DNA of 64,000 nucleotides, taken from the NCBI RefSeq assembly GCF_024584705.1, contig NZ_CP097384.1, positions 2,914,001-2,978,000 of the forward strand, written 5' to 3'. The notes below the pieces were generated by a model that saw only the letters and a list, made by a program, of their open reading frames with translations, was not told the DNA's origin and did no database searches. Position numbers and translations under genes: made by a program. The stretch's first letter is position 1. The number at the start of each line of letters is the position of its first letter. Source of the DNA: Blastopirellula sp. J2-11. Lineage in GTDB: Bacteria > Planctomycetota > Planctomycetia > Pirellulales > Pirellulaceae. This document shows positions 1 through 64,000 of the stretch, piece after piece.

Positions 1-25
1 TTTTCAGATTCGCAACATTTCTAAG

Positions 26-697
26 TTACAAATAAGCTTGCCATGCCTCTGGCAGCGGCGCTTCGATCGTAACCATTGTCTTCAGCGTAGGATGCGTAAA
101 CACAAGCCGGCGTGCATGTAACGCAATTCCCGGCGAATAGCGGTCGGTGGAGCCATACTTTTTGTCTCCCAGGATCGCCGCCCCACGACTAGCGAGTTGC
201 AGACGGATCTGATGTTTCCGCCCAGTGATTAAACGCAAACTGAGTAGCTGGCAATTCCGGAGTCGCTGTTGCTCGAGGATCTCCATTTCGGCTCGATCGG
301 CGTTGGCGGTCCCCTCTTCGGAGATCACCATGCGGTGGAGTCGATCTTCCTTGCGAATCCAGTCCACCAACTCACCATTGCGGATTTTGGGACCGGTCGG
401 AATGAGTGCGGCGTACTCTTTGACGGTCGAACGATCCCGAAATTGCTCGGAAAGTCGCGACGCCGCTTTGGAAGTTCGGGCAAATAGTAGGACCCCGGTC
501 ACATGCGCATCGATCCGACTAACAATGCCGACGTAGACGTTACCCGGCTTGTTGTAGGTTCGTTTCAGATAATCCTTGGCCCACTGTGCGGCGCTCGGCT
601 CACCCTCTTGCGCGCCCATTGTCGCTAGCAACGCAGGTTTCGAGATCGCGAGTAAATGGTTATCTTCGTAAAGAACTAGCGGAGTCGCGTACTTCAT
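26..697 (-). CDS. RluA-family RNA pseudouridine synthase
   Basis: Converts uridine to pseudouridine in rRNA or tRNA in the cytoplasm; the exact site cannot be told from sequence. The RluA signature RIDAHVTGVLLFA is present, with the catalytic Asp at about residue 63, followed by GRKHQIRLQLA and the C-terminal GDKKYG segment typical of the family. The length of 223 aa is short, and no S4 RNA-binding domain precedes the catalytic domain, as in RluA itself. The ATG at 697 is preferred because the family usually begins just before the VLYEDNHLLAISKP stretch. A GTG at 754 would add 19 residues, but its purine-rich site is only about 2 nt away. The gene is divergent from maf. Confidence 0.88.
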   Translation of the reverse strand: MKYATPLVLYEDNHLLAISKPALLATMGAQEGEPSAAQWAKDYLKRTYNKPGNVYVGIVSRIDAHVTGVLLFARTSKAASRLSEQFRDRSTVKEYAALIPTGPKIRNGELVDWIRKEDRLHRMVISEEGTANADRAEMEILEQQRLRNCQLLSLRLITGRKHQIRLQLASRGAAILGDKKYGSTDRYSPGIALHARRLVFTHPTLKTMVTIEAPLPEAWQAYL

Positions 698-777
698 AGG
701 ATGATCGTCATTGCAAAGCGGTCCCCGCGAAAACTTCGATTCTACGCGTCCCACGCCCTCTCGTTCCAGACCTGCGA

Positions 778-1350
778 ATGTATCCCAGCTTGATCTTGGC
801 CAGCGGCTCTCCTCGTCGACACGAATTATTGACCGTCGCGGGAATTGATTTTCAGGTATGTCTACCGCATGCCGACGCCGAAACTCCGCCCCAGGCCGGC
901 GAATCGCCGCGTGAAACGGTTTTGCGTCTGGCCCGCGATAAAGCGGCGAATGTCGCGCTGCGCACCGAGGAAGGAATCATTTTGGCCGCGGACACCTTGG
1001 CCCAATGCGATGACTTGCCGCTCGGAAAACCGCGTGATCGTAATCATGCCCGTGAAATCTTGCAAACGCTGCGTGGTCGCGAACATACGGTCGTTACCGC
1101 GATTTGTCTCTGGCGTCGGCCGGATGATTTTGTCGCCGTCGATGCGGCCGAATCGCATTTGCGCATGCGAATGCTCAGCGACCAAGAGATCGAATCGTAT
1201 CTCGACACCGGCCTATGGGAAGGAAAAGCAGGCGCGTTTGGCCTGCAGGATCGTATCGACTGGATCGAAGTGGTCAACGGCAGCCAATCGAACGTTGTCG
1301 GACTGCCGCTCGAACTATTGGCGATTTTGCTGATGAATTTCCATGAGTAA
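778..1350 (+). CDS. maf: Maf family nucleotide pyrophosphatase
   Basis: House-cleaning nucleoside triphosphate pyrophosphatase that hydrolyses non-canonical or modified NTPs to the monophosphate; cytoplasmic. The N-terminal ASGSPRRHELL phosphate-binding motif (residues 8-18), the AADT motif with the putative catalytic Asp72, and the KAGAFGLQDR segment near residue 150 are all visible. At 190 aa it has the usual family length. It is divergent from the pseudouridine synthase and convergent with the methyltransferase gene that ends 10 bp downstream. The exact substrate (dTTP/UTP or 7-methyl-GTP) cannot be assigned with confidence. Confidence 0.93.
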   Translation: MYPSLILASGSPRRHELLTVAGIDFQVCLPHADAETPPQAGESPRETVLRLARDKAANVALRTEEGIILAADTLAQCDDLPLGKPRDRNHAREILQTLRGREHTVVTAICLWRRPDDFVAVDAAESHLRMRMLSDQEIESYLDTGLWEGKAGAFGLQDRIDWIEVVNGSQSNVVGLPLELLAILLMNFHE

Positions 1351-1359
1351 TGAAATTCT

Positions 1360-2301
1360 TTAAAACCCGCCCTGATAGTCGGCGATCAAATCGCGATCGC
1401 TCAAAATCGACTCGCTCTTCCGGCCAATAAAAAAGAAGGCCGACGCCGCGTCAAACGACGCCTTCCGCCGAACGAGGTAGTAATCGAAGTATTTCAGCCA
1501 AAACAGGCTGCATCGCGCCGCCAAACTGGCTGCCTGGCGAAGACGCTTCGATTGGAAGAAGCTCATCATGAAATAGCGCGCCGTCCAGGCCAGCGCCATG
1601 CCGGGGCCGCACGTCACGCCGCTTTCGACTTCTTCAAAATGGCGAAACAGCCGGCGATGTCCGAGTCGCGTGAAGCGGGTGAAATCGAACTGGCGACCAT
1701 GCACTTGTTGAATGAACGGCGTATCGGCGTAAACAAGGCCATCCCGGCGAAGCACGCGGTAAATTTCTTCCACGCAGCATTGCGGGTCCACTACATGTTC
1801 CAGCACCGCTTGCACGATCACGGCGTCAAATGCGTCGCCGCGAAACGGCAAACTGTGAGCGTCGCAAATAATTTGCGTTCTCGGCCCCCAAGAGGCGTCC
1901 GTTTCGATCACTTCAATCGACGTATCGCCAAGCAATTGATCGAGTCCGGCGCCAACAACCCCGCCGCCGATGACCAACACGCGAACCGGTCGGTTACGGG
2001 CTTTCAATAACTCGGCCAGGGTTGCGAGATTTTTCTGGGCGGAAACATTGCACGATAAATCGGGAAGATGTTCGCTGATCCACTCGTGCAGCGGATGGTT
2101 CGAGCGAAAAAAGGTTTCCTCTTCCGCTTCAAATCCGCTGATATCAAAGATACTGTTCGCTTCGTTGATCAAAATCGGCACGCCGCGAGATGTGGGATAG
2201 ACGTGACCACACGTCGGCGATTTGCACGCCAGCGTATCATCTTGATGAATCAAGGCTTGTCCGCAGATGGGACAGTCCAATACGTCTAACGGTAGCGACA
2301 T
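1360..2301 (-). CDS. zinc-ribbon class I SAM-dependent methyltransferase
   Basis: A 313-aa protein with an N-terminal Trm112-like zinc ribbon (Cys10, Cys13, Cys26, Cys31) followed by a class I methyltransferase domain. Motif I is VLVIGGGVVGAG (108-119), the acidic ribose-binding residues lie in IETD (132-135), then DAHSLPF (147-153) and the AVLEHV post-motif. The domain order resembles uncharacterised methyltransferases found near glycan or lipid genes. The C-terminal part is basic and aromatic (residues 235-285) and could touch membrane. The substrate is unknown. It stands alone on the minus strand between maf and the 5S gene. Confidence 0.85.
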   Translation of the reverse strand: MSLPLDVLDCPICGQALIHQDDTLACKSPTCGHVYPTSRGVPILINEANSIFDISGFEAEEETFFRSNHPLHEWISEHLPDLSCNVSAQKNLATLAELLKARNRPVRVLVIGGGVVGAGLDQLLGDTSIEVIETDASWGPRTQIICDAHSLPFRGDAFDAVIVQAVLEHVVDPQCCVEEIYRVLRRDGLVYADTPFIQQVHGRQFDFTRFTRLGHRRLFRHFEEVESGVTCGPGMALAWTARYFMMSFFQSKRLRQAASLAARCSLFWLKYFDYYLVRRKASFDAASAFFFIGRKSESILSDRDLIADYQGGF

Positions 2302-2531
2302 GGCGAAAACATAGCAGAAGGAAGAAGCACCACGGCTAGCGCGCGGTTCTGCTCAACCATAGGTCGCAGGTAAGCGGCCTTCGTACGGAGGGCCTGGCAT
2401 TTAAAGCAGAGAAAGGCATCGTCATCGCCCCAATCGTCACAAACCGACGTAGCGCCAGGCCGTGTCTGCCGAATTTGTCTGCTAGTTGATCGGGCGGACT
2501 GTCGCGCCGTTGGAAGCGCGAAAAGAAGAGC

Positions 2532-2548
2532 GGCAGGCACGGCCTGCC
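2532..2548. repeat. short perfect inverted repeat
   Basis: GGCAGGC and GCCTGCC flank a 3-nt loop just before the rRNA terminator. No gene is seen in 2302-2563. Confidence 0.5.
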
Positions 2549-2563
2549 CTACGCTACGCGCAT

Positions 2564-2594
2564 AAAAAAAGCCCCAGCTGATATAGCTGGGGCT
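2564..2594 (-). terminator. Rho-independent terminator of the rRNA operon
   Basis: Read on the minus strand, AGCCCCAGC and GCTGGGGCT form a GC-rich hairpin with a short AT loop, followed directly by seven T. It sits about 18 nt past the 5S gene and closes the 23S-5S transcript. Confidence 0.93.
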
Positions 2595-2612
2595 TTGGAA
2601 GTAATAAATAAA

Positions 2613-2719
2613 TCCGGCGATACCTACTTTCGCACTTGTGGTACTATCATCGGCTCGAAAAGCTTGACGGCTGTGTTCGGAATGGGAACAGGTATGACCT
2701 TTTCGATATGGTCACCGGA
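2613..2719 (-). rRNA. rrf: 5S ribosomal RNA
   Basis: The minus strand carries the conserved 5S core (CCATTCCGAACAC, GAAGT/AAGT-like loop E region and GTAGGTATCGCCGG). The ends TCCGGTG and CGCCGGA pair to form helix I, which sets the approximate boundaries. The length of about 107 nt is slightly short for a bacterial 5S. It lies about 210 nt downstream of 23S in the same transcript. Confidence 0.93.
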
Positions 2720-2773
2720 AAAGGCTTGCGTCAACGTGAGGGCTGACGCGAGCCTGATGACTCATGGCAAACG

Positions 2774-2796
2774 GCGGACCGTGTTGAGCGGTCCGC
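2774..2796 (-). other. hairpin in the 23S-5S spacer
   Basis: GCGGACCG and CGGTCCGC form a perfect 8-bp stem with a 7-nt loop between 23S and 5S. A processing or structural role is likely, since no T-tract follows to make it a terminator. Confidence 0.5.
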
Positions 2797-2911
2797 ATCG
2801 TAGTGGCCATTTGTCGCAGGTCTGAAGCATTGAAGCTTCTTCGTTCTCGTTCAACGGATTGAACTTGGAACCTGCGGCAAAGTATTTGTCTAGAGAATGC
2901 TTTTCTCGAGT

Positions 2912-2930
2912 GAAAAGCGTTGAATATATG
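2912..2930 (-). other. 3' arm of the 23S precursor processing stem
   Basis: This segment, just past the mature 23S 3' end, pairs with 5808-5826 just before the 5' end over 19 nt (16 Watson-Crick pairs, one G-U, two mismatches). It extends helix 1, which is formed by TGGTCAAGC and GCTTGACCA. This is the expected RNase III target for releasing pre-23S. Confidence 0.75.
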
Positions 2931-5807
<2,877 letters not shown>

Positions 5808-5826
5808 CAAATATTCAAAGCTCTTC
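5808..5826 (-). other. 5' arm of the 23S precursor processing stem
   Basis: It pairs with 2912-2930 across the whole 23S gene; see that entry. Core pairing is TTGAATAT against ATATTCAA, flanked by GAAGAGC against GCTTTTC. Confidence 0.75.
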
Positions 5827-6393
5827 AGCAAAGAACATCTTTCAAGCTATCGGACTTACTTACTGCCGACGCCTCACGGCGACGGCCATAGATATCCGAT
5901 CTATTTAACGATATTCGCTCGAGAATTTCACCTTAAAATTAACCCCCAGCTTGTAGAACCGGGGGTCCGGTTACTTTTGCATTCTCTATATTCTCACGCT
6001 CACTTCCGCGGCCGCAAACTGAACTCGCCCCCTCCTTCCACTCCCCTTCACTTGCGTGACGAGTCGCTTCCAAAGAAAGCATGTTTCAATCGCAAACCAC
6101 GTCTGCAAGACGTGATGAATGCCATCTACTTCATTTGCCAAATTGTCAAAGAACTTGCTGGCCAAGTTGGCCAACCGCTCGAACTGAGCGAGGAGAGTTC
6201 AGGCTCGATTCTCTCGAATCCTGATGACTGAACTCTCCTTGATCAGTCTCGATCCCCTTGGGGAAGCGTCCAAATATATCGAAACCGAAATCGAAGTAAA
6301 GGGGCTGACTGCAATTTTCTGAAAAGTTGTTCCCGAGGCTGTTTACGGCGATTCAACGCGTGTTAGCCAAGGTTGCTTTTCAGGTGAAAGCAG
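5827..6393 (-). other. tRNA-Ala to 23S transcribed spacer
   Basis: About 570 nt with no convincing gene; short open frames here lack ribosome-binding sites and family features. It holds a short C5/G5 hairpin at 5942-5966 and the larger inverted repeat at 6192-6238, listed separately. It is probably leader and processing sequence of pre-23S. Confidence 0.7.
6192..6238 (-). repeat. nested inverted repeat in the rRNA spacer
   Basis: GGAGAGTTCAG (6192-6202) and CTGAACTCTCC (6228-6238) are a perfect 11-bp complement. The 25-nt loop contains a second hairpin, GATTC/GAATC at 6207-6220. It could be an RNase III site or an antitermination element of the rRNA leader. Confidence 0.6.
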
Positions 6394-6466
6394 TGGAGCC
6401 GACCCGGATCGAACGGGCAACCTCCTGCGTGCAAGGCAGGCGCTCTCCCAGTTGAGCTACGGCCCC
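6394..6466 (-). tRNA. tRNA-Ala (anticodon TGC)
   Basis: The 73-nt minus-strand sequence folds as a standard cloverleaf: acceptor GGGGCCG, D arm, anticodon loop with TGC, and TTCGATC T loop. No CCA is encoded. It lies between tRNA-Ile and 23S, as in the usual 16S-23S spacer, although here the 16S is missing. Confidence 0.96.
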
Positions 6467-6491
6467 GATTCGGTCCAAACCGATTCGGAAG

Positions 6492-6565
6492 TGGGCGCAC
6501 CAAGATTCGAACTTGGGACCTCGTCGTTATCAGCGACGCGCTCTAACCAACTGAGCTATGCGCCC
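6492..6565 (-). tRNA. tRNA-Ile (anticodon GAT)
   Basis: A 74-nt cloverleaf with acceptor GGGCGCA/TGCGCCC, anticodon loop CTGATAA and TTCGAAT T loop. No CCA is encoded. It is the first gene of the operon, about 27-30 nt after the expected transcription start. Confidence 0.96.
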
Positions 6566-6598
6566 TTGTTGACGGCATTGCCGTAACAGGAATTCGTT

Positions 6599-6626
6599 AT
6601 TCTAGGCAGCAAGCCTTTCTTGTCAA
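6599..6626 (-). promoter_or_regulatory. sigma-70-type promoter of the tRNA-Ile/tRNA-Ala/23S/5S operon
   Basis: On the minus strand a perfect TTGACA (-35, 6621-6626) is followed after 16 bp by TAGAAT (-10, 6599-6604). The tRNA-Ile gene begins about 33 nt past the -10. The leader contains the palindrome ACGGCATTGCCGT (6571-6583). This placement leaves no room for a 16S gene in the same transcript. Confidence 0.8.
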
Positions 6627-6856
6627 ACGGGCTACGGCCCTGTGTTCAAAAATATGCCCCAGGAACTAGCGAAAATGCGATAAAACCGCTGCCGATCAAG
6701 GGTTCGGCTCTGAAAAAGGAGGTGAAAAAATTGGGATTGGTTCGCCTAAACCCCTGCGATTCGTCGAAAATTGATGGTGAAGTAAAAGGGGAAAGTGTGG
6801 ATAATCCCTGGTGCTGTCACCACTGGAGTCTCTCAGAAGCAAGGACGCATAGAACA

Positions 6857-8770
6857 ATGGCGATATTCAAGCCTTACACAACTCTCTCGTTGGCCGCCGC
6901 GCTGGCCGCTGCGGCAACAGGGACGCTGCAAGCCGCGACTCCCACCGTCGAACAGGCGCTGCAGCTTACTCCGCTTCAGGAAGTGGAATACGAAATCCCC
7001 ACGGCGGACGAAATCGCCAAGTGCTCTATCCGCTCGGAAAAGATCAACGGCGCGACCGGCTGGGTCGTTTATGGTCCTGCCGGCGAAAAGATGCGCCAGT
7101 TTGTCGATTCCAACGGGGACAATAAGGTCGATCTCTGGGCCTACTACAACAATGGAATCGAGGTCTATCGCGATCTCGACACCGATTTCAACAGCAAGGC
7201 CGACCAGTATCGTTGGTTGGCGACCGGCGGCTCACGCTGGGGATTTGACGAAAACGAAGATGGCGCGATCGACCGCTGGGAGATCATTTCTCCCGAGGAA
7301 GTCTCGGCCGAAATCGTCGCCGCTGTCCGTGACAAAGACGTCAAACGCTTTCAATCGCTGTTGCTCACGGCCGAGGAAGCGAAGGAATTGGGGCTCGGCA
7401 AAGAGAAGGCTGCCGAGTTGACCAGCTCGCTGGCGGCCGCCGCGAAGGACTTCACGCAATGGGCCGCCGCCCAAACTGCCGTGAAGAACGGCACGAAGTG
7501 GGTTCACTTTGGAGCGACCCGGCCTGGGATTGTCCCGGCCGGAACCGACGGCGCGAGCCAAGACTTGCTGGTCTATGAAAATGTCGCCGCCGTCGTTGAA
7601 ACCGCTGGCGAGCATAGCCAGATCGATATCGGCACATTGGTGAAGTTTGGTAACGCCTGGAAAGTGATCGCGGCGCCGCGCAATGCTGCCGTCGCTGATT
7701 CGGCGGCGTCGCAAGGCTTCTTTTTTCAAGCGTCGTTTGCGGCCAAACGTCCTGGGATGGACGGGGCCGGCGGGCGTCCGGCGGTCAACGCCGAAGCGCA
7801 AAAGCTGCTGGATGAGTTGGAAGCGTTGGATGACAAGTTGACGATGGCGACCACCGCCGCCGCTCGCCAAGACGTGACGAAGAAGCGTATCGTCACGATC
7901 GAAGCGTTGGTTGCGGCCAGCGGCGAAGGAGAAGCTCGCGACAACTGGCTTCGTCAATTGGCCGACGCAATTAGCGCCGGCGTGCAAACTGGCGAATATC
8001 CTGACGGCATGGCGAAGCTGAAAACTCTCGCCGATGCAACCGCCAAAGCGGCGCCGGGCAGCGATGTCGCGTCGTACGTCCAGTTCCGTCAAATGAGTGC
8101 AGACTACACCCAGCAGTTGCAAGATCCGAACGCCAACTTCACCAAGGTGCAGGACGCGTGGCTCGAAAACTTGGAAGGGTTCGTCAAGGCCTACCCCAAG
8201 AGTGATGACGCCGCCGAAGCGATGTTGCAGCTGGCGATCGCCAACGAATTTGCTGGTGAAGAAGACAAGGCGCAGGCCTGGTATGCACAAATTCGCGACG
8301 ACTTTGCTGGCACTTCGCTGGCGAAAAAGGCGGAAGGTTCGGTGCGACGTTTGACTTCGGTCGGCAAGACGATCAACGTGGCGGGCAAAACGCTCGACAA
8401 CAAGCAGGTCAGTCTCGCGTCGCTCAAAGGTCGCGTTGTCTTGGTCCACTTCTGGGCGACCTGGTGCGAACCTTGCAAGCAAGACCAGACGATCATGCGT
8501 CAGCTGCAAGCGAAGTATGGTCGCAAGGGCTTTGAATTGATCGGGGTTAGCCTCGATTCGGACAAAGCCGATCTGTCCAAGTACCTGGCGGAGACGCGCC
8601 TGACCTGGCCGCAGATCTATGAAGATGGTGGACTCGATAGCCCGTTGGCGACCGATTTGGGCGTGTTGACGCTGCCGACGATGTTTTTGGTCGGCGCTGA
8701 TGGCAAGGTCATCAGTCGTAATATTCACGTCAGCCAGCTCGATACCGAATTGAGCAAGCTGCTGAAATAG
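6857..8770 (+). CDS. exported protein with C-terminal TlpA-like thioredoxin domain
   Basis: A 637-aa protein with a Sec signal peptide (residues 1 to about 26, ending TLQA). The N-terminal third has two Asp-rich loops, DSNGDNKVDLW and DENEDGAIDRW, that resemble calcium-binding loops. A helical middle region follows. The C-terminal domain (about 505-637) is an AhpC/TSA-TlpA fold with an active-site WCEPCK (Cys537 and Cys540) and the cis-Pro segment VLTLPTMFL. It probably reduces or oxidises disulfides outside the cytoplasm; the partner is unknown. The ATG at 6857 is chosen because the signal peptide follows at once. The in-frame extension to 6620 would run through the divergent rRNA promoter. 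A terminator follows. Confidence 0.85.
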   Translation: MAIFKPYTTLSLAAALAAAATGTLQAATPTVEQALQLTPLQEVEYEIPTADEIAKCSIRSEKINGATGWVVYGPAGEKMRQFVDSNGDNKVDLWAYYNNGIEVYRDLDTDFNSKADQYRWLATGGSRWGFDENEDGAIDRWEIISPEEVSAEIVAAVRDKDVKRFQSLLLTAEEAKELGLGKEKAAELTSSLAAAAKDFTQWAAAQTAVKNGTKWVHFGATRPGIVPAGTDGASQDLLVYENVAAVVETAGEHSQIDIGTLVKFGNAWKVIAAPRNAAVADSAASQGFFFQASFAAKRPGMDGAGGRPAVNAEAQKLLDELEALDDKLTMATTAAARQDVTKKRIVTIEALVAASGEGEARDNWLRQLADAISAGVQTGEYPDGMAKLKTLADATAKAAPGSDVASYVQFRQMSADYTQQLQDPNANFTKVQDAWLENLEGFVKAYPKSDDAAEAMLQLAIANEFAGEEDKAQAWYAQIRDDFAGTSLAKKAEGSVRRLTSVGKTINVAGKTLDNKQVSLASLKGRVVLVHFWATWCEPCKQDQTIMRQLQAKYGRKGFELIGVSLDSDKADLSKYLAETRLTWPQIYEDGGLDSPLATDLGVLTLPTMFLVGADGKVISRNIHVSQLDTELSKLLK

Positions 8771-8803
8771 CTGCTAGCGTCTGCTTGAGTCGAAGTGAAC
8801 TAG

Positions 8804-8834
8804 AAAGCCGTCCCCATCGGGGGCGGCTTTTTTT
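8804..8834 (+). terminator. Rho-independent terminator
   Basis: AAAGCCG-CCCC pairs with GGGG-CGGCTTT around a short loop and runs into a T-tract. It lies 34 nt after the thioredoxin-domain gene. Confidence 0.9.
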
Positions 8835-8991
8835 GTGACAAAATGGGCTGACTGCGGGAATTGCTCTTCGGGAAACATGGCGACTTTAGTAAAAAGTGCC
8901 CCATCGGGTGAGAAAGTGGAAAAGAATTCACGACCCGACCGAGACATGGATGTCTTGGCTACGTATTGCTTCTGTTACTTCGAGGGCACGG

Positions 8992-9285
8992 ATGCTAGGA
9001 CTTATTGATGTGGTCGACTCCAGAGGGTTGTGGCTGTTGGCCATCATCTATTGCTTGAGCGCTGCTTGGGTAACGCTTGCTCGCAAGCGGCGGTTCCGCG
9101 GCTGGATTGCAACGGCATGTCGCTGCGGCGCTGTCGCGTCGATGATTGTCGTGTGCGGGCTGGCGATACTTCAGATCGCGATCAACTGTCCTTATTGGAT
9201 TTGCAGCGCCAGCGTGTTGTCGCTCTTGGTAGTGGGCTGCGTCTTCGACAGTCAGGGAAGTCGGGTCTCTTATCATTCGATCTAG
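8992..9285 (+). CDS. small predicted membrane protein, unknown function
   Basis: A 97-aa frame starting at an ATG with GAGGG 6 nt upstream. Three hydrophobic segments are visible: LWLLAIIYCLSAAWVTLA, a Val/Ile-rich segment near residue 50, and CSASVLSLLVVGCVF near residue 80, with basic residues between the first two. I recognise no family. In-frame ATG codons at 8950 and 8896 would lengthen it, but the added residues are hydrophilic and the spacing favours 8992. The composition fits an inner-membrane protein, but without homologues it could still be a chance frame. Confidence 0.4.
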   Translation: MLGLIDVVDSRGLWLLAIIYCLSAAWVTLARKRRFRGWIATACRCGAVASMIVVCGLAILQIAINCPYWICSASVLSLLVVGCVFDSQGSRVSYHSI

Positions 9286-9603
9286 CGAGTGATTCTTTGC
9301 GGCATCGCACCTGCTAGCGGCGGTGTGGTTTGCCGGTTGCTTGCATCGCTCTTTCTCGGTTCAGCCCGGTGCTTCCAACGCCTGTAGGCGATCTTACTTT
9401 CGGCATGATTGCCAAAACCGGAAAAAAACCTACCTTTCAGCCCTCCGATCTGCCGAAATCATTGCTAGAAGTCTGTCGCTGTTGTTTTGCCTGTGGTGAA
9501 AGCAACGCCAGCCTTCTGGATCAATGAATCACTTCGCCCCCAGCAGCAAAGCAGGGTTGGGGCGAATTCATCAGATGTGTCGCACTGCAATCAGGAGGCG
9601 ATG
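9286..9603 (+). other. intergenic region, leader of the following gene
   Basis: No gene is seen. TTCGCCCC (9533-9540) and GGGGCGAA (9559-9566) can form a stem shortly before the AGGAGG at 9593-9598, so the leader RNA of the secreted-protein gene may be structured. Confidence 0.5.
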
Positions 9604-10089
9604 ATGCGATTTTCGTGGATCGGGAGCGCCAGCACGTTCCTTTTATTCGCGCTGCCGATGTTCGCATTGGCTCAAGCGCCCGGTCAGCAAGTGCCGCTTG
9701 GCATGCCGATCAGCGCTGGCCAACCTGCCAGCTATCAGCAGCAAATGCCTCCTGGCTATGCTCCGGGTCAACAAGTCCAACAGGTTGGCTTCCATGGTCA
9801 AGCATGCCCTCCAGGGCAAGGTTGTCCGCCGATGCGTGGTCACGGCCACGGAATGGTAGGCAACGGGGATCCCGGTTACGGACCCGCGCCCGGCATGGGC
9901 GGAGCTCCGGGCTATCCCGGTTTCGGCGTTGACCAATATCCGAAACAACACGCGGCCGCCGCGTATCCGTACATTGGCCCGCACTATCCGTATCCGCAGA
10001 TTCCGCTCGGCTGGCAAAAGGTGAGTTTGGAATGGGATGACGGTTATTGGTGGCTGGACTTCAAGCATCGGAAGTCGAAGCACCACTAA
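9604..10089 (+). CDS. secreted Gly/Pro/Gln-rich protein with conserved Tyr/Pro/Trp C-terminus
   Basis: A 161-aa exported protein. A signal peptide (FLLFALPMFALAQA) is followed by a low-complexity Gly/Pro/Gln/His region with two CPPGQGCPP-like Cys pairs. The last 45 residues contain YPYIGPHYPYPQIPLGWQKV and WWLDFK. This tail is closely matched by the end of the BON-domain protein two features downstream (10405-11292), which marks a shared domain or anchoring motif. AGGAGG lies 5 nt before this ATG; the adjacent ATG at 9601 would leave only 2 nt. Function unknown; a cell-wall or matrix protein is a reasonable guess. Confidence 0.8.
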   Translation: MRFSWIGSASTFLLFALPMFALAQAPGQQVPLGMPISAGQPASYQQQMPPGYAPGQQVQQVGFHGQACPPGQGCPPMRGHGHGMVGNGDPGYGPAPGMGGAPGYPGFGVDQYPKQHAAAAYPYIGPHYPYPQIPLGWQKVSLEWDDGYWWLDFKHRKSKHH

Positions 10090-10122
10090 ATTGGGTCGCC
10101 AGCGGGTAGACATTTTCCAGAG

Positions 10123-10147
10123 CCTCGTCCCGCGACGAGGTTCTTTT
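10123..10147 (+). terminator. Rho-independent terminator
   Basis: CCTCGTC and GACGAGG form a stem with a CCGC loop, followed by TTCTTTT. Confidence 0.85.
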
Positions 10148-10160
10148 ATTGCGCAGGGAA

Positions 10161-10192
10161 CGATTTTGAGGCCCTTTGTGTCCTCAAAATCG
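10161..10192. repeat. perfect 11-bp inverted repeat
   Basis: CGATTTTGAGG and CCTCAAAATCG are separated by 10 nt. Five or more A follow on the plus strand, so it is not a plus-strand terminator. It lies about 210 bp before the BON-domain gene and could be an operator or a leader hairpin. Confidence 0.55.
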
Positions 10193-10404
10193 AAAAAATA
10201 GTGCCATTAGGACGTCTGCATTGCCGACAACTAATGACAGTTATGCCGCTTCCGCGGCGCCTAGCGAAGCGCAAGCGACGCAGCATGAGCAGCAAACGTC
10301 ATCGCCGGTCGGCTTTTGAAAGTCGACGTTTCCGTCCCGCAACGGGAGCCAAGGCGGACGTGATTCACTCGGATCGCTTACGGATATACTCAGGAGGGGG
10401 AACC

Positions 10405-11292
10405 ATGCGACGGTTTTGGAAATTAGCGCTTCTGGCGGCGATTACGCTCGCCCCGGTTGCGACGCTCAACGCTGACGACGCGGAGATTTCGCGCCAGATC
10501 GTTGAGCAGCTTAACGACAAGAAATCAGAAGGAAGCCTCAAGGGTTTCAACATCGGGCTTAGCGTCGAAAACGGCGTTGTTTGGCTCGAAGGGCATGTCT
10601 CCGACAAGTCGCAGCACGACATGGCGATTGATATCGCTCGTCGCATCTCGGGTGTCGAGCAGGTTGTCGACGGCGTGACCGTCAATCAGCCGAACGCTCC
10701 GACCGTCCAAGGCGTGTTGGTTTCCGCGGCCGAAACGGTCCAGCCAGAAGGCCAGCCCCGCGAATTGCAGGCTCAGCCGATCTACGCGGACTTGCCTCGC
10801 ACGGCTTCGGCAGCTCCGCTGGGGCCGCAAATGCTTCGCCCGGTTCCGGCCGCTTCGCAGCAAACGCCGACCATTGCTCAGATGCCTGTGTATCAACAGC
10901 AGCAGCAAACGCAACAAGGTCAGGCGCAACAGCAGGGGCAGATGCCGCGTGCGTTTGCTCCGGCCGGTACGCAAGACTTCCGCTATGCTTCGGCTCGCAT
11001 GCAGCCGCCGGCTCCGATCCAGCCGCCGTCGTACTATCCGACCGCGTCAGGCTACGCCGCTCCGGTTCGCTATGACAATCCGCAGATGCCTGGCTACGCT
11101 TGGCCAGCTTACGCGGCTTACCCGAACTACGCTGCTCTGCAATACCCGAAGCAGTACTCACCGGCTGCTTGGCCTTACATCGGCCCGTTTTATCCGTACC
11201 CGCAAGTTCCGCTCGGCTGGCGTAAAGTCACGATGGAATTCAACAAGGGTTGGTGGACAGTCGACTTCAAGGCTCGTCGACACTACCGCTAA
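10405..11292 (+). CDS. secreted BON-domain protein with conserved Tyr/Pro/Trp C-terminus
   Basis: A 295-aa exported protein. The signal peptide is about 1-24, then a BON domain (about 25-92) with GLSVENGVVWLEGHV and the ISGVEQVVDGV helix-strand end, as in OsmY-type phospholipid-binding proteins. A Gln/Pro/Ala-rich linker follows. The C-terminal 50 residues (PYIGPFYPYPQVPLGWRKV, then WWTVDFK) match the end of the secreted protein at 9604. AGGAGGGGG lies 4 nt before the ATG. In-frame sequence back to 10201 is Arg-rich and not preceded by a ribosome-binding site, so it is excluded. The BON domain suggests a role at the envelope surface; the tail may be an anchor. Confidence 0.87.
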   Translation: MRRFWKLALLAAITLAPVATLNADDAEISRQIVEQLNDKKSEGSLKGFNIGLSVENGVVWLEGHVSDKSQHDMAIDIARRISGVEQVVDGVTVNQPNAPTVQGVLVSAAETVQPEGQPRELQAQPIYADLPRTASAAPLGPQMLRPVPAASQQTPTIAQMPVYQQQQQTQQGQAQQQGQMPRAFAPAGTQDFRYASARMQPPAPIQPPSYYPTASGYAAPVRYDNPQMPGYAWPAYAAYPNYAALQYPKQYSPAAWPYIGPFYPYPQVPLGWRKVTMEFNKGWWTVDFKARRHYR

Positions 11293-11370
11293 TCACCGAG
11301 TTTCGTAAGCGATACCATCACCGATAGCGAGTAGCCGTTTAGCCAGGGCGAAAGCTGGATGGCGATCCGA

Positions 11371-11405
11371 ACCCCTGAAAGTTTGCTGCCTTTCAGGGGT
11401 TTTTT
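11371..11405 (+). terminator. Rho-independent terminator
   Basis: ACCCCTGAAAG and CTTTCAGGGGT form an 11-bp stem with an 8-nt loop, followed by six T. It ends the BON-domain transcript. Confidence 0.93.
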
Positions 11406-11591
11406 CGTGCGCAGAGCGAAAATCGAGCCCTCCTTTCAGGAAATTGCCGTGCGACCGGAAAAGGCCGCAAGTTTGTTACAGCTTTACACGATAAATAGCA
11501 CTAGCAGCAAATGCCGCGCATGCGTGCGGCGACCTAAAGGATTGGGCTTCGCCCGCAAAACAGCGCCCTGGCAAAACTGAGAGGTTGATCC

Positions 11592-12173
11592 ATGTACCGT
11601 ATAAGCCTTCGCACCGCCCTTGGCCTGGCGATCGTGGCGTCGACGCTGAACAGCGTCGGATGTACGACTCAAGGTCCATTTTTGGGCCCATTTTTTATGC
11701 CTTTTCCGGTTTCGCCTTACTTCCAAGAGGCGAAGGAAGATGAATTCCTAGAGCATGAGCGGTATGGTCGCGTACCGATTCTGCCGCCGATTCCGCCAGG
11801 CGGACCGCACGTCGCGCTCGACCCACCGAGCGATGACGAAGTGATCCGCGCCTTGGAGCGAGCTCGCCCGACTGAAGGCGGCATGCCGTTCCTGCACGAA
11901 GTGAATCGTAACAACGTTCGCATCAAGAAAGAAAAGATCGCCGACTATGTCGATCCGCCCCGCGTGATGCCGCTGGTTGGCCCGGTTCAACTACACCATG
12001 CTCACTATAAGTGCACGGTCAACTTCACCGAAGTCAAGCGTATCGGCTGGCCCTTCCCGCATACGTTGGTGGACGAAGAAACCATCGAAGTGGTCTACAT
12101 CGACCACAACCACCTGCATCGTGTCGGCGACCCGTACGAAGGTTCGCAGCCGATGGGCCCGCCCAAGCGATAA
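11592..12173 (+). CDS. predicted lipoprotein, unknown function
   Basis: A 193-aa protein with a lipoprotein signal peptide; the lipobox LNSVGC puts the lipidated Cys at residue 24. The mature part begins with a Pro/Phe-rich stretch. It continues with a Pro-rich segment (PILPPIPPGG) and a C-terminal block containing a His-rich patch (LHHAHYKC) and a VYIDHNHLHRV segment that could bind metal. I recognise no domain. GAGAGG lies 7 nt before the ATG. The gene sits alone between two terminators. Confidence 0.78.
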   Translation: MYRISLRTALGLAIVASTLNSVGCTTQGPFLGPFFMPFPVSPYFQEAKEDEFLEHERYGRVPILPPIPPGGPHVALDPPSDDEVIRALERARPTEGGMPFLHEVNRNNVRIKKEKIADYVDPPRVMPLVGPVQLHHAHYKCTVNFTEVKRIGWPFPHTLVDEETIEVVYIDHNHLHRVGDPYEGSQPMGPPKR

Positions 12174-12204
12174 CAAGATCGCCTGGCGATGCTAAAAAAC
12201 AAGG

Positions 12205-12235
12205 AACCGCGTCCACGCCCGGATGCGGTTTTTTT
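12205..12235 (+). terminator. Rho-independent terminator
   Basis: AACCGC and GCGGTT pair across a 14-nt GC-rich loop, followed by seven T. Confidence 0.75.
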
Positions 12236-12293
12236 ATGCGCTGGTCGCGCACGTTCATTACGCGGCTGCCGATTGCGATTAATATAGACGCCT

Positions 12294-13187
12294 ATGTCTC
12301 ATCCTCCTCCCAAGTCGTCGCAGATCGACCCCCTTACGGGGCGACGAATGCTCGTGCGCACGCAAACCGCGCTCACGGAAAATCTGCCGAGTTGGGGAGT
12401 CGCGATCCTCGAGAGCCATCACGCGCCAGGCTTCGTGATGGAGTGGCGCTCGCACCCCTTTATCAAGGTTCTTTACGTCCTGGCTGGTCGCGGACAGATC
12501 CATATTGGCGCCGATAGCTACACGGTTGGGCCGCGCGATATCGTCGTTGTGCCGGCCGAGCGACGGAACCGGATCGAGGATGATCCGAGCTCGCCGATGT
12601 CGCTTTACGTCTTGTGCATCGAAAAGCGTCTGCTGGGGTTCGATCCGCACGTCACCTCGGTCTTGCCGCACGGCAAACAGGCCTGTCAGCTTCATTTCTC
12701 ACAGCGGATCGAACGCCGGCTGCGCCGTTTGCTCTATCAGCAGTGGCAAGCCGATCCGACCACTCCGTTGGCGATGGTCGCCAACGCTTTGGAAGTGCTG
12801 GCGCTGCTCACGTCGGAGTCGATCCCTGCGGGGCAGACGATCAGCGATCTGAGCTTGGAGCCCGACGTTGACGAAATCGCCGCGTACGTCCGTCACGTCG
12901 ATTCGTACTTCTTTGAGGCCAGCACCATCGACGATGTGGTCAAAGAGCTAGGCATGCCGCGCCGCCGCTTCACCCACATCTTCCGCCGTCTTACCGGACA
13001 AACCTGGCTGAACTACGTACAACGCAAACGCGTCGACCACGCATGCCAACTGCTCGAAGAGTCAGACCGCACCATCGCGTCGATCGCCTTCGAATGCGGC
13101 TTCGGCGAGTTATCGACCTTCTACCGAGCCTTTCGCAAGATCCGCGGCGTTACGCCGAAAGCCTGGCGCAAGACGCACCGCGAATAA
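12294..13187 (+). CDS. AraC-family transcriptional regulator with cupin sensor domain
   Basis: A 297-aa DNA-binding regulator. The N-terminal half is a cupin-like ligand domain (SHPFIKVLYVLAGRGQIHIG, PRDIVVVPA). The C-terminal 100 residues hold two helix-turn-helix motifs; the second, IASIAFECGFGELSTFYRAF, is the AraC signature, followed by GVTPKAWRK. Such proteins usually bind a sugar or related small molecule and activate a nearby gene, but no catabolic gene adjoins it here, so ligand and target are unknown. It starts 59 bp past the terminator of the lipoprotein gene. Confidence 0.9.
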   Translation: MSHPPPKSSQIDPLTGRRMLVRTQTALTENLPSWGVAILESHHAPGFVMEWRSHPFIKVLYVLAGRGQIHIGADSYTVGPRDIVVVPAERRNRIEDDPSSPMSLYVLCIEKRLLGFDPHVTSVLPHGKQACQLHFSQRIERRLRRLLYQQWQADPTTPLAMVANALEVLALLTSESIPAGQTISDLSLEPDVDEIAAYVRHVDSYFFEASTIDDVVKELGMPRRRFTHIFRRLTGQTWLNYVQRKRVDHACQLLEESDRTIASIAFECGFGELSTFYRAFRKIRGVTPKAWRKTHRE

Positions 13188-13507
13188 GGATTCTTCGAAG
13201 TCTGTTGCGCAAGCCGTGCGGCAGCAATATGAGGCGCCAGCGTAATGCTCGGGTAGTGCGAAGCTACTTTTGCGGAGCATAAGTTGACTATTGGGCATGG
13301 TTTTTATCGTTTTTCTGCAGGCCCAATTTTCCACACGGTTCCAGGATGAAATATTGGGACTCGTGACGGCGTTTTAATTTCGCTTGCGGGGGGCTGCACT
13401 GGTTTAACATGCAGAATTGATCCATTGGTCTAGATGGAAAGAGGCGATATTTTATTTTTTTTGAGATTGCTAGTCACACTGACTAGGTCCATGACAAGGT
13501 ATTGGTA
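13188..13507 (+). other. intergenic region before the sigma factor gene
   Basis: No gene is seen in 320 bp. The only clear structure is the inverted repeat at 13470-13486, next to an AT-rich stretch (13450-13465) that could hold a promoter. Confidence 0.5.
13470..13486. promoter_or_regulatory. inverted repeat, candidate operator of the sigma factor gene
   Basis: CTAGTCA and TGACTAG flank a 3-nt centre, a perfect 7-bp dyad ending 21 bp before the sigma-factor ATG. It could bind a repressor or form a hairpin close to the ribosome-binding site. Confidence 0.5.
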
Positions 13508-14044
13508 ATGAGCAGCCAAGATGCCGAGTTCGATGAATCGTTTGCCGGACTTGTCGCCGAGAATCATGTTCAATTGCGATCGTTCGTGCGGATGCTTGGA
13601 GTCGATCCCGAATGGGTTGACGACCTTGCGCAGGAGACCTTTTTGGTGGCGCTGCGTGAAAGGGAAAGCTTTGATGAACAACAGGATGTCGGAAAATGGC
13701 TCCGCGGAATCGCTCGAAATCTGGTGAGAAACGAAATCCGCAAGGGCGCGCGCCGTCAACGTCTCCAGCATGTGGTCCTTGCCGATATGTTGTTGCGATC
13801 GTCGGAAGCGGATGACGACTGCCCAGAGTGGAGTTCGACTCGTCTTGCGCATCTGCGCGATTGCGTAGAGCAACTGCCGCCGAAGAGTCGACAGATTGTT
13901 TCCGGCAGATATTCGGATGGTTGGAAAGCGCCTGACTTAGCGGCTCACTTGGAAATGTCGGTCGATGCCGTGCGACAAGCGCTCGTCCGGATTCGACAGC
14001 AACTGAAAACATGCATTGAACGACGAATCACGGAATCGATTTAG
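13508..14044 (+). CDS. ECF-type RNA polymerase sigma-70 factor
   Basis: A 178-aa sigma factor with region 2 (residues about 15-85, including DDLAQETFLVALRE and a tryptophan-containing WLRGIARNLVRNE block) and region 4 (about 120-175, LPPKSRQIVSGRYSDG with a helix-turn-helix). It directs RNA polymerase to a specific promoter set. It resembles the planctomycete/verrucomicrobial sigma group found beside FecR/LamG proteins, and the next gene, 64 bp downstream, is one of these. ATG 13508 is chosen with AAGG about 8 nt upstream; TTG 13502 is a weaker alternative. Confidence 0.9.
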   Translation: MSSQDAEFDESFAGLVAENHVQLRSFVRMLGVDPEWVDDLAQETFLVALRERESFDEQQDVGKWLRGIARNLVRNEIRKGARRQRLQHVVLADMLLRSSEADDDCPEWSSTRLAHLRDCVEQLPPKSRQIVSGRYSDGWKAPDLAAHLEMSVDAVRQALVRIRQQLKTCIERRITESI

Positions 14045-14108
14045 CTGCGGTTGCGATTCAGTCCAATTCGGCAATCCGAGATAATAGCGTTTTACTTAGG
14101 ATGATTTC

Positions 14109-15815
14109 GTGGCATTTCAGTCTCGCTTTTACGAATTGCTGGCGCTCTTGCTGGATGACGCCGCTACCGATGCGGAACTGGACGAACTGGTTGCCGTAAT
14201 CACGGCCGACCCTGCGAAGCTGGCTCAACTGAAAGATCATCTGGTTCTTAGTGATCGCCTTTCTCAGTACGAAGATACGCATCGAGACGCGGTGAGATAT
14301 GTCGAATCTCTCAAAACGCGTGCTCGAGCCGAGAGGCAATCGGATGGCTTTGTCGCAGCGGTCATCAACTCGTCGCACTCCACGAACGGAGAGCGAGCAA
14401 CACAGCCAGACCAGCCGCAAAGTTCTCGCATTTGGGCTTGGGTCGGACTCACGGTCGCCGCGTCTCTCGTGATAGCGTTATTGAGTTGGCGTGAGATGCG
14501 CCGCGACAACGAAGATTTGCCCGCGATTGCGACCTCGACAAATCTTGAACAGGAGGAAGCCGCCACCGACTCGGGCGTCGCCGTGTTAACGCGCGTGGTG
14601 GGCGTCGTCGGTGCAAACACCGCCACCTGGCACGAGGGCTCCACGCTGATTCCCCAGACGCTGGTCTGGGACAAGGGGGTACTGCAGCTTGAATTTTATA
14701 GCGGGGCCACTGTGGTTGCCGAAGGACCAGCTTCTTTAGAAATCGTCGATCCTAGTCACATTATTTGTCACTTCGGGAAATTGCGAGCCAATATTCCGGA
14801 GCCTGCCCAAGGGTTCACGATCTTGTCCTCGACGATGGAAGTGGTCGATTTGGGCACCGAGTTTGGCATGGAAATATCCAGCGATGGTTCGATCAACGTA
14901 CAAGTATTTGAGGGGAAGATCGAACTCTACGAATCAAATTCAAATCGGAATTTAGCGACGCGTCAGGAGCTTTCCGAGGGGAAGGCGCTGGCGATCTCGG
15001 CCGATGGACTTTCTAAGCCGCTCGATTCTGAAACGTTGAATTTTATTTCGCCCAATCAACTTTCGACTTTGACCAGCGAAGCGTCTCAGCGACATTTGCA
15101 AAATTGGTTAGAGCACCGCGGCGCGATCTTGGATGACCCGCGAGTGATCGCTTACTTTCCCTTTGATCGCCACGAAACGGAAGATCGCCGCTTGGTGGGG
15201 TATGCCGCCGGCGGACAGGAATTGACGGGGGCGATCGTCGGTGCGCAATGGGCCGAGGGGCGGTGGCCTGGGAAGTCGAGTCTTGAATTCAAACGTCCTG
15301 GGGATCGCGTGCGGATCTCGATCCCAGGCAGCTACCCGTCGCTGACGTTGGCAACTTGGATTCGACTCGACGGACTAGACCGGCGCTTCAATTCCTTGTT
15401 ACTGACGGATGAGTTCAAGGTGAACAATCCGCACTGGCAGATTCATCAAGAGGGGCACCTCATCCTCGGCGTTCCTGATCCAGGAGTCGTGGCGACACAT
15501 AACTATCGCTCTCCCCAAGTGTTTCAGCTGCAGGATATTGGGAATTGGGTGCAAATTGTCACCGTCTATGACGCGACCGATCAACAAGTACGGCACTACC
15601 TAAACGGCAAGCTGATCTCGTCGGAACCGTTCCAGCCAACCGCACAAGGCGCGTTGGTCCTGGGCGATGCGACCATCGGAAATTGGAGTCCGCAGAAAGG
15701 CGCGCTGCCATCCAAAATCCGCAACTTCAATGGTCGTATGGATGAGTTGACCGTGTACGGCGTCGCCTTGAGCGGAGCTCAGATTTTAGAGCTGTTTCGA
15801 TGGGGACGTCCCTGA
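14109..15815 (+). CDS. FecR-domain and LamG-domain membrane protein, putative anti-sigma partner
   Basis: A 568-aa single-pass membrane protein. A cytoplasmic N-terminal segment (1-105) rich in acidic helices could hold the sigma factor. A transmembrane helix spans about 108-126. A FecR-like domain lies near 180-290 (GATVVAEGPASLEIV, VVDLGTEFGMEI, VQVFEGKIELY). A C-terminal LamG/concanavalin-like domain covers about 350-560 (LTLATWIRLDG, MDELTVYGVALS). FecR proteins relay an outside signal to an ECF sigma factor, and LamG domains often bind glycans, so glycan sensing is a fair inference. GTG start with AGGA 8 nt upstream. Confidence 0.85.
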   Translation: MAFQSRFYELLALLLDDAATDAELDELVAVITADPAKLAQLKDHLVLSDRLSQYEDTHRDAVRYVESLKTRARAERQSDGFVAAVINSSHSTNGERATQPDQPQSSRIWAWVGLTVAASLVIALLSWREMRRDNEDLPAIATSTNLEQEEAATDSGVAVLTRVVGVVGANTATWHEGSTLIPQTLVWDKGVLQLEFYSGATVVAEGPASLEIVDPSHIICHFGKLRANIPEPAQGFTILSSTMEVVDLGTEFGMEISSDGSINVQVFEGKIELYESNSNRNLATRQELSEGKALAISADGLSKPLDSETLNFISPNQLSTLTSEASQRHLQNWLEHRGAILDDPRVIAYFPFDRHETEDRRLVGYAAGGQELTGAIVGAQWAEGRWPGKSSLEFKRPGDRVRISIPGSYPSLTLATWIRLDGLDRRFNSLLLTDEFKVNNPHWQIHQEGHLILGVPDPGVVATHNYRSPQVFQLQDIGNWVQIVTVYDATDQQVRHYLNGKLISSEPFQPTAQGALVLGDATIGNWSPQKGALPSKIRNFNGRMDELTVYGVALSGAQILELFRWGRP

Positions 15816-16015
15816 AATTCGTTGGCGTAGGAGAAGCATGGACCAACTACATGACGTCACGTTTCGAAGAGACGGCCCGCAGCCGGTTCCGTTTTAACTC
15901 AAATCTGATCGGATCGGCGATTTACGAGAAATCGCCGATCTCACAATCACTTGATTCGCTTCATTTTATCGCTGCCTTTTCTTTATTCTCTTATCTCTAG
16001 TTCAAGGTAGATTCT

Positions 16016-16921
16016 ATGCTTGTTCGCAAATCCGCTTTCACCCTTGTCGAGTTGCTGGTCGTGATCGCCATTATAGGCGTATTGATTGCACTATTATTGC
16101 CCGCCGTCCAGCAGGCTCGTGAGTCGGCTCGAAGAATGCAATGCACTAACAACCTCAAGCAGATGGGGCTGGGACTGCATAATCATCACGATACGTTCGG
16201 CAATTTTCCTCCTGGTCAAATGAGCGTTTCCAATCGGGATCAAGCAGGCGCCGCCAAAGCTTGGAGCGATAAGAATTCGTTGAGTTGGATGGTGTTTGTG
16301 CTGCCGTACATTGAGCAGGAAAGCCTGTTTCAACAGATCCGGGACGAGAATGACAATTTCGACGTCTACCTGGATCGATTTTCTTGGTGGACGACGGGGA
16401 CCAATTGGGGGCAAATCGCAGTCGATGGTTTCATGTGTCCCTCGTGTCCGATGCCCACGGCGAATCCCCATCGCAAAGACAACGCCAAGACCAACTACAA
16501 AGCGATCTTAGGTACCGAATACCCCGACAATCTGGCCACCGATGATGCGGGTTATATGAAGAAGTTTAGCGGAACCTTCTGGCTGAACAGCGAGACGGGG
16601 TTTAATGACCTTACCGATGGAACCAGCAATACGGTCTTCATTGGAGAGCAAGACGGAGCCGAAAAGCCGCGTCGCGCCTCGTGCTGGGTGGGTTCGGATA
16701 AAGCGCATTGGCTGAATAACAATCTCGGGTCGACTTCCGCGAATCCGAGCTTCACGATCAATGGGTCAAACGCCTGGGGGGCTTTGGGGAGCATGCACCC
16801 CGGTGGAGCCAATTTCTGCCGTGCCGACGGATCGGTCGTCTTTATCCCTGAGACGATTGATGGAACCGTCTATGAGAGTTTCGGGACGAGATCCGGAGGG
16901 GAAGTCACTCCCAGTCTCTAG
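16016..16921 (+). CDS. DUF1559 domain protein with prepilin-type leader
   Basis: A 301-aa planctomycete protein of the DUF1559 family. The N-terminus carries a type IV pilin/type II secretion pseudopilin methylation site, [17 protein letters not shown], then the [12 protein letters not shown] block. The C-terminus has the family motif [19 protein letters not shown]. The mature protein is probably exported through a pseudopilin pathway; its role is unknown, and the family is greatly expanded in Planctomycetes. It follows the sigma/FecR-LamG pair and precedes a lipoprotein gene. The same two-gene arrangement recurs at 61605-62908. Confidence 0.92.
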
Positions 16922-17104
16922 ATCGTCGGCGTCAGCCTAGCGATGTGGAAGTTGGCCAGTTTCACAATGGGAGCTGCGTCCCGCGAGTGGTTGGTGAATC
17001 AATGAGATTGGCCGCGAGATTTGGCGATGTCGCCTAATAGCCCCCCCCATCGCTGTCGACTTCGCACGATGAAAGTCGACAGCTCTCTTCCTCGAAAGAC
17101 GAGA

Positions 17105-17527
17105 ATGCATAATATGTTTAGAATCCAATCGCAGTCATGGCTGCGTACGTTTCCTGCCGTTGCGACAGGACTATTGCTACTGGGATGTGGTCAATCAGGT
17201 CCCGCAACCGGTCTGGTGTCGGGAGCGATCACGCTCAACGGCGAACCGTTGCCGAGTGCGGAAGTTGTCTTTTACCCCGATTCGGGGCGCGCCTCAAGCG
17301 GCGCTACCGATGAAAATGGGCAATACGAACTGATGTTCACCTACGACACGAAGGGTTGTCTGCCTGGTGAGCATCAAGTTGTTGTCAGCACGCGGGTTCT
17401 CTCGAGTGACGAACCTGATGCGGTGAGAATGCCAGAATTGGTACCGCGCAAATACCGCAAGAAGGGAGAGTTGACCGCGACTGTGGAGCCTGGGAAGAAT
17501 GTAATTAATTTCGATTTGACGAAATAG
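17105..17527 (+). CDS. lipoprotein with carboxypeptidase-regulatory-like domain
   Basis: A 140-aa lipoprotein; the lipobox LLLLGC is preceded by a hydrophobic segment. The mature part is an Ig-like beta domain of the carboxypeptidase-regulatory or transthyretin-like kind (SGAITLNGEPLPSAEVVFYP, TDENGQYELMF, VEPGKNVINFDLTK). In planctomycetes these small lipoproteins are commonly paired with DUF1559 genes, as here. ATG 17105 is used; ATG 17114 is a nearly equal alternative. In-frame sequence before 17105 is not signal-peptide-like. Confidence 0.82.
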   Translation: MHNMFRIQSQSWLRTFPAVATGLLLLGCGQSGPATGLVSGAITLNGEPLPSAEVVFYPDSGRASSGATDENGQYELMFTYDTKGCLPGEHQVVVSTRVLSSDEPDAVRMPELVPRKYRKKGELTATVEPGKNVINFDLTK

Positions 17528-17650
17528 AAGCGGCTTGAAGATCCCAGCGGAGAGCTTTTTTCGCCAGGCTTATCGCAACGTTGTGAAGTCCTCGACTTTC
17601 GACCGCACCTGCAGATAAATCTGGCGAACGTGGTGCAGAACGCCAAGCAA

Positions 17651-17676
17651 AACCTTACGTCGATCGGCGTAAGGTT
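17651..17676 (-). terminator. possible terminator of the flagellin gene
   Basis: On the minus strand AACCTTACG and CGTAAGGTT form a 9-bp stem with an 8-nt loop, followed by only a short T run (TTGC). It lies 57 nt past the flagellin stop codon; the weak T-tract lowers confidence. Confidence 0.55.
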
Positions 17677-17732
17677 CACCTTCTCGATCACCTCAGGCTG
17701 CGAGGCGATCGGATCCCCTGCCCCGCTTTCGT

Positions 17733-20700
17733 TTAGCCCTGCAACAGGCTCAACACGTTTTGCGGGTTTTGGTTGGCGATCCCCAGCGTGTTGGTGCCGG
17801 CTTGGACCAGAATCTGGGCTCGCGTCAGTCTCGCCGATTCGGCGGCGAAGTCGGCGTCGCGGATCGAGCTTTCGGCCTCGGTCAGGTTCGCCAAGGTGTC
17901 GTTCAACGAGTAGATATTTGAGTCCAAGGTCGTCTTCTGGAAAGCTCCCAAGCGACCGCGTAGCGAGGTCACCACCGAGATCACTTCGTCCACGACTTTG
18001 GCGGCTCCGCCAACATCATTGGTCAGACTTTTGCTGCCGCCTGAGCGCAGCTCGAACAAGCGTCCGCTGACGCCGCCTAGGGTGGCGGTGCTGACGCTTT
18101 GAATACCAAGCCGCGCCTGCTGATTGCTGACGACGTCAGGGCCCAGTTGGAACAAGGCGCCGCCGCCGACGATCTCGAACTCGAAGCTTGAATTACTTTC
18201 GACGCTGGCGCTGAGCGTGAAGCTGAGGTCAAGCGACGAGGTGTTGATCGAGGCCTTCAAGCCGGCGCCGATCGCTTGGATGCCGTTGATGCGGACATCG
18301 ACGTCGGTTCCGGACGCACGGTCCACGTTGGTGGCGCCGCTTTGATCGGCCAGGCTGAACGCACCGCTGAGGGCCTTCACGCTGACAAACGAGTCGGAGC
18401 CGAAGTTGGTTGCTTGGAAAGTCAGCCCCAGATTTTCTAAGTCCGAGTTTCCAATCAACGCGGCGCCATCGGTCGTTCCGTTGTCAACGACGCCGCCGGT
18501 CAGCGTCGCCGTGTCGTCGGTCGTCACCAGTCCGGCTCCGCCCGATGTGGTGCTGAAGAGTTGGGCGAGGTCTTCGTTGTAGTTAGCGTCTAGCGAGTCA
18601 AAAATGTCGGCGATATCGTCGGCGGAAGTCGTGCCTGCTTCGATAAAGAAGGTCAACGTTTTGGTGGCCGCTTCGTATTCGCCCCGTTCGTTAACGCCGG
18701 CGGTGACGGTTGCGTCGTTGACAAACCGGACCGTGACGTTGTCATACTCTTCGCCCGAATTGACCGCCGTGAAGCTCAGTTGAGCGTTGGCGCCGTTCAC
18801 GGCGTAAGTCGAACCGGACGCTTGGGCGTCTTCCAGGTCGTTGCCGCTAGTCGCAAAGGCGATGTCATCCGCGGTTACTTCAAGTACCCCTGTGCCGTCG
18901 CTTCCTTCGACATTCGTAACGCTGATGCCGCGAGCTTCGAGGTAAGCGAGAGCGTTGGCTGCATGGGTCGGATCCGAGATAAACGCACTGGGATCATCAA
19001 AAAAGGCGATCAAATCGTTCGCCGTCGTCTTGATGTTGCCGTCGGCGTCGGTTTCGAGATTGACGACCAGCGTTCCCTCGCTGACCAAGCCGCCGGTGGT
19101 GGCCGCCGGGATTGTCAGGTCGGCGATGGTAACCGCATCCGAACCATCGCTGGAACCAAAATTCTTGGCTTCGAAGAACTGACTGATATAGGCGTCGTCG
19201 TTGATCGCGGTCAGCAGGTCTTCCGCCGTCGAGACGCCGTCTTCCAGGTGAATGGTTAGCGTCTTGTTCTCTTTGTCGAGTACGCCGAATTCATTCGCTC
19301 CGCCGGTGACGGTGGCGTCGTCTACGAAGCTAATGGAGTAGCCGTCGTAATCGGTTCCTTTGAGCTTCGCAATGATCGAGAAGGTGCCGTCAGGGTCGGC
19401 GTTTTGAATGATCGCCTGCGATACGCCTTCGACGCGGGGATCAGTCGTCGTGTCGATCGAGAGCTCTGTGCCTGCGTTCGACACAAAGCGGATGTTGGGT
19501 GAGTCTTCCGGCGCCAGAAACTGCAAGCTGGTGTTTTGTTCGGGAACGCCGTTGTAGGCGAAATTCGTGAATTCGGTGACCGCATCATGTCCGTCGTTAC
19601 CGGCGGCCAAAGAGGCGGTGACCGTCGTATTGCCAACGGCGGCGTTGATCGCTTCGATCACGTCATTCGCGGTTGCACTCACGTCGCCGCCGTCGACGCC
19701 GCCGGATGTAGTCGTCCCAAACGTGCCGGTAAAGGCCACCGCGCCAGAGCCGCTTCCCAGCGTTTCGACAAGAGCCGCCGTGAAGAGCGCCGAAACGCCC
19801 GAGTTGTTGGCGGTGGTCGTGACGGCGCCGCTGTCGCCGATCGCAATTACGCCGGAGCCATCACTGCCGGCGACGTTGGCGGCGGCAGTAAATAATGGGC
19901 CGGTGACGCCGTCAAGATTGATCGCAGAGATCACCTGATTCGCGGTCGAGACGCCGTCTTGGATCGTGACCGTAATGATCGGAGCGTCCGGATCCGAGTT
20001 GTCATAGGCGACCGTTTCGGCGCCGGCCGTACCGCCGCCGATAAAGTTGATCGTGGTGTTATTGTTGGCCAGCCCGGTCGAATCGGACGTAATCGAGAAG
20101 TCCGAGTTCACGGCGGCGCCATCGACGATGGCGAACGGCGTGTTTGAGAGCGGGCTCGTGCTATTGATCGCCGCTATGATGTCCGCCCCGGTCGAAGCCG
20201 CGTTCTTGGTAATCGTCAACGTTTTGGCGTCGGCGTCAAAGACGGCTGTTTCTTGTCCGGTGATTGCGCCATCGTTGAAGATGATCGAGATATCATTGAA
20301 ATCCGCGCCGGCTTGATTGGCCGTGATCGAAAAATCGTTGTCAGTGCCGGCGGTGTCGACAGTCACGCTGGCCGTTTCGTACTCGGTCACGCCGAGGGTC
20401 ACTTCTAGTTTCGCAGGATCATCTCCAACTTGAGCGGTGTAGGTCGCGGTGGTCGTACTCGACGTCCCTTTGGCGTACTTAATCCGGACATCGCCGGGCT
20501 CAAAACCGGCTTCGTTGGCGGTCAAGAGAATGTCATTATCCTTACCGAAGCTGCTGACGGTTAGTTCTCCCTTGGTCGCAGCCGTTTCCAGCACCGCTTC
20601 AACCCCGGTAGCGTCGGAGACCAAATTGACCGCCGAAGCGATTTCTTCAATCGTCGAGCCCTTGGCGAAATTGAACGCCTCGGTCCCGTTGGCGCCGCCG

Positions 20701-21299
20701 ACTTCGAGAATAAGGTCGTCTGCGACCGCGCCAAAGCCATAGTTGAGCGTGCCGCGCGTCGCCTGACTCACCACTTTGACGGCTACGCCGATTGAAGTTT
20801 GCGTGCCGAAGTTGGCTTGATCGATTTGCAGACCGGCGATCGATGAGCGATTGACATTTTGCGTGATAAAGTCAAGATTGCCGTCGAGCAACCGCTTTCC
20901 CTGGAAAGAGGTTACCTGGGCGATACGGTCGATCGCTTCGAGCGACGAGTCGATCTGCAGCTGATTCGCCGCGACCTGTTCGTCACTCAGTGCGCCCGTA
21001 TTCGCGGCTTCGGAGATCAGGCCCCGAATATCATTGAGCAACGAGCTGACCTGCCCCAAGGCGCTATCGGCCGTGGCGATCAATTGATTGGCGCGTTCGC
21101 TATTGGTGATCGCTTTTTCAACGCTGGTGATGTCGCTGCGAAGCGATTCGCTGGCGATCAATCCGGCCGGATCGTCTTTGCCGCTATTGATTCGCAAGCC
21201 GGTGCTCAAACGAGTGAGGGTCACGTTCAAATCGGCGTTCGAACGGCCCAGGTTCTTTTGAGCGACAAGCGAACTAACGTTGGTATTGATGCGAGTCAT
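17733..21299 (-). CDS. fliC: giant flagellin with repetitive central region
   Basis: An 1188-aa flagellar filament protein, exported by the flagellar type III apparatus. The N-terminal D0/D1 region (1-145: TRINTNVSSLVAQKNL, LSTGLRINSGKDDPAG) and the C-terminal D1/D0 region (about 1090-1188: ESSIRDADFAAESARL, ending NVLSLLQG) are typical. Between them lie about 940 residues of Asp/Thr/Ala/Gly-rich beta sequence. This middle part contains Flagellin_IN-like units and recurring blocks of the pattern FSI...G.DYD...I.F.DDATVTGG...LTI.L.DGVSTA.D...AIN. Ordinary flagellins are 270-550 aa, so this is a giant form with surface-exposed domains. No cysteine is seen. No other flagellar gene is nearby. Confidence 0.95.
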   Translation of the reverse strand: MTRINTNVSSLVAQKNLGRSNADLNVTLTRLSTGLRINSGKDDPAGLIASESLRSDITSVEKAITNSERANQLIATADSALGQVSSLLNDIRGLISEAANTGALSDEQVAANQLQIDSSLEAIDRIAQVTSFQGKRLLDGNLDFITQNVNRSSIAGLQIDQANFGTQTSIGVAVKVVSQATRGTLNYGFGAVADDLILEVGGANGTEAFNFAKGSTIEEIASAVNLVSDATGVEAVLETAATKGELTVSSFGKDNDILLTANEAGFEPGDVRIKYAKGTSSTTTATYTAQVGDDPAKLEVTLGVTEYETASVTVDTAGTDNDFSITANQAGADFNDISIIFNDGAITGQETAVFDADAKTLTITKNAASTGADIIAAINSTSPLSNTPFAIVDGAAVNSDFSITSDSTGLANNNTTINFIGGGTAGAETVAYDNSDPDAPIITVTIQDGVSTANQVISAINLDGVTGPLFTAAANVAGSDGSGVIAIGDSGAVTTTANNSGVSALFTAALVETLGSGSGAVAFTGTFGTTTSGGVDGGDVSATANDVIEAINAAVGNTTVTASLAAGNDGHDAVTEFTNFAYNGVPEQNTSLQFLAPEDSPNIRFVSNAGTELSIDTTTDPRVEGVSQAIIQNADPDGTFSIIAKLKGTDYDGYSISFVDDATVTGGANEFGVLDKENKTLTIHLEDGVSTAEDLLTAINDDAYISQFFEAKNFGSSDGSDAVTIADLTIPAATTGGLVSEGTLVVNLETDADGNIKTTANDLIAFFDDPSAFISDPTHAANALAYLEARGISVTNVEGSDGTGVLEVTADDIAFATSGNDLEDAQASGSTYAVNGANAQLSFTAVNSGEEYDNVTVRFVNDATVTAGVNERGEYEAATKTLTFFIEAGTTSADDIADIFDSLDANYNEDLAQLFSTTSGGAGLVTTDDTATLTGGVVDNGTTDGAALIGNSDLENLGLTFQATNFGSDSFVSVKALSGAFSLADQSGATNVDRASGTDVDVRINGIQAIGAGLKASINTSSLDLSFTLSASVESNSSFEFEIVGGGALFQLGPDVVSNQQARLGIQSVSTATLGGVSGRLFELRSGGSKSLTNDVGGAAKVVDEVISVVTSLRGRLGAFQKTTLDSNIYSLNDTLANLTEAESSIRDADFAAESARLTRAQILVQAGTNTLGIANQNPQNVLSLLQG

Positions 21300-21768
21300 T
21301 GGACGGACCTGGATGAGGACGCGTTACGTGAATAAGTAGTTGCTCTACCGGTTGGCTCTGGTCCCACTTCCATCGGCTTAAGACGCCAATCTGCAGCGAT
21401 AAAGTGGATTTTTGGATAATTCCAAATATTCCAGTGGATCTATTCCAGTGAATCGACAGGAAAGAAATTGCGCATTAGCGAAAGTTTGCCGATTGGTCGG
21501 AATTTGCCGGGTGTGCGCACTTGGCGCGCCCAAGAAAAGTGGGGGCGAGCCTCGAATCAAGCGATCGATCCTGGCCAGAATTGGGACGGAAGAGCGTTGG
21601 CGCTAAAGGTAGCAAAGAGCAAGGCTTGCATCGTTTGGCGTACCGCCGATGTCGCCCCCGAGAGATTCGCCAGTTGTCTCGGCGGTGTGGCAGGGATGGC
21701 GCAAACGCGGTGCGGAATGCCGCGGCCCTGATTCTAGCGCGATTCAAGGCTAACCCGATATTTCTCCT
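21300..21768. other. intergenic region upstream of flagellin
   Basis: About 470 bp between the flagellin start and the end of the DUF502 gene. I see no gene. The flagellin promoter must lie at the left end, but no convincing sigma-28 or sigma-54 site was found. Confidence 0.5.
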
Positions 21769-22494
21769 TTAGTCCGGCTTCGGCACAGGCCCTTTCTTAT
21801 TCATTCCCTTGCCGGCCGTTTGCAAAAACTGCGGCGCGGTGACGCCCATTGACAGGTAGATGCTCATCAGGCCGTCGACCGACATCTCGACCGGTTGGAC
21901 TGCGTCGCAGGGAACAAAGACAATGCCGCCGGTCATCGGTAGCGGCGAGGTCGGCAGATAGACGCCGTGATAGTCGACGCCGTTGATGTCGTACCGATCC
22001 GAGGTTGGCATCAACGCGAGGATGCCGGCGCCATTTTCTTTGCCGAACATGACGAAAACGGCCTTCATGCCGCGCAACTCTCCGTCATCTTGTTTATCGA
22101 GCATGCCGACCAACTGCCGAGCGGTGCCGTACAACTTGCCGATGAGCGGCACGCGGATGATGATCGAATCGACCAACGAGTTGAACGTGTTTTTTAACCC
22201 CGTTTCGACGAGCATGCCGATCAGGAAGACCACTCCCAGGACGATCACCCAGCCAAACAAGTACGCGATCCAGTTGATATCCTCACTGTCAACCGGCACG
22301 GTCGGCGTACCGTTCGCCACGCCGATGCGGCTTAGCTGTTGCCCGACAAAGGAGGTCGGCCCCACGAAGCCGTTGAGAAAACCGGCGAGCCAGATCACGA
22401 TCATTCCGGTCAGCGCCAGCGGCATGACGGCCAAGATTCCGGCCAAAAAATAGCGTAAAAAACGTTGCCAGAGCGCTGAAGTGAGTCTTCTCAT
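21769..22494 (-). CDS. DUF502 family membrane protein
   Basis: A 241-aa protein with two clear transmembrane segments: [20 protein letters not shown] near the N-terminus and [21 protein letters not shown] around residues 75-95. A soluble C-terminal domain follows with [18 protein letters not shown] and the [11 protein letters not shown] segment typical of DUF502. The family is widespread and of unknown function. ATG 22494 has GGGAA 7 nt upstream; an in-frame codon at 22545 would add 17 hydrophilic residues. It is divergent from the DUF1080 gene. Confidence 0.85.
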
Positions 22495-22651
22495 CGTCAA
22501 TTCCCGAGTTAATGAATGCGGCGGCGGGAAGATTGGCCCCGCCAAGGTGACTTATCGCAGGTTAGGAACTAGAATAGCGGTTCTTCCTCCCCCCCGTAGC
22601 CGTCAATCTGGCTTATTTATGCGCGGCCCCTGCCCTTGGAGATTACCCCCG

Positions 22652-23512
22652 ATGAAGTACTTCAGTTTTTTCGCTGTGTTCGCCGCCGCTGTTTTGTCGG
22701 CCGCTTCTCTGTCTGCCGGCAAAGAATGGAAAAGCGGGATCGAGTGGCCCGAACCGCCGGTTGTCGAGCCAGGCGCCAAGCCGGGCGACGCTCCTGCCGA
22801 CGCGATCGTGCTGTTTGACGGCAGCGACCTGTCCCAATGGGACGGCGGAGACAAGTGGATCGTCAAAGATGGCTACGCCCAAGCGGCGAAAGGTGGGATC
22901 ACCACCAAAGATAGTTTCGGCGATATGCAGCTGCATATTGAGTTCGCCACGCCGGAGAAAGTCTCTGGCAAGGGACAAGGTCGCGGCAACAGCGGCGTCT
23001 ATTTCTTTGGCAAGTACGAATGCCAGATTCTCGATTCGTACGACAATCCGACCTATTTCGACGGTCAGGCCGCTTCGATCTACAAGCAGTCGCCGCCGAT
23101 GGTCAATGCGTCACGCAAGCCTGGCCAGTGGCAAGCCTACGACATCATCTTCAACGCACCGCAGTTCAACGACGACGGTTCTCTGGCCAAGTCCGGCTAC
23201 TTCACTGTGCTGCACAACGGAGTGTTAGTGCAAAACCATTACGAGTTGAAGGGAACCACCGCGTGGGATAGCCCGCCAAAGTTTGAAAAGCACGGCCCGA
23301 AGGGAAAAATTCAACTGCAGTTTCACGGCAATCCGGTCCGCTATCGCAATATCTGGTTGCGGGAACTGAAGCCGCTGGTCGGCAAGCTTCCCGAGGCGAA
23401 ACCAACGGAAGAGAAGCCCGAAGCAAAGGTCGAAGAAAAGCAGGAAGCAAAGCAGACCGAGAAAAAGCAGGAACAGCCTTCCGAAACGGGCTCGGCTGAC
23501 GCCGCCAAGTAG
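22652..23512 (+). CDS. exported DUF1080 (3-keto-disaccharide hydrolase-like) protein
   Basis: A 286-aa secreted protein. The signal peptide (1 to about 22) is followed by a DUF1080 concanavalin-type fold: [39 protein letters not shown], and [13 protein letters not shown] at its end. Family members bind or cleave glycans, some acting on 3-keto sugars; activity here is inferred. The last 45 residues are a Glu/Lys-rich tail ([15 protein letters not shown]) that looks disordered. The start at 22652 has GGAG 11 nt upstream and begins the signal peptide. A paralogue lies at 43443-44096. Confidence 0.87.
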
Positions 23513-23820
23513 TCCTGTCGATGGCGCCGCCACAATCTTCTTCTTTGGATACGCCGCTAGCGATTCTCCGCTGCGGCGTCCCTGCTCCCCCTCTACTGGC
23601 GTGACAGCATGCGTTAGACGAGCGGTTTTGCGTCGTAAATACGGAATGAAACAGGCGTTGCGGCGATTGTTACACAACTATTACGAAGCTGGAACGTTCC
23701 GTTGACTCACTTTGACTCGACACTCTCTACAATCACAACGAAGAAACTTGGAGTCGCCAGCGTCGAATGATGGATTTCACGTTAGCGGCCGAACCTCTCC
23801 CACCGGAATGATGAGCTCCC
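23513..23820 (+). other. intergenic region before the desaturase gene
   Basis: About 308 bp with no gene or clear repeat. It presumably holds the desaturase promoter. Confidence 0.45.
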
Positions 23821-24849
23821 ATGTCGATAGTCTCCGACGATAACAAACTAGCGGGCGACGACTTCGAAGATGACGCCGTCTCCTCGGAGGATTGGAATGA
23901 ATCCAACCTCGCGACTGAAACCAAGCCGACGGCCAAAACGACGAAGACGCGCAAACCGCGTCGCATCGAACCGCCGATCGCTGAAAAACTGACCGATCGC
24001 TACAAGTCTGGCTTTGCGTGGATCATTTTCGGCTGGCTCGCCGGCATTCATGTCGTCGCTTTGGCCGCGCCGTTCTACTTTTCGTGGAGCGGATTTGCGA
24101 TCTTTGTCGCTTTTTACTATCTGACCGGCTGTGTTGGCATCACGCTCTGCTTTCACCGCATGTTGACCCATACCAGTTATCAGGTGCATTACCCGACTCG
24201 CATGATCTTGGCCTTTATCGGCGGATTGGCGGGCGAAGGTTCGGCCCTCGACTGGGTCGCGATGCATCGCAAGCATCACGCACATAGCGATCAACCCGAA
24301 GATCCGCATTCGCCCGAGCATGGCGGTTTGTGGGCGCACATGTGGTGGCTCTTCCCATTCCGTAATCGTGAAGAACAGCGATCGATCCACGAACGCTGGG
24401 CTCCCGACTTGTTGAAAGAGCCAGGCATGCGTTTCCTGGACTACGCGTTCATCCCTTCGCACTTGGCGCTAGGCGGATTGATGGCGTTCGCCGGCTATTG
24501 TTACGGCGGTTCGTACTATGCGACCTCGTGGGTGTTGTGGGGTATGTTCGCCCGCTTGGTGGTCGTGTTGCACGTCACCTGGTTCGTCAACTCGGCGTCG
24601 CACATCTGGGGCTACACCAACTATGAGACGACCGACAAAAGCAAGAACCTGTGGTGGGTCGCGTTGACCGCCTTTGGCGAAGGTTGGCACAACAACCACC
24701 ATGCTTACCCCCGCATGGCCAACCATGGTCACAAGTGGTGGGAATTCGACCTGACCTACAACATCATCCGCGTGATGAAGTGGACCGGTCTGGCTTGGAA
24801 CGTGGTCGACTACAAGAAGCGAAGCAAAGACGGCTCGGCGATTCACTAA
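23821..24849 (+). CDS. membrane fatty acid (acyl-CoA delta-9 type) desaturase
   Basis: A 342-aa di-iron membrane enzyme that puts a double bond into acyl chains. The three histidine boxes are complete: HRMLTH (112-117), HRKHH (149-153) and HNNHH (290-294), the last in GEGWHNNHHAYP, which is typical of acyl-CoA desaturases. Four transmembrane segments are predicted in two pairs, around 60-105 and 215-260. The first 55 residues are acidic then basic and likely disordered. It probably adjusts membrane fluidity. A terminator follows, and no electron-transfer partner is adjacent. Confidence 0.93.
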   Translation: MSIVSDDNKLAGDDFEDDAVSSEDWNESNLATETKPTAKTTKTRKPRRIEPPIAEKLTDRYKSGFAWIIFGWLAGIHVVALAAPFYFSWSGFAIFVAFYYLTGCVGITLCFHRMLTHTSYQVHYPTRMILAFIGGLAGEGSALDWVAMHRKHHAHSDQPEDPHSPEHGGLWAHMWWLFPFRNREEQRSIHERWAPDLLKEPGMRFLDYAFIPSHLALGGLMAFAGYCYGGSYYATSWVLWGMFARLVVVLHVTWFVNSASHIWGYTNYETTDKSKNLWWVALTAFGEGWHNNHHAYPRMANHGHKWWEFDLTYNIIRVMKWTGLAWNVVDYKKRSKDGSAIH

Positions 24850-24871
24850 GCCGACCGCTGAATACAGAAAA

Positions 24872-24899
24872 AGAGGGTCCCCAGCGGCCCTCTTTTTTT
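24872..24899 (+). terminator. Rho-independent terminator
   Basis: AGAGGG and CCCTCT pair across a 10-nt loop with a T-tract following; it ends the desaturase transcript. Confidence 0.85.
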
Positions 24900-24912
24900 A
24901 TGCGCTAAGGTA

Positions 24913-24968
24913 GGTGCGCTAGACGCACCGAAGTGCCGATCGATTCAAAGAGGTGCGTCCAGACGCAC
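24913..24968. repeat. two adjacent short palindromes with a shared GTGCGT/ACGCAC theme
   Basis: GGTGCG-CTAGA-CGCACC (24913-24929) and GTGCGT-CCAG-ACGCAC (24953-24968) lie between the convergent desaturase and response-regulator genes. They may act as a minus-strand transcription end or be relics of a small dispersed repeat. Confidence 0.55.
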
Positions 24969-24969
24969 G

Positions 24970-25764
24970 CTACTCAGGCGACGTTTCTTCTGGCGCCGCG
25001 TCATTCGCTTCCGCCGCTGCTTCTCTGGCCAAGAACTGATACCCGGCGTCTCGGATCGTGATGAAGTGCTGTGGGTTCGACGGGTCTCGCTCAAACAACT
25101 TGCGCATTCGCAAGATGAACTGGTCCGGTGCGCGGGTCGTGATGTTCGGCGACATCTGCCAGACTTCGGTCAGCAGTTCGTTGCGCGGAATGATCCGGCC
25201 TTCGTTTTCGCAGAAGTAGCGGAGCAGCTTGGCTTCTAACTGCGTCAGCCGGATCGGCTTGTCGCCGCAGACCACTTGAAACGCTTCAAAATCGATTTTT
25301 ACGTCCCGAAACTCGAAATGTTTCAGCGTCTCTGGTTCTTCCCGTTGACGCGCTTGGTCGCGGCGATTGCGGGCCGCCAGCAGGTTTTTTACGCGGCTGA
25401 TGAACTCATCAAGATCGAACGGCTTCATCATGTATTGATCGGCGCCGACGTCGAAGCCGCGCTTCCGATCTTCGGGCAACGTGCGAGCGCTGAGGATCAA
25501 GATCGGCATATCCTCGCCGTTAGCGCGGAGCGTTTCACAAACCGCATAGCCGCTCATGCCGGGAAGCATTAAATCGAGAATCACGATGTCGATCTGGCGT
25601 GGATTTTTGTCGACCACTTCCAGCGCGCTGCGCCCATCTTCGACAACCGTGACGTCAAAGCCTTCCGCTTCCAGGTTATAGCGAATGCCGATCGCGAGAT
25701 GGGCTTCATCTTCGACCACCAAGATTCGCGTCTGTTGATTTGTTTTTCCCCCGTGCATCGGCAC
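24970..25764 (-). CDS. OmpR/PhoB-type response regulator
   Basis: A 264-aa two-component regulator. The receiver domain (about 12-130) has the acidic pocket VEDE, phospho-acceptor Asp64 in VILDLMLPG, and Lys114 in MMKPFD. The winged-helix DNA-binding domain is about 155-248 (LTQLEAKLLRYF, ITIRDAGYQF). An acidic tail follows. The start is fixed by GGAGG 5 nt before a GTG; the ATG two codons inside would be 11 nt away. It is 14 bp downstream of the histidine kinase gene, so the two form one operon with the kinase first. Confidence 0.93.
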   Translation of the reverse strand: MPMHGGKTNQQTRILVVEDEAHLAIGIRYNLEAEGFDVTVVEDGRSALEVVDKNPRQIDIVILDLMLPGMSGYAVCETLRANGEDMPILILSARTLPEDRKRGFDVGADQYMMKPFDLDEFISRVKNLLAARNRRDQARQREEPETLKHFEFRDVKIDFEAFQVVCGDKPIRLTQLEAKLLRYFCENEGRIIPRNELLTEVWQMSPNITTRAPDQFILRMRKLFERDPSNPQHFITIRDAGYQFLAREAAAEANDAAPEETSPE

Positions 25765-25778
25765 GACGTCCTCCCCAG

Positions 25779-26747
25779 CTACGCCGCATTTTGTTCTTCG
25801 GACTGCGGATTCTCATTCAGCGGTCGAGCGCCAGGCAAGGTGACGATAAATCGGGTCCCCTGCCCTTGCCGACCGTCCGTTACTTTAACCGATCCTCTCA
25901 GTCGCCGCACCAGCGTCCTTACGATGTACAAACCAAGTCCGGTCCCGGGCTTTTCTCGCTGCAGTTCTAGTCCCAAACGAACGAAACGACCAAAGATTTT
26001 ACGGCGCATTCCTTTGGGGATGCCAGGCCCGTTGTCCGAGACTTCGACCACTGCCTTCTGGTTGGCGTCGAGCCGCAGATGAATCTCAATCAATGCGTTG
26101 GCGCCGGAGTATTTCATCGCGTTATCGATCAGGTTGCGAAAGATGATGTCGAGATCGCCCTGATAGCTGTGCATGACGCAAGGTTGCAAATGAAGCTGGA
26201 TCATCTCGCGAGGCGCTCGATAGAGCAGCAGCGACGCGTCGGCGCAGCCGATCAACAGCTTGTCGAGTCGGATTTCTTCGGCTTCGGCCTCGTCGCGACT
26301 TCGGTCGAGCCGGCCTGCTTCGAGCAGGTGATTAATCAGGTGATCGAGCCGTTCGACATCTTTGAGCATCGTGCCGTAAAATTCGACCGCTTCGGCTTCC
26401 GACACTTTTAGCCGGTTGAGCGTTTGCAGATATAGCTTAAGCGATGCGATCGGGCTCTTGAGTTCATGCGTAACGCTGTCGATAAAATTGGCCTGGCGAA
26501 TGTTCAAGTTGATCGACTTGATCGACAGAACCATATAGAAAATCACGCCCCCCAAAACGGTCGCTAGAAAGATGGCTCCGATTGGGAGGATGGTCCAATA
26601 CAGGATCGCCGAGTCTTCGTCGTTGTAGGCGCCCCAGACCGCTAATAGCACCCAGCCGACGATCAACATGACCAACAGCACGATCATGATGACCGCGATC
26701 GTCACAGGAAGGCCGATAGGGCGTCGGGAGGTGGACATAAAACGCAT
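25779..26747 (-). CDS. sensor histidine kinase
   Basis: A 322-aa membrane kinase. Two transmembrane helices (about 14-38 and 50-75) enclose only about 10-12 residues outside, so it has almost no periplasmic sensor domain. No HAMP domain is evident. The phospho-acceptor His94 lies in THELKSPIASLKLYL; the ATPase domain has the N box RNLIDNAMKYS, G1 DNGPGIP and G2 GTGLGLYIV. It presumably senses a membrane or intramembrane signal and phosphorylates the response regulator encoded just downstream. An internal ATG at 26738 is a possible start. Confidence 0.92.
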   Translation of the reverse strand: MRFMSTSRRPIGLPVTIAVIMIVLLVMLIVGWVLLAVWGAYNDEDSAILYWTILPIGAIFLATVLGGVIFYMVLSIKSINLNIRQANFIDSVTHELKSPIASLKLYLQTLNRLKVSEAEAVEFYGTMLKDVERLDHLINHLLEAGRLDRSRDEAEAEEIRLDKLLIGCADASLLLYRAPREMIQLHLQPCVMHSYQGDLDIIFRNLIDNAMKYSGANALIEIHLRLDANQKAVVEVSDNGPGIPKGMRRKIFGRFVRLGLELQREKPGTGLGLYIVRTLVRRLRGSVKVTDGRQGQGTRFIVTLPGARPLNENPQSEEQNAA

Positions 26748-26846
26748 CTAATCTGGGAGGAAATCAATTCAACGCGAATCGATTATACCCAGAATCGAAG
26801 CAGGACGAAGCTCCGCCGTCCTCCGCGAAAGAGAGCGGTCTCTTCA

Positions 26847-28604
26847 TTATTGCTGCGGCGTGGCCAGGGCTTCGCTGAGAATTCCTTGGCGCTGAAGTTT
26901 CTCGAGTAGCTGCCCCTCGCTAAACGGCTTGGTCAAAAATTCATTGATCCCGGCTTGAATCGACTTGAGGATCGTCATGCGATTGCGATCTTGGCTCATC
27001 ATAATGATTGGCGTCTCATTTCCACGGTTGCGCACACGTTGAATAAAGGAAATGCCGCTGTCGTTGCTGAAGTGAGCTTCGCACAAAATTCCGCAAATGT
27101 TCCCCCTTAATTCCTCGCACGATTTGGGCGTCATCCAATGTTCGACAGCAATCGCGAATTCGGATAGTGCAGCTCGAACATGCGTAGCAATTGCTGGGTT
27201 TTCGTCCACGACGATCAAAAGGGGAATCGCGTCATTTTTCGGGCTAACCGAATCGGCGGGGATTTCCGCTTCGTCCACGAAACCTTGGCTCGGTGCGCGG
27301 CCTGCGAGTTGGTCTCCAATTCCAATCACGAAATTTTTCCATTGTTTCGCATCCGGGATGGGGGTCTTGTACAAGTCGGCGGATTCGCTCGCCTTGGCGA
27401 TCGCTTCTCCAAGACAACTCTTGACGTTGATTTTGTCATAGTTGGGAAGAGCCTGCAGGAGTTGCTCAAATCGTTGGAACCGGCATAAAGAAGGATAGTC
27501 TTGCATATTGGCGAGCGCTTCGCCGATTTGCATGGCTCGGATAACTCCCTGTTCCATTTCCGAAAGATCGACGGAGTCGGATTCCGCATTGTGATGGTGC
27601 AAAATCAGGCGAATAAACGAAGCGGGCAATTGCCATTGTTGCATGATCGCCGCCGACACGTCGGCGTGCGTTATTTCGTAGTCTTCCTCTTCCAGCATTT
27701 CTAGACGCACTTGTGGAACGGTTCGATAACGCTGGATGATTTTGAAATAGCTGTCGTATTCATGCGCCAGCGCCAACATGCCGATGTCTTGAAAGAGACC
27801 CAGCAGATAAGCCATGTCAGGACAAATGTCTTGACAACGTTGAGCGAAGACCGACGCCGTGCTGGCGATCATCGTACTGCGAACTCCGAACCAGGAGATC
27901 AAATCGCTATCCAGACGCTCCAACAAATCCGTTTGGCAGCGATGAATGCAAAAGCGGAGGACGATCACCACCGTTTGCTTGATGCCGAGCAGCGAAACCG
28001 CGTCCTGAAGCCGATGGACTTTGTTCGGCAGCCCCGCAGAGGAGCAATTCAACTTGCGGAAAATCTCGGCCGCGGCAAGCGCATCTTTAGAGATGTCATT
28101 CGCCACATCAGAGATTGTCGCCGATTCGTCGTTGAAGTACTTGGCGATCTTCACCGCTAACTGAGGCAGCGGTTGCAAAAAGTCGGCGTCGCGCACCAAA
28201 TGGCGAGCGCTTTCGGGAATGAATAGTCCTCGATTCGCTTCCCATCGGCAAGAACGAAAGCAGGCGTCGGCAATCTCGTTGGGCGAAGCGTCCCAGCCGA
28301 AGAGATAGTCGACATTCCCATCTTTTGCGGATGCTTTTTCTTTTTCCGATAAGGTTCCCAGTAGCACCGTGACAGGCCGCACCAAAGCTTGTTCGAGACG
28401 CGATAACGTTTCTAGACCAGTCAGAAAGCTATTGAGCTTATTCTCGATCACAATCGCATCGATTTGTTGTCGATTAACAATCCGATAGAGAGATTCTGAA
28501 TCATGGATCGCCAGCACGTCAAAGTCGGCGGCTTCAAATGCTTTCACTAGTGGAGAGGAGTCTTTCTCAGGGCGAGTATATAGCACGGCGACATTCTTTT
28601 TCAT
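26847..28604 (-). CDS. HDOD-domain protein flanked by degenerate receiver domains
   Basis: A 585-aa signalling protein. The N-terminal 120 residues look like a response-regulator receiver fold without the phospho-acceptor Asp (AIVIENKLNSF at the expected place). The HDOD domain occupies about 135-380 (FLQPLPQLAVKIAKYF, LQDAVSLLGIKQTVVIV, MAYLLGLFQDIGMLAL, ILHHHNAES). A second receiver-like domain is at about 460-570, with GILCEAHFSNDSG where the Asp should be and an intact LTKPFS. HDOD proteins work in motility, biofilm and stress signalling. AAAGGA lies 7 nt before ATG 28604. It is the only gene between the kinase pair and a 760-bp gap. Confidence 0.85.
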   Translation of the reverse strand: MKKNVAVLYTRPEKDSSPLVKAFEAADFDVLAIHDSESLYRIVNRQQIDAIVIENKLNSFLTGLETLSRLEQALVRPVTVLLGTLSEKEKASAKDGNVDYLFGWDASPNEIADACFRSCRWEANRGLFIPESARHLVRDADFLQPLPQLAVKIAKYFNDESATISDVANDISKDALAAAEIFRKLNCSSAGLPNKVHRLQDAVSLLGIKQTVVIVLRFCIHRCQTDLLERLDSDLISWFGVRSTMIASTASVFAQRCQDICPDMAYLLGLFQDIGMLALAHEYDSYFKIIQRYRTVPQVRLEMLEEEDYEITHADVSAAIMQQWQLPASFIRLILHHHNAESDSVDLSEMEQGVIRAMQIGEALANMQDYPSLCRFQRFEQLLQALPNYDKINVKSCLGEAIAKASESADLYKTPIPDAKQWKNFVIGIGDQLAGRAPSQGFVDEAEIPADSVSPKNDAIPLLIVVDENPAIATHVRAALSEFAIAVEHWMTPKSCEELRGNICGILCEAHFSNDSGISFIQRVRNRGNETPIIMMSQDRNRMTILKSIQAGINEFLTKPFSEGQLLEKLQRQGILSEALATPQQ

Positions 28605-29367
28605 TCTCGAATCCTTTTCTCGCATCCACGGATTTCTCGACAGTCGAAGCCGATAAGCAAGCCTAGCCCTCGACGAATTTCAATGTCGGCTGTTCCTCTC
28701 AAAAACTAGGTGACGAATCGAAAGAGGCGCAGAGCGGCTCGCCGCATGTTTCACCGATGCAACAACCTGGTTGAAAGGCATGCAGTCGCGTTGATCGTTC
28801 GCTGTTCAAGGAGAGCGATAATTGCACCAATGGAGGCGCTGATTCGACCTTAGAAAACGGATTTGTTCTGTGAAAACCGATAACTTTTACGGCAAATATC
28901 ACTCATCACGCCACATTGCAGCAGTTAAACCGAATCGTGGAATGGCAGAACTTAGGGGGGCGTAGCATTCGGTTTTTTGGGGGCTGTCTGAAGTTGTTGA
29001 GGAGATGCGCAAAGTACGAAGCAAGACGGATGGCTAGAAGGGAAATACCATGTAAGGAAGTGGGTTTCCGGTGCTTTAGCAGCCAATCGTCGTCACCCCC
29101 GCCGGCGCACGTTATCTAGGCGGACTGCCGCATCTCCCTTTGCTGACTACGGTTATGAACCGATTGCGGACTAGAATGGAGGCGCTGTCACTCTTTCTCA
29201 CTGACGGTACGCGATGCGGTAATCTCGCTCAGTTTGTGAGCCGTCGTTCCTTCCGCAGTCCGCGCTTTCTGTTACGTTGGTACGCTTAATCCTTTTGGGC
29301 GCGAACTTTCTATCTGCATCGTGCGTCCCTGGGATGAATTACTTTCGCAATTTGAAATACTGCCTGC
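28605..29367. other. 760-bp region without a recognised gene
   Basis: Both neighbouring genes start here (HDOD protein leftward, EamA transporter rightward), so it holds two promoters. Short open frames at 28699-28902 and 28916-29119 have no family features or good ribosome-binding sites. No repeat stands out. Confidence 0.45.
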
Positions 29368-30228
29368 ATGCGACCGACTGACTACGCGAAGCTGACGGTT
29401 TTGGCCGCCATTTGGGGCGGATCGTTCTTGCTGATGCGCATCATGGCGCCGGCGTTAGGACCGTTTGGACTGGCTTCAAGTCGTTTGCTGATCGCCGGCA
29501 TTGTGTTGGTCACTTTTTTTACGGCTCGCGGACTCCAAATCGAGTGGCGCCGTAATTGGCGGCAATATACGGTGATTGCGCTGCTCAATGCGGCGATCCC
29601 GTTTACGATGTTCGGCATTGCGGCGCTCTACATTCCAGCCGGCTATTCGGCGGTGATCAACGCGACAACGCCGATCTTTGGCGTCGCTTGGAGCGCCTTT
29701 GTCTTTGGGGAACGTCCGACCTGGATGATGATCGTCGGCGCGATCCTCGGCTTGTTAGGCGTCGGCGTCATCGCTGGATTGGGCCCGGTCGCGCCGTCAT
29801 GGGAATTGTTGGCAGGAAGCTGCGCCTGTTTGACCGCCGCCGTTTGCTATTCGGCGGCCGGCGTCTACATCAAGACCCACACCGGGCGCCTGAAACCGAT
29901 GGCCGTCGCCAGCGCCGCGCAGTTGATCGCCGGTACGCTGCTGATCCCGGGGTTGTTCCTCTATCGACCGACGCCAGAGTTAATCACGCCGCTGGTGATT
30001 GCCTGCACGATCACCCTGGCGCTGCTATGCAGCGCTGTCGGTTTTGTCTTGTATTACCAACTGCTGGCCGATTGCGGCCCAACCAAAGCGCTCTCGGTGA
30101 CCTACGTGGTGCCGGTCTTTGGCGTCTTGTGGGGCGCGCTCTTTTTGGGGGAGACGATCACGCCGCTGATGATCGGCGGAATGGCGCTGGTGATCGGCGG
30201 CACTTTCTTGCTGGTGCGGAGGCACTAA
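29368..30228 (+). CDS. DMT superfamily (EamA) transporter
   Basis: A 286-aa inner-membrane protein of ten hydrophobic segments arranged as two EamA repeats (about 6-140 and 150-285). The AIWGGSFLLMR near the start and the FGVLWGALFLGETITPLMIGG near the end are typical drug/metabolite transporter features. It probably exports a small metabolite or amino acid; the substrate cannot be told. It stands alone, convergent with the MFS gene. Confidence 0.9.
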   Translation: MRPTDYAKLTVLAAIWGGSFLLMRIMAPALGPFGLASSRLLIAGIVLVTFFTARGLQIEWRRNWRQYTVIALLNAAIPFTMFGIAALYIPAGYSAVINATTPIFGVAWSAFVFGERPTWMMIVGAILGLLGVGVIAGLGPVAPSWELLAGSCACLTAAVCYSAAGVYIKTHTGRLKPMAVASAAQLIAGTLLIPGLFLYRPTPELITPLVIACTITLALLCSAVGFVLYYQLLADCGPTKALSVTYVVPVFGVLWGALFLGETITPLMIGGMALVIGGTFLLVRRH

Positions 30229-30253
30229 TCGTCTTGCCCGGAGACGCGAGCGG

Positions 30254-31693
30254 TCATTCTTCGGCGGTCGCTACGCTGACTGCGTTGATCGGAAGCGTTT
30301 CCTCGGCTTGTTGATCTGCCTTGGTGAAAATTCCGTGGCGCGTGTCCACGAACGCCCAGAAGATGGCTCCGATAAAATAAATCGCCGCGAACAGGATCAG
30401 CACCAAATTCCAATTGGCGGTTCGCTCGAAGAGGATGCCGACCAAAATAGGACAAACGGCGACCGCGAGGTTTCCGGTCATATTGACGGCGCCTAGCACC
30501 TGGGCCGCGCGTGAACCGCTGATATCTATAACCGCGGCGAACATCGCGGGACTGGCCAGTTGCGCGAACAAGACGCCGAACGCTAACAGGCCGATCGCAA
30601 AATTGAGATCTTCAACGAACCAACTGCAGAGAATCAGCACCGAGCAAATACCCAGCGCCGTCGCACCGACACCGCTACGACTAAGCCATAGGCTCCCGGT
30701 CTTTCGCCAGATCCCATCGGTCAAGATTCCTCCTAAGAGGCTGCCAATCAGCGCTCCCGCCAAGACGACCCCCTGCATATAGCCGGAATGTTCGATCGAA
30801 ACGCCGCGCGTCTCTTGCAGAAACGTTGGGAACCAACTGACGAAAAACATATAGCCGGCTGCTCGACAGATCTGTTGTCCATGGATCAGCCATAGCCCGG
30901 GATGAAGCAGAACGGCTCTCCAGTCGGTGGGACCGCCATCATCGTCGGCAGCGGCCATTTGCTCGCGCGGTCGACCTGCTTGGATCAACGCTTGTTCCGC
31001 CGCGTTGGCCTCGGGAGCAAGTCCTGGTCGATCACGAAACCGCAGATAAAACGCCAGCGCCCACACGACGCCGGGAAGCGAAATCAGAGCAAAACTCCAG
31101 CGCCAACTCATCACGCTTAACAACAGACCGGTCAGGATGCCGGCCGCGATTGCTCCGACTTGCATTCCCGCGGACAGCACGCCGCACGCCAAAGATCGGG
31201 AGGACATCGGCATCCAATAATTAACGGTGTTGGTGGATGCCGGAAAGATGCCTGCTTGGGCGACGCCCATCAACAGTTGGGCCGAAATCAACAGCCAGAG
31301 TCCGGGAGAGAGCGCCGTCGCCAACGTCGTGGCCGACCACGCGATCGCAAAAATCGTCAGCGCTAGGCGAGTGCCGAAACGGTGAGAGAATGCTCCGGTC
31401 GGGACTTGAAAAAATGCGTAGCTCCAGAAGAACGCTCCCATGACGTGCCCGGATTGAACCAAGGAGAGCCCCAGGTCGTCACGGATCTGACTTTCGGCAA
31501 TGCCGAGCGAATTGCGACAGAGATAAGCCAGCGCCGCCGCCGCCGTGAGCCAGGCGACCACGCGGTAGCGAATCGCCGTTGGACGATCTCCTTCCGGCGC
31601 GCAGGAAGCCGCGATCTCGCGAGTTGTTTCGGCGGATAGGGAGGGCTGGACCAGTGCTGCTTGTTCTGGCGTTTCAGCATCTCGCTCGACCAT
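30254..31693 (-). CDS. MFS transporter, anion:cation symporter-like
   Basis: A 479-aa major facilitator protein with twelve predicted helices. The YLCRNSLGIAESQIRDDLGLS and FSHRFGTRLALTIFAIAW segments resemble the family that takes up organic anions such as sugar acids. The first 40 residues are hydrophilic and cytoplasmic. ATG 31693 has AAGGA 8 nt upstream and is preferred over a codon at 31741. No catabolic genes adjoin it, so the substrate is open. Confidence 0.88.
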   Translation of the reverse strand: MVERDAETPEQAALVQPSLSAETTREIAASCAPEGDRPTAIRYRVVAWLTAAAALAYLCRNSLGIAESQIRDDLGLSLVQSGHVMGAFFWSYAFFQVPTGAFSHRFGTRLALTIFAIAWSATTLATALSPGLWLLISAQLLMGVAQAGIFPASTNTVNYWMPMSSRSLACGVLSAGMQVGAIAAGILTGLLLSVMSWRWSFALISLPGVVWALAFYLRFRDRPGLAPEANAAEQALIQAGRPREQMAAADDDGGPTDWRAVLLHPGLWLIHGQQICRAAGYMFFVSWFPTFLQETRGVSIEHSGYMQGVVLAGALIGSLLGGILTDGIWRKTGSLWLSRSGVGATALGICSVLILCSWFVEDLNFAIGLLAFGVLFAQLASPAMFAAVIDISGSRAAQVLGAVNMTGNLAVAVCPILVGILFERTANWNLVLILFAAIYFIGAIFWAFVDTRHGIFTKADQQAEETLPINAVSVATAEE

Positions 31694-31852
31694 GAATGGA
31701 ATCCTTGCAACTTCCGTTTCATCAGAAAATGTTTCCCGCAAAGTGGGAAGCGTTTTCTCGTTCTTGCGTGCAGGGGCTCGTCAACAGTCTACCAAGGCAT
31801 CACGTGCAATCCAGCAGAATTTGACTGATTCTGCGGCGCATCCACCGCGCAC

Positions 31853-31890
31853 AAAAAAAGGCTGGCCCGATGGACCAGCCTCTTTTTTTT
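31853..31890 (-). terminator. terminator of nrdB, possibly bidirectional
   Basis: AGGCTGG and CCAGCCT pair around an 8-nt loop, with seven A on the left and eight T on the right, so it can work in either direction. It lies 17 nt past the nrdB stop codon. Confidence 0.9.
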
Positions 31891-31906
31891 ATGCTTCTCA
31901 ACCAGG

Positions 31907-32968
<1,062 letters not shown>

Positions 32969-33017
32969 CGTATCGCTCCCTTGCGATTGTGTGCGAATAA
33001 AAAAGCAAATCTCGACA

Positions 33018-33130
33018 CTAGCCCGAGGCGCAAGCCAAGGGAATGCGTTTGCAAAGCGAAATAGGATCTAGGATCAGCAATCCCGCTGGAAGTGGCCAAG
33101 CGGATTCCCTCGGCTTGCGCCTCGGGCTAG
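33018..33130. repeat. 27-bp inverted repeat between nrdA and nrdB
   Basis: Arms at 33018-33044 and 33104-33130 are complementary over 27 bp with one mismatch (core CTAGCCCGAGGCGCAAGCC) and enclose about 60 bp. It looks like a small non-autonomous mobile repeat; its transcript would form a long hairpin between the two nrd genes. Confidence 0.85.
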
Positions 33131-33200
33131 TTTTCTTCTCGTGGTGCAGCCGGGCACATCGCGTGGCCGGCTGAGAAAATTTCGGAAGCGCGACGATCGC

Positions 33201-36050
33201 CTACTGGCAAGATTCGCAGTCGCCGTCCAGATTGCAGGCCTTCGGTTGTTCCGGCGGCAGTTCGTCCAATATTTCGGCGGCATCACCGCGATCGACGCGG
33301 ATATCGGCCGAAGCGCTGGCGTTCTTCATCCAGCGAGGTTGGATGCCGAAACGATTGACGTCGATCGTCGACTTCTCGACCTGCGTCGCGCTGAGCGTGC
33401 GGAGGTAGTAAGTCGTTTTCAGGCCGACGTTCCAGGCCAACATGTACATGTCGTGCAGCTTGCGACCGCTTGGTTGGGCCATGTACAAGTTGAGCGACTG
33501 ACCCATGTCGATCCATTTCTGGCGCCGGGCGCCGCACTCGATCAACCACTTGCTGTCGACTTCAAATGCGGTCAGATAGCGAAGCTTCAATTCGTCCGGA
33601 ACTCGGTCGATTTCGGTCAGTTCGCCGTCGTAGTACTTGATCGCTTCGACCATGTCGCTATCCCACAAGCCTTCCGCCTTCAGGTCTTGGACCATCCGCA
33701 GGTTGAGCTGCGGGAACTCGCCCGACAAGTTGCTCTTGACGAACAGGTTCTTGTAGGTCGGTTCGATCGATTGCGAGACGCCGACGATGGTTGAGATCGT
33801 CGCGGTCGGTGCGATCGCCATGACGTTGCTGTTACGCATGCCATGCTCACGAACCGAGTCGCGAACAACTTGCCAATCCAAGGTCGAGCTGCGATCGACT
33901 TCGATCGGCAGGCCGCGCTCTTGTTCCAGGATGTCGAGCGAGTCGATCGGCAGAATGCCGCGATCCCATTTCGATCCCTTGTACGTTTCGTACGTTCCAC
34001 GTTCGGCCGCTAATTGCGACGAAGCGAGGATCGCGAAGTACGAAATCGCTTCCATGCTGCGATCGGCGAATTCGACCGCTTCCTGGCTGGCGTAGCTGAC
34101 GCCGAGCGACGACAAAGCGTCTTGGAAACCCATCAGACCCATGCCGACCGGGCGATGACGCGCGTTCGAGGTCTTGGCTTCGCCGGTGGGGTAATAGTTG
34201 ATGTCGATCACATTGTCGAGCATGCGGGCCGCGGTGGTGACCGTTTCACGCAGCTTCTCGAGATCGAGCTCGCCATTGCGGATGTGAGCGACAAGGTTGA
34301 TGCTGCCCAGATTGCAAACGGCGATTTCGTCTTTGGACGTGTTCAGCAAAATCTCGGTGCAGAGGTTGCTGCTATGAACGACGCCGACGTGATCCTGCGG
34401 CGAACGGACGTTCGACGGATCTTTCCAGGTGATCCACGGATGGCCGGTCTCGAACAAGCGAGTCAGCATCTTTCGCCACAGTTCGTTGGCCGGCAAGCGG
34501 CGGAACAGACGCATTTTGCCTTCGTCGGCCAGCTTCTCGTACTCTTCGTAACGAGCTTGGAAGGCCGAACCGCACAGGTCGTGCAAGTCGGGCGTTTCGT
34601 CCGGGCTGAACAGCGTCCAGTCGGCGTTTTCGCGAACGCGCTTCATGAACAAGTCGGGGATCCAGTTGGCCGTATGCATGTCATGCGTACGACGGCGATC
34701 GTCGCCGGTGTTCTTGCGGAGGTCGAGAAACTCTTCGACGTCCAAGTGCCAAGATTCCAGGTACGAGCAGACGGCGCCTTTGCGTTTGCCCCCTTGGTTG
34801 ACCGCGATCGCGGTGTCGTTGACGACCTTCAGGAACGGGATCACGCCCTGGCTTTGGCCGTTCGTTCCCTTGATGTGGGCGTTGGTGGCCCGGATGTTGG
34901 TCCAGTCGTTGCCAAGTCCGCCGGCCCATTTTGACAGCATCGCGTTGTCGGAAACGACCTTGAAGATGTGCTCCAGGTCGTCATCGACCGTGCTCAGATA
35001 GCACGAGCTGAGCTGCGGGTGCAGCGTGCCGGAGTTGAACAACGTCGGCGTGGCCGAGGTAAAGCGGAACGTCGAGAGAATGTTGTAGAACTCGATCGCG
35101 CGGTCTTCTTTGTTCTCTTCGTTCCAGGCCAGACCCATTGCGACACGCATCCAGAAGTACTGGGGAGTCTCGATCCGGCGACCGTCGATGTGCAGCAAGT
35201 AACGATCATAGATCGTCTGCAGCCCCAGGTACGGGAACGCCGCGTCACGTTCAGGACGAAGAGCCGCCGAGATTCGCTCGAGATCGAAATCACGCAGTCG
35301 TTCGGCCAGACGGCCCGCTTCGATACCGGTCGAAATATACGTGCTGAACTCGCGACGCGTGACTTCGGCGATATCTTCTTTCGGATGCAGACGCCCGATC
35401 GCTTCGTTGTAGATCACCATCAGCATCAAGCGAGCGGCGACCTTGTCGTAGTCGGGGTCACGTTCGATCCGCGAACGCGAAGCGAGAATCATCGCGCGAT
35501 AGATCTCTTGCGGCGTGATGCCGTCATAGAGCGAACGATAGGTCTCTTCGACCAGTTCTTCGGCCGAGCAGTTTTGCTCCAGACCACGAACGGCCGAATA
35601 GACCCGACGACGCAGACGAGTCGCGTCGAACGGCTCTTTCGTCCCATCTTCCTGCTTCACGTTGATCCGCGGAGCGACCAGATTTCCGTCGCTGTCCGCG
35701 GCGCGCAACGCACGCAGTTTGGCGTGCTCTTCTCTGTAGAGGATATAGCGGCGAGCGACCGAGAAGTGGCCGTGACGCATCAGTTGGATTTCGACCGCGT
35801 CCTGGATCGACTCGACATCGACTCCGTCGCGGCTGAACGGGCGACTTTCGATCTGATCGATGACCGCTTCCGAGATGCTTTTGACCTGATTTTCGAGCGA
35901 ACTTTCCAGTTCTTGACCGTCCGGCACGCCGATTTCAGCGCGGAAAGCTTTGCCGATCGCATAGGCGATGCGAACGACATCAAACGAAATGATGCGGCCG
36001 TCCCGTTTACGAACTTCCAGGGCTACGGCGGGGGAGGTGACAGTCGTCAT
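33201..36050 (-). CDS. nrdA: ribonucleoside-diphosphate reductase R1 (alpha) subunit
   Basis: A 949-aa catalytic subunit that reduces ribonucleoside diphosphates. The N-terminal 200 residues hold two ATP-cone allosteric domains ([20 protein letters not shown] and [20 protein letters not shown]). The catalytic barrel shows [15 protein letters not shown] (first active-site Cys), the [11 protein letters not shown] loop (Cys and Glu) and a [15 protein letters not shown] radical-transfer Tyr pair. The C-terminus ends with the redox Cys pair in CESCQ. ATG 36050 has AAGGAG 8 nt upstream; ATG 36122 and TTG 36137 are in-frame alternatives. NrdR-like boxes lie at 36374-36421. Confidence 0.94.
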
Positions 36051-36638
36051 GACATCTGCTCCTTCGAAGGGTTCTTCCTGAACCGGCTGACGGCCGGATA
36101 AGGCGCGAGATTGAGATTCCATGGTTTGTGCTTCCAATGCGAATGTCGGGAAACTCAGGCTCGAACATCAAAGTTCGCTCCATGAGCGGCGGTCAGGATT
36201 AGGCGACGTCATCAAAATAGAAGCGCGCGTATCAACGCACCGTCTTCCTTGACGCGAGGTCCTCTAGAGAGGACTGCCAGACTCCTTATCCGCTTCCCCC
36301 CACGCGAGTGGAGTTCTACGGCCCCAAACGCTAGCAAGGCTGGCGTGTTGGGTGCGAGGGCAGCATTCATTGCCCACAGTATATTGTGCCAGGGCTTCCG
36401 CCGAAGCACAAGATGCTGTGGCTGATAAAATTGAATATCGCCAGATCTTGGGTTCCGACAACATCAATTCCACAGCCGGAGGCCCAATATATCGTGGTAG
36501 CACTTTGCGTCAACCACAATCTCTTCACCTTTTCCTAACATACGACGCGCCAGGACTTAGCGTCATGCGAGATCGCCGTAAGTTCAAGGAATTGCATTGC
36601 CGTCGCTGCTAGCGTTTTGCCGATTTCCAAACGCAAAC
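36051..36638 (-). other. regulatory region upstream of nrdA
   Basis: Besides possible alternative nrdA starts (36122, 36137) no gene is seen. It holds the NrdR-like boxes at 36374-36421, a leader hairpin GTCCTCT/AGAGGAC near 36264-36279, and a further NrdR-like half-match at 36484-36497. Confidence 0.55.
36374..36421 (-). promoter_or_regulatory. tandem NrdR-like boxes upstream of nrdA
   Basis: CCACAGTATATTGTGC (36374-36389) fits the known NrdR-box consensus (ACACWATATATWGTGT) at 13 of 16 positions. GCACAAGATGCTGTGG (36406-36421) fits at 11 of 16. They are 32 bp apart, three helical turns, the spacing usual for NrdR box pairs. On the minus strand the first box contains TATACT, a possible -10 element, so bound NrdR would block the promoter. 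Confidence 0.7.
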
Positions 36639-37754
36639 TTAACGTGCTGCAGACGCCTCGGCGAAGGTTGGAAAGTCGGTGTAGCCCTGCGCGTCGGGAC
36701 CTGCGCCATACCACAGCTTCGTGTCGGCGATGGGGGCGAGCGGCCATTGGTGCGCGAAACGCTCCGCCAAGTCGGGATTACTGATGAATGGTCGCCCAAA
36801 TGCGATCAGGTCGGCGGCCCCGCTCTCGATCGCCGCTTCGGCCATTTCTTGGTCGTAGCCGCAATTGCCCATCAGCAGACCCGAAAAGACCTGCCGAAAT
36901 TCCGCCAAGGTCATCGGTTTTCCATTTTCATGAAATCCAAACGCCAGTCCGTCGACGACATGCAGATAGGCCAGACCGAGCGGCGAGAGCTGCTCGGCGG
37001 CGTAAGTGAACTGCTCGCGGAAGTCGGCGGAGCCCATGTCGTTGTAGACGCCGTTGGGAGACAAGCGAACGCCGACCTGCGATGCGTCGAAGACTTCGGT
37101 CACCGCAGCGACCACTTCTCCTAAGAAGCGATAGCGGTTTTCGATCGAGCCGCCGTACAAATCGGTGCGGTGATTGGTTTTCGATTGCAAAAACTGGTCG
37201 ATCAAATAGCCGTTGGCGGCGTGAATCTCAACTCCATCAAAGCCAGCCGCTTGGGCGTGCGCTGCCGCGGCGCGATAGTCAGCCACAACGCCGGGGATTT
37301 CTTCGCTCGTCAGCGCACGCGGCGTCTCGTACGGCTGTTTCCCGTCGTAGGTATGCGCTTCCCCTGCTGATGGCGAAATTTTGATCGCCGACGCGGAAAC
37401 CGGCGGTTGCCCGTCATGAAAGCTGCTGTGCGAAGAACGCCCCATGTGCCACAGTTGCAGGAACATCTTGCCTCCAGCCGCATGCACCGAGCGAACCACA
37501 TTGGCCCAACCGGCGACTTGCTCGTCGTTATAGATGCCCGGCGTATTGATCCAACCGATCGCTTGCTCGGAGATCACCGTCGCTTCCGAGATGATCAAGC
37601 CGGCCGAGGCGCGTTGCGCGTAATATTCGGCCATCATTTCGGTCGGCACGCGATCTTTGCCCGCTCTGGCGCGCGTCAGCGGCGCCATGACGACGCGGTT
37701 CTTCAGCTCCAAATTTCCCAGCATCAACGGCTGCATCAGCGGCGATTGCGACAT
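36639..37754 (-). CDS. old yellow enzyme family alkene reductase
   Basis: A 371-aa FMN-dependent, NAD(P)H-using reductase of activated C=C bonds; the fold is a TIM barrel. Substrate-binding His178 and Asn181 lie in EIHAANGYLIDQFL, followed by NHRTDLYGGSIENRYRF, and the phosphate-binding LIAFGRPFISNPDLAERF near the C-terminus. It is closest in style to NemA-type enzymes that act on enones, nitroesters and quinones. AGGA lies about 7 nt before the ATG. It may detoxify electrophiles. It is the only such gene here. Confidence 0.92.
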   Translation of the reverse strand: MSQSPLMQPLMLGNLELKNRVVMAPLTRARAGKDRVPTEMMAEYYAQRASAGLIISEATVISEQAIGWINTPGIYNDEQVAGWANVVRSVHAAGGKMFLQLWHMGRSSHSSFHDGQPPVSASAIKISPSAGEAHTYDGKQPYETPRALTSEEIPGVVADYRAAAAHAQAAGFDGVEIHAANGYLIDQFLQSKTNHRTDLYGGSIENRYRFLGEVVAAVTEVFDASQVGVRLSPNGVYNDMGSADFREQFTYAAEQLSPLGLAYLHVVDGLAFGFHENGKPMTLAEFRQVFSGLLMGNCGYDQEMAEAAIESGAADLIAFGRPFISNPDLAERFAHQWPLAPIADTKLWYGAGPDAQGYTDFPTFAEASAAR

Positions 37755-37841
37755 AACTTCATCCTGCAGGAAACCAAGGAAACGGTCAGCGTTTCCCTTT
37801 CTGATGAAGTGAGTCGCCGCAGCGTTACTGCGGGAATCTGA

Positions 37842-39371
37842 CTATTTTTGCGCCGCTTTTAGCTTGGCGTCGCTCAGATCCAACCGATAAAGCAACTGGT
37901 TGTAGTCATAGCGGGGAGTCGGCGATTGGGCGGCGGAGAACATCGCCGTGTAGGTCCCCTCGAAGTAGACCACGCGGCCTCCATTGGTCGAGAAGAAGGG
38001 ATGCTGCCGCGGGTTATAGAACGAATATTGGGGATGAGTCGCGATTTTGACGGCGCTGCTCCAAGGACCAAGGGGCGAATCGGCTTCGGCGTACCAGACT
38101 TCGCCCAAGTACGAGGGAGCGTCTTTGTCGCCAGCTTGGTTGCCGATCAGGATCCACTTTTGGCGGTGCTCATTCCAGGCGATCGAACCGCCGTGCATGA
38201 TGACGCCCTTGCCGCTGACCGCATCCTGCAATCGATAGCGGGCCGCGGTGTGCGGATCAATGGAACCCTGCTCGACGAGCTTCTGTTCCTCTTTCTGACT
38301 TGTCGGCGGTACGTCGCGCCGCCAGACGTATTTCTTTTCCTGCCGATCAAAGACAAAGGACTCGTAGGCATGTTGATCCAAGATGCTCGCCTCATCGGCG
38401 GCGACGCGCGTGTAGGCGAAAGGGGCGGCAAAGTAGATGTAGTTTCGCTGGTCCGCTTTGTCCTTCGCCATGAAAGCATTACCACGCGGGCCGCGCCATA
38501 ATTCGTTCCGATCAAAATTGGCGACTTTCTGAAAGACGCCGGCCTCGTCGTCGAACTTCATTACCCCATGCTCGACCACTTCCGAGAGCGACTTGTGACG
38601 CGTGAAATGGGCGTAAAGCGTCTCGCTGCCGTCGTCGCCCGCCAAGTTAAACAGGCCAAACAGCCAAACGGGGCCATCTCCTGCCAGCGGCGCCATGCTG
38701 CGAATGCGCCCATCGTCACGCGTGAAGTATTCAAACGGCACGCCGCGCTCAGGCGAAGGCTGGCCAGCGACCGGCAACGGCGATGTGGCGCAGGTCGTTT
38801 GAAAATTGCCGAGCGGGTAACTCGCAATGTTCGTGTCTCCCCACAGCCAGAATAGCTTTCCCTGGTAGGGAACAACTTGCACCGAGTCTTGGCCGGTGAC
38901 GTCGGCATTCAAGTTTTTCATTCTGGCCGGCAACGGCAACCCCAGCAAAGCGCTGTCGCGATAGATCCCCTCCCCGGTCAGCCGACAAAGTCGCTCGGCG
39001 ACGTTATAACGGGGCAATTCAATAGTCGCGCTGGCGCCGGCCTCGGGATGCAAGCGAACGCCGCGAAAACCGAAACCATCCGGCTTGAGCCAATATCCGG
39101 GGCTGGCCACCTGAAAATAGACCTCTTGTCCCATCAGCCCTGGTTCCGCGAAAGCGACCCAGCCGTCCGAGTCGGTCCAGTAGGTGACTTCGTTGGTCGT
39201 TTTCAGTTGAACCAGCGGAACGCCGTTGCCGGTCGCCGGATCGACGACGCGAATGCCGAAGAAGGGGTCATGAACTTTCGGCCCTTTATCGCACTTGGCG
39301 GACGTCGGCAACAGCAAAATAGTCGCGATCAACGTAGTCAGCACGCCGGCGAGTGAGCGAAAGCATGGCAT
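37842..39371 (-). CDS. secreted protein with beta-propeller-like repeats, unknown function
   Basis: A 509-aa exported protein. The signal peptide is 1 to about 26 (LIATILLLPTSA). Residues 30-120 form a carboxypeptidase-regulatory-like beta domain (GIRVVDPATGNGVPLVQLKT, TDSDGWVAFAEP). The rest has repeated WLWGD, VWLFGLF and FVFDRQEKKYVWR blades, with IAWNEHRQKWILIGNQ near the end, like five-bladed propellers of glycoside hydrolase clans. No catalytic residue can be named, and a glycan-acting role is only a guess. ATG 39371 begins the signal peptide; the in-frame extension to 39437 is Arg-rich and rejected. Confidence 0.75.
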   Translation of the reverse strand: MPCFRSLAGVLTTLIATILLLPTSAKCDKGPKVHDPFFGIRVVDPATGNGVPLVQLKTTNEVTYWTDSDGWVAFAEPGLMGQEVYFQVASPGYWLKPDGFGFRGVRLHPEAGASATIELPRYNVAERLCRLTGEGIYRDSALLGLPLPARMKNLNADVTGQDSVQVVPYQGKLFWLWGDTNIASYPLGNFQTTCATSPLPVAGQPSPERGVPFEYFTRDDGRIRSMAPLAGDGPVWLFGLFNLAGDDGSETLYAHFTRHKSLSEVVEHGVMKFDDEAGVFQKVANFDRNELWRGPRGNAFMAKDKADQRNYIYFAAPFAYTRVAADEASILDQHAYESFVFDRQEKKYVWRRDVPPTSQKEEQKLVEQGSIDPHTAARYRLQDAVSGKGVIMHGGSIAWNEHRQKWILIGNQAGDKDAPSYLGEVWYAEADSPLGPWSSAVKIATHPQYSFYNPRQHPFFSTNGGRVVYFEGTYTAMFSAAQSPTPRYDYNQLLYRLDLSDAKLKAAQK

Positions 39372-39676
39372 GGAGAGAGGCCCGGGAGCGAGGAAAGTAA
39401 CGGCTCTAATATAGTTCAACGCACGCCGCCGTTCCAAAATGAACTTCTCTCTATTCTTGTGCCGCTGGCTCTTTACTTATCCGCCAAAGCCGTTTTACTC
39501 ATTCAGATTGCTCAAAGATTGTCCGTTGACAATGCGCACGGATTCGTGGTCGCTTGCGGGGTGACGAACAGAAGATCGGGCGTTCCCTCCGAGCATGCCT
39601 GACTTGCAGCCGCATTTCCCTTGCTTGCGCAGAAGGTTACGAAGAGTGAAGTTGGACAACAAAACGAGAGCGTCCT

Positions 39677-40161
39677 GTCCGGTCCGGTCCAACCTTTCCG
39701 GTCCCAACAGATAGTCGCCCTTCGCTCCCGCGAAAGTAGCGTCTTCCTTCCGCTTTCGCAGGAGCGAAAGGCGACTAGGAGTCCACCCGGGCCGCAGTCA
39801 CTTGGAAATGAACACAGTCGCTCGGCTTGCGGTTTTGAAGTTGGGTTATTTGGCCAGCCAGGGAAAGATCGCAACCTCAAAACTTGCCCACTCGGGCTGG
39901 CGTTGGATTGGTTGAATCCGTTGGACAAAAAACGTCGCGGTCCGGTCCAACCGGTCAGGCCGTGCTTGATGATATCCAATCCCCCCTATTTTAAACCACA
40001 GGCAGGATAGGCAATTTTGCAGAAAGTAGAGAGCGGTCCGGTCCTACCTTTTGGTCCTAGACAAAGTAGCCGTGGCGCCGTGGCCACGAAGAATGAATCT
40101 GAAAAAAAAGAGCGATCCAGTCCTGCCCGCCGAAAAAAACGGGCGGCGGTCCGGTCCTACC
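39677..40161. repeat. dispersed GGTCCGGTCC(A/T)ACC repeats
   Basis: Copies at 39677-39694, 39939-39952, 40035-40048, 40113-40126 (degenerate) and 40148-40161. All read in the same direction. The reverse complement of the core, GG(A/T)CAGGACCGGACC-like, recurs in the tandem array at 52102-52256. Confidence 0.8.
39713..39776. repeat. 24-bp imperfect inverted repeat element
   Basis: Arms 39713-39736 and 39753-39776 are complementary at 22 of 24 positions (core AGTCGCC, TTCGCTCC, GCGAAAG) with a 16-bp centre. It looks like a MITE-type or REP-type element. Confidence 0.8.
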
Positions 40162-40276
40162 GTCCATGATTTCAGCTTCGGGGAGCGGCGCTAAAGCCGC
40201 CGAGGCAAAGTCGTGCCGCTGCGCTGCCCTGAGGTCTTCTTAAAAAGCGCAACGAAGGGGAATGAGCTACGCAGGC

Positions 40277-40903
40277 TTAATGTTCCTGGCCCGGCAGATG
40301 AGCGTCGTCGAAATGGACGTGCAGTTGCGGACGTTGCTCGATCAACTTGGCCAAGCCAGGCTCGGTGATGTCGGTTTGATCGAGATAAAACGACTCTAGC
40401 GAGTTGATTTCGGCGATATGTTCCAGCGCGGCATCGGTCAGCGGCGTTTGTAATAGGTGTAAAAAACGGAGCGATGGATTGTCCCGCAGCGCGGCGATTC
40501 CCGCGTCTGTTATGTGAGGACTGCCGATTCGCAATTGCGTCAGCTGCGGCAGCTTGGCGATTTCGGCCAAGCCGGCGTCCGTAATTTTTGCTTGGGGGAG
40601 ATTAACAAATTGCAGATCTGGCAGCGCGCCCAACACCGCGGCGGCTGGATCATCGAGCGGCGTTTGATCGAGACGAATTCGCTGCAACTTGGTCGCACGC
40701 GAGAGAAGTTGCAATTCGGCGGGCGAAACGACGCGCTCGGTCACTTCGATCGTGTCACTTTCGCCAGCGATTACCTGACGCAGTTGCTCACGAAACGACA
40801 ACTCCTGCGGCGATTGCGACGGAGCGTTGGGTGCGCTGCATCCGGCGACCAGGAGGAGCGGGACGAATAAGCAACATGCAGCGTGAGAGAGAGACATTTT
40901 CAT
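40277..40903 (-). CDS. leucine-rich-repeat lipoprotein
   Basis: A 208-aa lipoprotein; lipobox LLVAGC with the lipidated Cys at about residue 19. The mature part has five LRR units of the type LPQLTQLRIGSPHITDAGIAAL, as in planctomycete LRR proteins with the ITDAGL consensus. These repeats usually bind protein partners. It lies 20 bp after the zinc-finger gene and is probably co-transcribed with it. ATG 40903 or ATG 40897 can serve as start; sequence further upstream overlaps the preceding gene in another frame and is rejected. Confidence 0.8.
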   Translation of the reverse strand: MKMSLSHAACCLFVPLLLVAGCSAPNAPSQSPQELSFREQLRQVIAGESDTIEVTERVVSPAELQLLSRATKLQRIRLDQTPLDDPAAAVLGALPDLQFVNLPQAKITDAGLAEIAKLPQLTQLRIGSPHITDAGIAALRDNPSLRFLHLLQTPLTDAALEHIAEINSLESFYLDQTDITEPGLAKLIEQRPQLHVHFDDAHLPGQEH

Positions 40904-40923
40904 CCGAGTTATTTGCGTCCAAT

Positions 40924-41376
40924 TTATTTGCATCGGGGGCACCGCATTTTGTAACGGGTCATGCCGCCGCCGCGACTGGTGGAAAGAGACATGATCTCGC
41001 CGCACTTGGGGCAAAAGTCGGGCGTGGCGTGATCGTCGGCGTTGTCCAGCTTTTCGCGACAGCCGACGCACGTATCGGCGTCTGGAAAAACTTCGAGCCG
41101 CTCCAGCGGAATCGGTTGGCGACAAACCTGACAAACGCGGCGCTGATCCCACTCTTCTTCGTCATCGCGAGGAAGATCGACTTTCAAGCCGATCCGACTA
41201 CAGTCGCCGCACGACAACTTGCCGGCGCTGCGACGGAAGAGTTCGACGACGAGATCGGCGTTGGGTTCTTCTTCGCGACGAAACATCCCGAGCGTCGTCA
41301 ACTGACGAACCATCGCCAGATGATCGCAGATAAGATGCCAATGGCAGTCTGGACAAGAGATTTCGAGGCGTTCCAT
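40924..41376 (-). CDS. TraR/DksA-type zinc-finger protein
   Basis: A 150-aa protein with many CxxC pairs. The N-terminal ISCPDCHWHLICDHL is a first ribbon; CGDC follows; RRVCQVCRQPIPLERLEVFP then DTCVGC is the DksA/TraR C4 zinc finger; and FCPKCG with MRCPRCK forms a last ribbon. The DksA-like finger alone does not make it a polymerase-binding factor, because the coiled-coil arm is absent. A nucleic-acid or chaperone-like role is possible. ATG 41376 has no strong ribosome-binding site, so the start is less sure. Confidence 0.75.
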   Translation of the reverse strand: MERLEISCPDCHWHLICDHLAMVRQLTTLGMFRREEEPNADLVVELFRRSAGKLSCGDCSRIGLKVDLPRDDEEEWDQRRVCQVCRQPIPLERLEVFPDADTCVGCREKLDNADDHATPDFCPKCGEIMSLSTSRGGGMTRYKMRCPRCK

Positions 41377-41575
41377 GAGCGTTTGAAAGTTTCGGGGGCA
41401 AGTTACGGCGGCAAGAATGCGGCGGCAAGAATGCGGCTGGGCCGGCGAATCGCCTGCGCAGGATCCATTCTGGCCGACAACCGCCGAGGGAGGGGAAATT
41501 CGGATTATACCAGCCGAGCAAATCGGCCATAATCTGGGAGACCCGATTTCTCGCATCGGAAGCAGAGGACCAGCG

Positions 41576-42220
41576 ATGATTGATTCGGCAATATCAAGAC
41601 GTAGAGAAAAAGTGGCGCTCATCCATGGGTTCTTTTCCTCCAGTTTGTGGATGAATCGATTAGAACGGCGGATACGGGCCGACGGCTTTACCACGCAAGC
41701 GTTTGGGTATGTCACCCTGATCGGCGATATCGAAGCGTACGCGCAAAGATTCGCCGAGGCGCTGCGTCAAATCGATAGGGAAGAGGACGTCGATCGACTG
41801 CACATCATCGGGCACAGCTTGGGAGGGCTAGTGACGCGGCGCGCGTTGCAGATTTATCGTCCGACGCGTCTCGGTCGCGTTATTTTTATGGCGAGCCCGC
41901 ATCGTGGACTGTTTGCGGGAAGATTTTGGGGAGGTCTGCTCGGTCTGTTGCACTGCCGCGCCGTCGGACAAATGTCGGACGTCCCTGACAGCTATGTGAA
42001 TCAAATGGCGCCGCCAGATTTTGAGTTTGCCGTAATCGCGGCGGCGCACGATCACTTGGTGACCGAGCAGTCGGCCAAACTGGAAGGGCACGCCGACTAT
42101 CGGCTCTATCCGACGATGCATACGGCGCTGCTGCTGCGGCGTGACGTGGCCCAAGATGTTTGCAGCTATCTTGAACATGGACGCTTTCTCGACGCTTCTC
42201 TTACGAAAGCCGCAAGATGA
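41576..42220 (+). CDS. alpha/beta-hydrolase, lipase-like
   Basis: A 214-aa hydrolase with the early strand VALIHGFFSSSLWM (oxyanion region), nucleophile motif GHSLGG around residue 83, and ASPHRG after it. The catalytic His is probably in YPTMHTALLL near residue 180. It resembles PGAP1/lipase-type esterases that act on triglycerides or lipid-linked substrates. AGAGGA is 7 nt before the ATG. The next gene overlaps it by 4 nt (ATGA), so the two are translationally coupled. Confidence 0.85.
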   Translation: MIDSAISRRREKVALIHGFFSSSLWMNRLERRIRADGFTTQAFGYVTLIGDIEAYAQRFAEALRQIDREEDVDRLHIIGHSLGGLVTRRALQIYRPTRLGRVIFMASPHRGLFAGRFWGGLLGLLHCRAVGQMSDVPDSYVNQMAPPDFEFAVIAAAHDHLVTEQSAKLEGHADYRLYPTMHTALLLRRDVAQDVCSYLEHGRFLDASLTKAAR

Positions 42221-43020
42221 ACGAAGACCAACGCGAGCTATGGCGGAAGATCGAGCGGTTTTCGATCGACGAAGGGGATGAGCAACTAACCTTCGCGCGG
42301 CGTCTGGCGCGCGAGAACGGCTGGTCGCTGCGATTCGCCGAGCGCGTAGTGGAAGAGTACAAGCGGTTTGTTTTTCTCGCGATGGCGTCAGGTCACCGCG
42401 TTACGCCGTCGGAACAAGTCGATCAGGCCTGGCACTTGCACCTGGTCTATTCGCGCTCGTATTGGGAGCGAATGTGTCAGCAGGTGCTGGGGAAGCCGCT
42501 GCATCATGGACCCACCAAAGGAGGCGCGGCCGAAGCGGAGAAGTTTGAGGATTGGTACGAGCGAACCCAACAAAGCTACGCCGCGCTGTTTGGCGAAGCG
42601 CCGCCAGAGGATATCTGGCCCTCGTCCGCCGTTCGCTTTGATCCGTCGGTCCAATGGCGAACGGTCGACGTCGGTTCGCATTGGGTGATCCCCAAGTTGT
42701 CACGACGCGCGCTGACCTTGTTAGGCGGCGGCGTGCCGCTGTTGGTTGGCGCCGGCGTATCGCCGGCGCTGCTGGGAGCGGGGGGACTTCCGGTTTTGGT
42801 GAAAGTGATCATCGTCGTCTTTGTGCTGTTGTTGGTCGTTTGGTTGTTAGCGCTGCTCTTCCGATCTGGCAAAGATTCTGGCGGCGGTTGCAGCAGTTGC
42901 GGTGATTCGACCGGAGGGGGATGGTTTTTCTTTGGCGACTGGGGCTGCAGCAATGATTCGGGCTGCAGCAGCGACTCGGGGTGCGGAAGCAGCTGCGGCG
43001 GCGGTTGTGGTGGGGATTAG
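42217..43020 (+). CDS. glycine-rich domain (GRDP/DUF1399-like) membrane protein with Cys/Gly tail
   Basis: A 267-aa protein. The N-terminal 130 residues contain [35 protein letters not shown] and [10 protein letters not shown], the pattern of glycine-rich-domain proteins whose W-H-x-H core is conserved. A hydrophobic block at about 175-215 gives one or two membrane helices. The last 45 residues are almost only Gly, Cys, Ser and Asp ([20 protein letters not shown]), as in the TIGR04222-like bacterial group. Function unknown. It starts inside the stop of the lipase gene and ends directly at a heptanucleotide repeat. Confidence 0.78.
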
Positions 43021-43209
43021 CGGAAAGCGGAAAGCGGAAAGCGGAAAGCGGAAAGCGGAAAGCGGAAAGCGGAAAGCGGAAAGCGGAAAGCGGAAAGCGG
43101 AAAGCGGAAAGCGGAAAGCGGAAAGCGGAAAGCGGAAAGCGGAAAGCGGAAAGCGGAAAGCGGAAAGCGGAATGCGGAATGCGGAATGCGGAATGCGGAA
43201 TGCGGAATG
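43021..43209. repeat. 27-copy heptanucleotide tandem repeat
   Basis: Twenty-one perfect CGGAAAG units (43021-43167) run without a break into six CGGAATG units (43168-43209). The array starts at the first base after the stop codon of the upstream gene. All open frames across it are repeat artefacts. Confidence 0.98.
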
Positions 43210-43442
43210 CGGAAAAGCGCGGCATCAAAATGGGTTGGATTGCGAGGGCTTGTTGGACCGTTTGGGGGGAAGAAAATCTTTGTTTCTGCGCGTCTGTTCG
43301 CGCCAAATTGCTGCTCGTTGGCATGCTGGCCGAAAATTCGGGTTTGCGTATAGTCAGCCGTGCGGTCGGGGGCTATTTTCGAATGTTGCGAAACGCAAAA
43401 CCTGATTCCCTCTCAATCTCTCTCCCGTCAAGGACCCACCTG

Positions 43443-44096
43443 ATGAAACGTATCTTGCCGCTGTTGGTTTTCACCCTGATTGGCGCGCTGACCGGCGCTG
43501 CGACGTTGCACGCCGAAGAAGAGGGTTTCACCACTCTGTTCAATGGCAAAGATCTAGATGGCTGGGTCGGCGCAGTCAAAGGTTACGATGTCGAAGATGG
43601 CATGATCGTTTGCAATCCCAAAATAGGGGGCAACCTCTACTACGGCAAAGAATTCGACAACTTTGTGCTGCGGTTTGAATTCAAGCTGGAACCGGGCGCT
43701 AACAATGGTTTGGCCATTCGTTCGCCGATCGAAGGGAATTCGGCCTACAACGGCATTGAACTGCAAATCTTGGATACCGAACATGAACGCTACAAAACGA
43801 TTGCGCCTTATCAAGCGCACGGATCGGTCTACGGCGTTGTGCCGGCGAAGCGCGGTTTCCTGAAACCGGTGGGTGAGTGGAATGTGCAAGAAGTCGTTGC
43901 GGACGGCAATCAAGTCAAAGTGACCCTCAACGGCGAAGTGATCGTTGACGCTGACATCAAAGAAGCGTCAAAGGATGGAACCTTGGATCACAACAAGCAC
44001 CCCGGTCTATTGAACAAAAAAGGGCACATCGGCTTTTTGGGGCATGGAACCAAGGTTTCGTTTCGCAACATCCGTATCAAGCCGATCACGAAGTAA
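43443..44096 (+). CDS. exported DUF1080 (3-keto-disaccharide hydrolase-like) protein
   Basis: A 217-aa secreted protein: signal peptide 1-24 (ending TLHA), then a single DUF1080 domain with FTTLFNGKDLDGW, FVLRFEFKLEPGANNGLAIR, NGIELQILDTEHE and HIGFLGHGTKVSFRNIRIKP. It is a complete, single-domain version of the protein at 22652 without the charged tail. Glycan binding or cleavage outside the cytoplasm is inferred from the family. AAGGA lies about 10 nt before the ATG. About 230 bp lie between the heptamer array and this start. Confidence 0.88.
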   Translation: MKRILPLLVFTLIGALTGAATLHAEEEGFTTLFNGKDLDGWVGAVKGYDVEDGMIVCNPKIGGNLYYGKEFDNFVLRFEFKLEPGANNGLAIRSPIEGNSAYNGIELQILDTEHERYKTIAPYQAHGSVYGVVPAKRGFLKPVGEWNVQEVVADGNQVKVTLNGEVIVDADIKEASKDGTLDHNKHPGLLNKKGHIGFLGHGTKVSFRNIRIKPITK

Positions 44097-44366
44097 GTGC
44101 TAGCGACCGCCTGTTAAGTTTGGCGAACTGCGCAGCTTACGTCTCGCGCGGTAGTTCTGGTAAATCCATCGAGACCGTCCGGTCGATTGCATAGATATCG
44201 CAGTCGACCGTGGCGGTCTTTGCTTTTCTCTGCGTCAAATTGGCGACTAGAAAATGCTGGCGAATCGCCCTGTCGCCGCTCTTCTGCGATCAGTATGATT
44301 TCACGGCTTCTTTTCTTACGCTAACGAGCCGCAGCTCTCAAGGATTGAGACTGTACGCACAACGGA

Positions 44367-47321
44367 ATGATGCGAAACACGAGGTTACTACTGACGCTGG
44401 TTCTCATTGCGACATCGTTCGTGATGACTCGACCAGCTTGCGCCGACGGGGCTGCTGAACTGTATGCCGTCGCGGCGAGCCAATATGCTCGTAAGGATTG
44501 GGAAGCGGCGATCGTAGCGTTTGATCGTTTTCTCTATGACTATCCGGATCATTCGCTGACCGGCCCCCTCCTCTTCTATCGGGGCGAAGCGCTGATTCAG
44601 CTCGAAGATTTTGCGGATGCTCGCAAGTCGTACGAAGATTTCCTGCAGCGCGTTCAAACTCACGCGAATCGCAGCCAGGCCGAATTTCGGATCGCCGAAT
44701 GCTATTATCTGACCGGTGATCTTGAAGCGGCGCAGACGCAGTTCGAGACCTTCATCACCGCGCACCAAGATCACGCGCTATACGCTCACGCATTGCCCTA
44801 TCTGGGCGAAATCGCGTTGGCCGATCAAGACTACGACATGGCCGAACAGCTTTTCCGCAAAGCGAAAGCCGCCGCGCCCAGTCTGACGATGCAGGGAGAA
44901 GCGGAGCTAGGCTTAGCCCGGACATTGCGAGACAGTGGTCAGTTGTCAGCCGCACGCACGGCCTATCATGCCGCGCTGAAACAGGAACTATCCGAAGCGC
45001 ACGACGCCAGATTTGAGTTGGGAGTGCTGGAATATCGCCTGGGCGAACATCGCGTCGCCGTTGAGCATCTGACCGAAGTCGCCAACGCTGGCGATCGACA
45101 CAGCGACGTCGCCAAGCTTTGGATCGCTAAAGCCTATTATGGAGTTCGCGATTGGCCGCAAGCCGAACAGCGACTGCAAGAGTTGGCCAACGAGGAAAAG
45201 CTGAGTCAATATCGTGACGAGATCGACTATCTGTCAGCTCGCATTCGCTTGGAGCAAGGGGGAACGAGCGAAGGCCTAACGCAGCTCGAACAGCTGTTGA
45301 AGGACCATCCCACGTCGCCTTGGTGCGACGAAGCGCTTTTCTATCTGGCCGAAGCGGCGGTGGTGACCGGCGACCTGGACAAAGCGACCGTGACCGCCCA
45401 ACGACTCATCGTAGAACATCCCCGGCAAGAAGCGACGCCGCAGGGGGTTCGCCTGGTCGTGCGGAAGTGGCTTGAGCAAGAGAACTATACGCGTGCGATC
45501 GAGTTGCTCGCGTCGCCTGAGATAGATGAGGTGGCGCCCGATCTGGAAAAGACCGCAGCAGCTTGGAGCTTTGAGCTTCCCTACTTGCGCGGCGTCGCTC
45601 AACTGGGCGCCGGCAACGTGAAACAAGCGATGCGGCAGTTAGAAACGGCGATCGCCGCGACCGACCTCCCGCAGCAACAAGGTTCGGCCTACTACGCGCT
45701 TGGCTTGGCCGCCGATCGTAGCGGAGAAGACGCCAACGCGGCGCGTCATTTCGCCAAGTATCTGGAAGTCTCGCCGACCGGCGAGGAAGCGTCCGCTTCA
45801 CGCTTGCTGCTCGCGTCGTCATTGGCCCGCATCGGTCAATTGGAAGATGCGAAGACCACCTACGCTCAAGTGGATCGCGCCAATTGCGAGACGCGGTTGT
45901 ATTGGCTCACCACGCGACGGCTGGCGGAAACCGCCTTGAAATCAGGCGACAAATCATGGGCTGGCGAACTGTTCCAAAAGCTGACGCAGGACGGCAATCC
46001 GGAAGAATTTGTCAAAGCCGGCGTCGCCGGACTGAGCTGGGTTCAGCTGGATGCGGCCAGCGACGAAACTTCGGCCGCCGCTATAGAACAGTTGATCGAG
46101 AAAGATCCGACTAGCACGCTGATTCCGGCGGTATTGTCGGCCCGGGCGCAGATCTTGCTCCAACGTGATCAAGCGGCCGAAGCGCTCACGATCTACCAGC
46201 AGATCTATCGTGACTATCCCGATTCAGACGCAGCACCGGCGGCGATGCTGTCAGCGGCTCAGCTGCTGAATCAGCGGAAAGAATATGGCCGCGCCGCCGA
46301 ACTCTATCGCGCACTGATCCAGGCGCCCAGCAAAGACTTGCAGCGAGACGACCTTCATTATCAATTGGGTTGGGCGTTGCACGACCAAGGAAACCAGGCG
46401 GCTGCCGCCGAACAGTGGCGCATCATCTGCGAGAACTACCCTCAAAGCCAGCTCTGGAGCGACGCCGCTTATCGTCGCGCCGAACAATTGCTGACCACGA
46501 AACAGCCGAACGAAGCGAAGGCGCTGCTGCAACAGATCGTCGACAGCGGTGACGCCCAAGTCGCTCCTCACGCGACCTACTTGCTCGGACAGATCGCCGT
46601 CAGCCAGTCTGACTGGGAAGCGGTGGCCACGCAGATGGCCAAGCTCGAAGGGGGTGACAACGGCGAAGAACTACAGACCATGGCGAGCTTCTGGCACGCC
46701 GAGTCACTCTTCCATCAGCACAAATTCAGCGAAGCGGCGAAGTTGTTTAATGATGTTGACGCATTGGCTCGCGGACGCGAGTTGTCGTGGAACGCGACGG
46801 TATCGCTCCGCCGCGCCCAACTCGCGGCGCACCTGGGCGACTGGGACGAAGCGCTTCGCCTGGCCGATCTGGCGGTGGTGAGCCATCCCGATTTTGAACA
46901 ACGCTTTGAGCTCGACTATCTTCGCGGCCGCTGCTTGGCGCGTCAGGCGAACTTTGCCGAAGCTCGCAAGGCCTACCAACGCGTGATTGATTCGCGTCTG
47001 GGGGGAGCGACCGAAACCGCCGCGATGGCGCAGTGGATGATCGGCGAAACCTACTTCCATCAAAAGAACTACCAATCGGCGATTCAAGCTTACTCTCGCG
47101 TCGCCGCATTGTACGACTTCCCACGCTGGAAGGCCGGCTCACTGCTGCAGATTGGGAAGTGCTACGAGATTTCGCGCCAGTGGGATAAGGCGCAGAAGTA
47201 CTACGACGAAGTTTCGGCCGGTTACCCAAAGTCCTTTTTTGCCGGCGAAGCGCAGCAGCGGCTGAGCGTCGTCCGTCAACGTCGCGAGACGGCCGGAGTC
47301 AAGACAACGGAACAACGCTAA
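44367..47321 (+). CDS. large exported tetratricopeptide-repeat protein
   Basis: A 984-aa protein with a signal peptide (1 to about 26) and about 20 TPR-like helical pairs along its whole length, for example YARKDWEAAIVAFDRFLYDYP near the start and KNYQSAIQAYSRVAALYDFP near the end. The repeats resemble those of the YbgF/CpoB and BamD type. It is the first gene of an apparent operon with ExbB/TolQ, ExbD/TolR and a toroid protein, so a periplasmic scaffold for that energy-transducing complex is inferred. Two ATG codons lie side by side (44367 and 44370). Confidence 0.88.
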   Translation: MMRNTRLLLTLVLIATSFVMTRPACADGAAELYAVAASQYARKDWEAAIVAFDRFLYDYPDHSLTGPLLFYRGEALIQLEDFADARKSYEDFLQRVQTHANRSQAEFRIAECYYLTGDLEAAQTQFETFITAHQDHALYAHALPYLGEIALADQDYDMAEQLFRKAKAAAPSLTMQGEAELGLARTLRDSGQLSAARTAYHAALKQELSEAHDARFELGVLEYRLGEHRVAVEHLTEVANAGDRHSDVAKLWIAKAYYGVRDWPQAEQRLQELANEEKLSQYRDEIDYLSARIRLEQGGTSEGLTQLEQLLKDHPTSPWCDEALFYLAEAAVVTGDLDKATVTAQRLIVEHPRQEATPQGVRLVVRKWLEQENYTRAIELLASPEIDEVAPDLEKTAAAWSFELPYLRGVAQLGAGNVKQAMRQLETAIAATDLPQQQGSAYYALGLAADRSGEDANAARHFAKYLEVSPTGEEASASRLLLASSLARIGQLEDAKTTYAQVDRANCETRLYWLTTRRLAETALKSGDKSWAGELFQKLTQDGNPEEFVKAGVAGLSWVQLDAASDETSAAAIEQLIEKDPTSTLIPAVLSARAQILLQRDQAAEALTIYQQIYRDYPDSDAAPAAMLSAAQLLNQRKEYGRAAELYRALIQAPSKDLQRDDLHYQLGWALHDQGNQAAAAEQWRIICENYPQSQLWSDAAYRRAEQLLTTKQPNEAKALLQQIVDSGDAQVAPHATYLLGQIAVSQSDWEAVATQMAKLEGGDNGEELQTMASFWHAESLFHQHKFSEAAKLFNDVDALARGRELSWNATVSLRRAQLAAHLGDWDEALRLADLAVVSHPDFEQRFELDYLRGRCLARQANFAEARKAYQRVIDSRLGGATETAAMAQWMIGETYFHQKNYQSAIQAYSRVAALYDFPRWKAGSLLQIGKCYEISRQWDKAQKYYDEVSAGYPKSFFAGEAQQRLSVVRQRRETAGVKTTEQR

Positions 47322-47404
47322 GCGACGTTGGATGCGCCACGACATTTTTTTATTACCGCCGGCGGCGCCCCTCGCCGGTGATTTGAGATCGGGAGTCTAC
47401 TGAA

Positions 47405-48223
47405 ATGGATGTCAGTCAGATGCGAACCGTTAGTCGCGGCATTTGCCAAATGGCGCTGATCGCAGCGCTCGGGGGCATGGTTCTAACAGCGCCGGCGTTT
47501 GCGCAAGAAGGCGTGGACGCATTGGCCTCTGCGGCTGAATCTCCTATTCCCACCAAAAACATGCTGCAAGCGGTTCGCGATGGCGGCTTGCTGATGTATC
47601 CGATTGTGCTTTGCTCATTTCTGCTGCTGGTCTTCGTCTTTGAACGAGCGATCAGCCTGCGAACGGGCCGCGTTATTCCGCGGCCGTTCGTCAAACGATT
47701 TATCGAGCAGGTCCGCGAAGGGCAAATCGATCAGGAAGAAGCGTTGGCGCTGTGCGAAGAAAATCGGAGCCCTGTGGCCGAGGTCTTTTCGGCTGCGGTC
47801 AAAAAATGGGGCCGTTCTTCGGTCGAAGTCGAGCAGGCGATCATTGATAGCGGGGAACGCGTCACCAACGTACTAAGACGCTACCTGCGACTGTTTAACG
47901 GCATCTCGACAATCAGCCCGCTGCTGGGGTTGCTCGGCACTGTGCTCGGCATGATTAAAGCTTTCAATGCGATCGCTACGGCTGATGCGATGGGCCGCCC
48001 CGAGTTGTTGGCCGCCGGCATCAGCCAAGCGTTGTTGACCACGGCCGCCGGTTTGACTGTCGCGCTGCCGGCGTTGATCGCCTATCTCTTCTTTGTCGGC
48101 CGCGTCGACAAGTTGGTGATGGAGATCGATTCGCTGGGACAGGAAGTGGTCAATGCGATCGCGTCGGATGGTTGGAAAGAGCGAAAGAGCGGCGCTAAAA
48201 AAGCGTCCCGTCGCGCCGCGTAA
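47405..48223 (+). CDS. MotA/TolQ/ExbB-type proton channel protein
   Basis: A 272-aa inner-membrane protein. It begins with a cleavable-looking signal segment (1 to about 34, ending APAFA), uncommon in short ExbB proteins but seen in longer types. Three transmembrane helices follow (about 60-80, 170-190, 205-230), with the conserved ISPLLGLLGTVLGMI and GISQALLTTAAGLTVALPAL. It forms the proton channel with the ExbD protein encoded 42 bp downstream and uses the proton-motive force to drive a partner across the envelope. Confidence 0.93.
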   Translation: MDVSQMRTVSRGICQMALIAALGGMVLTAPAFAQEGVDALASAAESPIPTKNMLQAVRDGGLLMYPIVLCSFLLLVFVFERAISLRTGRVIPRPFVKRFIEQVREGQIDQEEALALCEENRSPVAEVFSAAVKKWGRSSVEVEQAIIDSGERVTNVLRRYLRLFNGISTISPLLGLLGTVLGMIKAFNAIATADAMGRPELLAAGISQALLTTAAGLTVALPALIAYLFFVGRVDKLVMEIDSLGQEVVNAIASDGWKERKSGAKKASRRAA

Positions 48224-48265
48224 TCGCTGGGTGAATGGAATCGCCCCCATAAAGGAGCCAGGAAG

Positions 48266-48697
48266 GTGCCTCTCAAAACGCATATCGACGAGACGCCGAC
48301 GCTCAACTTGACGCCGATGATCGACATTGTTTTTCTGTTGATCATCTTCTTCATGGTCGGAACCAAATTTACTGAGCTCGAACGAAAGATCGGGCTCGAA
48401 GTTCCCGCTGTCAACGATGTTGGCGCGTTGACCGCCGCCCCCGAGCGAAAAGTGGTCAACATCTATCGAGATGGACGCATCATGCTCGATCGGCAAGAGC
48501 TGACGATTGAGCAACTGCAGTCGACGCTAATCGCGGCTCGCGGCGAGTATGAAGATCTGGGCGTGCTCGTTCGCGGCGACGCCGAGATCCCGTTCCAGAG
48601 CGTCGCCTCGGTGTTGAACGCTTGTCGTAGTGCGGGGATAAACGAGATGGGCATCTCAGTTCGTTTGGCGCAACAAACCACCACGAGCACGAGATAG
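48266..48697 (+). CDS. ExbD/TolR-family protein
   Basis: A 143-aa single-pass protein. The N-terminal helix TPMIDIVFLLIIFFMVGTKF contains Asp20, the proton-carrying residue of the family. The C-terminal periplasmic domain (about 45-140) has the usual beta-alpha fold. A GTG start is set by AAGGAG about 9 nt upstream. It ends 2 bp before the next ATG, so all three genes are probably co-transcribed. Confidence 0.93.
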   Translation: MPLKTHIDETPTLNLTPMIDIVFLLIIFFMVGTKFTELERKIGLEVPAVNDVGALTAAPERKVVNIYRDGRIMLDRQELTIEQLQSTLIAARGEYEDLGVLVRGDAEIPFQSVASVLNACRSAGINEMGISVRLAQQTTTSTR

Positions 48698-48699
48698 TC

Positions 48700-50844
48700 A
48701 TGGGCCTGCTGGCGGACGTCAATCCGAGCTTTTTCTCGTCGTACGTGATCTGGAATGTCATGTGGGCGGGGCTTGCCGTATTGACGATCTCGCTGCTGGT
48801 GTTGATGCAAACTCGCTGGGGGCAAGCCAAACCGCTGTCGAAGTGCGTCGTTCTCTCGATCTTCGCACATTTGCTGCTGATCGCTTACGCGCATATGACG
48901 CAACTGTTTGCGCCGGGGCCGGCGCGTTCCCCAGCACCGATTAGCTTCAAGCTTTCCAACGTCGCATTTGAAGAGAAAGCGGATCGCCCGACGCAGAAGG
49001 CGCAGCAAGCGAAGCCTTGGGAGGTTTCCAAGACAGCGTCGCTTCCCTCGCCGCAAGCTGTCCCCTTGGCCCGTCGTGAAGACCAAAACGCAACGGTTAG
49101 CGATCCCACTCAAGACTGGCCCAGCGAAGATACGCCTCTCAGTCAAACGATCGCGCCGCCGCTGGACGCCGCAGACGAATCCGAGCTGGCCGAACCCAAC
49201 CAAACGCCGGTCGAACCGTCGATCGCACCGCGAGGGTCGATGATTGCGGCCGCCGAGATCGCCCCGATTGCGGCGGCGCCCATTGCGGCCGAAGCGGCGG
49301 CAGAAATCGCCGAAGCGATGGGCAACACGCCGATGGCGCCCACCCTGGCCCGACGTGATTCGACCGGACCGCCTGCCGCCGAGACAACGCCGCCGCTGAT
49401 CGAGCCAACCGAAGATGATCGCCACATGGACGATCAGATTCATCAGTTGGCCGAAATGGCTGCGACCGCCAAGCCGGCCGATGCAATCCAAAGCGAGATC
49501 GATCAGCTGCGCGCCGCCGACAATCGGATCGATGGTCCGACCGCATCGTCGGCGCGTGCTGAAAATGGCACGCCCGCTCAGTTGGCGGCTGCCCGCGCCT
49601 CGGGCGATCAAAAGAAGCTCGCGCAACTCGATCAGCTCGGCGTCCCGGCCCCGGCGACCAATCGCCGCACGCTGGCCGCTTCCCCCTTGCCGTTGGCGAT
49701 GCAGGCGCGCGTCGCGGAAAATCAAACAGACATCATCCAGGCCCAAGGGGGCGATCCGCGGATCGAAGCCGCCGTCGACGCGTCGCTGGTTTGGCTCGCG
49801 GCGAATCAAGAAGACGACGGGCGCTGGGACGCGAGTCGGCATACCGCGGGCGACGAACAACGTGTTCTCGGTCACGATCGCTACGGAGCTGGCGCCGATG
49901 CCGATACCGCCGTTACCGGCCTGGCGGTTCTCGCTTTCATGGCTCGCGGTCATACGCATCTCGAAGGAAAACATCGCGCACATGTGCAGCATGGTCTCGA
50001 GTTCCTGATTTCGCAACAGGCCGAAACCGGTTCGCTGGCCGGCGAGGCGCGCCTGTTCGCCCAGATGTATTGTCACGGCATTGCAATGCTGACACTTAGC
50101 GAAGCGTATGCGATGACCCGCGACGATCGCATTCGGCCGGCGCTCGAAGCGGCCCTTAACTACTCGTTTCAATCGCAGCATCAAACTTCCGGCGGCTGGC
50201 GCTATCAGCCCGGCGACCTGGGAGACATGAGCCAATTTGGTTGGCAGGTACTTGCGCTGCACAGTGCCCAACTGTCGGGGATCGAAACGCCAGAGCGGAC
50301 GCGGGACCTGATGACCCGCTTTTTGCGCAGCGTCTCGTCGGGCGACAACAATGGTTTGGCTGGATATCGCCCCGGCGAACGGACTACCCCCGTCATGACC
50401 GCCGAAGCGCTGGTCTGCCGCATTTTTATGGATGCCGAGAATAGCCCGGCCACGGTTGAGGAAGCGGCCAACTATGTCGCCCGTTTTGAGCCTGGTCCCG
50501 GCAAGCCGAATCTCTATTTCTGGTACTACGGCACGATCGGCATGCACCAGCTGCAGGGGGAACGCTGGCGAAGCTGGAGCGGCTCGCTGCAGCGTCAGCT
50601 CCTCAATAACCAGCGCGGCGGCGGCATCGAAGCCGGCAGCTGGGACCCCGATACCGTCTGGGGGTGTTACGGCGGCCGCGTCTATTCGACCGCGATGGCG
50701 ACCTTGTCCCTCGAGGTCTATTTTCGCTATCTTCCCATTTATTACGACCTCCAGAACCGCCCTGCTCCGGTCGCCCAGGCGCCGGCCAGGATCCCCAGCA
50801 GCGTGCGAATCTCGTCAAAACCGGAAAATTTGGCCCCGCGCTAG
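48700..50844 (+). CDS. membrane-anchored protein with Ala/Pro linker and terpene-cyclase-like toroid
   Basis: A 714-aa protein. Two hydrophobic helices (about 17-40 and 48-68) are followed by some 280 residues of Ala/Pro/Glu-rich linker. A C-terminal alpha/alpha-toroid of the prenyltransferase/squalene-oxidase type covers about 345-680. It holds QW-like repeats (WLAANQEDDGRWD, GGWRYQPGDLGDMSQFGW). The cyclase DxDD motif is reduced to DADTA near residue 399, so cyclase activity is unlikely. The start is 2 bp after the ExbD stop. The order TM, proline-rich linker, terminal domain behind ExbB/ExbD copies the TonB/TolA layout. Confidence 0.85.
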   Translation: MGLLADVNPSFFSSYVIWNVMWAGLAVLTISLLVLMQTRWGQAKPLSKCVVLSIFAHLLLIAYAHMTQLFAPGPARSPAPISFKLSNVAFEEKADRPTQKAQQAKPWEVSKTASLPSPQAVPLARREDQNATVSDPTQDWPSEDTPLSQTIAPPLDAADESELAEPNQTPVEPSIAPRGSMIAAAEIAPIAAAPIAAEAAAEIAEAMGNTPMAPTLARRDSTGPPAAETTPPLIEPTEDDRHMDDQIHQLAEMAATAKPADAIQSEIDQLRAADNRIDGPTASSARAENGTPAQLAAARASGDQKKLAQLDQLGVPAPATNRRTLAASPLPLAMQARVAENQTDIIQAQGGDPRIEAAVDASLVWLAANQEDDGRWDASRHTAGDEQRVLGHDRYGAGADADTAVTGLAVLAFMARGHTHLEGKHRAHVQHGLEFLISQQAETGSLAGEARLFAQMYCHGIAMLTLSEAYAMTRDDRIRPALEAALNYSFQSQHQTSGGWRYQPGDLGDMSQFGWQVLALHSAQLSGIETPERTRDLMTRFLRSVSSGDNNGLAGYRPGERTTPVMTAEALVCRIFMDAENSPATVEEAANYVARFEPGPGKPNLYFWYYGTIGMHQLQGERWRSWSGSLQRQLLNNQRGGGIEAGSWDPDTVWGCYGGRVYSTAMATLSLEVYFRYLPIYYDLQNRPAPVAQAPARIPSSVRISSKPENLAPR

Positions 50845-51068
50845 GGTTCCCGCAGTCGACGGCTAGCGATTGCTCCCTTTACAGTTGGGTGCGTCTGAGT
50901 AAAATTGAGCAATGGATGTGGCAAGTAGCCGCACCCTTCGCGCATTTGGTTTGCGCAAAGGACCGCACGAGTATTGGTTCTGGTCAGGCCCCTCGGGGCG
51001 CCGACCCGCTTTCGCCTACTTGGTTGCGTGTTCTATCTCCGTCTTTCGTTTGACAACGAGGTAAGAAC

Positions 51069-51251
51069 ATGGGTTTAGGCTGGCAAGAATTACTGATCGT
51101 GTTGTTCATCGTTCTTCTCCTGTTTGGATCTACCAAACTTCCCCAATTGATGCGCAGCCTAGGACAAGGCGTCGGCGAATTCAAAACGGGAATGAAGGAA
51201 CCGCCGGTTCATGATGACGAGCATGACGAAGAAGAAACGAAACAGGCCTAA
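51069..51251 (+). CDS. tatA: TatA/TatE-type twin-arginine translocase subunit
   Basis: A 60-aa protein: one membrane helix (ELLIVLFIVLLLFGSTKLPQL) then a short amphipathic helix (RSLGQGVGEFKTGM) and an acidic His-rich tail. This is the standard TatA layout; TatA oligomers form the pore for folded proteins. FGSTKLP replaces the usual FGxxKLP with a conservative change. GAGG lies 8 nt before the ATG. A second TatA-like gene follows, but no tatC is in this window. Confidence 0.9.
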   Translation: MGLGWQELLIVLFIVLLLFGSTKLPQLMRSLGQGVGEFKTGMKEPPVHDDEHDEEETKQA

Positions 51252-51307
51252 ATCGCCCGGCTCGTAGCTTATTTCTCATTTCACGTCGCGAACAAAGGTC
51301 CCGTCGT

Positions 51308-51658
51308 ATGATGACTGTACCCATTTCCGTGCCGGTAATCTTCGGATTTCTAGGCGGCCTGGGAATGCAAGAAATGATGATCGTCGCCGTCCTGGCGGTG
51401 CTGCTGTTCGGCAAAAACTTGCCGGGAGTCGCGCGCTCGTTGGGCCGCAGTTACTCCGATTTCAAAAAAGGCCTCAGCGATATCCAGTCTGAGTTCCATA
51501 GCGCTACCAAAGAAGTAGAAGACACGGTCAACGACCGAGGCTACTCGTCAAAATCGAGCAGTTCCTCCAGTTATGATGACTATGACGACTACGCCGAAGC
51601 GACCGCCCCCAAGTTCGAGCCCCCTCCGGCCGAACCGCACAAGTCGGAAAACGGCTAA
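51308..51658 (+). CDS. TatA/TatB-like translocase subunit with long acidic Ser-rich tail
   Basis: A 116-aa protein. The helix MQEMMIVAVLAVLLFGKNLP is preceded by a further hydrophobic N-terminal stretch (about 17 residues) that is unusual. The amphipathic helix VARSLGRSYSDFKKGLSDIQSEF follows, and the tail is rich in Ser and Asp/Tyr (YDDYDDYAEA). It is closer to TatA than to TatB in the conserved FG motif. ATG 51308 or 51311 starts the full form; an internal ATG at residue 20 would give an ordinary TatA. Confidence 0.85.
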   Translation: MMTVPISVPVIFGFLGGLGMQEMMIVAVLAVLLFGKNLPGVARSLGRSYSDFKKGLSDIQSEFHSATKEVEDTVNDRGYSSKSSSSSSYDDYDDYAEATAPKFEPPPAEPHKSENG

Positions 51659-51882
51659 AGCCGTCGCTTCCCCCGACTTCGACCAATTTTGTCCCCCGCT
51701 CGACCGCAATATCCGCTAGTCGAGCCAGGGTAAAACCGATAAACTGACGAGCTTGGCAGAGAGCAGAAAGCGGCGAACTTTTCGCCGCGCGAACTTTCTC
51801 TCTTCCAGACGCCTCTCCTCAAGTGCCCACCAAGCATTTGCCGAGAGACCCCGTAAGCTGGGCCCCAACCCAGCAAACGCCC

Positions 51883-51956
51883 GGGCGATTAGCTCAGCTG
51901 GTTAGAGCGCCGTCTTCACACGGCGGAGGTCGTTGGTTCGAGTCCAATATCGCCCA
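51883..51956 (+). tRNA. tRNA-Val (anticodon CAC)
   Basis: A 74-nt cloverleaf: acceptor GGGCGAT/ATCGCCC, D stem GCTC/GAGC, anticodon stem CCGTC/GGCGG with loop TTCACAC (CAC at 34-36), and T arm GTTGG-TTCGAGT-CCAAT. No CCA is encoded. It has its own terminator. Confidence 0.93.
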
Positions 51957-51963
51957 CTCCAGC

Positions 51964-51998
51964 AAGGCGCCTTATGTACCGCATAAGGCGCCTTTTTT
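51964..51998 (+). terminator. Rho-independent terminator of tRNA-Val
   Basis: AAGGCGCCTTATG and CATAAGGCGCCTT form a 13-bp perfect stem with a 5-nt loop and a T-tract. Confidence 0.95.
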
Positions 51999-52101
51999 GA
52001 TGCGCCTCAATCTACTGAGTCGTCGAGGGCCGAATGTCTAATCAAGGAGACCGGAAGCACCGCTCTTCGCGCTGTCTTAGTCATTCGCCCTCCACCAGAC
52101 C

Positions 52102-52256
52102 GGACTCTTTTTTGTCCGCCGGGTTGGGTAGGACCGGACCGGACTGTTTTTTGTCCGCCGAGTTGGGCAGGATCGGACCGGACTGTTTTTGTCCGCTGGG
52201 TTGGACAGGACCGGACCGGACTCTTTTTTGTCCGCCGGGTTGGACAGGACCGGACC
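52102..52256. repeat. 39-bp direct tandem repeat, four copies
   Basis: Units at 52102-52140, 52141-52179, 52180-52217 and 52218-52256 (39, 39, 38 and 39 bp), each of the form GGACT, T-run, GTCCGCC, GGGTTGG, AGGACCGGACC; a fifth degenerate unit follows to about 52290. Units abut with no spacers, so this is not a CRISPR array. The region 51999-52488 has no believable gene. Confidence 0.93.
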
Positions 52257-52488
52257 GGACTGTTTGTATTTTTTAAGTTGGACCAGCGGACTCCGTTCAA
52301 AATGGGAAGCAGGCGCGCACCGCGAACGCACCGTTCTGTTCCCTGGAAACAGATCGTCCCTGTGTTGGCCTGAGAGTGTGAGTAAATATTGGCAAAATCG
52401 TAAGTATTTGTCAATACTTGTTCCCGCCTAAACTGTCCCTGCCGGCAATCGGGCGGTGCGTCCAGCAGCGTGCGGTTTCAGAACTCCC

Positions 52489-55400
52489 TTACCCGGCTGC
52501 TCGGGCTCGCAGTTGCTCGTACAAATCCAACCGATCCAATAGCAGCCGTTGCAGGCCGGCTCGGATCTCGGGCGAATTGAGGGCTCTGCTGCTCAGTTCG
52601 GTTTGGATGTCCATGCTTTCCATGATCGCTTCCATGATCTGATTGCTCAGGTCAGGCGAGTTGGCGAATTGCTCTTTCGTGTTGTTCGCCGCTTGCTTCT
52701 GCAGGATCTCTGATTCCAGCGTTTTTTCGGCCACGGTCCTGGCGTACGACAATTGATCTCCGTCGGTCGTATCTCCTCCAAACAGCGTGTTCAGCTGCTC
52801 GATAATCTCGCTCAACAGCGCCTTCTGCTTTTCCTGCACCGATCCGCTCCCCGCTTCGGTCATCGGTTGCAACTGCGGCGCGTCCTCGGCCGACAGCGCC
52901 AAGTTTTGCTGTCCCCGATGGCGGAGCGTATGATGCGTCAGCGTCACTTCGGACAGATCGACCCCTTCTCGCTCGCGGCCGAACTTTAGCAGCCGCACCA
53001 ACGCTTTGAAGAAGATCGCCCGCTTTTCAAAGTCGGTGTTGCCGTAGTCCAGGATCTGCGACAAAAAGGTGTAGGCCCGCACGTAGGTCGTGATGTCGCC
53101 GCGGAAGATCACCAGCGACTCCATCTCATCTTTGGCGACCGCCGCCGCCGACTCGTCTTTGGCTTCGGTGGCTACTTTGTACGATTCCTTGGCGGCAGCG
53201 AATCGTTTGACCAGGCGATCGGCGACCGGCGTGATCGCCGCTTCTAGCTGCGATTGCTTCGCCTTGGGGTTCATTACGACGTTGATCACCCGCTCGATCT
53301 CGTTGTCGTCGTAATAGCCCAGCGCATCCAGCTTGGCCCGCAAGTTCAAAATGATGTTTGGGTCGGTCACATCCGACAGCGACGCCGTCGCATAGTACGT
53401 CTTGAACGCTTTCAGCACTTCATCCGGATCGTTGACAAAGTCGAGCACAAACGTATCGTCTTTGCCCGGGTAGCAGCGATTCAAGCGCGACAGGGTCTGC
53501 ACCGCCTGGATGCCGTCCAGCCGTTTGTCGACATACATCCCGCACAGCAGCGGCTGATCGAAGCCGGTCTGGAACTTACTCGCGACCAGCAAGATTTGGA
53601 ACTGATCCTCCTTGAACGCTTCGCGGATGTCGCGTCCTTTCAGGTCGGGGTTCAGCTCGCGGCTTGTTTCTTTGAACGGATCAGGGCCTGACGGCTTGTC
53701 ATCCACTTCGCCCGAGAACGCAACTAACGTTCGCAGCGCGTAACCCTTCTCCTGAATGTACGCGTTGATCGCCAATTGCCAGCGGACCGCTTCGACGCGA
53801 CTGCTGACCACGACCATCGCTTTGGCCTTTCCTTCCAGCAGCGGCGCGACCACTTCGCGGAAGTGCTCGACCACAATCTGCACCTTCTGGGCGATGTTGT
53901 GCGGGTGCAGCCGCACCCAGTTCATCAGCCCCTTCATCGCCGTGCTGCGCTCCACTTCCGAGTCGATAAACTGCTCGCCCGCTTTGGCCAGCTTAAAGGC
54001 GGCCTTGTAAGACGTGTAGTTCTTCAACACGTCCAGGATAAAACCTTCCTCGATCGCCTGGCGCATCGAGTAAACGTGAAACGGCTCCGGCAGGTTCTCC
54101 TTCGACGCCGGCTGCGACCGATCGCGCGGCCGCCCAAACAACTCCAGCGTTTTTGACTTCGGCGTCGCCGTGAACGCGACGTAGGTGATCCCTTTGTCGC
54201 TGGCCCGCGACGTCATCTCGGCCGCGATGATGTCTTCGGTGCTGACCGTGCCGCCATCGGCCAACTCTTCCTGTTCTTCGACTGACAGGACCGCTTTCAG
54301 CTTCGCCGCCGTTTCGCCCGACTGACTACTGTGCGCCTCGTCGGCGATCACCGCGAACCGCTTCCCCTCGGTCGCCGCCAACTCACGCACCTTGTCGAGC
54401 GCAAACGGAAAGGTCTGAATCGTGCAGACCACAATCTTTTTTGTGCCTGAGAGCGCCTCGGTCAGCTCGCTCGCTTTGCTTCCCTTGTTCCCTTGGATCG
54501 TCGCGACCACGCCGGCGGTTCGTTCAAAGCCGTAGATCACCTCCTGCAACTGCCCGTCGATCACTTTGCGGTCCGAGACGACCAGCACCGTATCGAAGAT
54601 CTTTTTGTTATCGGCGTCATGCAGATCGGCCAAAAAGTGGGCGGTCCACGCGATCGAGTTGGTCTTGCCCGAGCCGGCTGAATGCTGGATCAGATATTTT
54701 TGCCCGGGGCCTTCGCTCAGCACCGCGTCTTGCAGCATCCGCGTGACGACCAGCTGATGATAGCGGGGGAAGATCAGCTTGGTGATTTGTTTCTTTTTGT
54801 CGCGTTCGGCCACCATGTAGCGGGCCAAGATCTCTAGCAGGCTCTCGCGCCGCCAAACCTGGTCCCACAGATAGGCGGTCCGATGCCCGGCCGGGTTCAG
54901 CGGATTGCCGGCGGCGCCGTCGTCTCCCTGATCGAACGGCAAGAACGTCGTCCGCATCCCGGCTAACCGGGTCGTCATCTTCACGCGACTGCTGCTGACG
55001 GCAAAATGAACCAGCGCCCCCGACGGAAACGACAACAGCGGCTCAGCCGATTTCCCCTTCGGCGCCGGGTCTCGGTCTTTTTTGTATTGATAGACGGCGT
55101 CCTCCAGACTCTGCGTGTTGTCGGTCTTCAACTCGGCCGTCGCGATCGGGATGCCGTTGAGGAAAAGCACCAGGTCGATGCTGTTCTCGTTATGCAACGA
55201 GTACCGCACCTGACGCACGACTCGCAGGCGATTGGCCGCATAGCGGGTCATGATGTCAGGATTCATCGCCAGCGCCGGTTTGAACTGGGCCATCTTTAGC
55301 GGCTGCTGCAATCCCAGCACATCAAACCCAACCCGCAACAGTTCGAGCGTCCCGATTTGATTCAACGAATCACGCAGCCGCTTCAGCAGTGTGACTTCGG

Positions 55401-55596
55401 CGGCGGCGCCGTGGTTCTTTTGCAGCCGCTCCCAGGCATCCGGCTGCGTCGCTTGCACCCAGGCGATTACATCCGCCGGAAACAGGGCCAACTGGCGGTC
55501 ATACAGGGCCGCATCGTTCGCCGCGTACAGCCAGCCATGTTTTGCAAGACGCTCGCAAATCTCGTCTTCAAACTTGATTTCGGTATGCAGGCTCAT
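52489..55596 (-). CDS. hsdR: type I restriction endonuclease subunit R
   Basis: A 1035-aa motor and nuclease subunit of a type I restriction-modification enzyme. The N-terminal nuclease has a PD-(D/E)XK pattern with Asp141 and Glu155-x-Lys157 (ENSIDLVLF, IATAELKTDN). The helicase follows with Walker A HSAGSGKT (Lys311), DEAH box IADEAHSS (419-422) and later superfamily 2 motifs such as AFTATPK and LVASKFQTGFDQP. The C-terminal helical part joins the methylase core. Length and motifs are complete, so it is likely active. It is the last gene of the hsd cluster, 343 bp after the preceding gene. Confidence 0.95.
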   Translation of the reverse strand: MSLHTEIKFEDEICERLAKHGWLYAANDAALYDRQLALFPADVIAWVQATQPDAWERLQKNHGAAAEVTLLKRLRDSLNQIGTLELLRVGFDVLGLQQPLKMAQFKPALAMNPDIMTRYAANRLRVVRQVRYSLHNENSIDLVLFLNGIPIATAELKTDNTQSLEDAVYQYKKDRDPAPKGKSAEPLLSFPSGALVHFAVSSSRVKMTTRLAGMRTTFLPFDQGDDGAAGNPLNPAGHRTAYLWDQVWRRESLLEILARYMVAERDKKKQITKLIFPRYHQLVVTRMLQDAVLSEGPGQKYLIQHSAGSGKTNSIAWTAHFLADLHDADNKKIFDTVLVVSDRKVIDGQLQEVIYGFERTAGVVATIQGNKGSKASELTEALSGTKKIVVCTIQTFPFALDKVRELAATEGKRFAVIADEAHSSQSGETAAKLKAVLSVEEQEELADGGTVSTEDIIAAEMTSRASDKGITYVAFTATPKSKTLELFGRPRDRSQPASKENLPEPFHVYSMRQAIEEGFILDVLKNYTSYKAAFKLAKAGEQFIDSEVERSTAMKGLMNWVRLHPHNIAQKVQIVVEHFREVVAPLLEGKAKAMVVVSSRVEAVRWQLAINAYIQEKGYALRTLVAFSGEVDDKPSGPDPFKETSRELNPDLKGRDIREAFKEDQFQILLVASKFQTGFDQPLLCGMYVDKRLDGIQAVQTLSRLNRCYPGKDDTFVLDFVNDPDEVLKAFKTYYATASLSDVTDPNIILNLRAKLDALGYYDDNEIERVINVVMNPKAKQSQLEAAITPVADRLVKRFAAAKESYKVATEAKDESAAAVAKDEMESLVIFRGDITTYVRAYTFLSQILDYGNTDFEKRAIFFKALVRLLKFGREREGVDLSEVTLTHHTLRHRGQQNLALSAEDAPQLQPMTEAGSGSVQEKQKALLSEIIEQLNTLFGGDTTDGDQLSYARTVAEKTLESEILQKQAANNTKEQFANSPDLSNQIMEAIMESMDIQTELSSRALNSPEIRAGLQRLLLDRLDLYEQLRARAAG

Positions 55597-55939
55597 CGCA
55601 CTCAGTTTCTTGGGGTATCGGGACAGCTGCAGCTGGGGGCCACATGTACCTGTGACTCATCTGTTACTCATTGGCAGCTTCGTGAGTCATGGATCGGAAA
55701 ATACGAGTCACTAAAGCCAGAAAAGACCAAGTTTTCACCTGACACGCCATCCGCAACGCATAAGTGCCGTAAGTTATTTCATACAAATAGGTTGTGTGAT
55801 TCACGTGTTTTTAGCGACTCCCGCGTTGTGTCTATCTGAATCGACAGAACGCGGTTTGTGTCTATCCAGGCTGGCATGCAGCAGACACAAAAACGTTTGC
55901 GTCTATTGCAGCAAACTTAAAGCAAGCAGGATCGATTGG
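55597..55939 (-). other. intergenic region upstream of hsdR
   Basis: No gene or clear repeat is seen in this 343-bp gap. It is long enough to give hsdR its own promoter, and more AT-rich than its surroundings. Confidence 0.45.
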
Positions 55940-56965
55940 TTACGCATCCCCATTCTCTTCCTGCTCGTCTTCTGCGATTTCATCCACATCCGCGATCAGT
56001 TGCCGCACGCGAGGCGCGAAAACTTGATGGAGGGCGTTCAAGTTTTGATACAACCATTGATAATAGTTGGACCATTGCGACTCATCTTTTAAATCGACGT
56101 ATTTCACCAAGTAGATTCTCTTACGCTTGACCTCCTCGTCCGAGGCCCAGTTTAAGGGCTCGCCCATCTCCGTTTCCAATTCCTCGCGCTGCGCGTAGAA
56201 CTGGTCGAAAAAGGTTTGAGAAGTCTCTTTGCCCATACTGACTTCGACTCGCAGCTCATCCTCGTTATTTGCAAGCCCAAGCGAAGCGATCGCGACCAAA
56301 CGCACGCCCGAACGGCCCAGGCTAAACCACAGCGAAGTTTTCGTACTTGGCTTATGGGTAACCGGAAAACGACAAGTCCGCTGTTGCAAGTAATCCAAAA
56401 ACTTCGTCCAAAAACGGAAGCGACGATCCTTAGCGGGCGTCAGTTCGCCTCCTTCGATTCCTTTCGCTCCTCCAGCGGCCCGTTTCTGCCAATTGTTGGG
56501 GGAACTGATCACATGAAATTTAGGTGCAATCGCCGAATTGCCGATCCGCCACAGTTCGACTTGTAGACCGAAGAACCGCACCTCTTCACTCGTCACGCTA
56601 TTCAGCCAGTCGAGCGCTGCGCGGTGCTCTTCCCGAAACTTCTGCGAAATCCAAACAATGGTCACCGTGTTCAGGCCGGCGGCGTAGGTGATCAACTGTC
56701 CCAGATGGCGATGGTCGGTTTGCTCCAGTTGATTCTCGATGAGCACCAACTGGTCGTCGAGATCTTTGCAGAGGATATCGGCTCGAAACGGCCCTACACT
56801 TTTCTCCATCGCTTCGACTTCCAGATCGATCCCGATCGTCTCGCTTAGCAACGCGATATTTTCCTCTTGCGCCAACCAAGGGGTGAAGTCACTCGCCTCC
56901 GATTGCCAAGCGTCGCGTAAATCTACAGGCATCAATCTGCCCAATTGAATTGGCGTCGGCGTCAC
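55940..56965 (-). CDS. DUF4268 protein with PD-(D/E)XK-like N-terminus
   Basis: A 341-aa protein. Residues 40-105 give a nuclease-like core: GPFRADILC (Asp63) then LVLIENQLEQTDH (Glu77 and Gln79 in ENQ), followed by a Gln/Leu/Gly helix GQLITYAAGL. The C-terminal half (about 190-330) matches DUF4268 in style, with FYAQREELETEMGEPLNW. Such proteins often lie beside restriction genes. The catalytic Lys of a typical PD-(D/E)XK site is replaced by Gln, so activity is uncertain. GTG start with GAGG about 8 nt upstream; ATG 56932 is an alternative. Confidence 0.8.
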   Translation of the reverse strand: MTPTPIQLGRLMPVDLRDAWQSEASDFTPWLAQEENIALLSETIGIDLEVEAMEKSVGPFRADILCKDLDDQLVLIENQLEQTDHRHLGQLITYAAGLNTVTIVWISQKFREEHRAALDWLNSVTSEEVRFFGLQVELWRIGNSAIAPKFHVISSPNNWQKRAAGGAKGIEGGELTPAKDRRFRFWTKFLDYLQQRTCRFPVTHKPSTKTSLWFSLGRSGVRLVAIASLGLANNEDELRVEVSMGKETSQTFFDQFYAQREELETEMGEPLNWASDEEVKRKRIYLVKYVDLKDESQWSNYYQWLYQNLNALHQVFAPRVRQLIADVDEIAEDEQEENGDA

Positions 56966-57066
56966 GTCCGTTCCCTCGTCGTTTTATTTGTGAATGAATC
57001 TTTCTGAATCCACGCTACTTCCGCAACAACTTGGCGAAGACCTACCTTCAATGGGCAAGCTCATCG

Positions 57067-58041
57067 TCAGGATCCTTCATAGCTGGCTTGCAACAGCGGC
57101 AGCGCCTTTTCCAAATCGTTTTGACTCCGAATCATGATTTCTAGATCCCCAGTTCCCCAGTGACCGATGTTGCGTACGTCACGTGTAAAACCTTCCTCTA
57201 GCGCAATCATGTCAGGATCAAGTTTTACAAAGACGGCCAAGCAATTGGTTCCTGCCCTCACCTCGGCGGTGGCGAAATTCTTTAATCGCTTGAACGCCAC
57301 GTATAACTTCAACATTTTCATTTGCACATCATCGCCAAAGCTCATACACATCGCTTCAAGCGATCCAAAGAGATCCAATAACTCAGGCGAGGCGCTCAGC
57401 ATTTGTTCGGAGACGGACTTGTCCTTCTGTCTCGCTTTATTTCTGGCACGGATAGCAGATTCGACTTCCTCGGTTGTGTTGGCTTCCACGAGTATCTCTA
57501 TCGGCGCTGTAGTTCCTACTTCCACCAGCGATTTCGCTTGAACCGCATTGACCAACTCCAACAACAGCAACTCATCGCCGAACCGCAGATAACGCAGCAA
57601 CTCAATATTGCGATTGATCTGCGAAACCGCGTGCCCATCGTACTTGGTGAAACCGCCAGCGATACACAGCAGTCGCGGGCTCGACCATTCGATATTCTCC
57701 GCCGCTTCAGCGCCCAGCGTTTTCAGCACCAGCAGCTCGAACTCGCCGCGATGATCCAGCAGCCAGTCCAGGTAATAGAGCCCCTGGTTGATCACGTTCT
57801 CGTTGCTCGAGCGTTTGTATTCGATGATGCAGGGGCAACCATTCTCGTCGATCCCCAGCGTATCGATTCGCCCGCCGTGCGTTTTGCCGGTCGAATACTC
57901 GGTGGCGAGGAACCGTATCCCCAAAAAGATGTCGAGATGCCGTTCGATCAATTTTTGCAGCGACTTTTCGAGCGCGACCGATTGCCCTTCAAGCTGGGTG
58001 ACGGTCTCGCCGTTAGTACGAAAGAGTTTGATATCACTCAT
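57067..58041 (-). CDS. PD-(D/E)XK nuclease-like protein with DUF5655-type C-terminus
   Basis: A 324-aa protein. The N-terminal domain has GGRIDTLGID (Asp60) and CIIEYKRSS (Glu74-x-Lys76), a full PD-(D/E)XK motif, with a downstream Gln/Tyr helix NQGLYYLDWLLDH, as in NucS-like or DUF91 nucleases. The C-terminal third (about 215-320) resembles DUF5655 (MLKLYVAFKRLKNFATAEV, HWGTGDLEIMI). Its start overlaps the hsdS stop by 4 nt (ATGA), and GGAG lies 6 nt upstream, so it is translationally coupled to hsdS. A part in restriction or defence is inferred from location. Confidence 0.83.
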   Translation of the reverse strand: MSDIKLFRTNGETVTQLEGQSVALEKSLQKLIERHLDIFLGIRFLATEYSTGKTHGGRIDTLGIDENGCPCIIEYKRSSNENVINQGLYYLDWLLDHRGEFELLVLKTLGAEAAENIEWSSPRLLCIAGGFTKYDGHAVSQINRNIELLRYLRFGDELLLLELVNAVQAKSLVEVGTTAPIEILVEANTTEEVESAIRARNKARQKDKSVSEQMLSASPELLDLFGSLEAMCMSFGDDVQMKMLKLYVAFKRLKNFATAEVRAGTNCLAVFVKLDPDMIALEEGFTRDVRNIGHWGTGDLEIMIRSQNDLEKALPLLQASYEGS

Positions 58042-59399
58042 GATGTCTCCAGGCAAGCAAACTGGCGAACGTCAATCTTGCCGGTCACGGCGGCGGAAAT
58101 GAGAGCGGTGCGGCGTTCTTGGAGGAGGGTTATGGCGCGTTCAGCTTCTTCCGAGAGTAATTCGATTTTTGCAATCGACGTATCAAGATATTCAATAATA
58201 TCTCGCTGTTCTGCGTTCGGTGGCAAAGGCATTTTCAACTTTTCTAGTTGACCACACGTGATTGCCCCTTTTGTGCTTCCAGTTCCATCGCTTTCTTCTC
58301 GGATATTCCAATATGCTTTCTGGAAAAATCGATGAATATACGACACTGATGTGCGGTTTTCACGTGGCTTCAAGTATGCGAGATGCTGATTGATCGTAGC
58401 CTCGAATTGAAGAATCGTGGCCATACCACGAGTCCGACCTTGACCAGTAATTCCGACAAGAACAGCTGGTGGTGTGATTTTTGGCAGATGGCATTCATCT
58501 AGTGCAACCTGAGTAACGAACTGATCCGCTTTCGTTACTTCCGATTGATTCACTACCGAGCTATTGAGCCAAGGGTAAATTCCGTTGTCCCAGTAATGAG
58601 CGTTTTTCCTGTCCGGTGTCGAGCCATTGCCAATTTGAGTAAGCAATTTCAGCTTTACCACCTCCCAATGTTCAGGCACATCCCCCAGCCACTCAATCCC
58701 CGACGGTTTCATCCGCACGTGGGGGTCAAGACCTTTGGTGACCGCGTGGCTGATGACCGCCTGGCGTTTTTCCTGCAGCAGCTCAATCAACCGCCGCTGC
58801 TCGGCCACCAACGCGTCAATCTTGGCGGTCTCGGCGTCGAGGAAACTCGCGATCGCTTGTTGTTCTTCGAGTGGGGGCGCTGTAAGTTGAAATCTGCCGA
58901 ATTGCTCCTGTGTGAGATTCTTCATGCTCGAACTTGTGCCTGTGCAACTCGCTTTTACTTGGTGACGATAGCTCGACGTTAATGTCCAATAGTGAACGAA
59001 TTTGGTCAGAGAACCGTTAAATGTTACCTGCCACAATCTATCTGGCAGGTAGAGATTTGACGGAGCGTGTTCGACATAGCCTGCCGCACCAATCAAATCA
59101 GGAGTATTCATTCGACTCACAATCAGCGAGCTCGGTTTCAAGGGACATGAAACCCGATCGAGTTCATTGACATCGACCTTCTTGTTTTCTGATGCTCTAA
59201 ATTCACCGGTGTAAACGGCACTTGTTTTCAATACGCCAATTTCATTTTCGCCCGCAGGGTCATCCGTTGCATTTACGCTTGTGCCCGACTCCACCGCAGC
59301 GATAATTCGCTTCAAGCGAACCACATTCCAGTTCGCCGGCACGATCCCCAGTAATTCATCGCCACTATCCCTATACTCCTCATACTTTGGAAAACTCAC
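58038..59399 (-). CDS. hsdS: type I restriction-modification specificity subunit S
   Basis: A 453-aa subunit that reads the bipartite DNA target. Two target-recognition domains are seen. The first spans about 15-170 and ends with MKNLTQEQFGRFQLTAPPLEEQQAI; the second spans about 230-405 and ends with GQLEKLKMPLPPNAEQRDII. Each is followed by a spacer helix (LDAETAKIDALVAEQRRLIELL and LDTSIAKIELLSEEAERAITLL). The start is a GTG that overlaps the hsdM stop by 4 nt (GTGA), with GGAGG about 9 nt upstream. Open frame further upstream lies over hsdM and is rejected. Confidence 0.94.
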   Translation of the reverse strand: MSFPKYEEYRDSGDELLGIVPANWNVVRLKRIIAAVESGTSVNATDDPAGENEIGVLKTSAVYTGEFRASENKKVDVNELDRVSCPLKPSSLIVSRMNTPDLIGAAGYVEHAPSNLYLPDRLWQVTFNGSLTKFVHYWTLTSSYRHQVKASCTGTSSSMKNLTQEQFGRFQLTAPPLEEQQAIASFLDAETAKIDALVAEQRRLIELLQEKRQAVISHAVTKGLDPHVRMKPSGIEWLGDVPEHWEVVKLKLLTQIGNGSTPDRKNAHYWDNGIYPWLNSSVVNQSEVTKADQFVTQVALDECHLPKITPPAVLVGITGQGRTRGMATILQFEATINQHLAYLKPRENRTSVSYIHRFFQKAYWNIREESDGTGSTKGAITCGQLEKLKMPLPPNAEQRDIIEYLDTSIAKIELLSEEAERAITLLQERRTALISAAVTGKIDVRQFACLETS

Positions 59400-61150
59400 T
59401 GCGATAGCCCTCCGATCATCTCCACAATCCGGTCGGTCACCCCTTTCAATTCGGCGTCGATCTCGGCCAGTTCGCGCGGCGGTTTGAAGACGTAGAAGTG
59501 GCGGTTGAAGGGGATTTCGTAGCCGGTTTTGGTCTTGTCGTGATCGATCCATGCGTCGGGGACATGCGGCAGCACTTCCCGCGCGAAGTAGCTTTCGATC
59601 GCTTCGCTCAGCGGGACTTCTTCGGTATCGCGGAGGCTGCTGTCGGGCCTGGGTTGGCCTTTCCGTTTTCCTTTGGTCTCTTTCTCCACGTTGCCGGCGT
59701 CGTCGCGCTGGGGGCGTTCGACCGTGATCGTTTGGTAGCCGAACTCCTCGTTTTTGAAGATCCGGCTGATCGGGACTTTTTGGCCGTCGGCGTCTTTGGT
59801 GCTCGCGTTCTTGGCGTCGCCAAACAGCCGCGTGATTTTTTCGATATGTTCGTCCGACAGTTCTTTTCGTTTGCTGCCCAAGCTCTTCCGCATTTTTTGC
59901 CATAGGCCGCTCGCGTCGATCAGTTGGACTTTTCCCTTACGGTGTTTCGGCTTGCGGTTGGTGACGATCCAGATGTAGGTGCTGATGCCGGTGTTGTAGA
60001 ACATGTCGGTCGGCAGGCCGATGATCGCTTCGAGCAGGTCATTCTCGAGGACGTAGCGGCGGATCTCGCTTTCGCCGCTGCCGGCGCCGCCGGTGAACAG
60101 CGGCGAACCGTTGAGGACGATGCCGAACCGGCTGCCCCCATCTTTGGCCGGGCGCATCTTCGAGATCAGATGCATCAGAAATAACAGCGAACCATCGCTG
60201 ACCCGCGGCAACCCGGGACCGAAGCGACCGTTGTAGCCGAGCTGTTCGTGCTCTTTTTTGATTTCCTTTTGGATCTTTTTCCATTCGACCCCGAACGGCG
60301 GATTGGAAAGCATGTAGTCAAAATGCTGCCCGGGCAGGCCATCGTCGGAGAGGGTATTGCCGTGGATGATATGGCGGATGTCTTGCCCTTTGATCAGCAT
60401 GTCGGCCTTGCAGATCGCGTAGGACTCGCCGTTGAGCTCTTGGCCGTGCATCACGAGGCGCGCGTCGGGGTTTTGCTCGCTGAGATGATCTTCAGCGACC
60501 GAGAGCATGCCGCCTGTGCCGGCGGTCGGATCGTACATCGAGCGGACGACGCCGGGCTTGGTGAGCGCGTCGTCATCTTCGATAAACAGGAGGTTGACCA
60601 TCAGCCGAATCACTTCACGCGGGGTAAAGTGCTCTCCGGCGGTCTCGTTGGAGATTTCGGCGAACTTGCGAATCAGCTCTTCAAAGACGGAGCCCATCTG
60701 CTCGTTGGTGACGACGTCGGGATGCAGGTCAATGTTGGCGAACTTTTCGGTCACCAGGTACAGGAGGTTGGCCTTGGCCAGACGCTCGATCTGCACGGGG
60801 AAATCGAAACAGTCAAAGATATCGCGGACGTCGGGCGAAAAGGCCTGGACGTAGGAGAAGAGGTTCTCGCGAATGTTGTCTTGGTCCCCCATCAGCCGTT
60901 TGATATCGAGCGGAGAGGTATTGTAGAAGAGCTGCTGCGCCTTTTTGAGCAGGAACGGCTCGGGATTGACGCCGGCCGCGGACCGCTTCTCTTGCTCTTT
61001 CAAAACGGCGGCCTTGGTCGGCTCTAACACGCAATCAAGCCGCCGCAAGACGGTAAACGGCAGGATCACGCGGCCATATTCGGACTGTTTGTAATCGCCG
61101 CGGAGCAGATCGGCGACCGACCAAATGAACGAGGAGAGATTTTGATTCAT
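59396..61150 (-). CDS. hsdM: type I restriction-modification DNA N6-adenine methyltransferase
   Basis: A 584-aa methylase subunit. A helical N-terminal domain (1-140) is followed by the SAM domain with motif I DPTAGTGGML (207-216) and the catalytic motif IV NPPF (283-286). It methylates adenine in the target read by HsdS and forms the core of the restriction complex. The C-terminal part (after about 420) is less conserved and includes a Lys/Arg-rich KETKGKRKGQPRP stretch. It is the first gene of the cluster, so the promoter lies in 61151-61604. Confidence 0.95.
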   Translation of the reverse strand: MNQNLSSFIWSVADLLRGDYKQSEYGRVILPFTVLRRLDCVLEPTKAAVLKEQEKRSAAGVNPEPFLLKKAQQLFYNTSPLDIKRLMGDQDNIRENLFSYVQAFSPDVRDIFDCFDFPVQIERLAKANLLYLVTEKFANIDLHPDVVTNEQMGSVFEELIRKFAEISNETAGEHFTPREVIRLMVNLLFIEDDDALTKPGVVRSMYDPTAGTGGMLSVAEDHLSEQNPDARLVMHGQELNGESYAICKADMLIKGQDIRHIIHGNTLSDDGLPGQHFDYMLSNPPFGVEWKKIQKEIKKEHEQLGYNGRFGPGLPRVSDGSLLFLMHLISKMRPAKDGGSRFGIVLNGSPLFTGGAGSGESEIRRYVLENDLLEAIIGLPTDMFYNTGISTYIWIVTNRKPKHRKGKVQLIDASGLWQKMRKSLGSKRKELSDEHIEKITRLFGDAKNASTKDADGQKVPISRIFKNEEFGYQTITVERPQRDDAGNVEKETKGKRKGQPRPDSSLRDTEEVPLSEAIESYFAREVLPHVPDAWIDHDKTKTGYEIPFNRHFYVFKPPRELAEIDAELKGVTDRIVEMIGGLSQ

Positions 61151-61604
61151 CGCAGGCTTTGCATTCTGGCAAATTCAAACGGCGTTCATTTGCCGCAGAA
61201 GTAGGGAAACCGCCCTACTTTAACGGGGCAGCCAAGCCAACGCATCCCTGTTGGCGCCGATGAGCGGCGAATATGGAGAGGATGGCCATACAGGCCGTTT
61301 TATCCGTACGGTTTGACACGGTTGGTCCAAGGGGGGCGACGATCAAGGAGAAACTTGGATCGACGACCGAACGACGCGTTAGACCGCCCCTCGCAGGCAA
61401 CCCGCACCCTGCGTAACAGGCATGCTTCGGCGCTTGCGCGAATGGTCATAAATGTTGTGCGCCGGCGGTTATATACGGGTAAAGATCGTGTCAATTATAT
61501 TCGGGTTTCTCATTCAAGAAAAATCGCTGCTTGCTTGGGTGAGGCGCCGCATCATGCCATTTTCGTTTTTTATTCTATCGTTTGGAACTGGGGAGGTATC
61601 TGTG
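61151..61604. other. intergenic region between divergent hsdM and DUF1559 genes
   Basis: About 450 bp, expected to hold promoters for both directions. I see no gene, and no clear operator. Confidence 0.45.
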
Positions 61605-62486
61605 ATGGCTGTTCAAAATGGGGAGTCGCGCCGGCGTGGTTTTACGTTGGTCGAATTGTTGGTGGTGATCGCCATTATTGGGGTGTTGATCGCGCTGCTG
61701 TTGCCTGCGGTGCAGCAGGCTCGCGAGGCGGCGCGGCGCAACTCTTGCTCGAATAACTTGAAGCAGATTGGCCTGGCGCTGCACAATCACCACGACGTCC
61801 AGCAGAAGTTTCCGCCGGGTTACATCGCGACTGCGAAAGATAGTTCGACCTACGGGTGGGCGACCTATATCTTGCCTTATATGGAGCAGGTCAATCTCTA
61901 CGAAGCTATCGGAAAACCGACCTCCGTTTTAGATAGCGGCGTCAACAAAGGGGGCGCGATCATTGGGGCTTATCAATGTCCTTCGTCCATCATGAAGGAC
62001 AAGCACGAAGATGGTTTCGCCCGGTCGAACTATGTTGGCAACGGCGGCCAAGCCAACGGACTGTCGAGCGACTACGGCGGTTTTTTTGCGGACAAGAGCA
62101 AGTTCAAGTTTCGCGATATGGTGGACGGCACAAGCAACACGATCATGGCCGGCGAAGCGGAAGGACCTGGAGATGATGCGGACCCGGGTTTTCCTGTTTG
62201 GTCCGGCACTTGGCATAACCGAGTCAGCTATACCAACGGCCGCTTGGCGACCGTCCGCGTGGGGAACGAAGCGAATCCGATCAACGGCGGGCTGACCGCG
62301 ACCGGGGCGGATCGCTCTCCCTTCTCGAGCCGTCATCCCGGTGGCGCTCAATTTGTCTTCGCTGACGGAAGCTCGCATTTCATTGCAGAAACGGTGGAGG
62401 TCGGCACCAACGACGCGATCGCCAACTACGGCGTTTATCTGCGGTTGCTTGTCCGCAACGACGGCTTGGTGATCGGCGACTACTAA
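61605..62486 (+). CDS. DUF1559 domain protein with prepilin-type leader
   Basis: A 293-aa paralogue of the protein at 16016. The leader [18 protein letters not shown] has a pseudopilin cleavage site (Gly-Phe), then [18 protein letters not shown] and the C-terminal [26 protein letters not shown] lies 8 nt before ATG 61605. The in-frame extension to 61452 lacks a ribosome-binding site and is rejected. The next gene, 32 bp on, is a small lipoprotein as at the other locus. Confidence 0.93.
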
Positions 62487-62518
62487 TCCAAGCTTGTTTC
62501 AACCAGGGATTTTTTTCA

Positions 62519-62908
62519 ATGAACCATGTTTTGAAAATGTTTTGCGGGGCCTGTCTTGCCGGCATGATGATTGGTTGCACAGGCGGAGATTTGAAGTCTG
62601 TCGCTGGGATGGTCACCATCGATGGCCAACCAGCCGCGGGAGTCAAAGTGATCTTCGTACCGCTCGAAGGGGGCCGGGCGAACTCGCTGGCTCGCACCGA
62701 TGAGGAAGGCCGATATACGCTGGCCTACACCAGCCAACACGCCGGAGCGAAGCCGGGCGCCTACAAGGTGCTGGTCACCCAAGAAGAGATGAACACCGGG
62801 CGAGAGCTGATTCCACCGCGCTATAGCAGCGGCGGCAAGACGGATCTGCGTGCGGAAGTGATCGAAGGGGGCGAGAACGTCTTCAACTTTGAGATCGAGT
62901 CGAAGTAA
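62519..62908 (+). CDS. lipoprotein with carboxypeptidase-regulatory-like domain
   Basis: A 129-aa lipoprotein; lipobox MMIGC with the Cys at about residue 20. The mature domain is a beta sandwich of the same kind as the lipoprotein at 17105: VTIDGQPAAGVKVIFVPL, TDEEGRYTLAY, GENVFNFEIESK. It is likely co-transcribed with the DUF1559 gene. Function unknown; the pairing suggests the two products work together at the envelope. Confidence 0.85.
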   Translation: MNHVLKMFCGACLAGMMIGCTGGDLKSVAGMVTIDGQPAAGVKVIFVPLEGGRANSLARTDEEGRYTLAYTSQHAGAKPGAYKVLVTQEEMNTGRELIPPRYSSGGKTDLRAEVIEGGENVFNFEIESK

Positions 62909-62940
62909 GTCTTCGGTCGGTAGGTTCTTGTGTAAACCAC

Positions 62941-62966
62941 GGCGCACGCAATGAAATGCGTGCGCC
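62941..62966. repeat. 10-bp perfect inverted repeat
   Basis: GGCGCACGCA and TGCGTGCGCC flank a 6-nt loop after the lipoprotein gene. No T-tract follows, so it is a weak terminator at best. Confidence 0.55.
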
Positions 62967-63045
62967 AGCGTCATGTGCGATTCTAAAACGTGCTAAAATT
63001 CAATCGCATTGGTTTAGCAACGACGCACGAAATAGTGAGTGACGC

Positions 63046-64000
63046 ATGTCAAACCGCCCTCGGCTTGACCTGGATGTGATGCAACGGCGGGTCTGCGATG
63101 TGGCGTCTCGTCAGCTTTGCATTCCGCGCAGTGAGATCAGCCCTGCGAGTCGCCTAATCGAAGACTTGCAATGCGATAGTCTCGATTTGGTCGAATTGTT
63201 GATGGAATTGGAGGAGGAATTTCTGGTCACGATTCCAGATCGTCCAGAAAGTGCTGTCGGCAAATCGATCTTTACGCGTCAACCTTTTCGGATTTGCGAT
63301 CTTGCTGAGATGGTCTACTTGCAGCAAGGGACCGGCATGCCTGTTCGCACTCGTAAGGGGCGACGACGAATGGTCGCTGATTTTTCCAACGCAACGCCGT
63401 TCTCTCAACTAAGTGGTCATTTTCAGGCCGATCCGAAGTTTGAACCCTTTGAGCCGCTTGGCTGCGAGCAGGGGATCCAGCAATTCCGCCGTCGTCGCGA
63501 TGGAATGCGCTGCGCGCTGATTCCGGCGGCGGAATTCGCAATGGGAAGCGATGACCCCGCGTGTCAATCCGATGAGCGACCGGTTCATCAAGTTCTGTTG
63601 GATGCGTACCTGATTGATATCGAGCCGGTATCGACCACCGCATACTGCCGGTTCCTGAATTCGAATGCAACGACATCCACAGAACATCGCGACTGGTTTC
63701 TACTTGACCCGACCGACGACCGCGCCCCCCAGATGCCGATCATTCAGGTCGAAGATGCGTGGCGTCCCGTCGTTGGGGCCGAGACCTTGCCGATGGTGTT
63801 GGTCTCGTGGTACGGCGCCAACGCCTATTCACTCTGGGCGAATGGATCATCGTTTGCTCAATACCGTACAGCCGCTGGTTTTCTTCCGACTGAAGCGCAA
63901 TGGGAGCACGCCGCAGCCGGCGCCTATCCGCAAGGTAATGACGCGCCGTTGATTTTTGGGCAGCACCAGCGAGGCGCGGTTTATGACGCCCATTCGATGC
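63046..64000 (+). CDS. acyl carrier protein fused to FGE-sulfatase (SUMF1/EgtB-type) domain, partial
   Basis: At least 318 codons, cut by the window end. Residues 1-90 are an acyl carrier protein: the signature CDSLDLVELLMELEEEF has the phosphopantetheine Ser45. A linker rich in basic and polar residues (about 95-150) follows. From about 155 the protein is a formylglycine-generating-enzyme-like (SUMF1/PvdO/EgtB) domain: ALIPAAEFAMGSDD, DERPVHQVLLDAYLIDIEPV, MVLVSWYGANAYSLWA, and GFLPTEAQWEHAAAG. Such domains oxidise Cys or other groups or act as C-type-lectin-like modules. Fusion to a carrier protein suggests oxidation of a tethered acyl or aminoacyl group. The gene has no partner visible to the left. 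Confidence 0.85.
   Translation, partial: MSNRPRLDLDVMQRRVCDVASRQLCIPRSEISPASRLIEDLQCDSLDLVELLMELEEEFLVTIPDRPESAVGKSIFTRQPFRICDLAEMVYLQQGTGMPVRTRKGRRRMVADFSNATPFSQLSGHFQADPKFEPFEPLGCEQGIQQFRRRRDGMRCALIPAAEFAMGSDDPACQSDERPVHQVLLDAYLIDIEPVSTTAYCRFLNSNATTSTEHRDWFLLDPTDDRAPQMPIIQVEDAWRPVVGAETLPMVLVSWYGANAYSLWANGSSFAQYRTAAGFLPTEAQWEHAAAGAYPQGNDAPLIFGQHQRGAVYDAHSM

Follow-up and report, generated by a model that had tools for sequence, protein, structure and literature searches.

The gene at the right-hand edge of the DNA analyzed here raises two questions: whether it truly joins an acyl carrier protein (ACP) to a formylglycine-generating enzyme (FGE)-like domain in one polypeptide, and what such a protein might do. 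The stretch analyzed (the window) comprises 64,000 nucleotides of Blastopirellula sp. J2-11, C1:2914001-2978000 of genome G000, a 6.43-Mb single-contig genome, and holds the following parts of the gene.

63046..64000, + strand: ACP-FGE fusion gene, 5′ three quarters (open reading frame still open at the window end)
63067..63339, + strand: acyl carrier protein domain, residues about 8 to 98 (PP-binding profile, structural alignment, invariant columns)
63178..63180, + strand: codon of Ser45, predicted phosphopantetheine attachment site (D44-S45-L46 invariant)
63340..63492, + strand: linker, residues about 99 to 149, mostly the least conserved part (alignment, dN/dS)
63493..64000, + strand: FGE/SUMF1-like domain, of which residues about 150 to 318 of 150 to 410 lie in the window (profile, alignments, structure matches)

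Beyond the window, the G000 gene continues for 317 bases to genome position C1:2978317 and closes as a single frame of 423 amino acids (L003 2047-3318; genome C1:2977046-2978317), a protein of ~47 kDa as estimated from its length. The frame shows neither a stop nor a shift between residues 90 and 155, which excludes a reading as two separate genes. A search for further ACP-FGE fusions, suggested by the original prediction, recovered 24 intact copies (43 to 94% identical) and one broken copy, all in Planctomycetota and with a patchy spread. These copies exclude a frame error, and the recurrence of the fusion in other species excludes an assembly join. Both halves are under purifying selection, with dN lower than dS in all six pairs, of seven, that gave a usable NG86 estimate. 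Between G000 and G002, the dN/dS values were 0.109/0.717 (ACP) and 0.153/0.97 (FGE) by NG86, and 0.134/0.397 and 0.134/1.207, respectively, by YN00. The idea that the join is a frame error, a chimera, or a decaying gene was rejected as having negligible probability: the broken copy (G862) speaks for it, but the 24 intact copies and the dN/dS values of both halves speak against it.

The N-terminal half bears the full ACP signature that had been predicted. The Pfam PP-binding profile scored 30.5 bits (cut-off, 20.8) over residues 15 to 65 of the 318-residue window fragment, and Ser45 lies within DSLD, of which the DSL was kept in all 24 intact copies. In a structural model of the protein, many ACP chains aligned to residues 5 to 97 (Z of about 10 to 12; rmsd, 1.8 to 2.6); 1x3o, for example, matched the ACP half with a Z of 11.3 and an rmsd of 2.1 over 79 aligned residues. 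The G000 genome also holds three loci of the phosphopantetheinyl transferase (PPTase) family, the partner whose presence next to the gene had been proposed as a check. Judging from the conserved serine and its surroundings, Ser45 is predicted to bear phosphopantetheine in a holo form.

The domain resembles fatty-acid ACPs in its fold, its DSL serine, and the sequence of helix II but differs from them in sitting within a 423-residue protein and in having a longer segment past helix II. This segment carries a conserved, family-specific stretch, FxRxxxRxxDxxE, at residues 76 to 88. The fusion also scored below the cut-off of TIGR00517, the equivalog for stand-alone ACPs (50.4 of 70.45). A scan of the collected loci for the FxRxxxRxxDxxE motif, with a pattern that missed the G430 fusion copy, returned only fusions and no stand-alone ACP with the post-helix-II stretch (one locus, L124, ends inside the gene). 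Elsewhere in the same genome, three PP-binding domains with a 348-base spacing form a tandem carrier array within one 3581-residue frame (G000:C1:3130830-3131729).

The C-terminal half has the predicted FGE/SUMF1-type fold by both profile and structure, but the canonical copper cysteine pair of that family is broken. The Pfam FGE-sulfatase profile (cut-off, 23.3) scored 68.2 bits over residues 158 to 294 of the window fragment, and 128.7 bits over profile positions 7 to 254 for the complete domain. An AlphaFold model built from 17 orthologues had a mean pLDDT of 70.8, with the C-terminal third poorly predicted (residues 339 to 403 below 50). Residues about 115 to 415 of this model gave near-tied matches to PvdO, FGE, CalU17, and EgtB (Z, 10.6 to 11.6; rmsd, 3.5 to 4.3; 188 to 201 aligned residues): PvdO at a Z of 11.6 and rmsd of 4.2 over 201 residues, CalU17 at 11.1 and 3.5 over 193, EgtB at 10.6 and 3.6 over 188, and FGE chains at a Z of about 10 to 11. 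With SUMF1/FGE the fusion shares the fold, the GGS, LPTEA, GNVWxWC, and GFRC motifs, and the second active-site cysteine (C387); it differs in having glycine for the first copper cysteine, extra invariant cysteines, and an attached ACP. With the EgtB and SenA equivalogs, the window fragment stayed well under the required scores (46.6 against a cut-off of 360 and 38.2 against 420), and the Pfam scan of the same fragment found no DinB domain. To our knowledge, the PvdO, CalU17, and EgtB/OvsA-type members lack a carrier domain.

The cysteines set this domain apart most clearly. Among the 12 cysteines of the window protein, six (C156, C201, C345, C387, C403, and C408) are invariant across the 24 copies, all of them in the FGE half; C345, C387, C403, and C408, like G382, lie past the window end. 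Alignment to the Thermomonospora curvata FGE maps the two FGE active-site cysteines, which we take to be the copper-binding pair, to G382 and C387, and these positions are glycine and cysteine in 24 of 24 intact copies (17 in alignment A2, with the key residues of the remaining 7 checked separately). All 17 fused rows have C156, C201, and C403, which no row of the 21 nonfused FGE domains has (some are gapped there); C387 and C408 recur in part of these 21, and five of them have both canonical cysteines. The nonfused set combined 5 domains from G000 with 16 found elsewhere and included several partial ones; two loci, L131 and L132, gave no match when it was aligned. The 17 fused rows also share a near-unchanged block, SERGGSW..GP..LC...RRGR....GRCLGFRC, at an overall identity down to 43%. 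When a tree was built with 15 nonfused rows (L041, L049, L127, L128, L129, and L130 having been dropped beforehand), the fused FGE domains formed a single clade with 100/100 support, with about 3.4 changes per column between them and all other rows (2.54 + 0.86 around the midpoint root). The ACP tree shared 5 of 14 splits with the FGE tree and showed some supported conflicts; it is a weak tree owing to the short ACP, and the comparison supports neither co-inheritance nor domain swapping.

Could the fusion nevertheless be a true FGE, generating formylglycine on a partner protein, with the ACP as a docking domain? The T. curvata and Streptomyces coelicolor enzymes were among its best PDB sequence matches (5nxl, 93.0 bits, and 2q17, 91.9 bits). 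Against this, the first copper cysteine is glycine in every intact copy, and genes that looked sulfatase-like by eye were found in two stretches only, adjoining the fusion in G106 and farther from it in G430; planctomycetes encode many sulfatases. We consider this reading very improbable. Since the first copper cysteine is replaced throughout and six other cysteine positions are invariant, the domain is not a canonical FGE, and ordinary FGE oxidation by the fusion is unlikely.

Of 346 genomes sampled from the order, 9 had a full-length copy, as did 10 of 392 from the phylum (three common to the order set); the family set yielded 14 of 241, one a broken copy. Together these are 21 distinct genomes, 20 with intact copies and 1 with the broken copy, and the counts are lower bounds because only 4 to 7 candidates per genome were scored, so that the genomes counted as lacking the fusion may include some misses. 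In a set of 60 genomes for which every candidate was scored, 3 had the fusion. A scan of an 84,980-species collection with six peptide patterns, which reach close relatives only, found it in 6 of 23 loci, all labeled Planctomycetota: G002 (Blastopirellula marina), G332, and four further MAGs, one of them labeled Phycisphaerales (by its record label only). The broken copy in G862 (L105, about 7825-8567) has lost its N terminus, its middle, and the carrier serine, and the hydrolase frame beside it is still open. The fusion was not found on plasmids or phages: among the matches listed, 1 of 320 plasmid records covered 80% of the query, starting at residue 73, past the carrier serine, and 0 of 11 phage records did so.

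The original prediction knew of no common family with this join, and our searches bear it out. The domains are known singly; results from Pfam, NCBIfam, PADLOC, and PHROGs never showed their join, clade, and cysteine pattern together as one unit. No PADLOC model describes an ACP-FGE fusion, and neither such a fusion nor an ACP in RNA repair appeared among the titles and abstracts listed from the open PMC literature.

The genomic setting of the window copy is an island with fixed borders and exchanged content, extending from window position 51883 to 64000 and on to about 15336 in L003. Its features in the window are as follows.

51883..51957, + strand: tRNA-Val (cac), left anchor of the variable island (tRNA search; flanks syntenic in four genus genomes)
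52489..61150, − strand: type I restriction-modification genes HsdR, HsdS, and HsdM (PADLOC)
55940..58056, − strand: PADLOC candidates PDC-S11 and PDC-S18, between HsdR and HsdS (PADLOC)

Four genomes of the genus share a left flank of tRNA-Val(cac) and TolQ/ExbD-like and TatA-like genes (named by eye) and a right flank with a giant cadherin-like gene (also named by eye). Between these flanks, G000 carries the type I restriction system with the two candidate defense genes, ACP-FGE, and DUF1559, DUF1549, and DUF1501 genes; G002 carries ACP-FGE and an RlaP pair; and G001 and G003 carry Hen1, Pnkp, and an RlaP pair without ACP-FGE. The interior is thus a restriction system, RNA repair, or ACP-FGE. 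Given the shared flanks and differing content, the gene occupies a variable island that carries RNA repair in sister species. This is the strongest link of the window copy to RNA repair, and it is indirect: neither RlaP nor a PNKP-ligase domain was found in the G000 genome, no relative of the hydrolase described below was found there at an E value of 1e-20, and none of the tested neighbor genes lies within 20 kb around the G000 fusion. Just after the tRNA-Val gene, the window also contains a tandem array of a 39-base unit (4.4 copies, window 52094-52265).

Across genomes, the fusion tends to co-occur with RlaP, which according to a passage in PMC7824862 is predicted to restore lost nucleotides ahead of ligation. 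RlaP was present in 18 of 21 fusion genomes (absent from G000, G332, and G430) versus 9 of 31 controls (Fisher P = 7e-5), where the controls were the first nonfusion genomes listed from the two families concerned, and hence nonrandom, and species are not independent; three genomes of other families (G048, G052, and G069) were excluded from them. In 9 of the 18 genomes having both, the two genes lay less than 24 kb apart (51 bp and 1.7, 1.8, 3.0, 9.1, 9.9, 12.7, 13.2, and 23.8 kb), and in the other nine the distance exceeded 250 kb or the genes were on different contigs. By our own arithmetic, a distance below 25 kb in a 7-Mb genome has a chance of roughly 0.7% for one RlaP locus; the nine close genomes span five genera, five of the nine being from one genus. 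PNKP-ligase was not enriched (9 of 21 fusion versus 8 of 31 control genomes; P = 0.24), a count that leaves aside two partial matches, one of 26 residues in G113 and one below the cut-off in G332. The association with RNA-repair islands is statistical, drawn from related species and nonrandom controls.

The fusion lies inside an RNA-repair gene run in one genome. In G214, a codirectional run comprises Thg1, RNA ligase, HD-kinase, Hen1, RlaP, R2K ATP-grasp, RlaP, ACP-FGE, and Pnkp; the ACP-FGE and Pnkp frames overlap by 13 bases (mechanical calling), and between the first RlaP and R2K lies a 0.6-kb gap with a small opposite open reading frame. Within 8 kb downstream of the fusion, G596, G656, G699, and G736 also have matches to some of the genes Thg1, RNA ligase, HD-kinase, Hen1, and Pnkp. 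The fusion is thus near Pnkp-Rnl-Hen1/RlaP clusters in several genomes but is absent from the RlaP islands of G001, G003, G497, and G540. Word counts found neither "acyl carrier" nor "formylglycine" in the main texts of PMC7824862, PMC9503650, and PMC4431377. Two further observations concern the RlaP genes. Two distinct RlaP paralogues, with A before B and not always directly adjacent, are present in 15 of 16 islands (L106 to L121); in the 16th, L108, the gene list shows A only and a profile search places two RlaP matches. An EF-Tu gene lies near RlaP in three planctomycete genomes (L075 5322-6593, L114 9659-10972, and, as a shorter frame, L120 6615-7400).

Other neighbors include ADP-ribose and NAD genes. 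Directly upstream of the fusion, G014 and G329 have an R2K ligase and a macro-domain gene with weak DarG similarity, with PARG 6.2 and 2.4 kb away, respectively; downstream of it in G409 are nicotinate phosphoribosyltransferase, an isochorismatase-family gene, and KptA. According to a passage in PMC4431377, R2K enzymes are predicted peptide ligases with a proposed role in conflicts. A search of 41 genomes for a thioesterase-like alpha/beta hydrolase found it in 4, each time directly after the fusion (gaps between match ends of 40 bases in G329, 37 in G825, 37 in G836, and 55 in G862), and its Ser68, Asp182, and His201 are invariant in all four. Its presence alone was not significantly associated with the fusion (4 of 21 fusion versus 0 of 20 control genomes, 20 of the 31 controls having been used; P = 0.11), and its alignment had no PDB match at an E value of 0.01. 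None of the tested neighbor genes appeared in the stretch read in 9 of 21 fusion genomes and in all 4 extra MAG loci (one stretch being 7 kb). A constant operon partner was sought and rejected: hydrolase, R2K, macro, RlaP, NAD-salvage, and KptA genes each adjoin the fusion only in some genomes, and no constant loading enzyme was found among the fusion neighborhoods.

These neighborhoods bear on the suggestion, made in the original prediction, that the protein performs a tailoring step of a natural product or lipid. The FGE-like PvdO belongs to a natural-product pathway, as does CalU17 according to its entry title, and both a carrier arm and a thioesterase-like neighbor would fit such a setting. 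However, synthase, adenylation, and ketosynthase genes were not noticed among the neighbors (by eye, with Pfam on selected genes), and the neighbors that recur around other copies are instead genes of RNA repair, ADP-ribose, and NAD. Around the window copy, too, the open reading frame lists, read by eye and scanned in part, revealed no acyl-activating enzyme, sulfatase, polyketide cluster, or lipid cluster of the kind anticipated. A biosynthetic tailoring role now seems unlikely.

The main rival is a noncatalytic sensor or scaffold, in which a binder with a C-type-lectin-like fold is combined with a regulatory or docking ACP, senses an acyl, thiol, or nucleotide state, and recruits or controls partners encoded in the island. 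Treponema denticola variable protein 1 and PorK, members of the same superfamily that are not known to be enzymes, were among the matches, and the broken catalytic pair and the lack of a constant enzymatic partner are both consistent with binding. A pure binder would have little need, however, for six invariant cysteines and a near-unchanged SERGGSW...GFRC block in proteins of identity down to 43%, or for the dedicated hydrolase neighbor of four genomes. We regard this alternative as possible though doubtful.

We tentatively favor, at a confidence still short of even, a stand-alone carrier-plus-tailoring enzyme, in which a group tethered to holo-ACP would be altered by the FGE-like domain. With a carrier serine, private cysteines, and in some genomes a ligase before and a hydrolase after the gene, carrier-tethered modification is the simplest model, and from these features we infer its holo form, loading, catalysis, substrate, and biological role as follows. 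A PPTase would convert Ser45 to the 4′-phosphopantetheine form, and a carboxylic group (aminoacyl, peptidyl, or acyl) would be loaded onto the arm, in some species perhaps by the neighboring R2K ATP-grasp ligase. The FGE-like domain may then modify either the group on the arm or its thiol, probably through redox chemistry that depends on a metal or on O2, at an altered cysteine site in which Cys387 is kept, its partner Cys is replaced by Gly, and Cys156, Cys201, and Cys403 are added. The product would be transferred or released, in some species by the dedicated alpha/beta hydrolase. Modification of a carrier-held substrate, as originally proposed, thus stays plausible with the thioesterase-like hydrolase following the gene in four genomes, whereas oxidation of the ordinary FGE type is the part of that proposal that does not hold up well.

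The carrier-plus-tailoring gene would, in its biological role, be an accessory of genome islands for RNA repair, ADP-ribose metabolism, and defense, and its neighborhoods hint that stress or conflict with phages might involve a carrier-bound chemistry as yet undescribed. Carrier proteins hold substrates on a tether during biosynthesis, and FGE-fold proteins oxidize cysteines, make sulfoxides, or bind ligands. A more specific and rather speculative extension is that the ACP is where an activated group, aminoacyl or similar, is assembled, that a new cysteine-based site in the FGE fold then alters this group, and that its target is damaged RNA, a repair enzyme, or a translation factor, to which it is delivered. 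If a carrier arm did act in RNA repair or translation defense in this way, it would be a form of carrier-protein chemistry for which we know of no precedent outside biosynthesis. The fusion may point either to a catalytic center new to the SUMF1 superfamily or to a first connection of RNA repair with carrier-protein chemistry.
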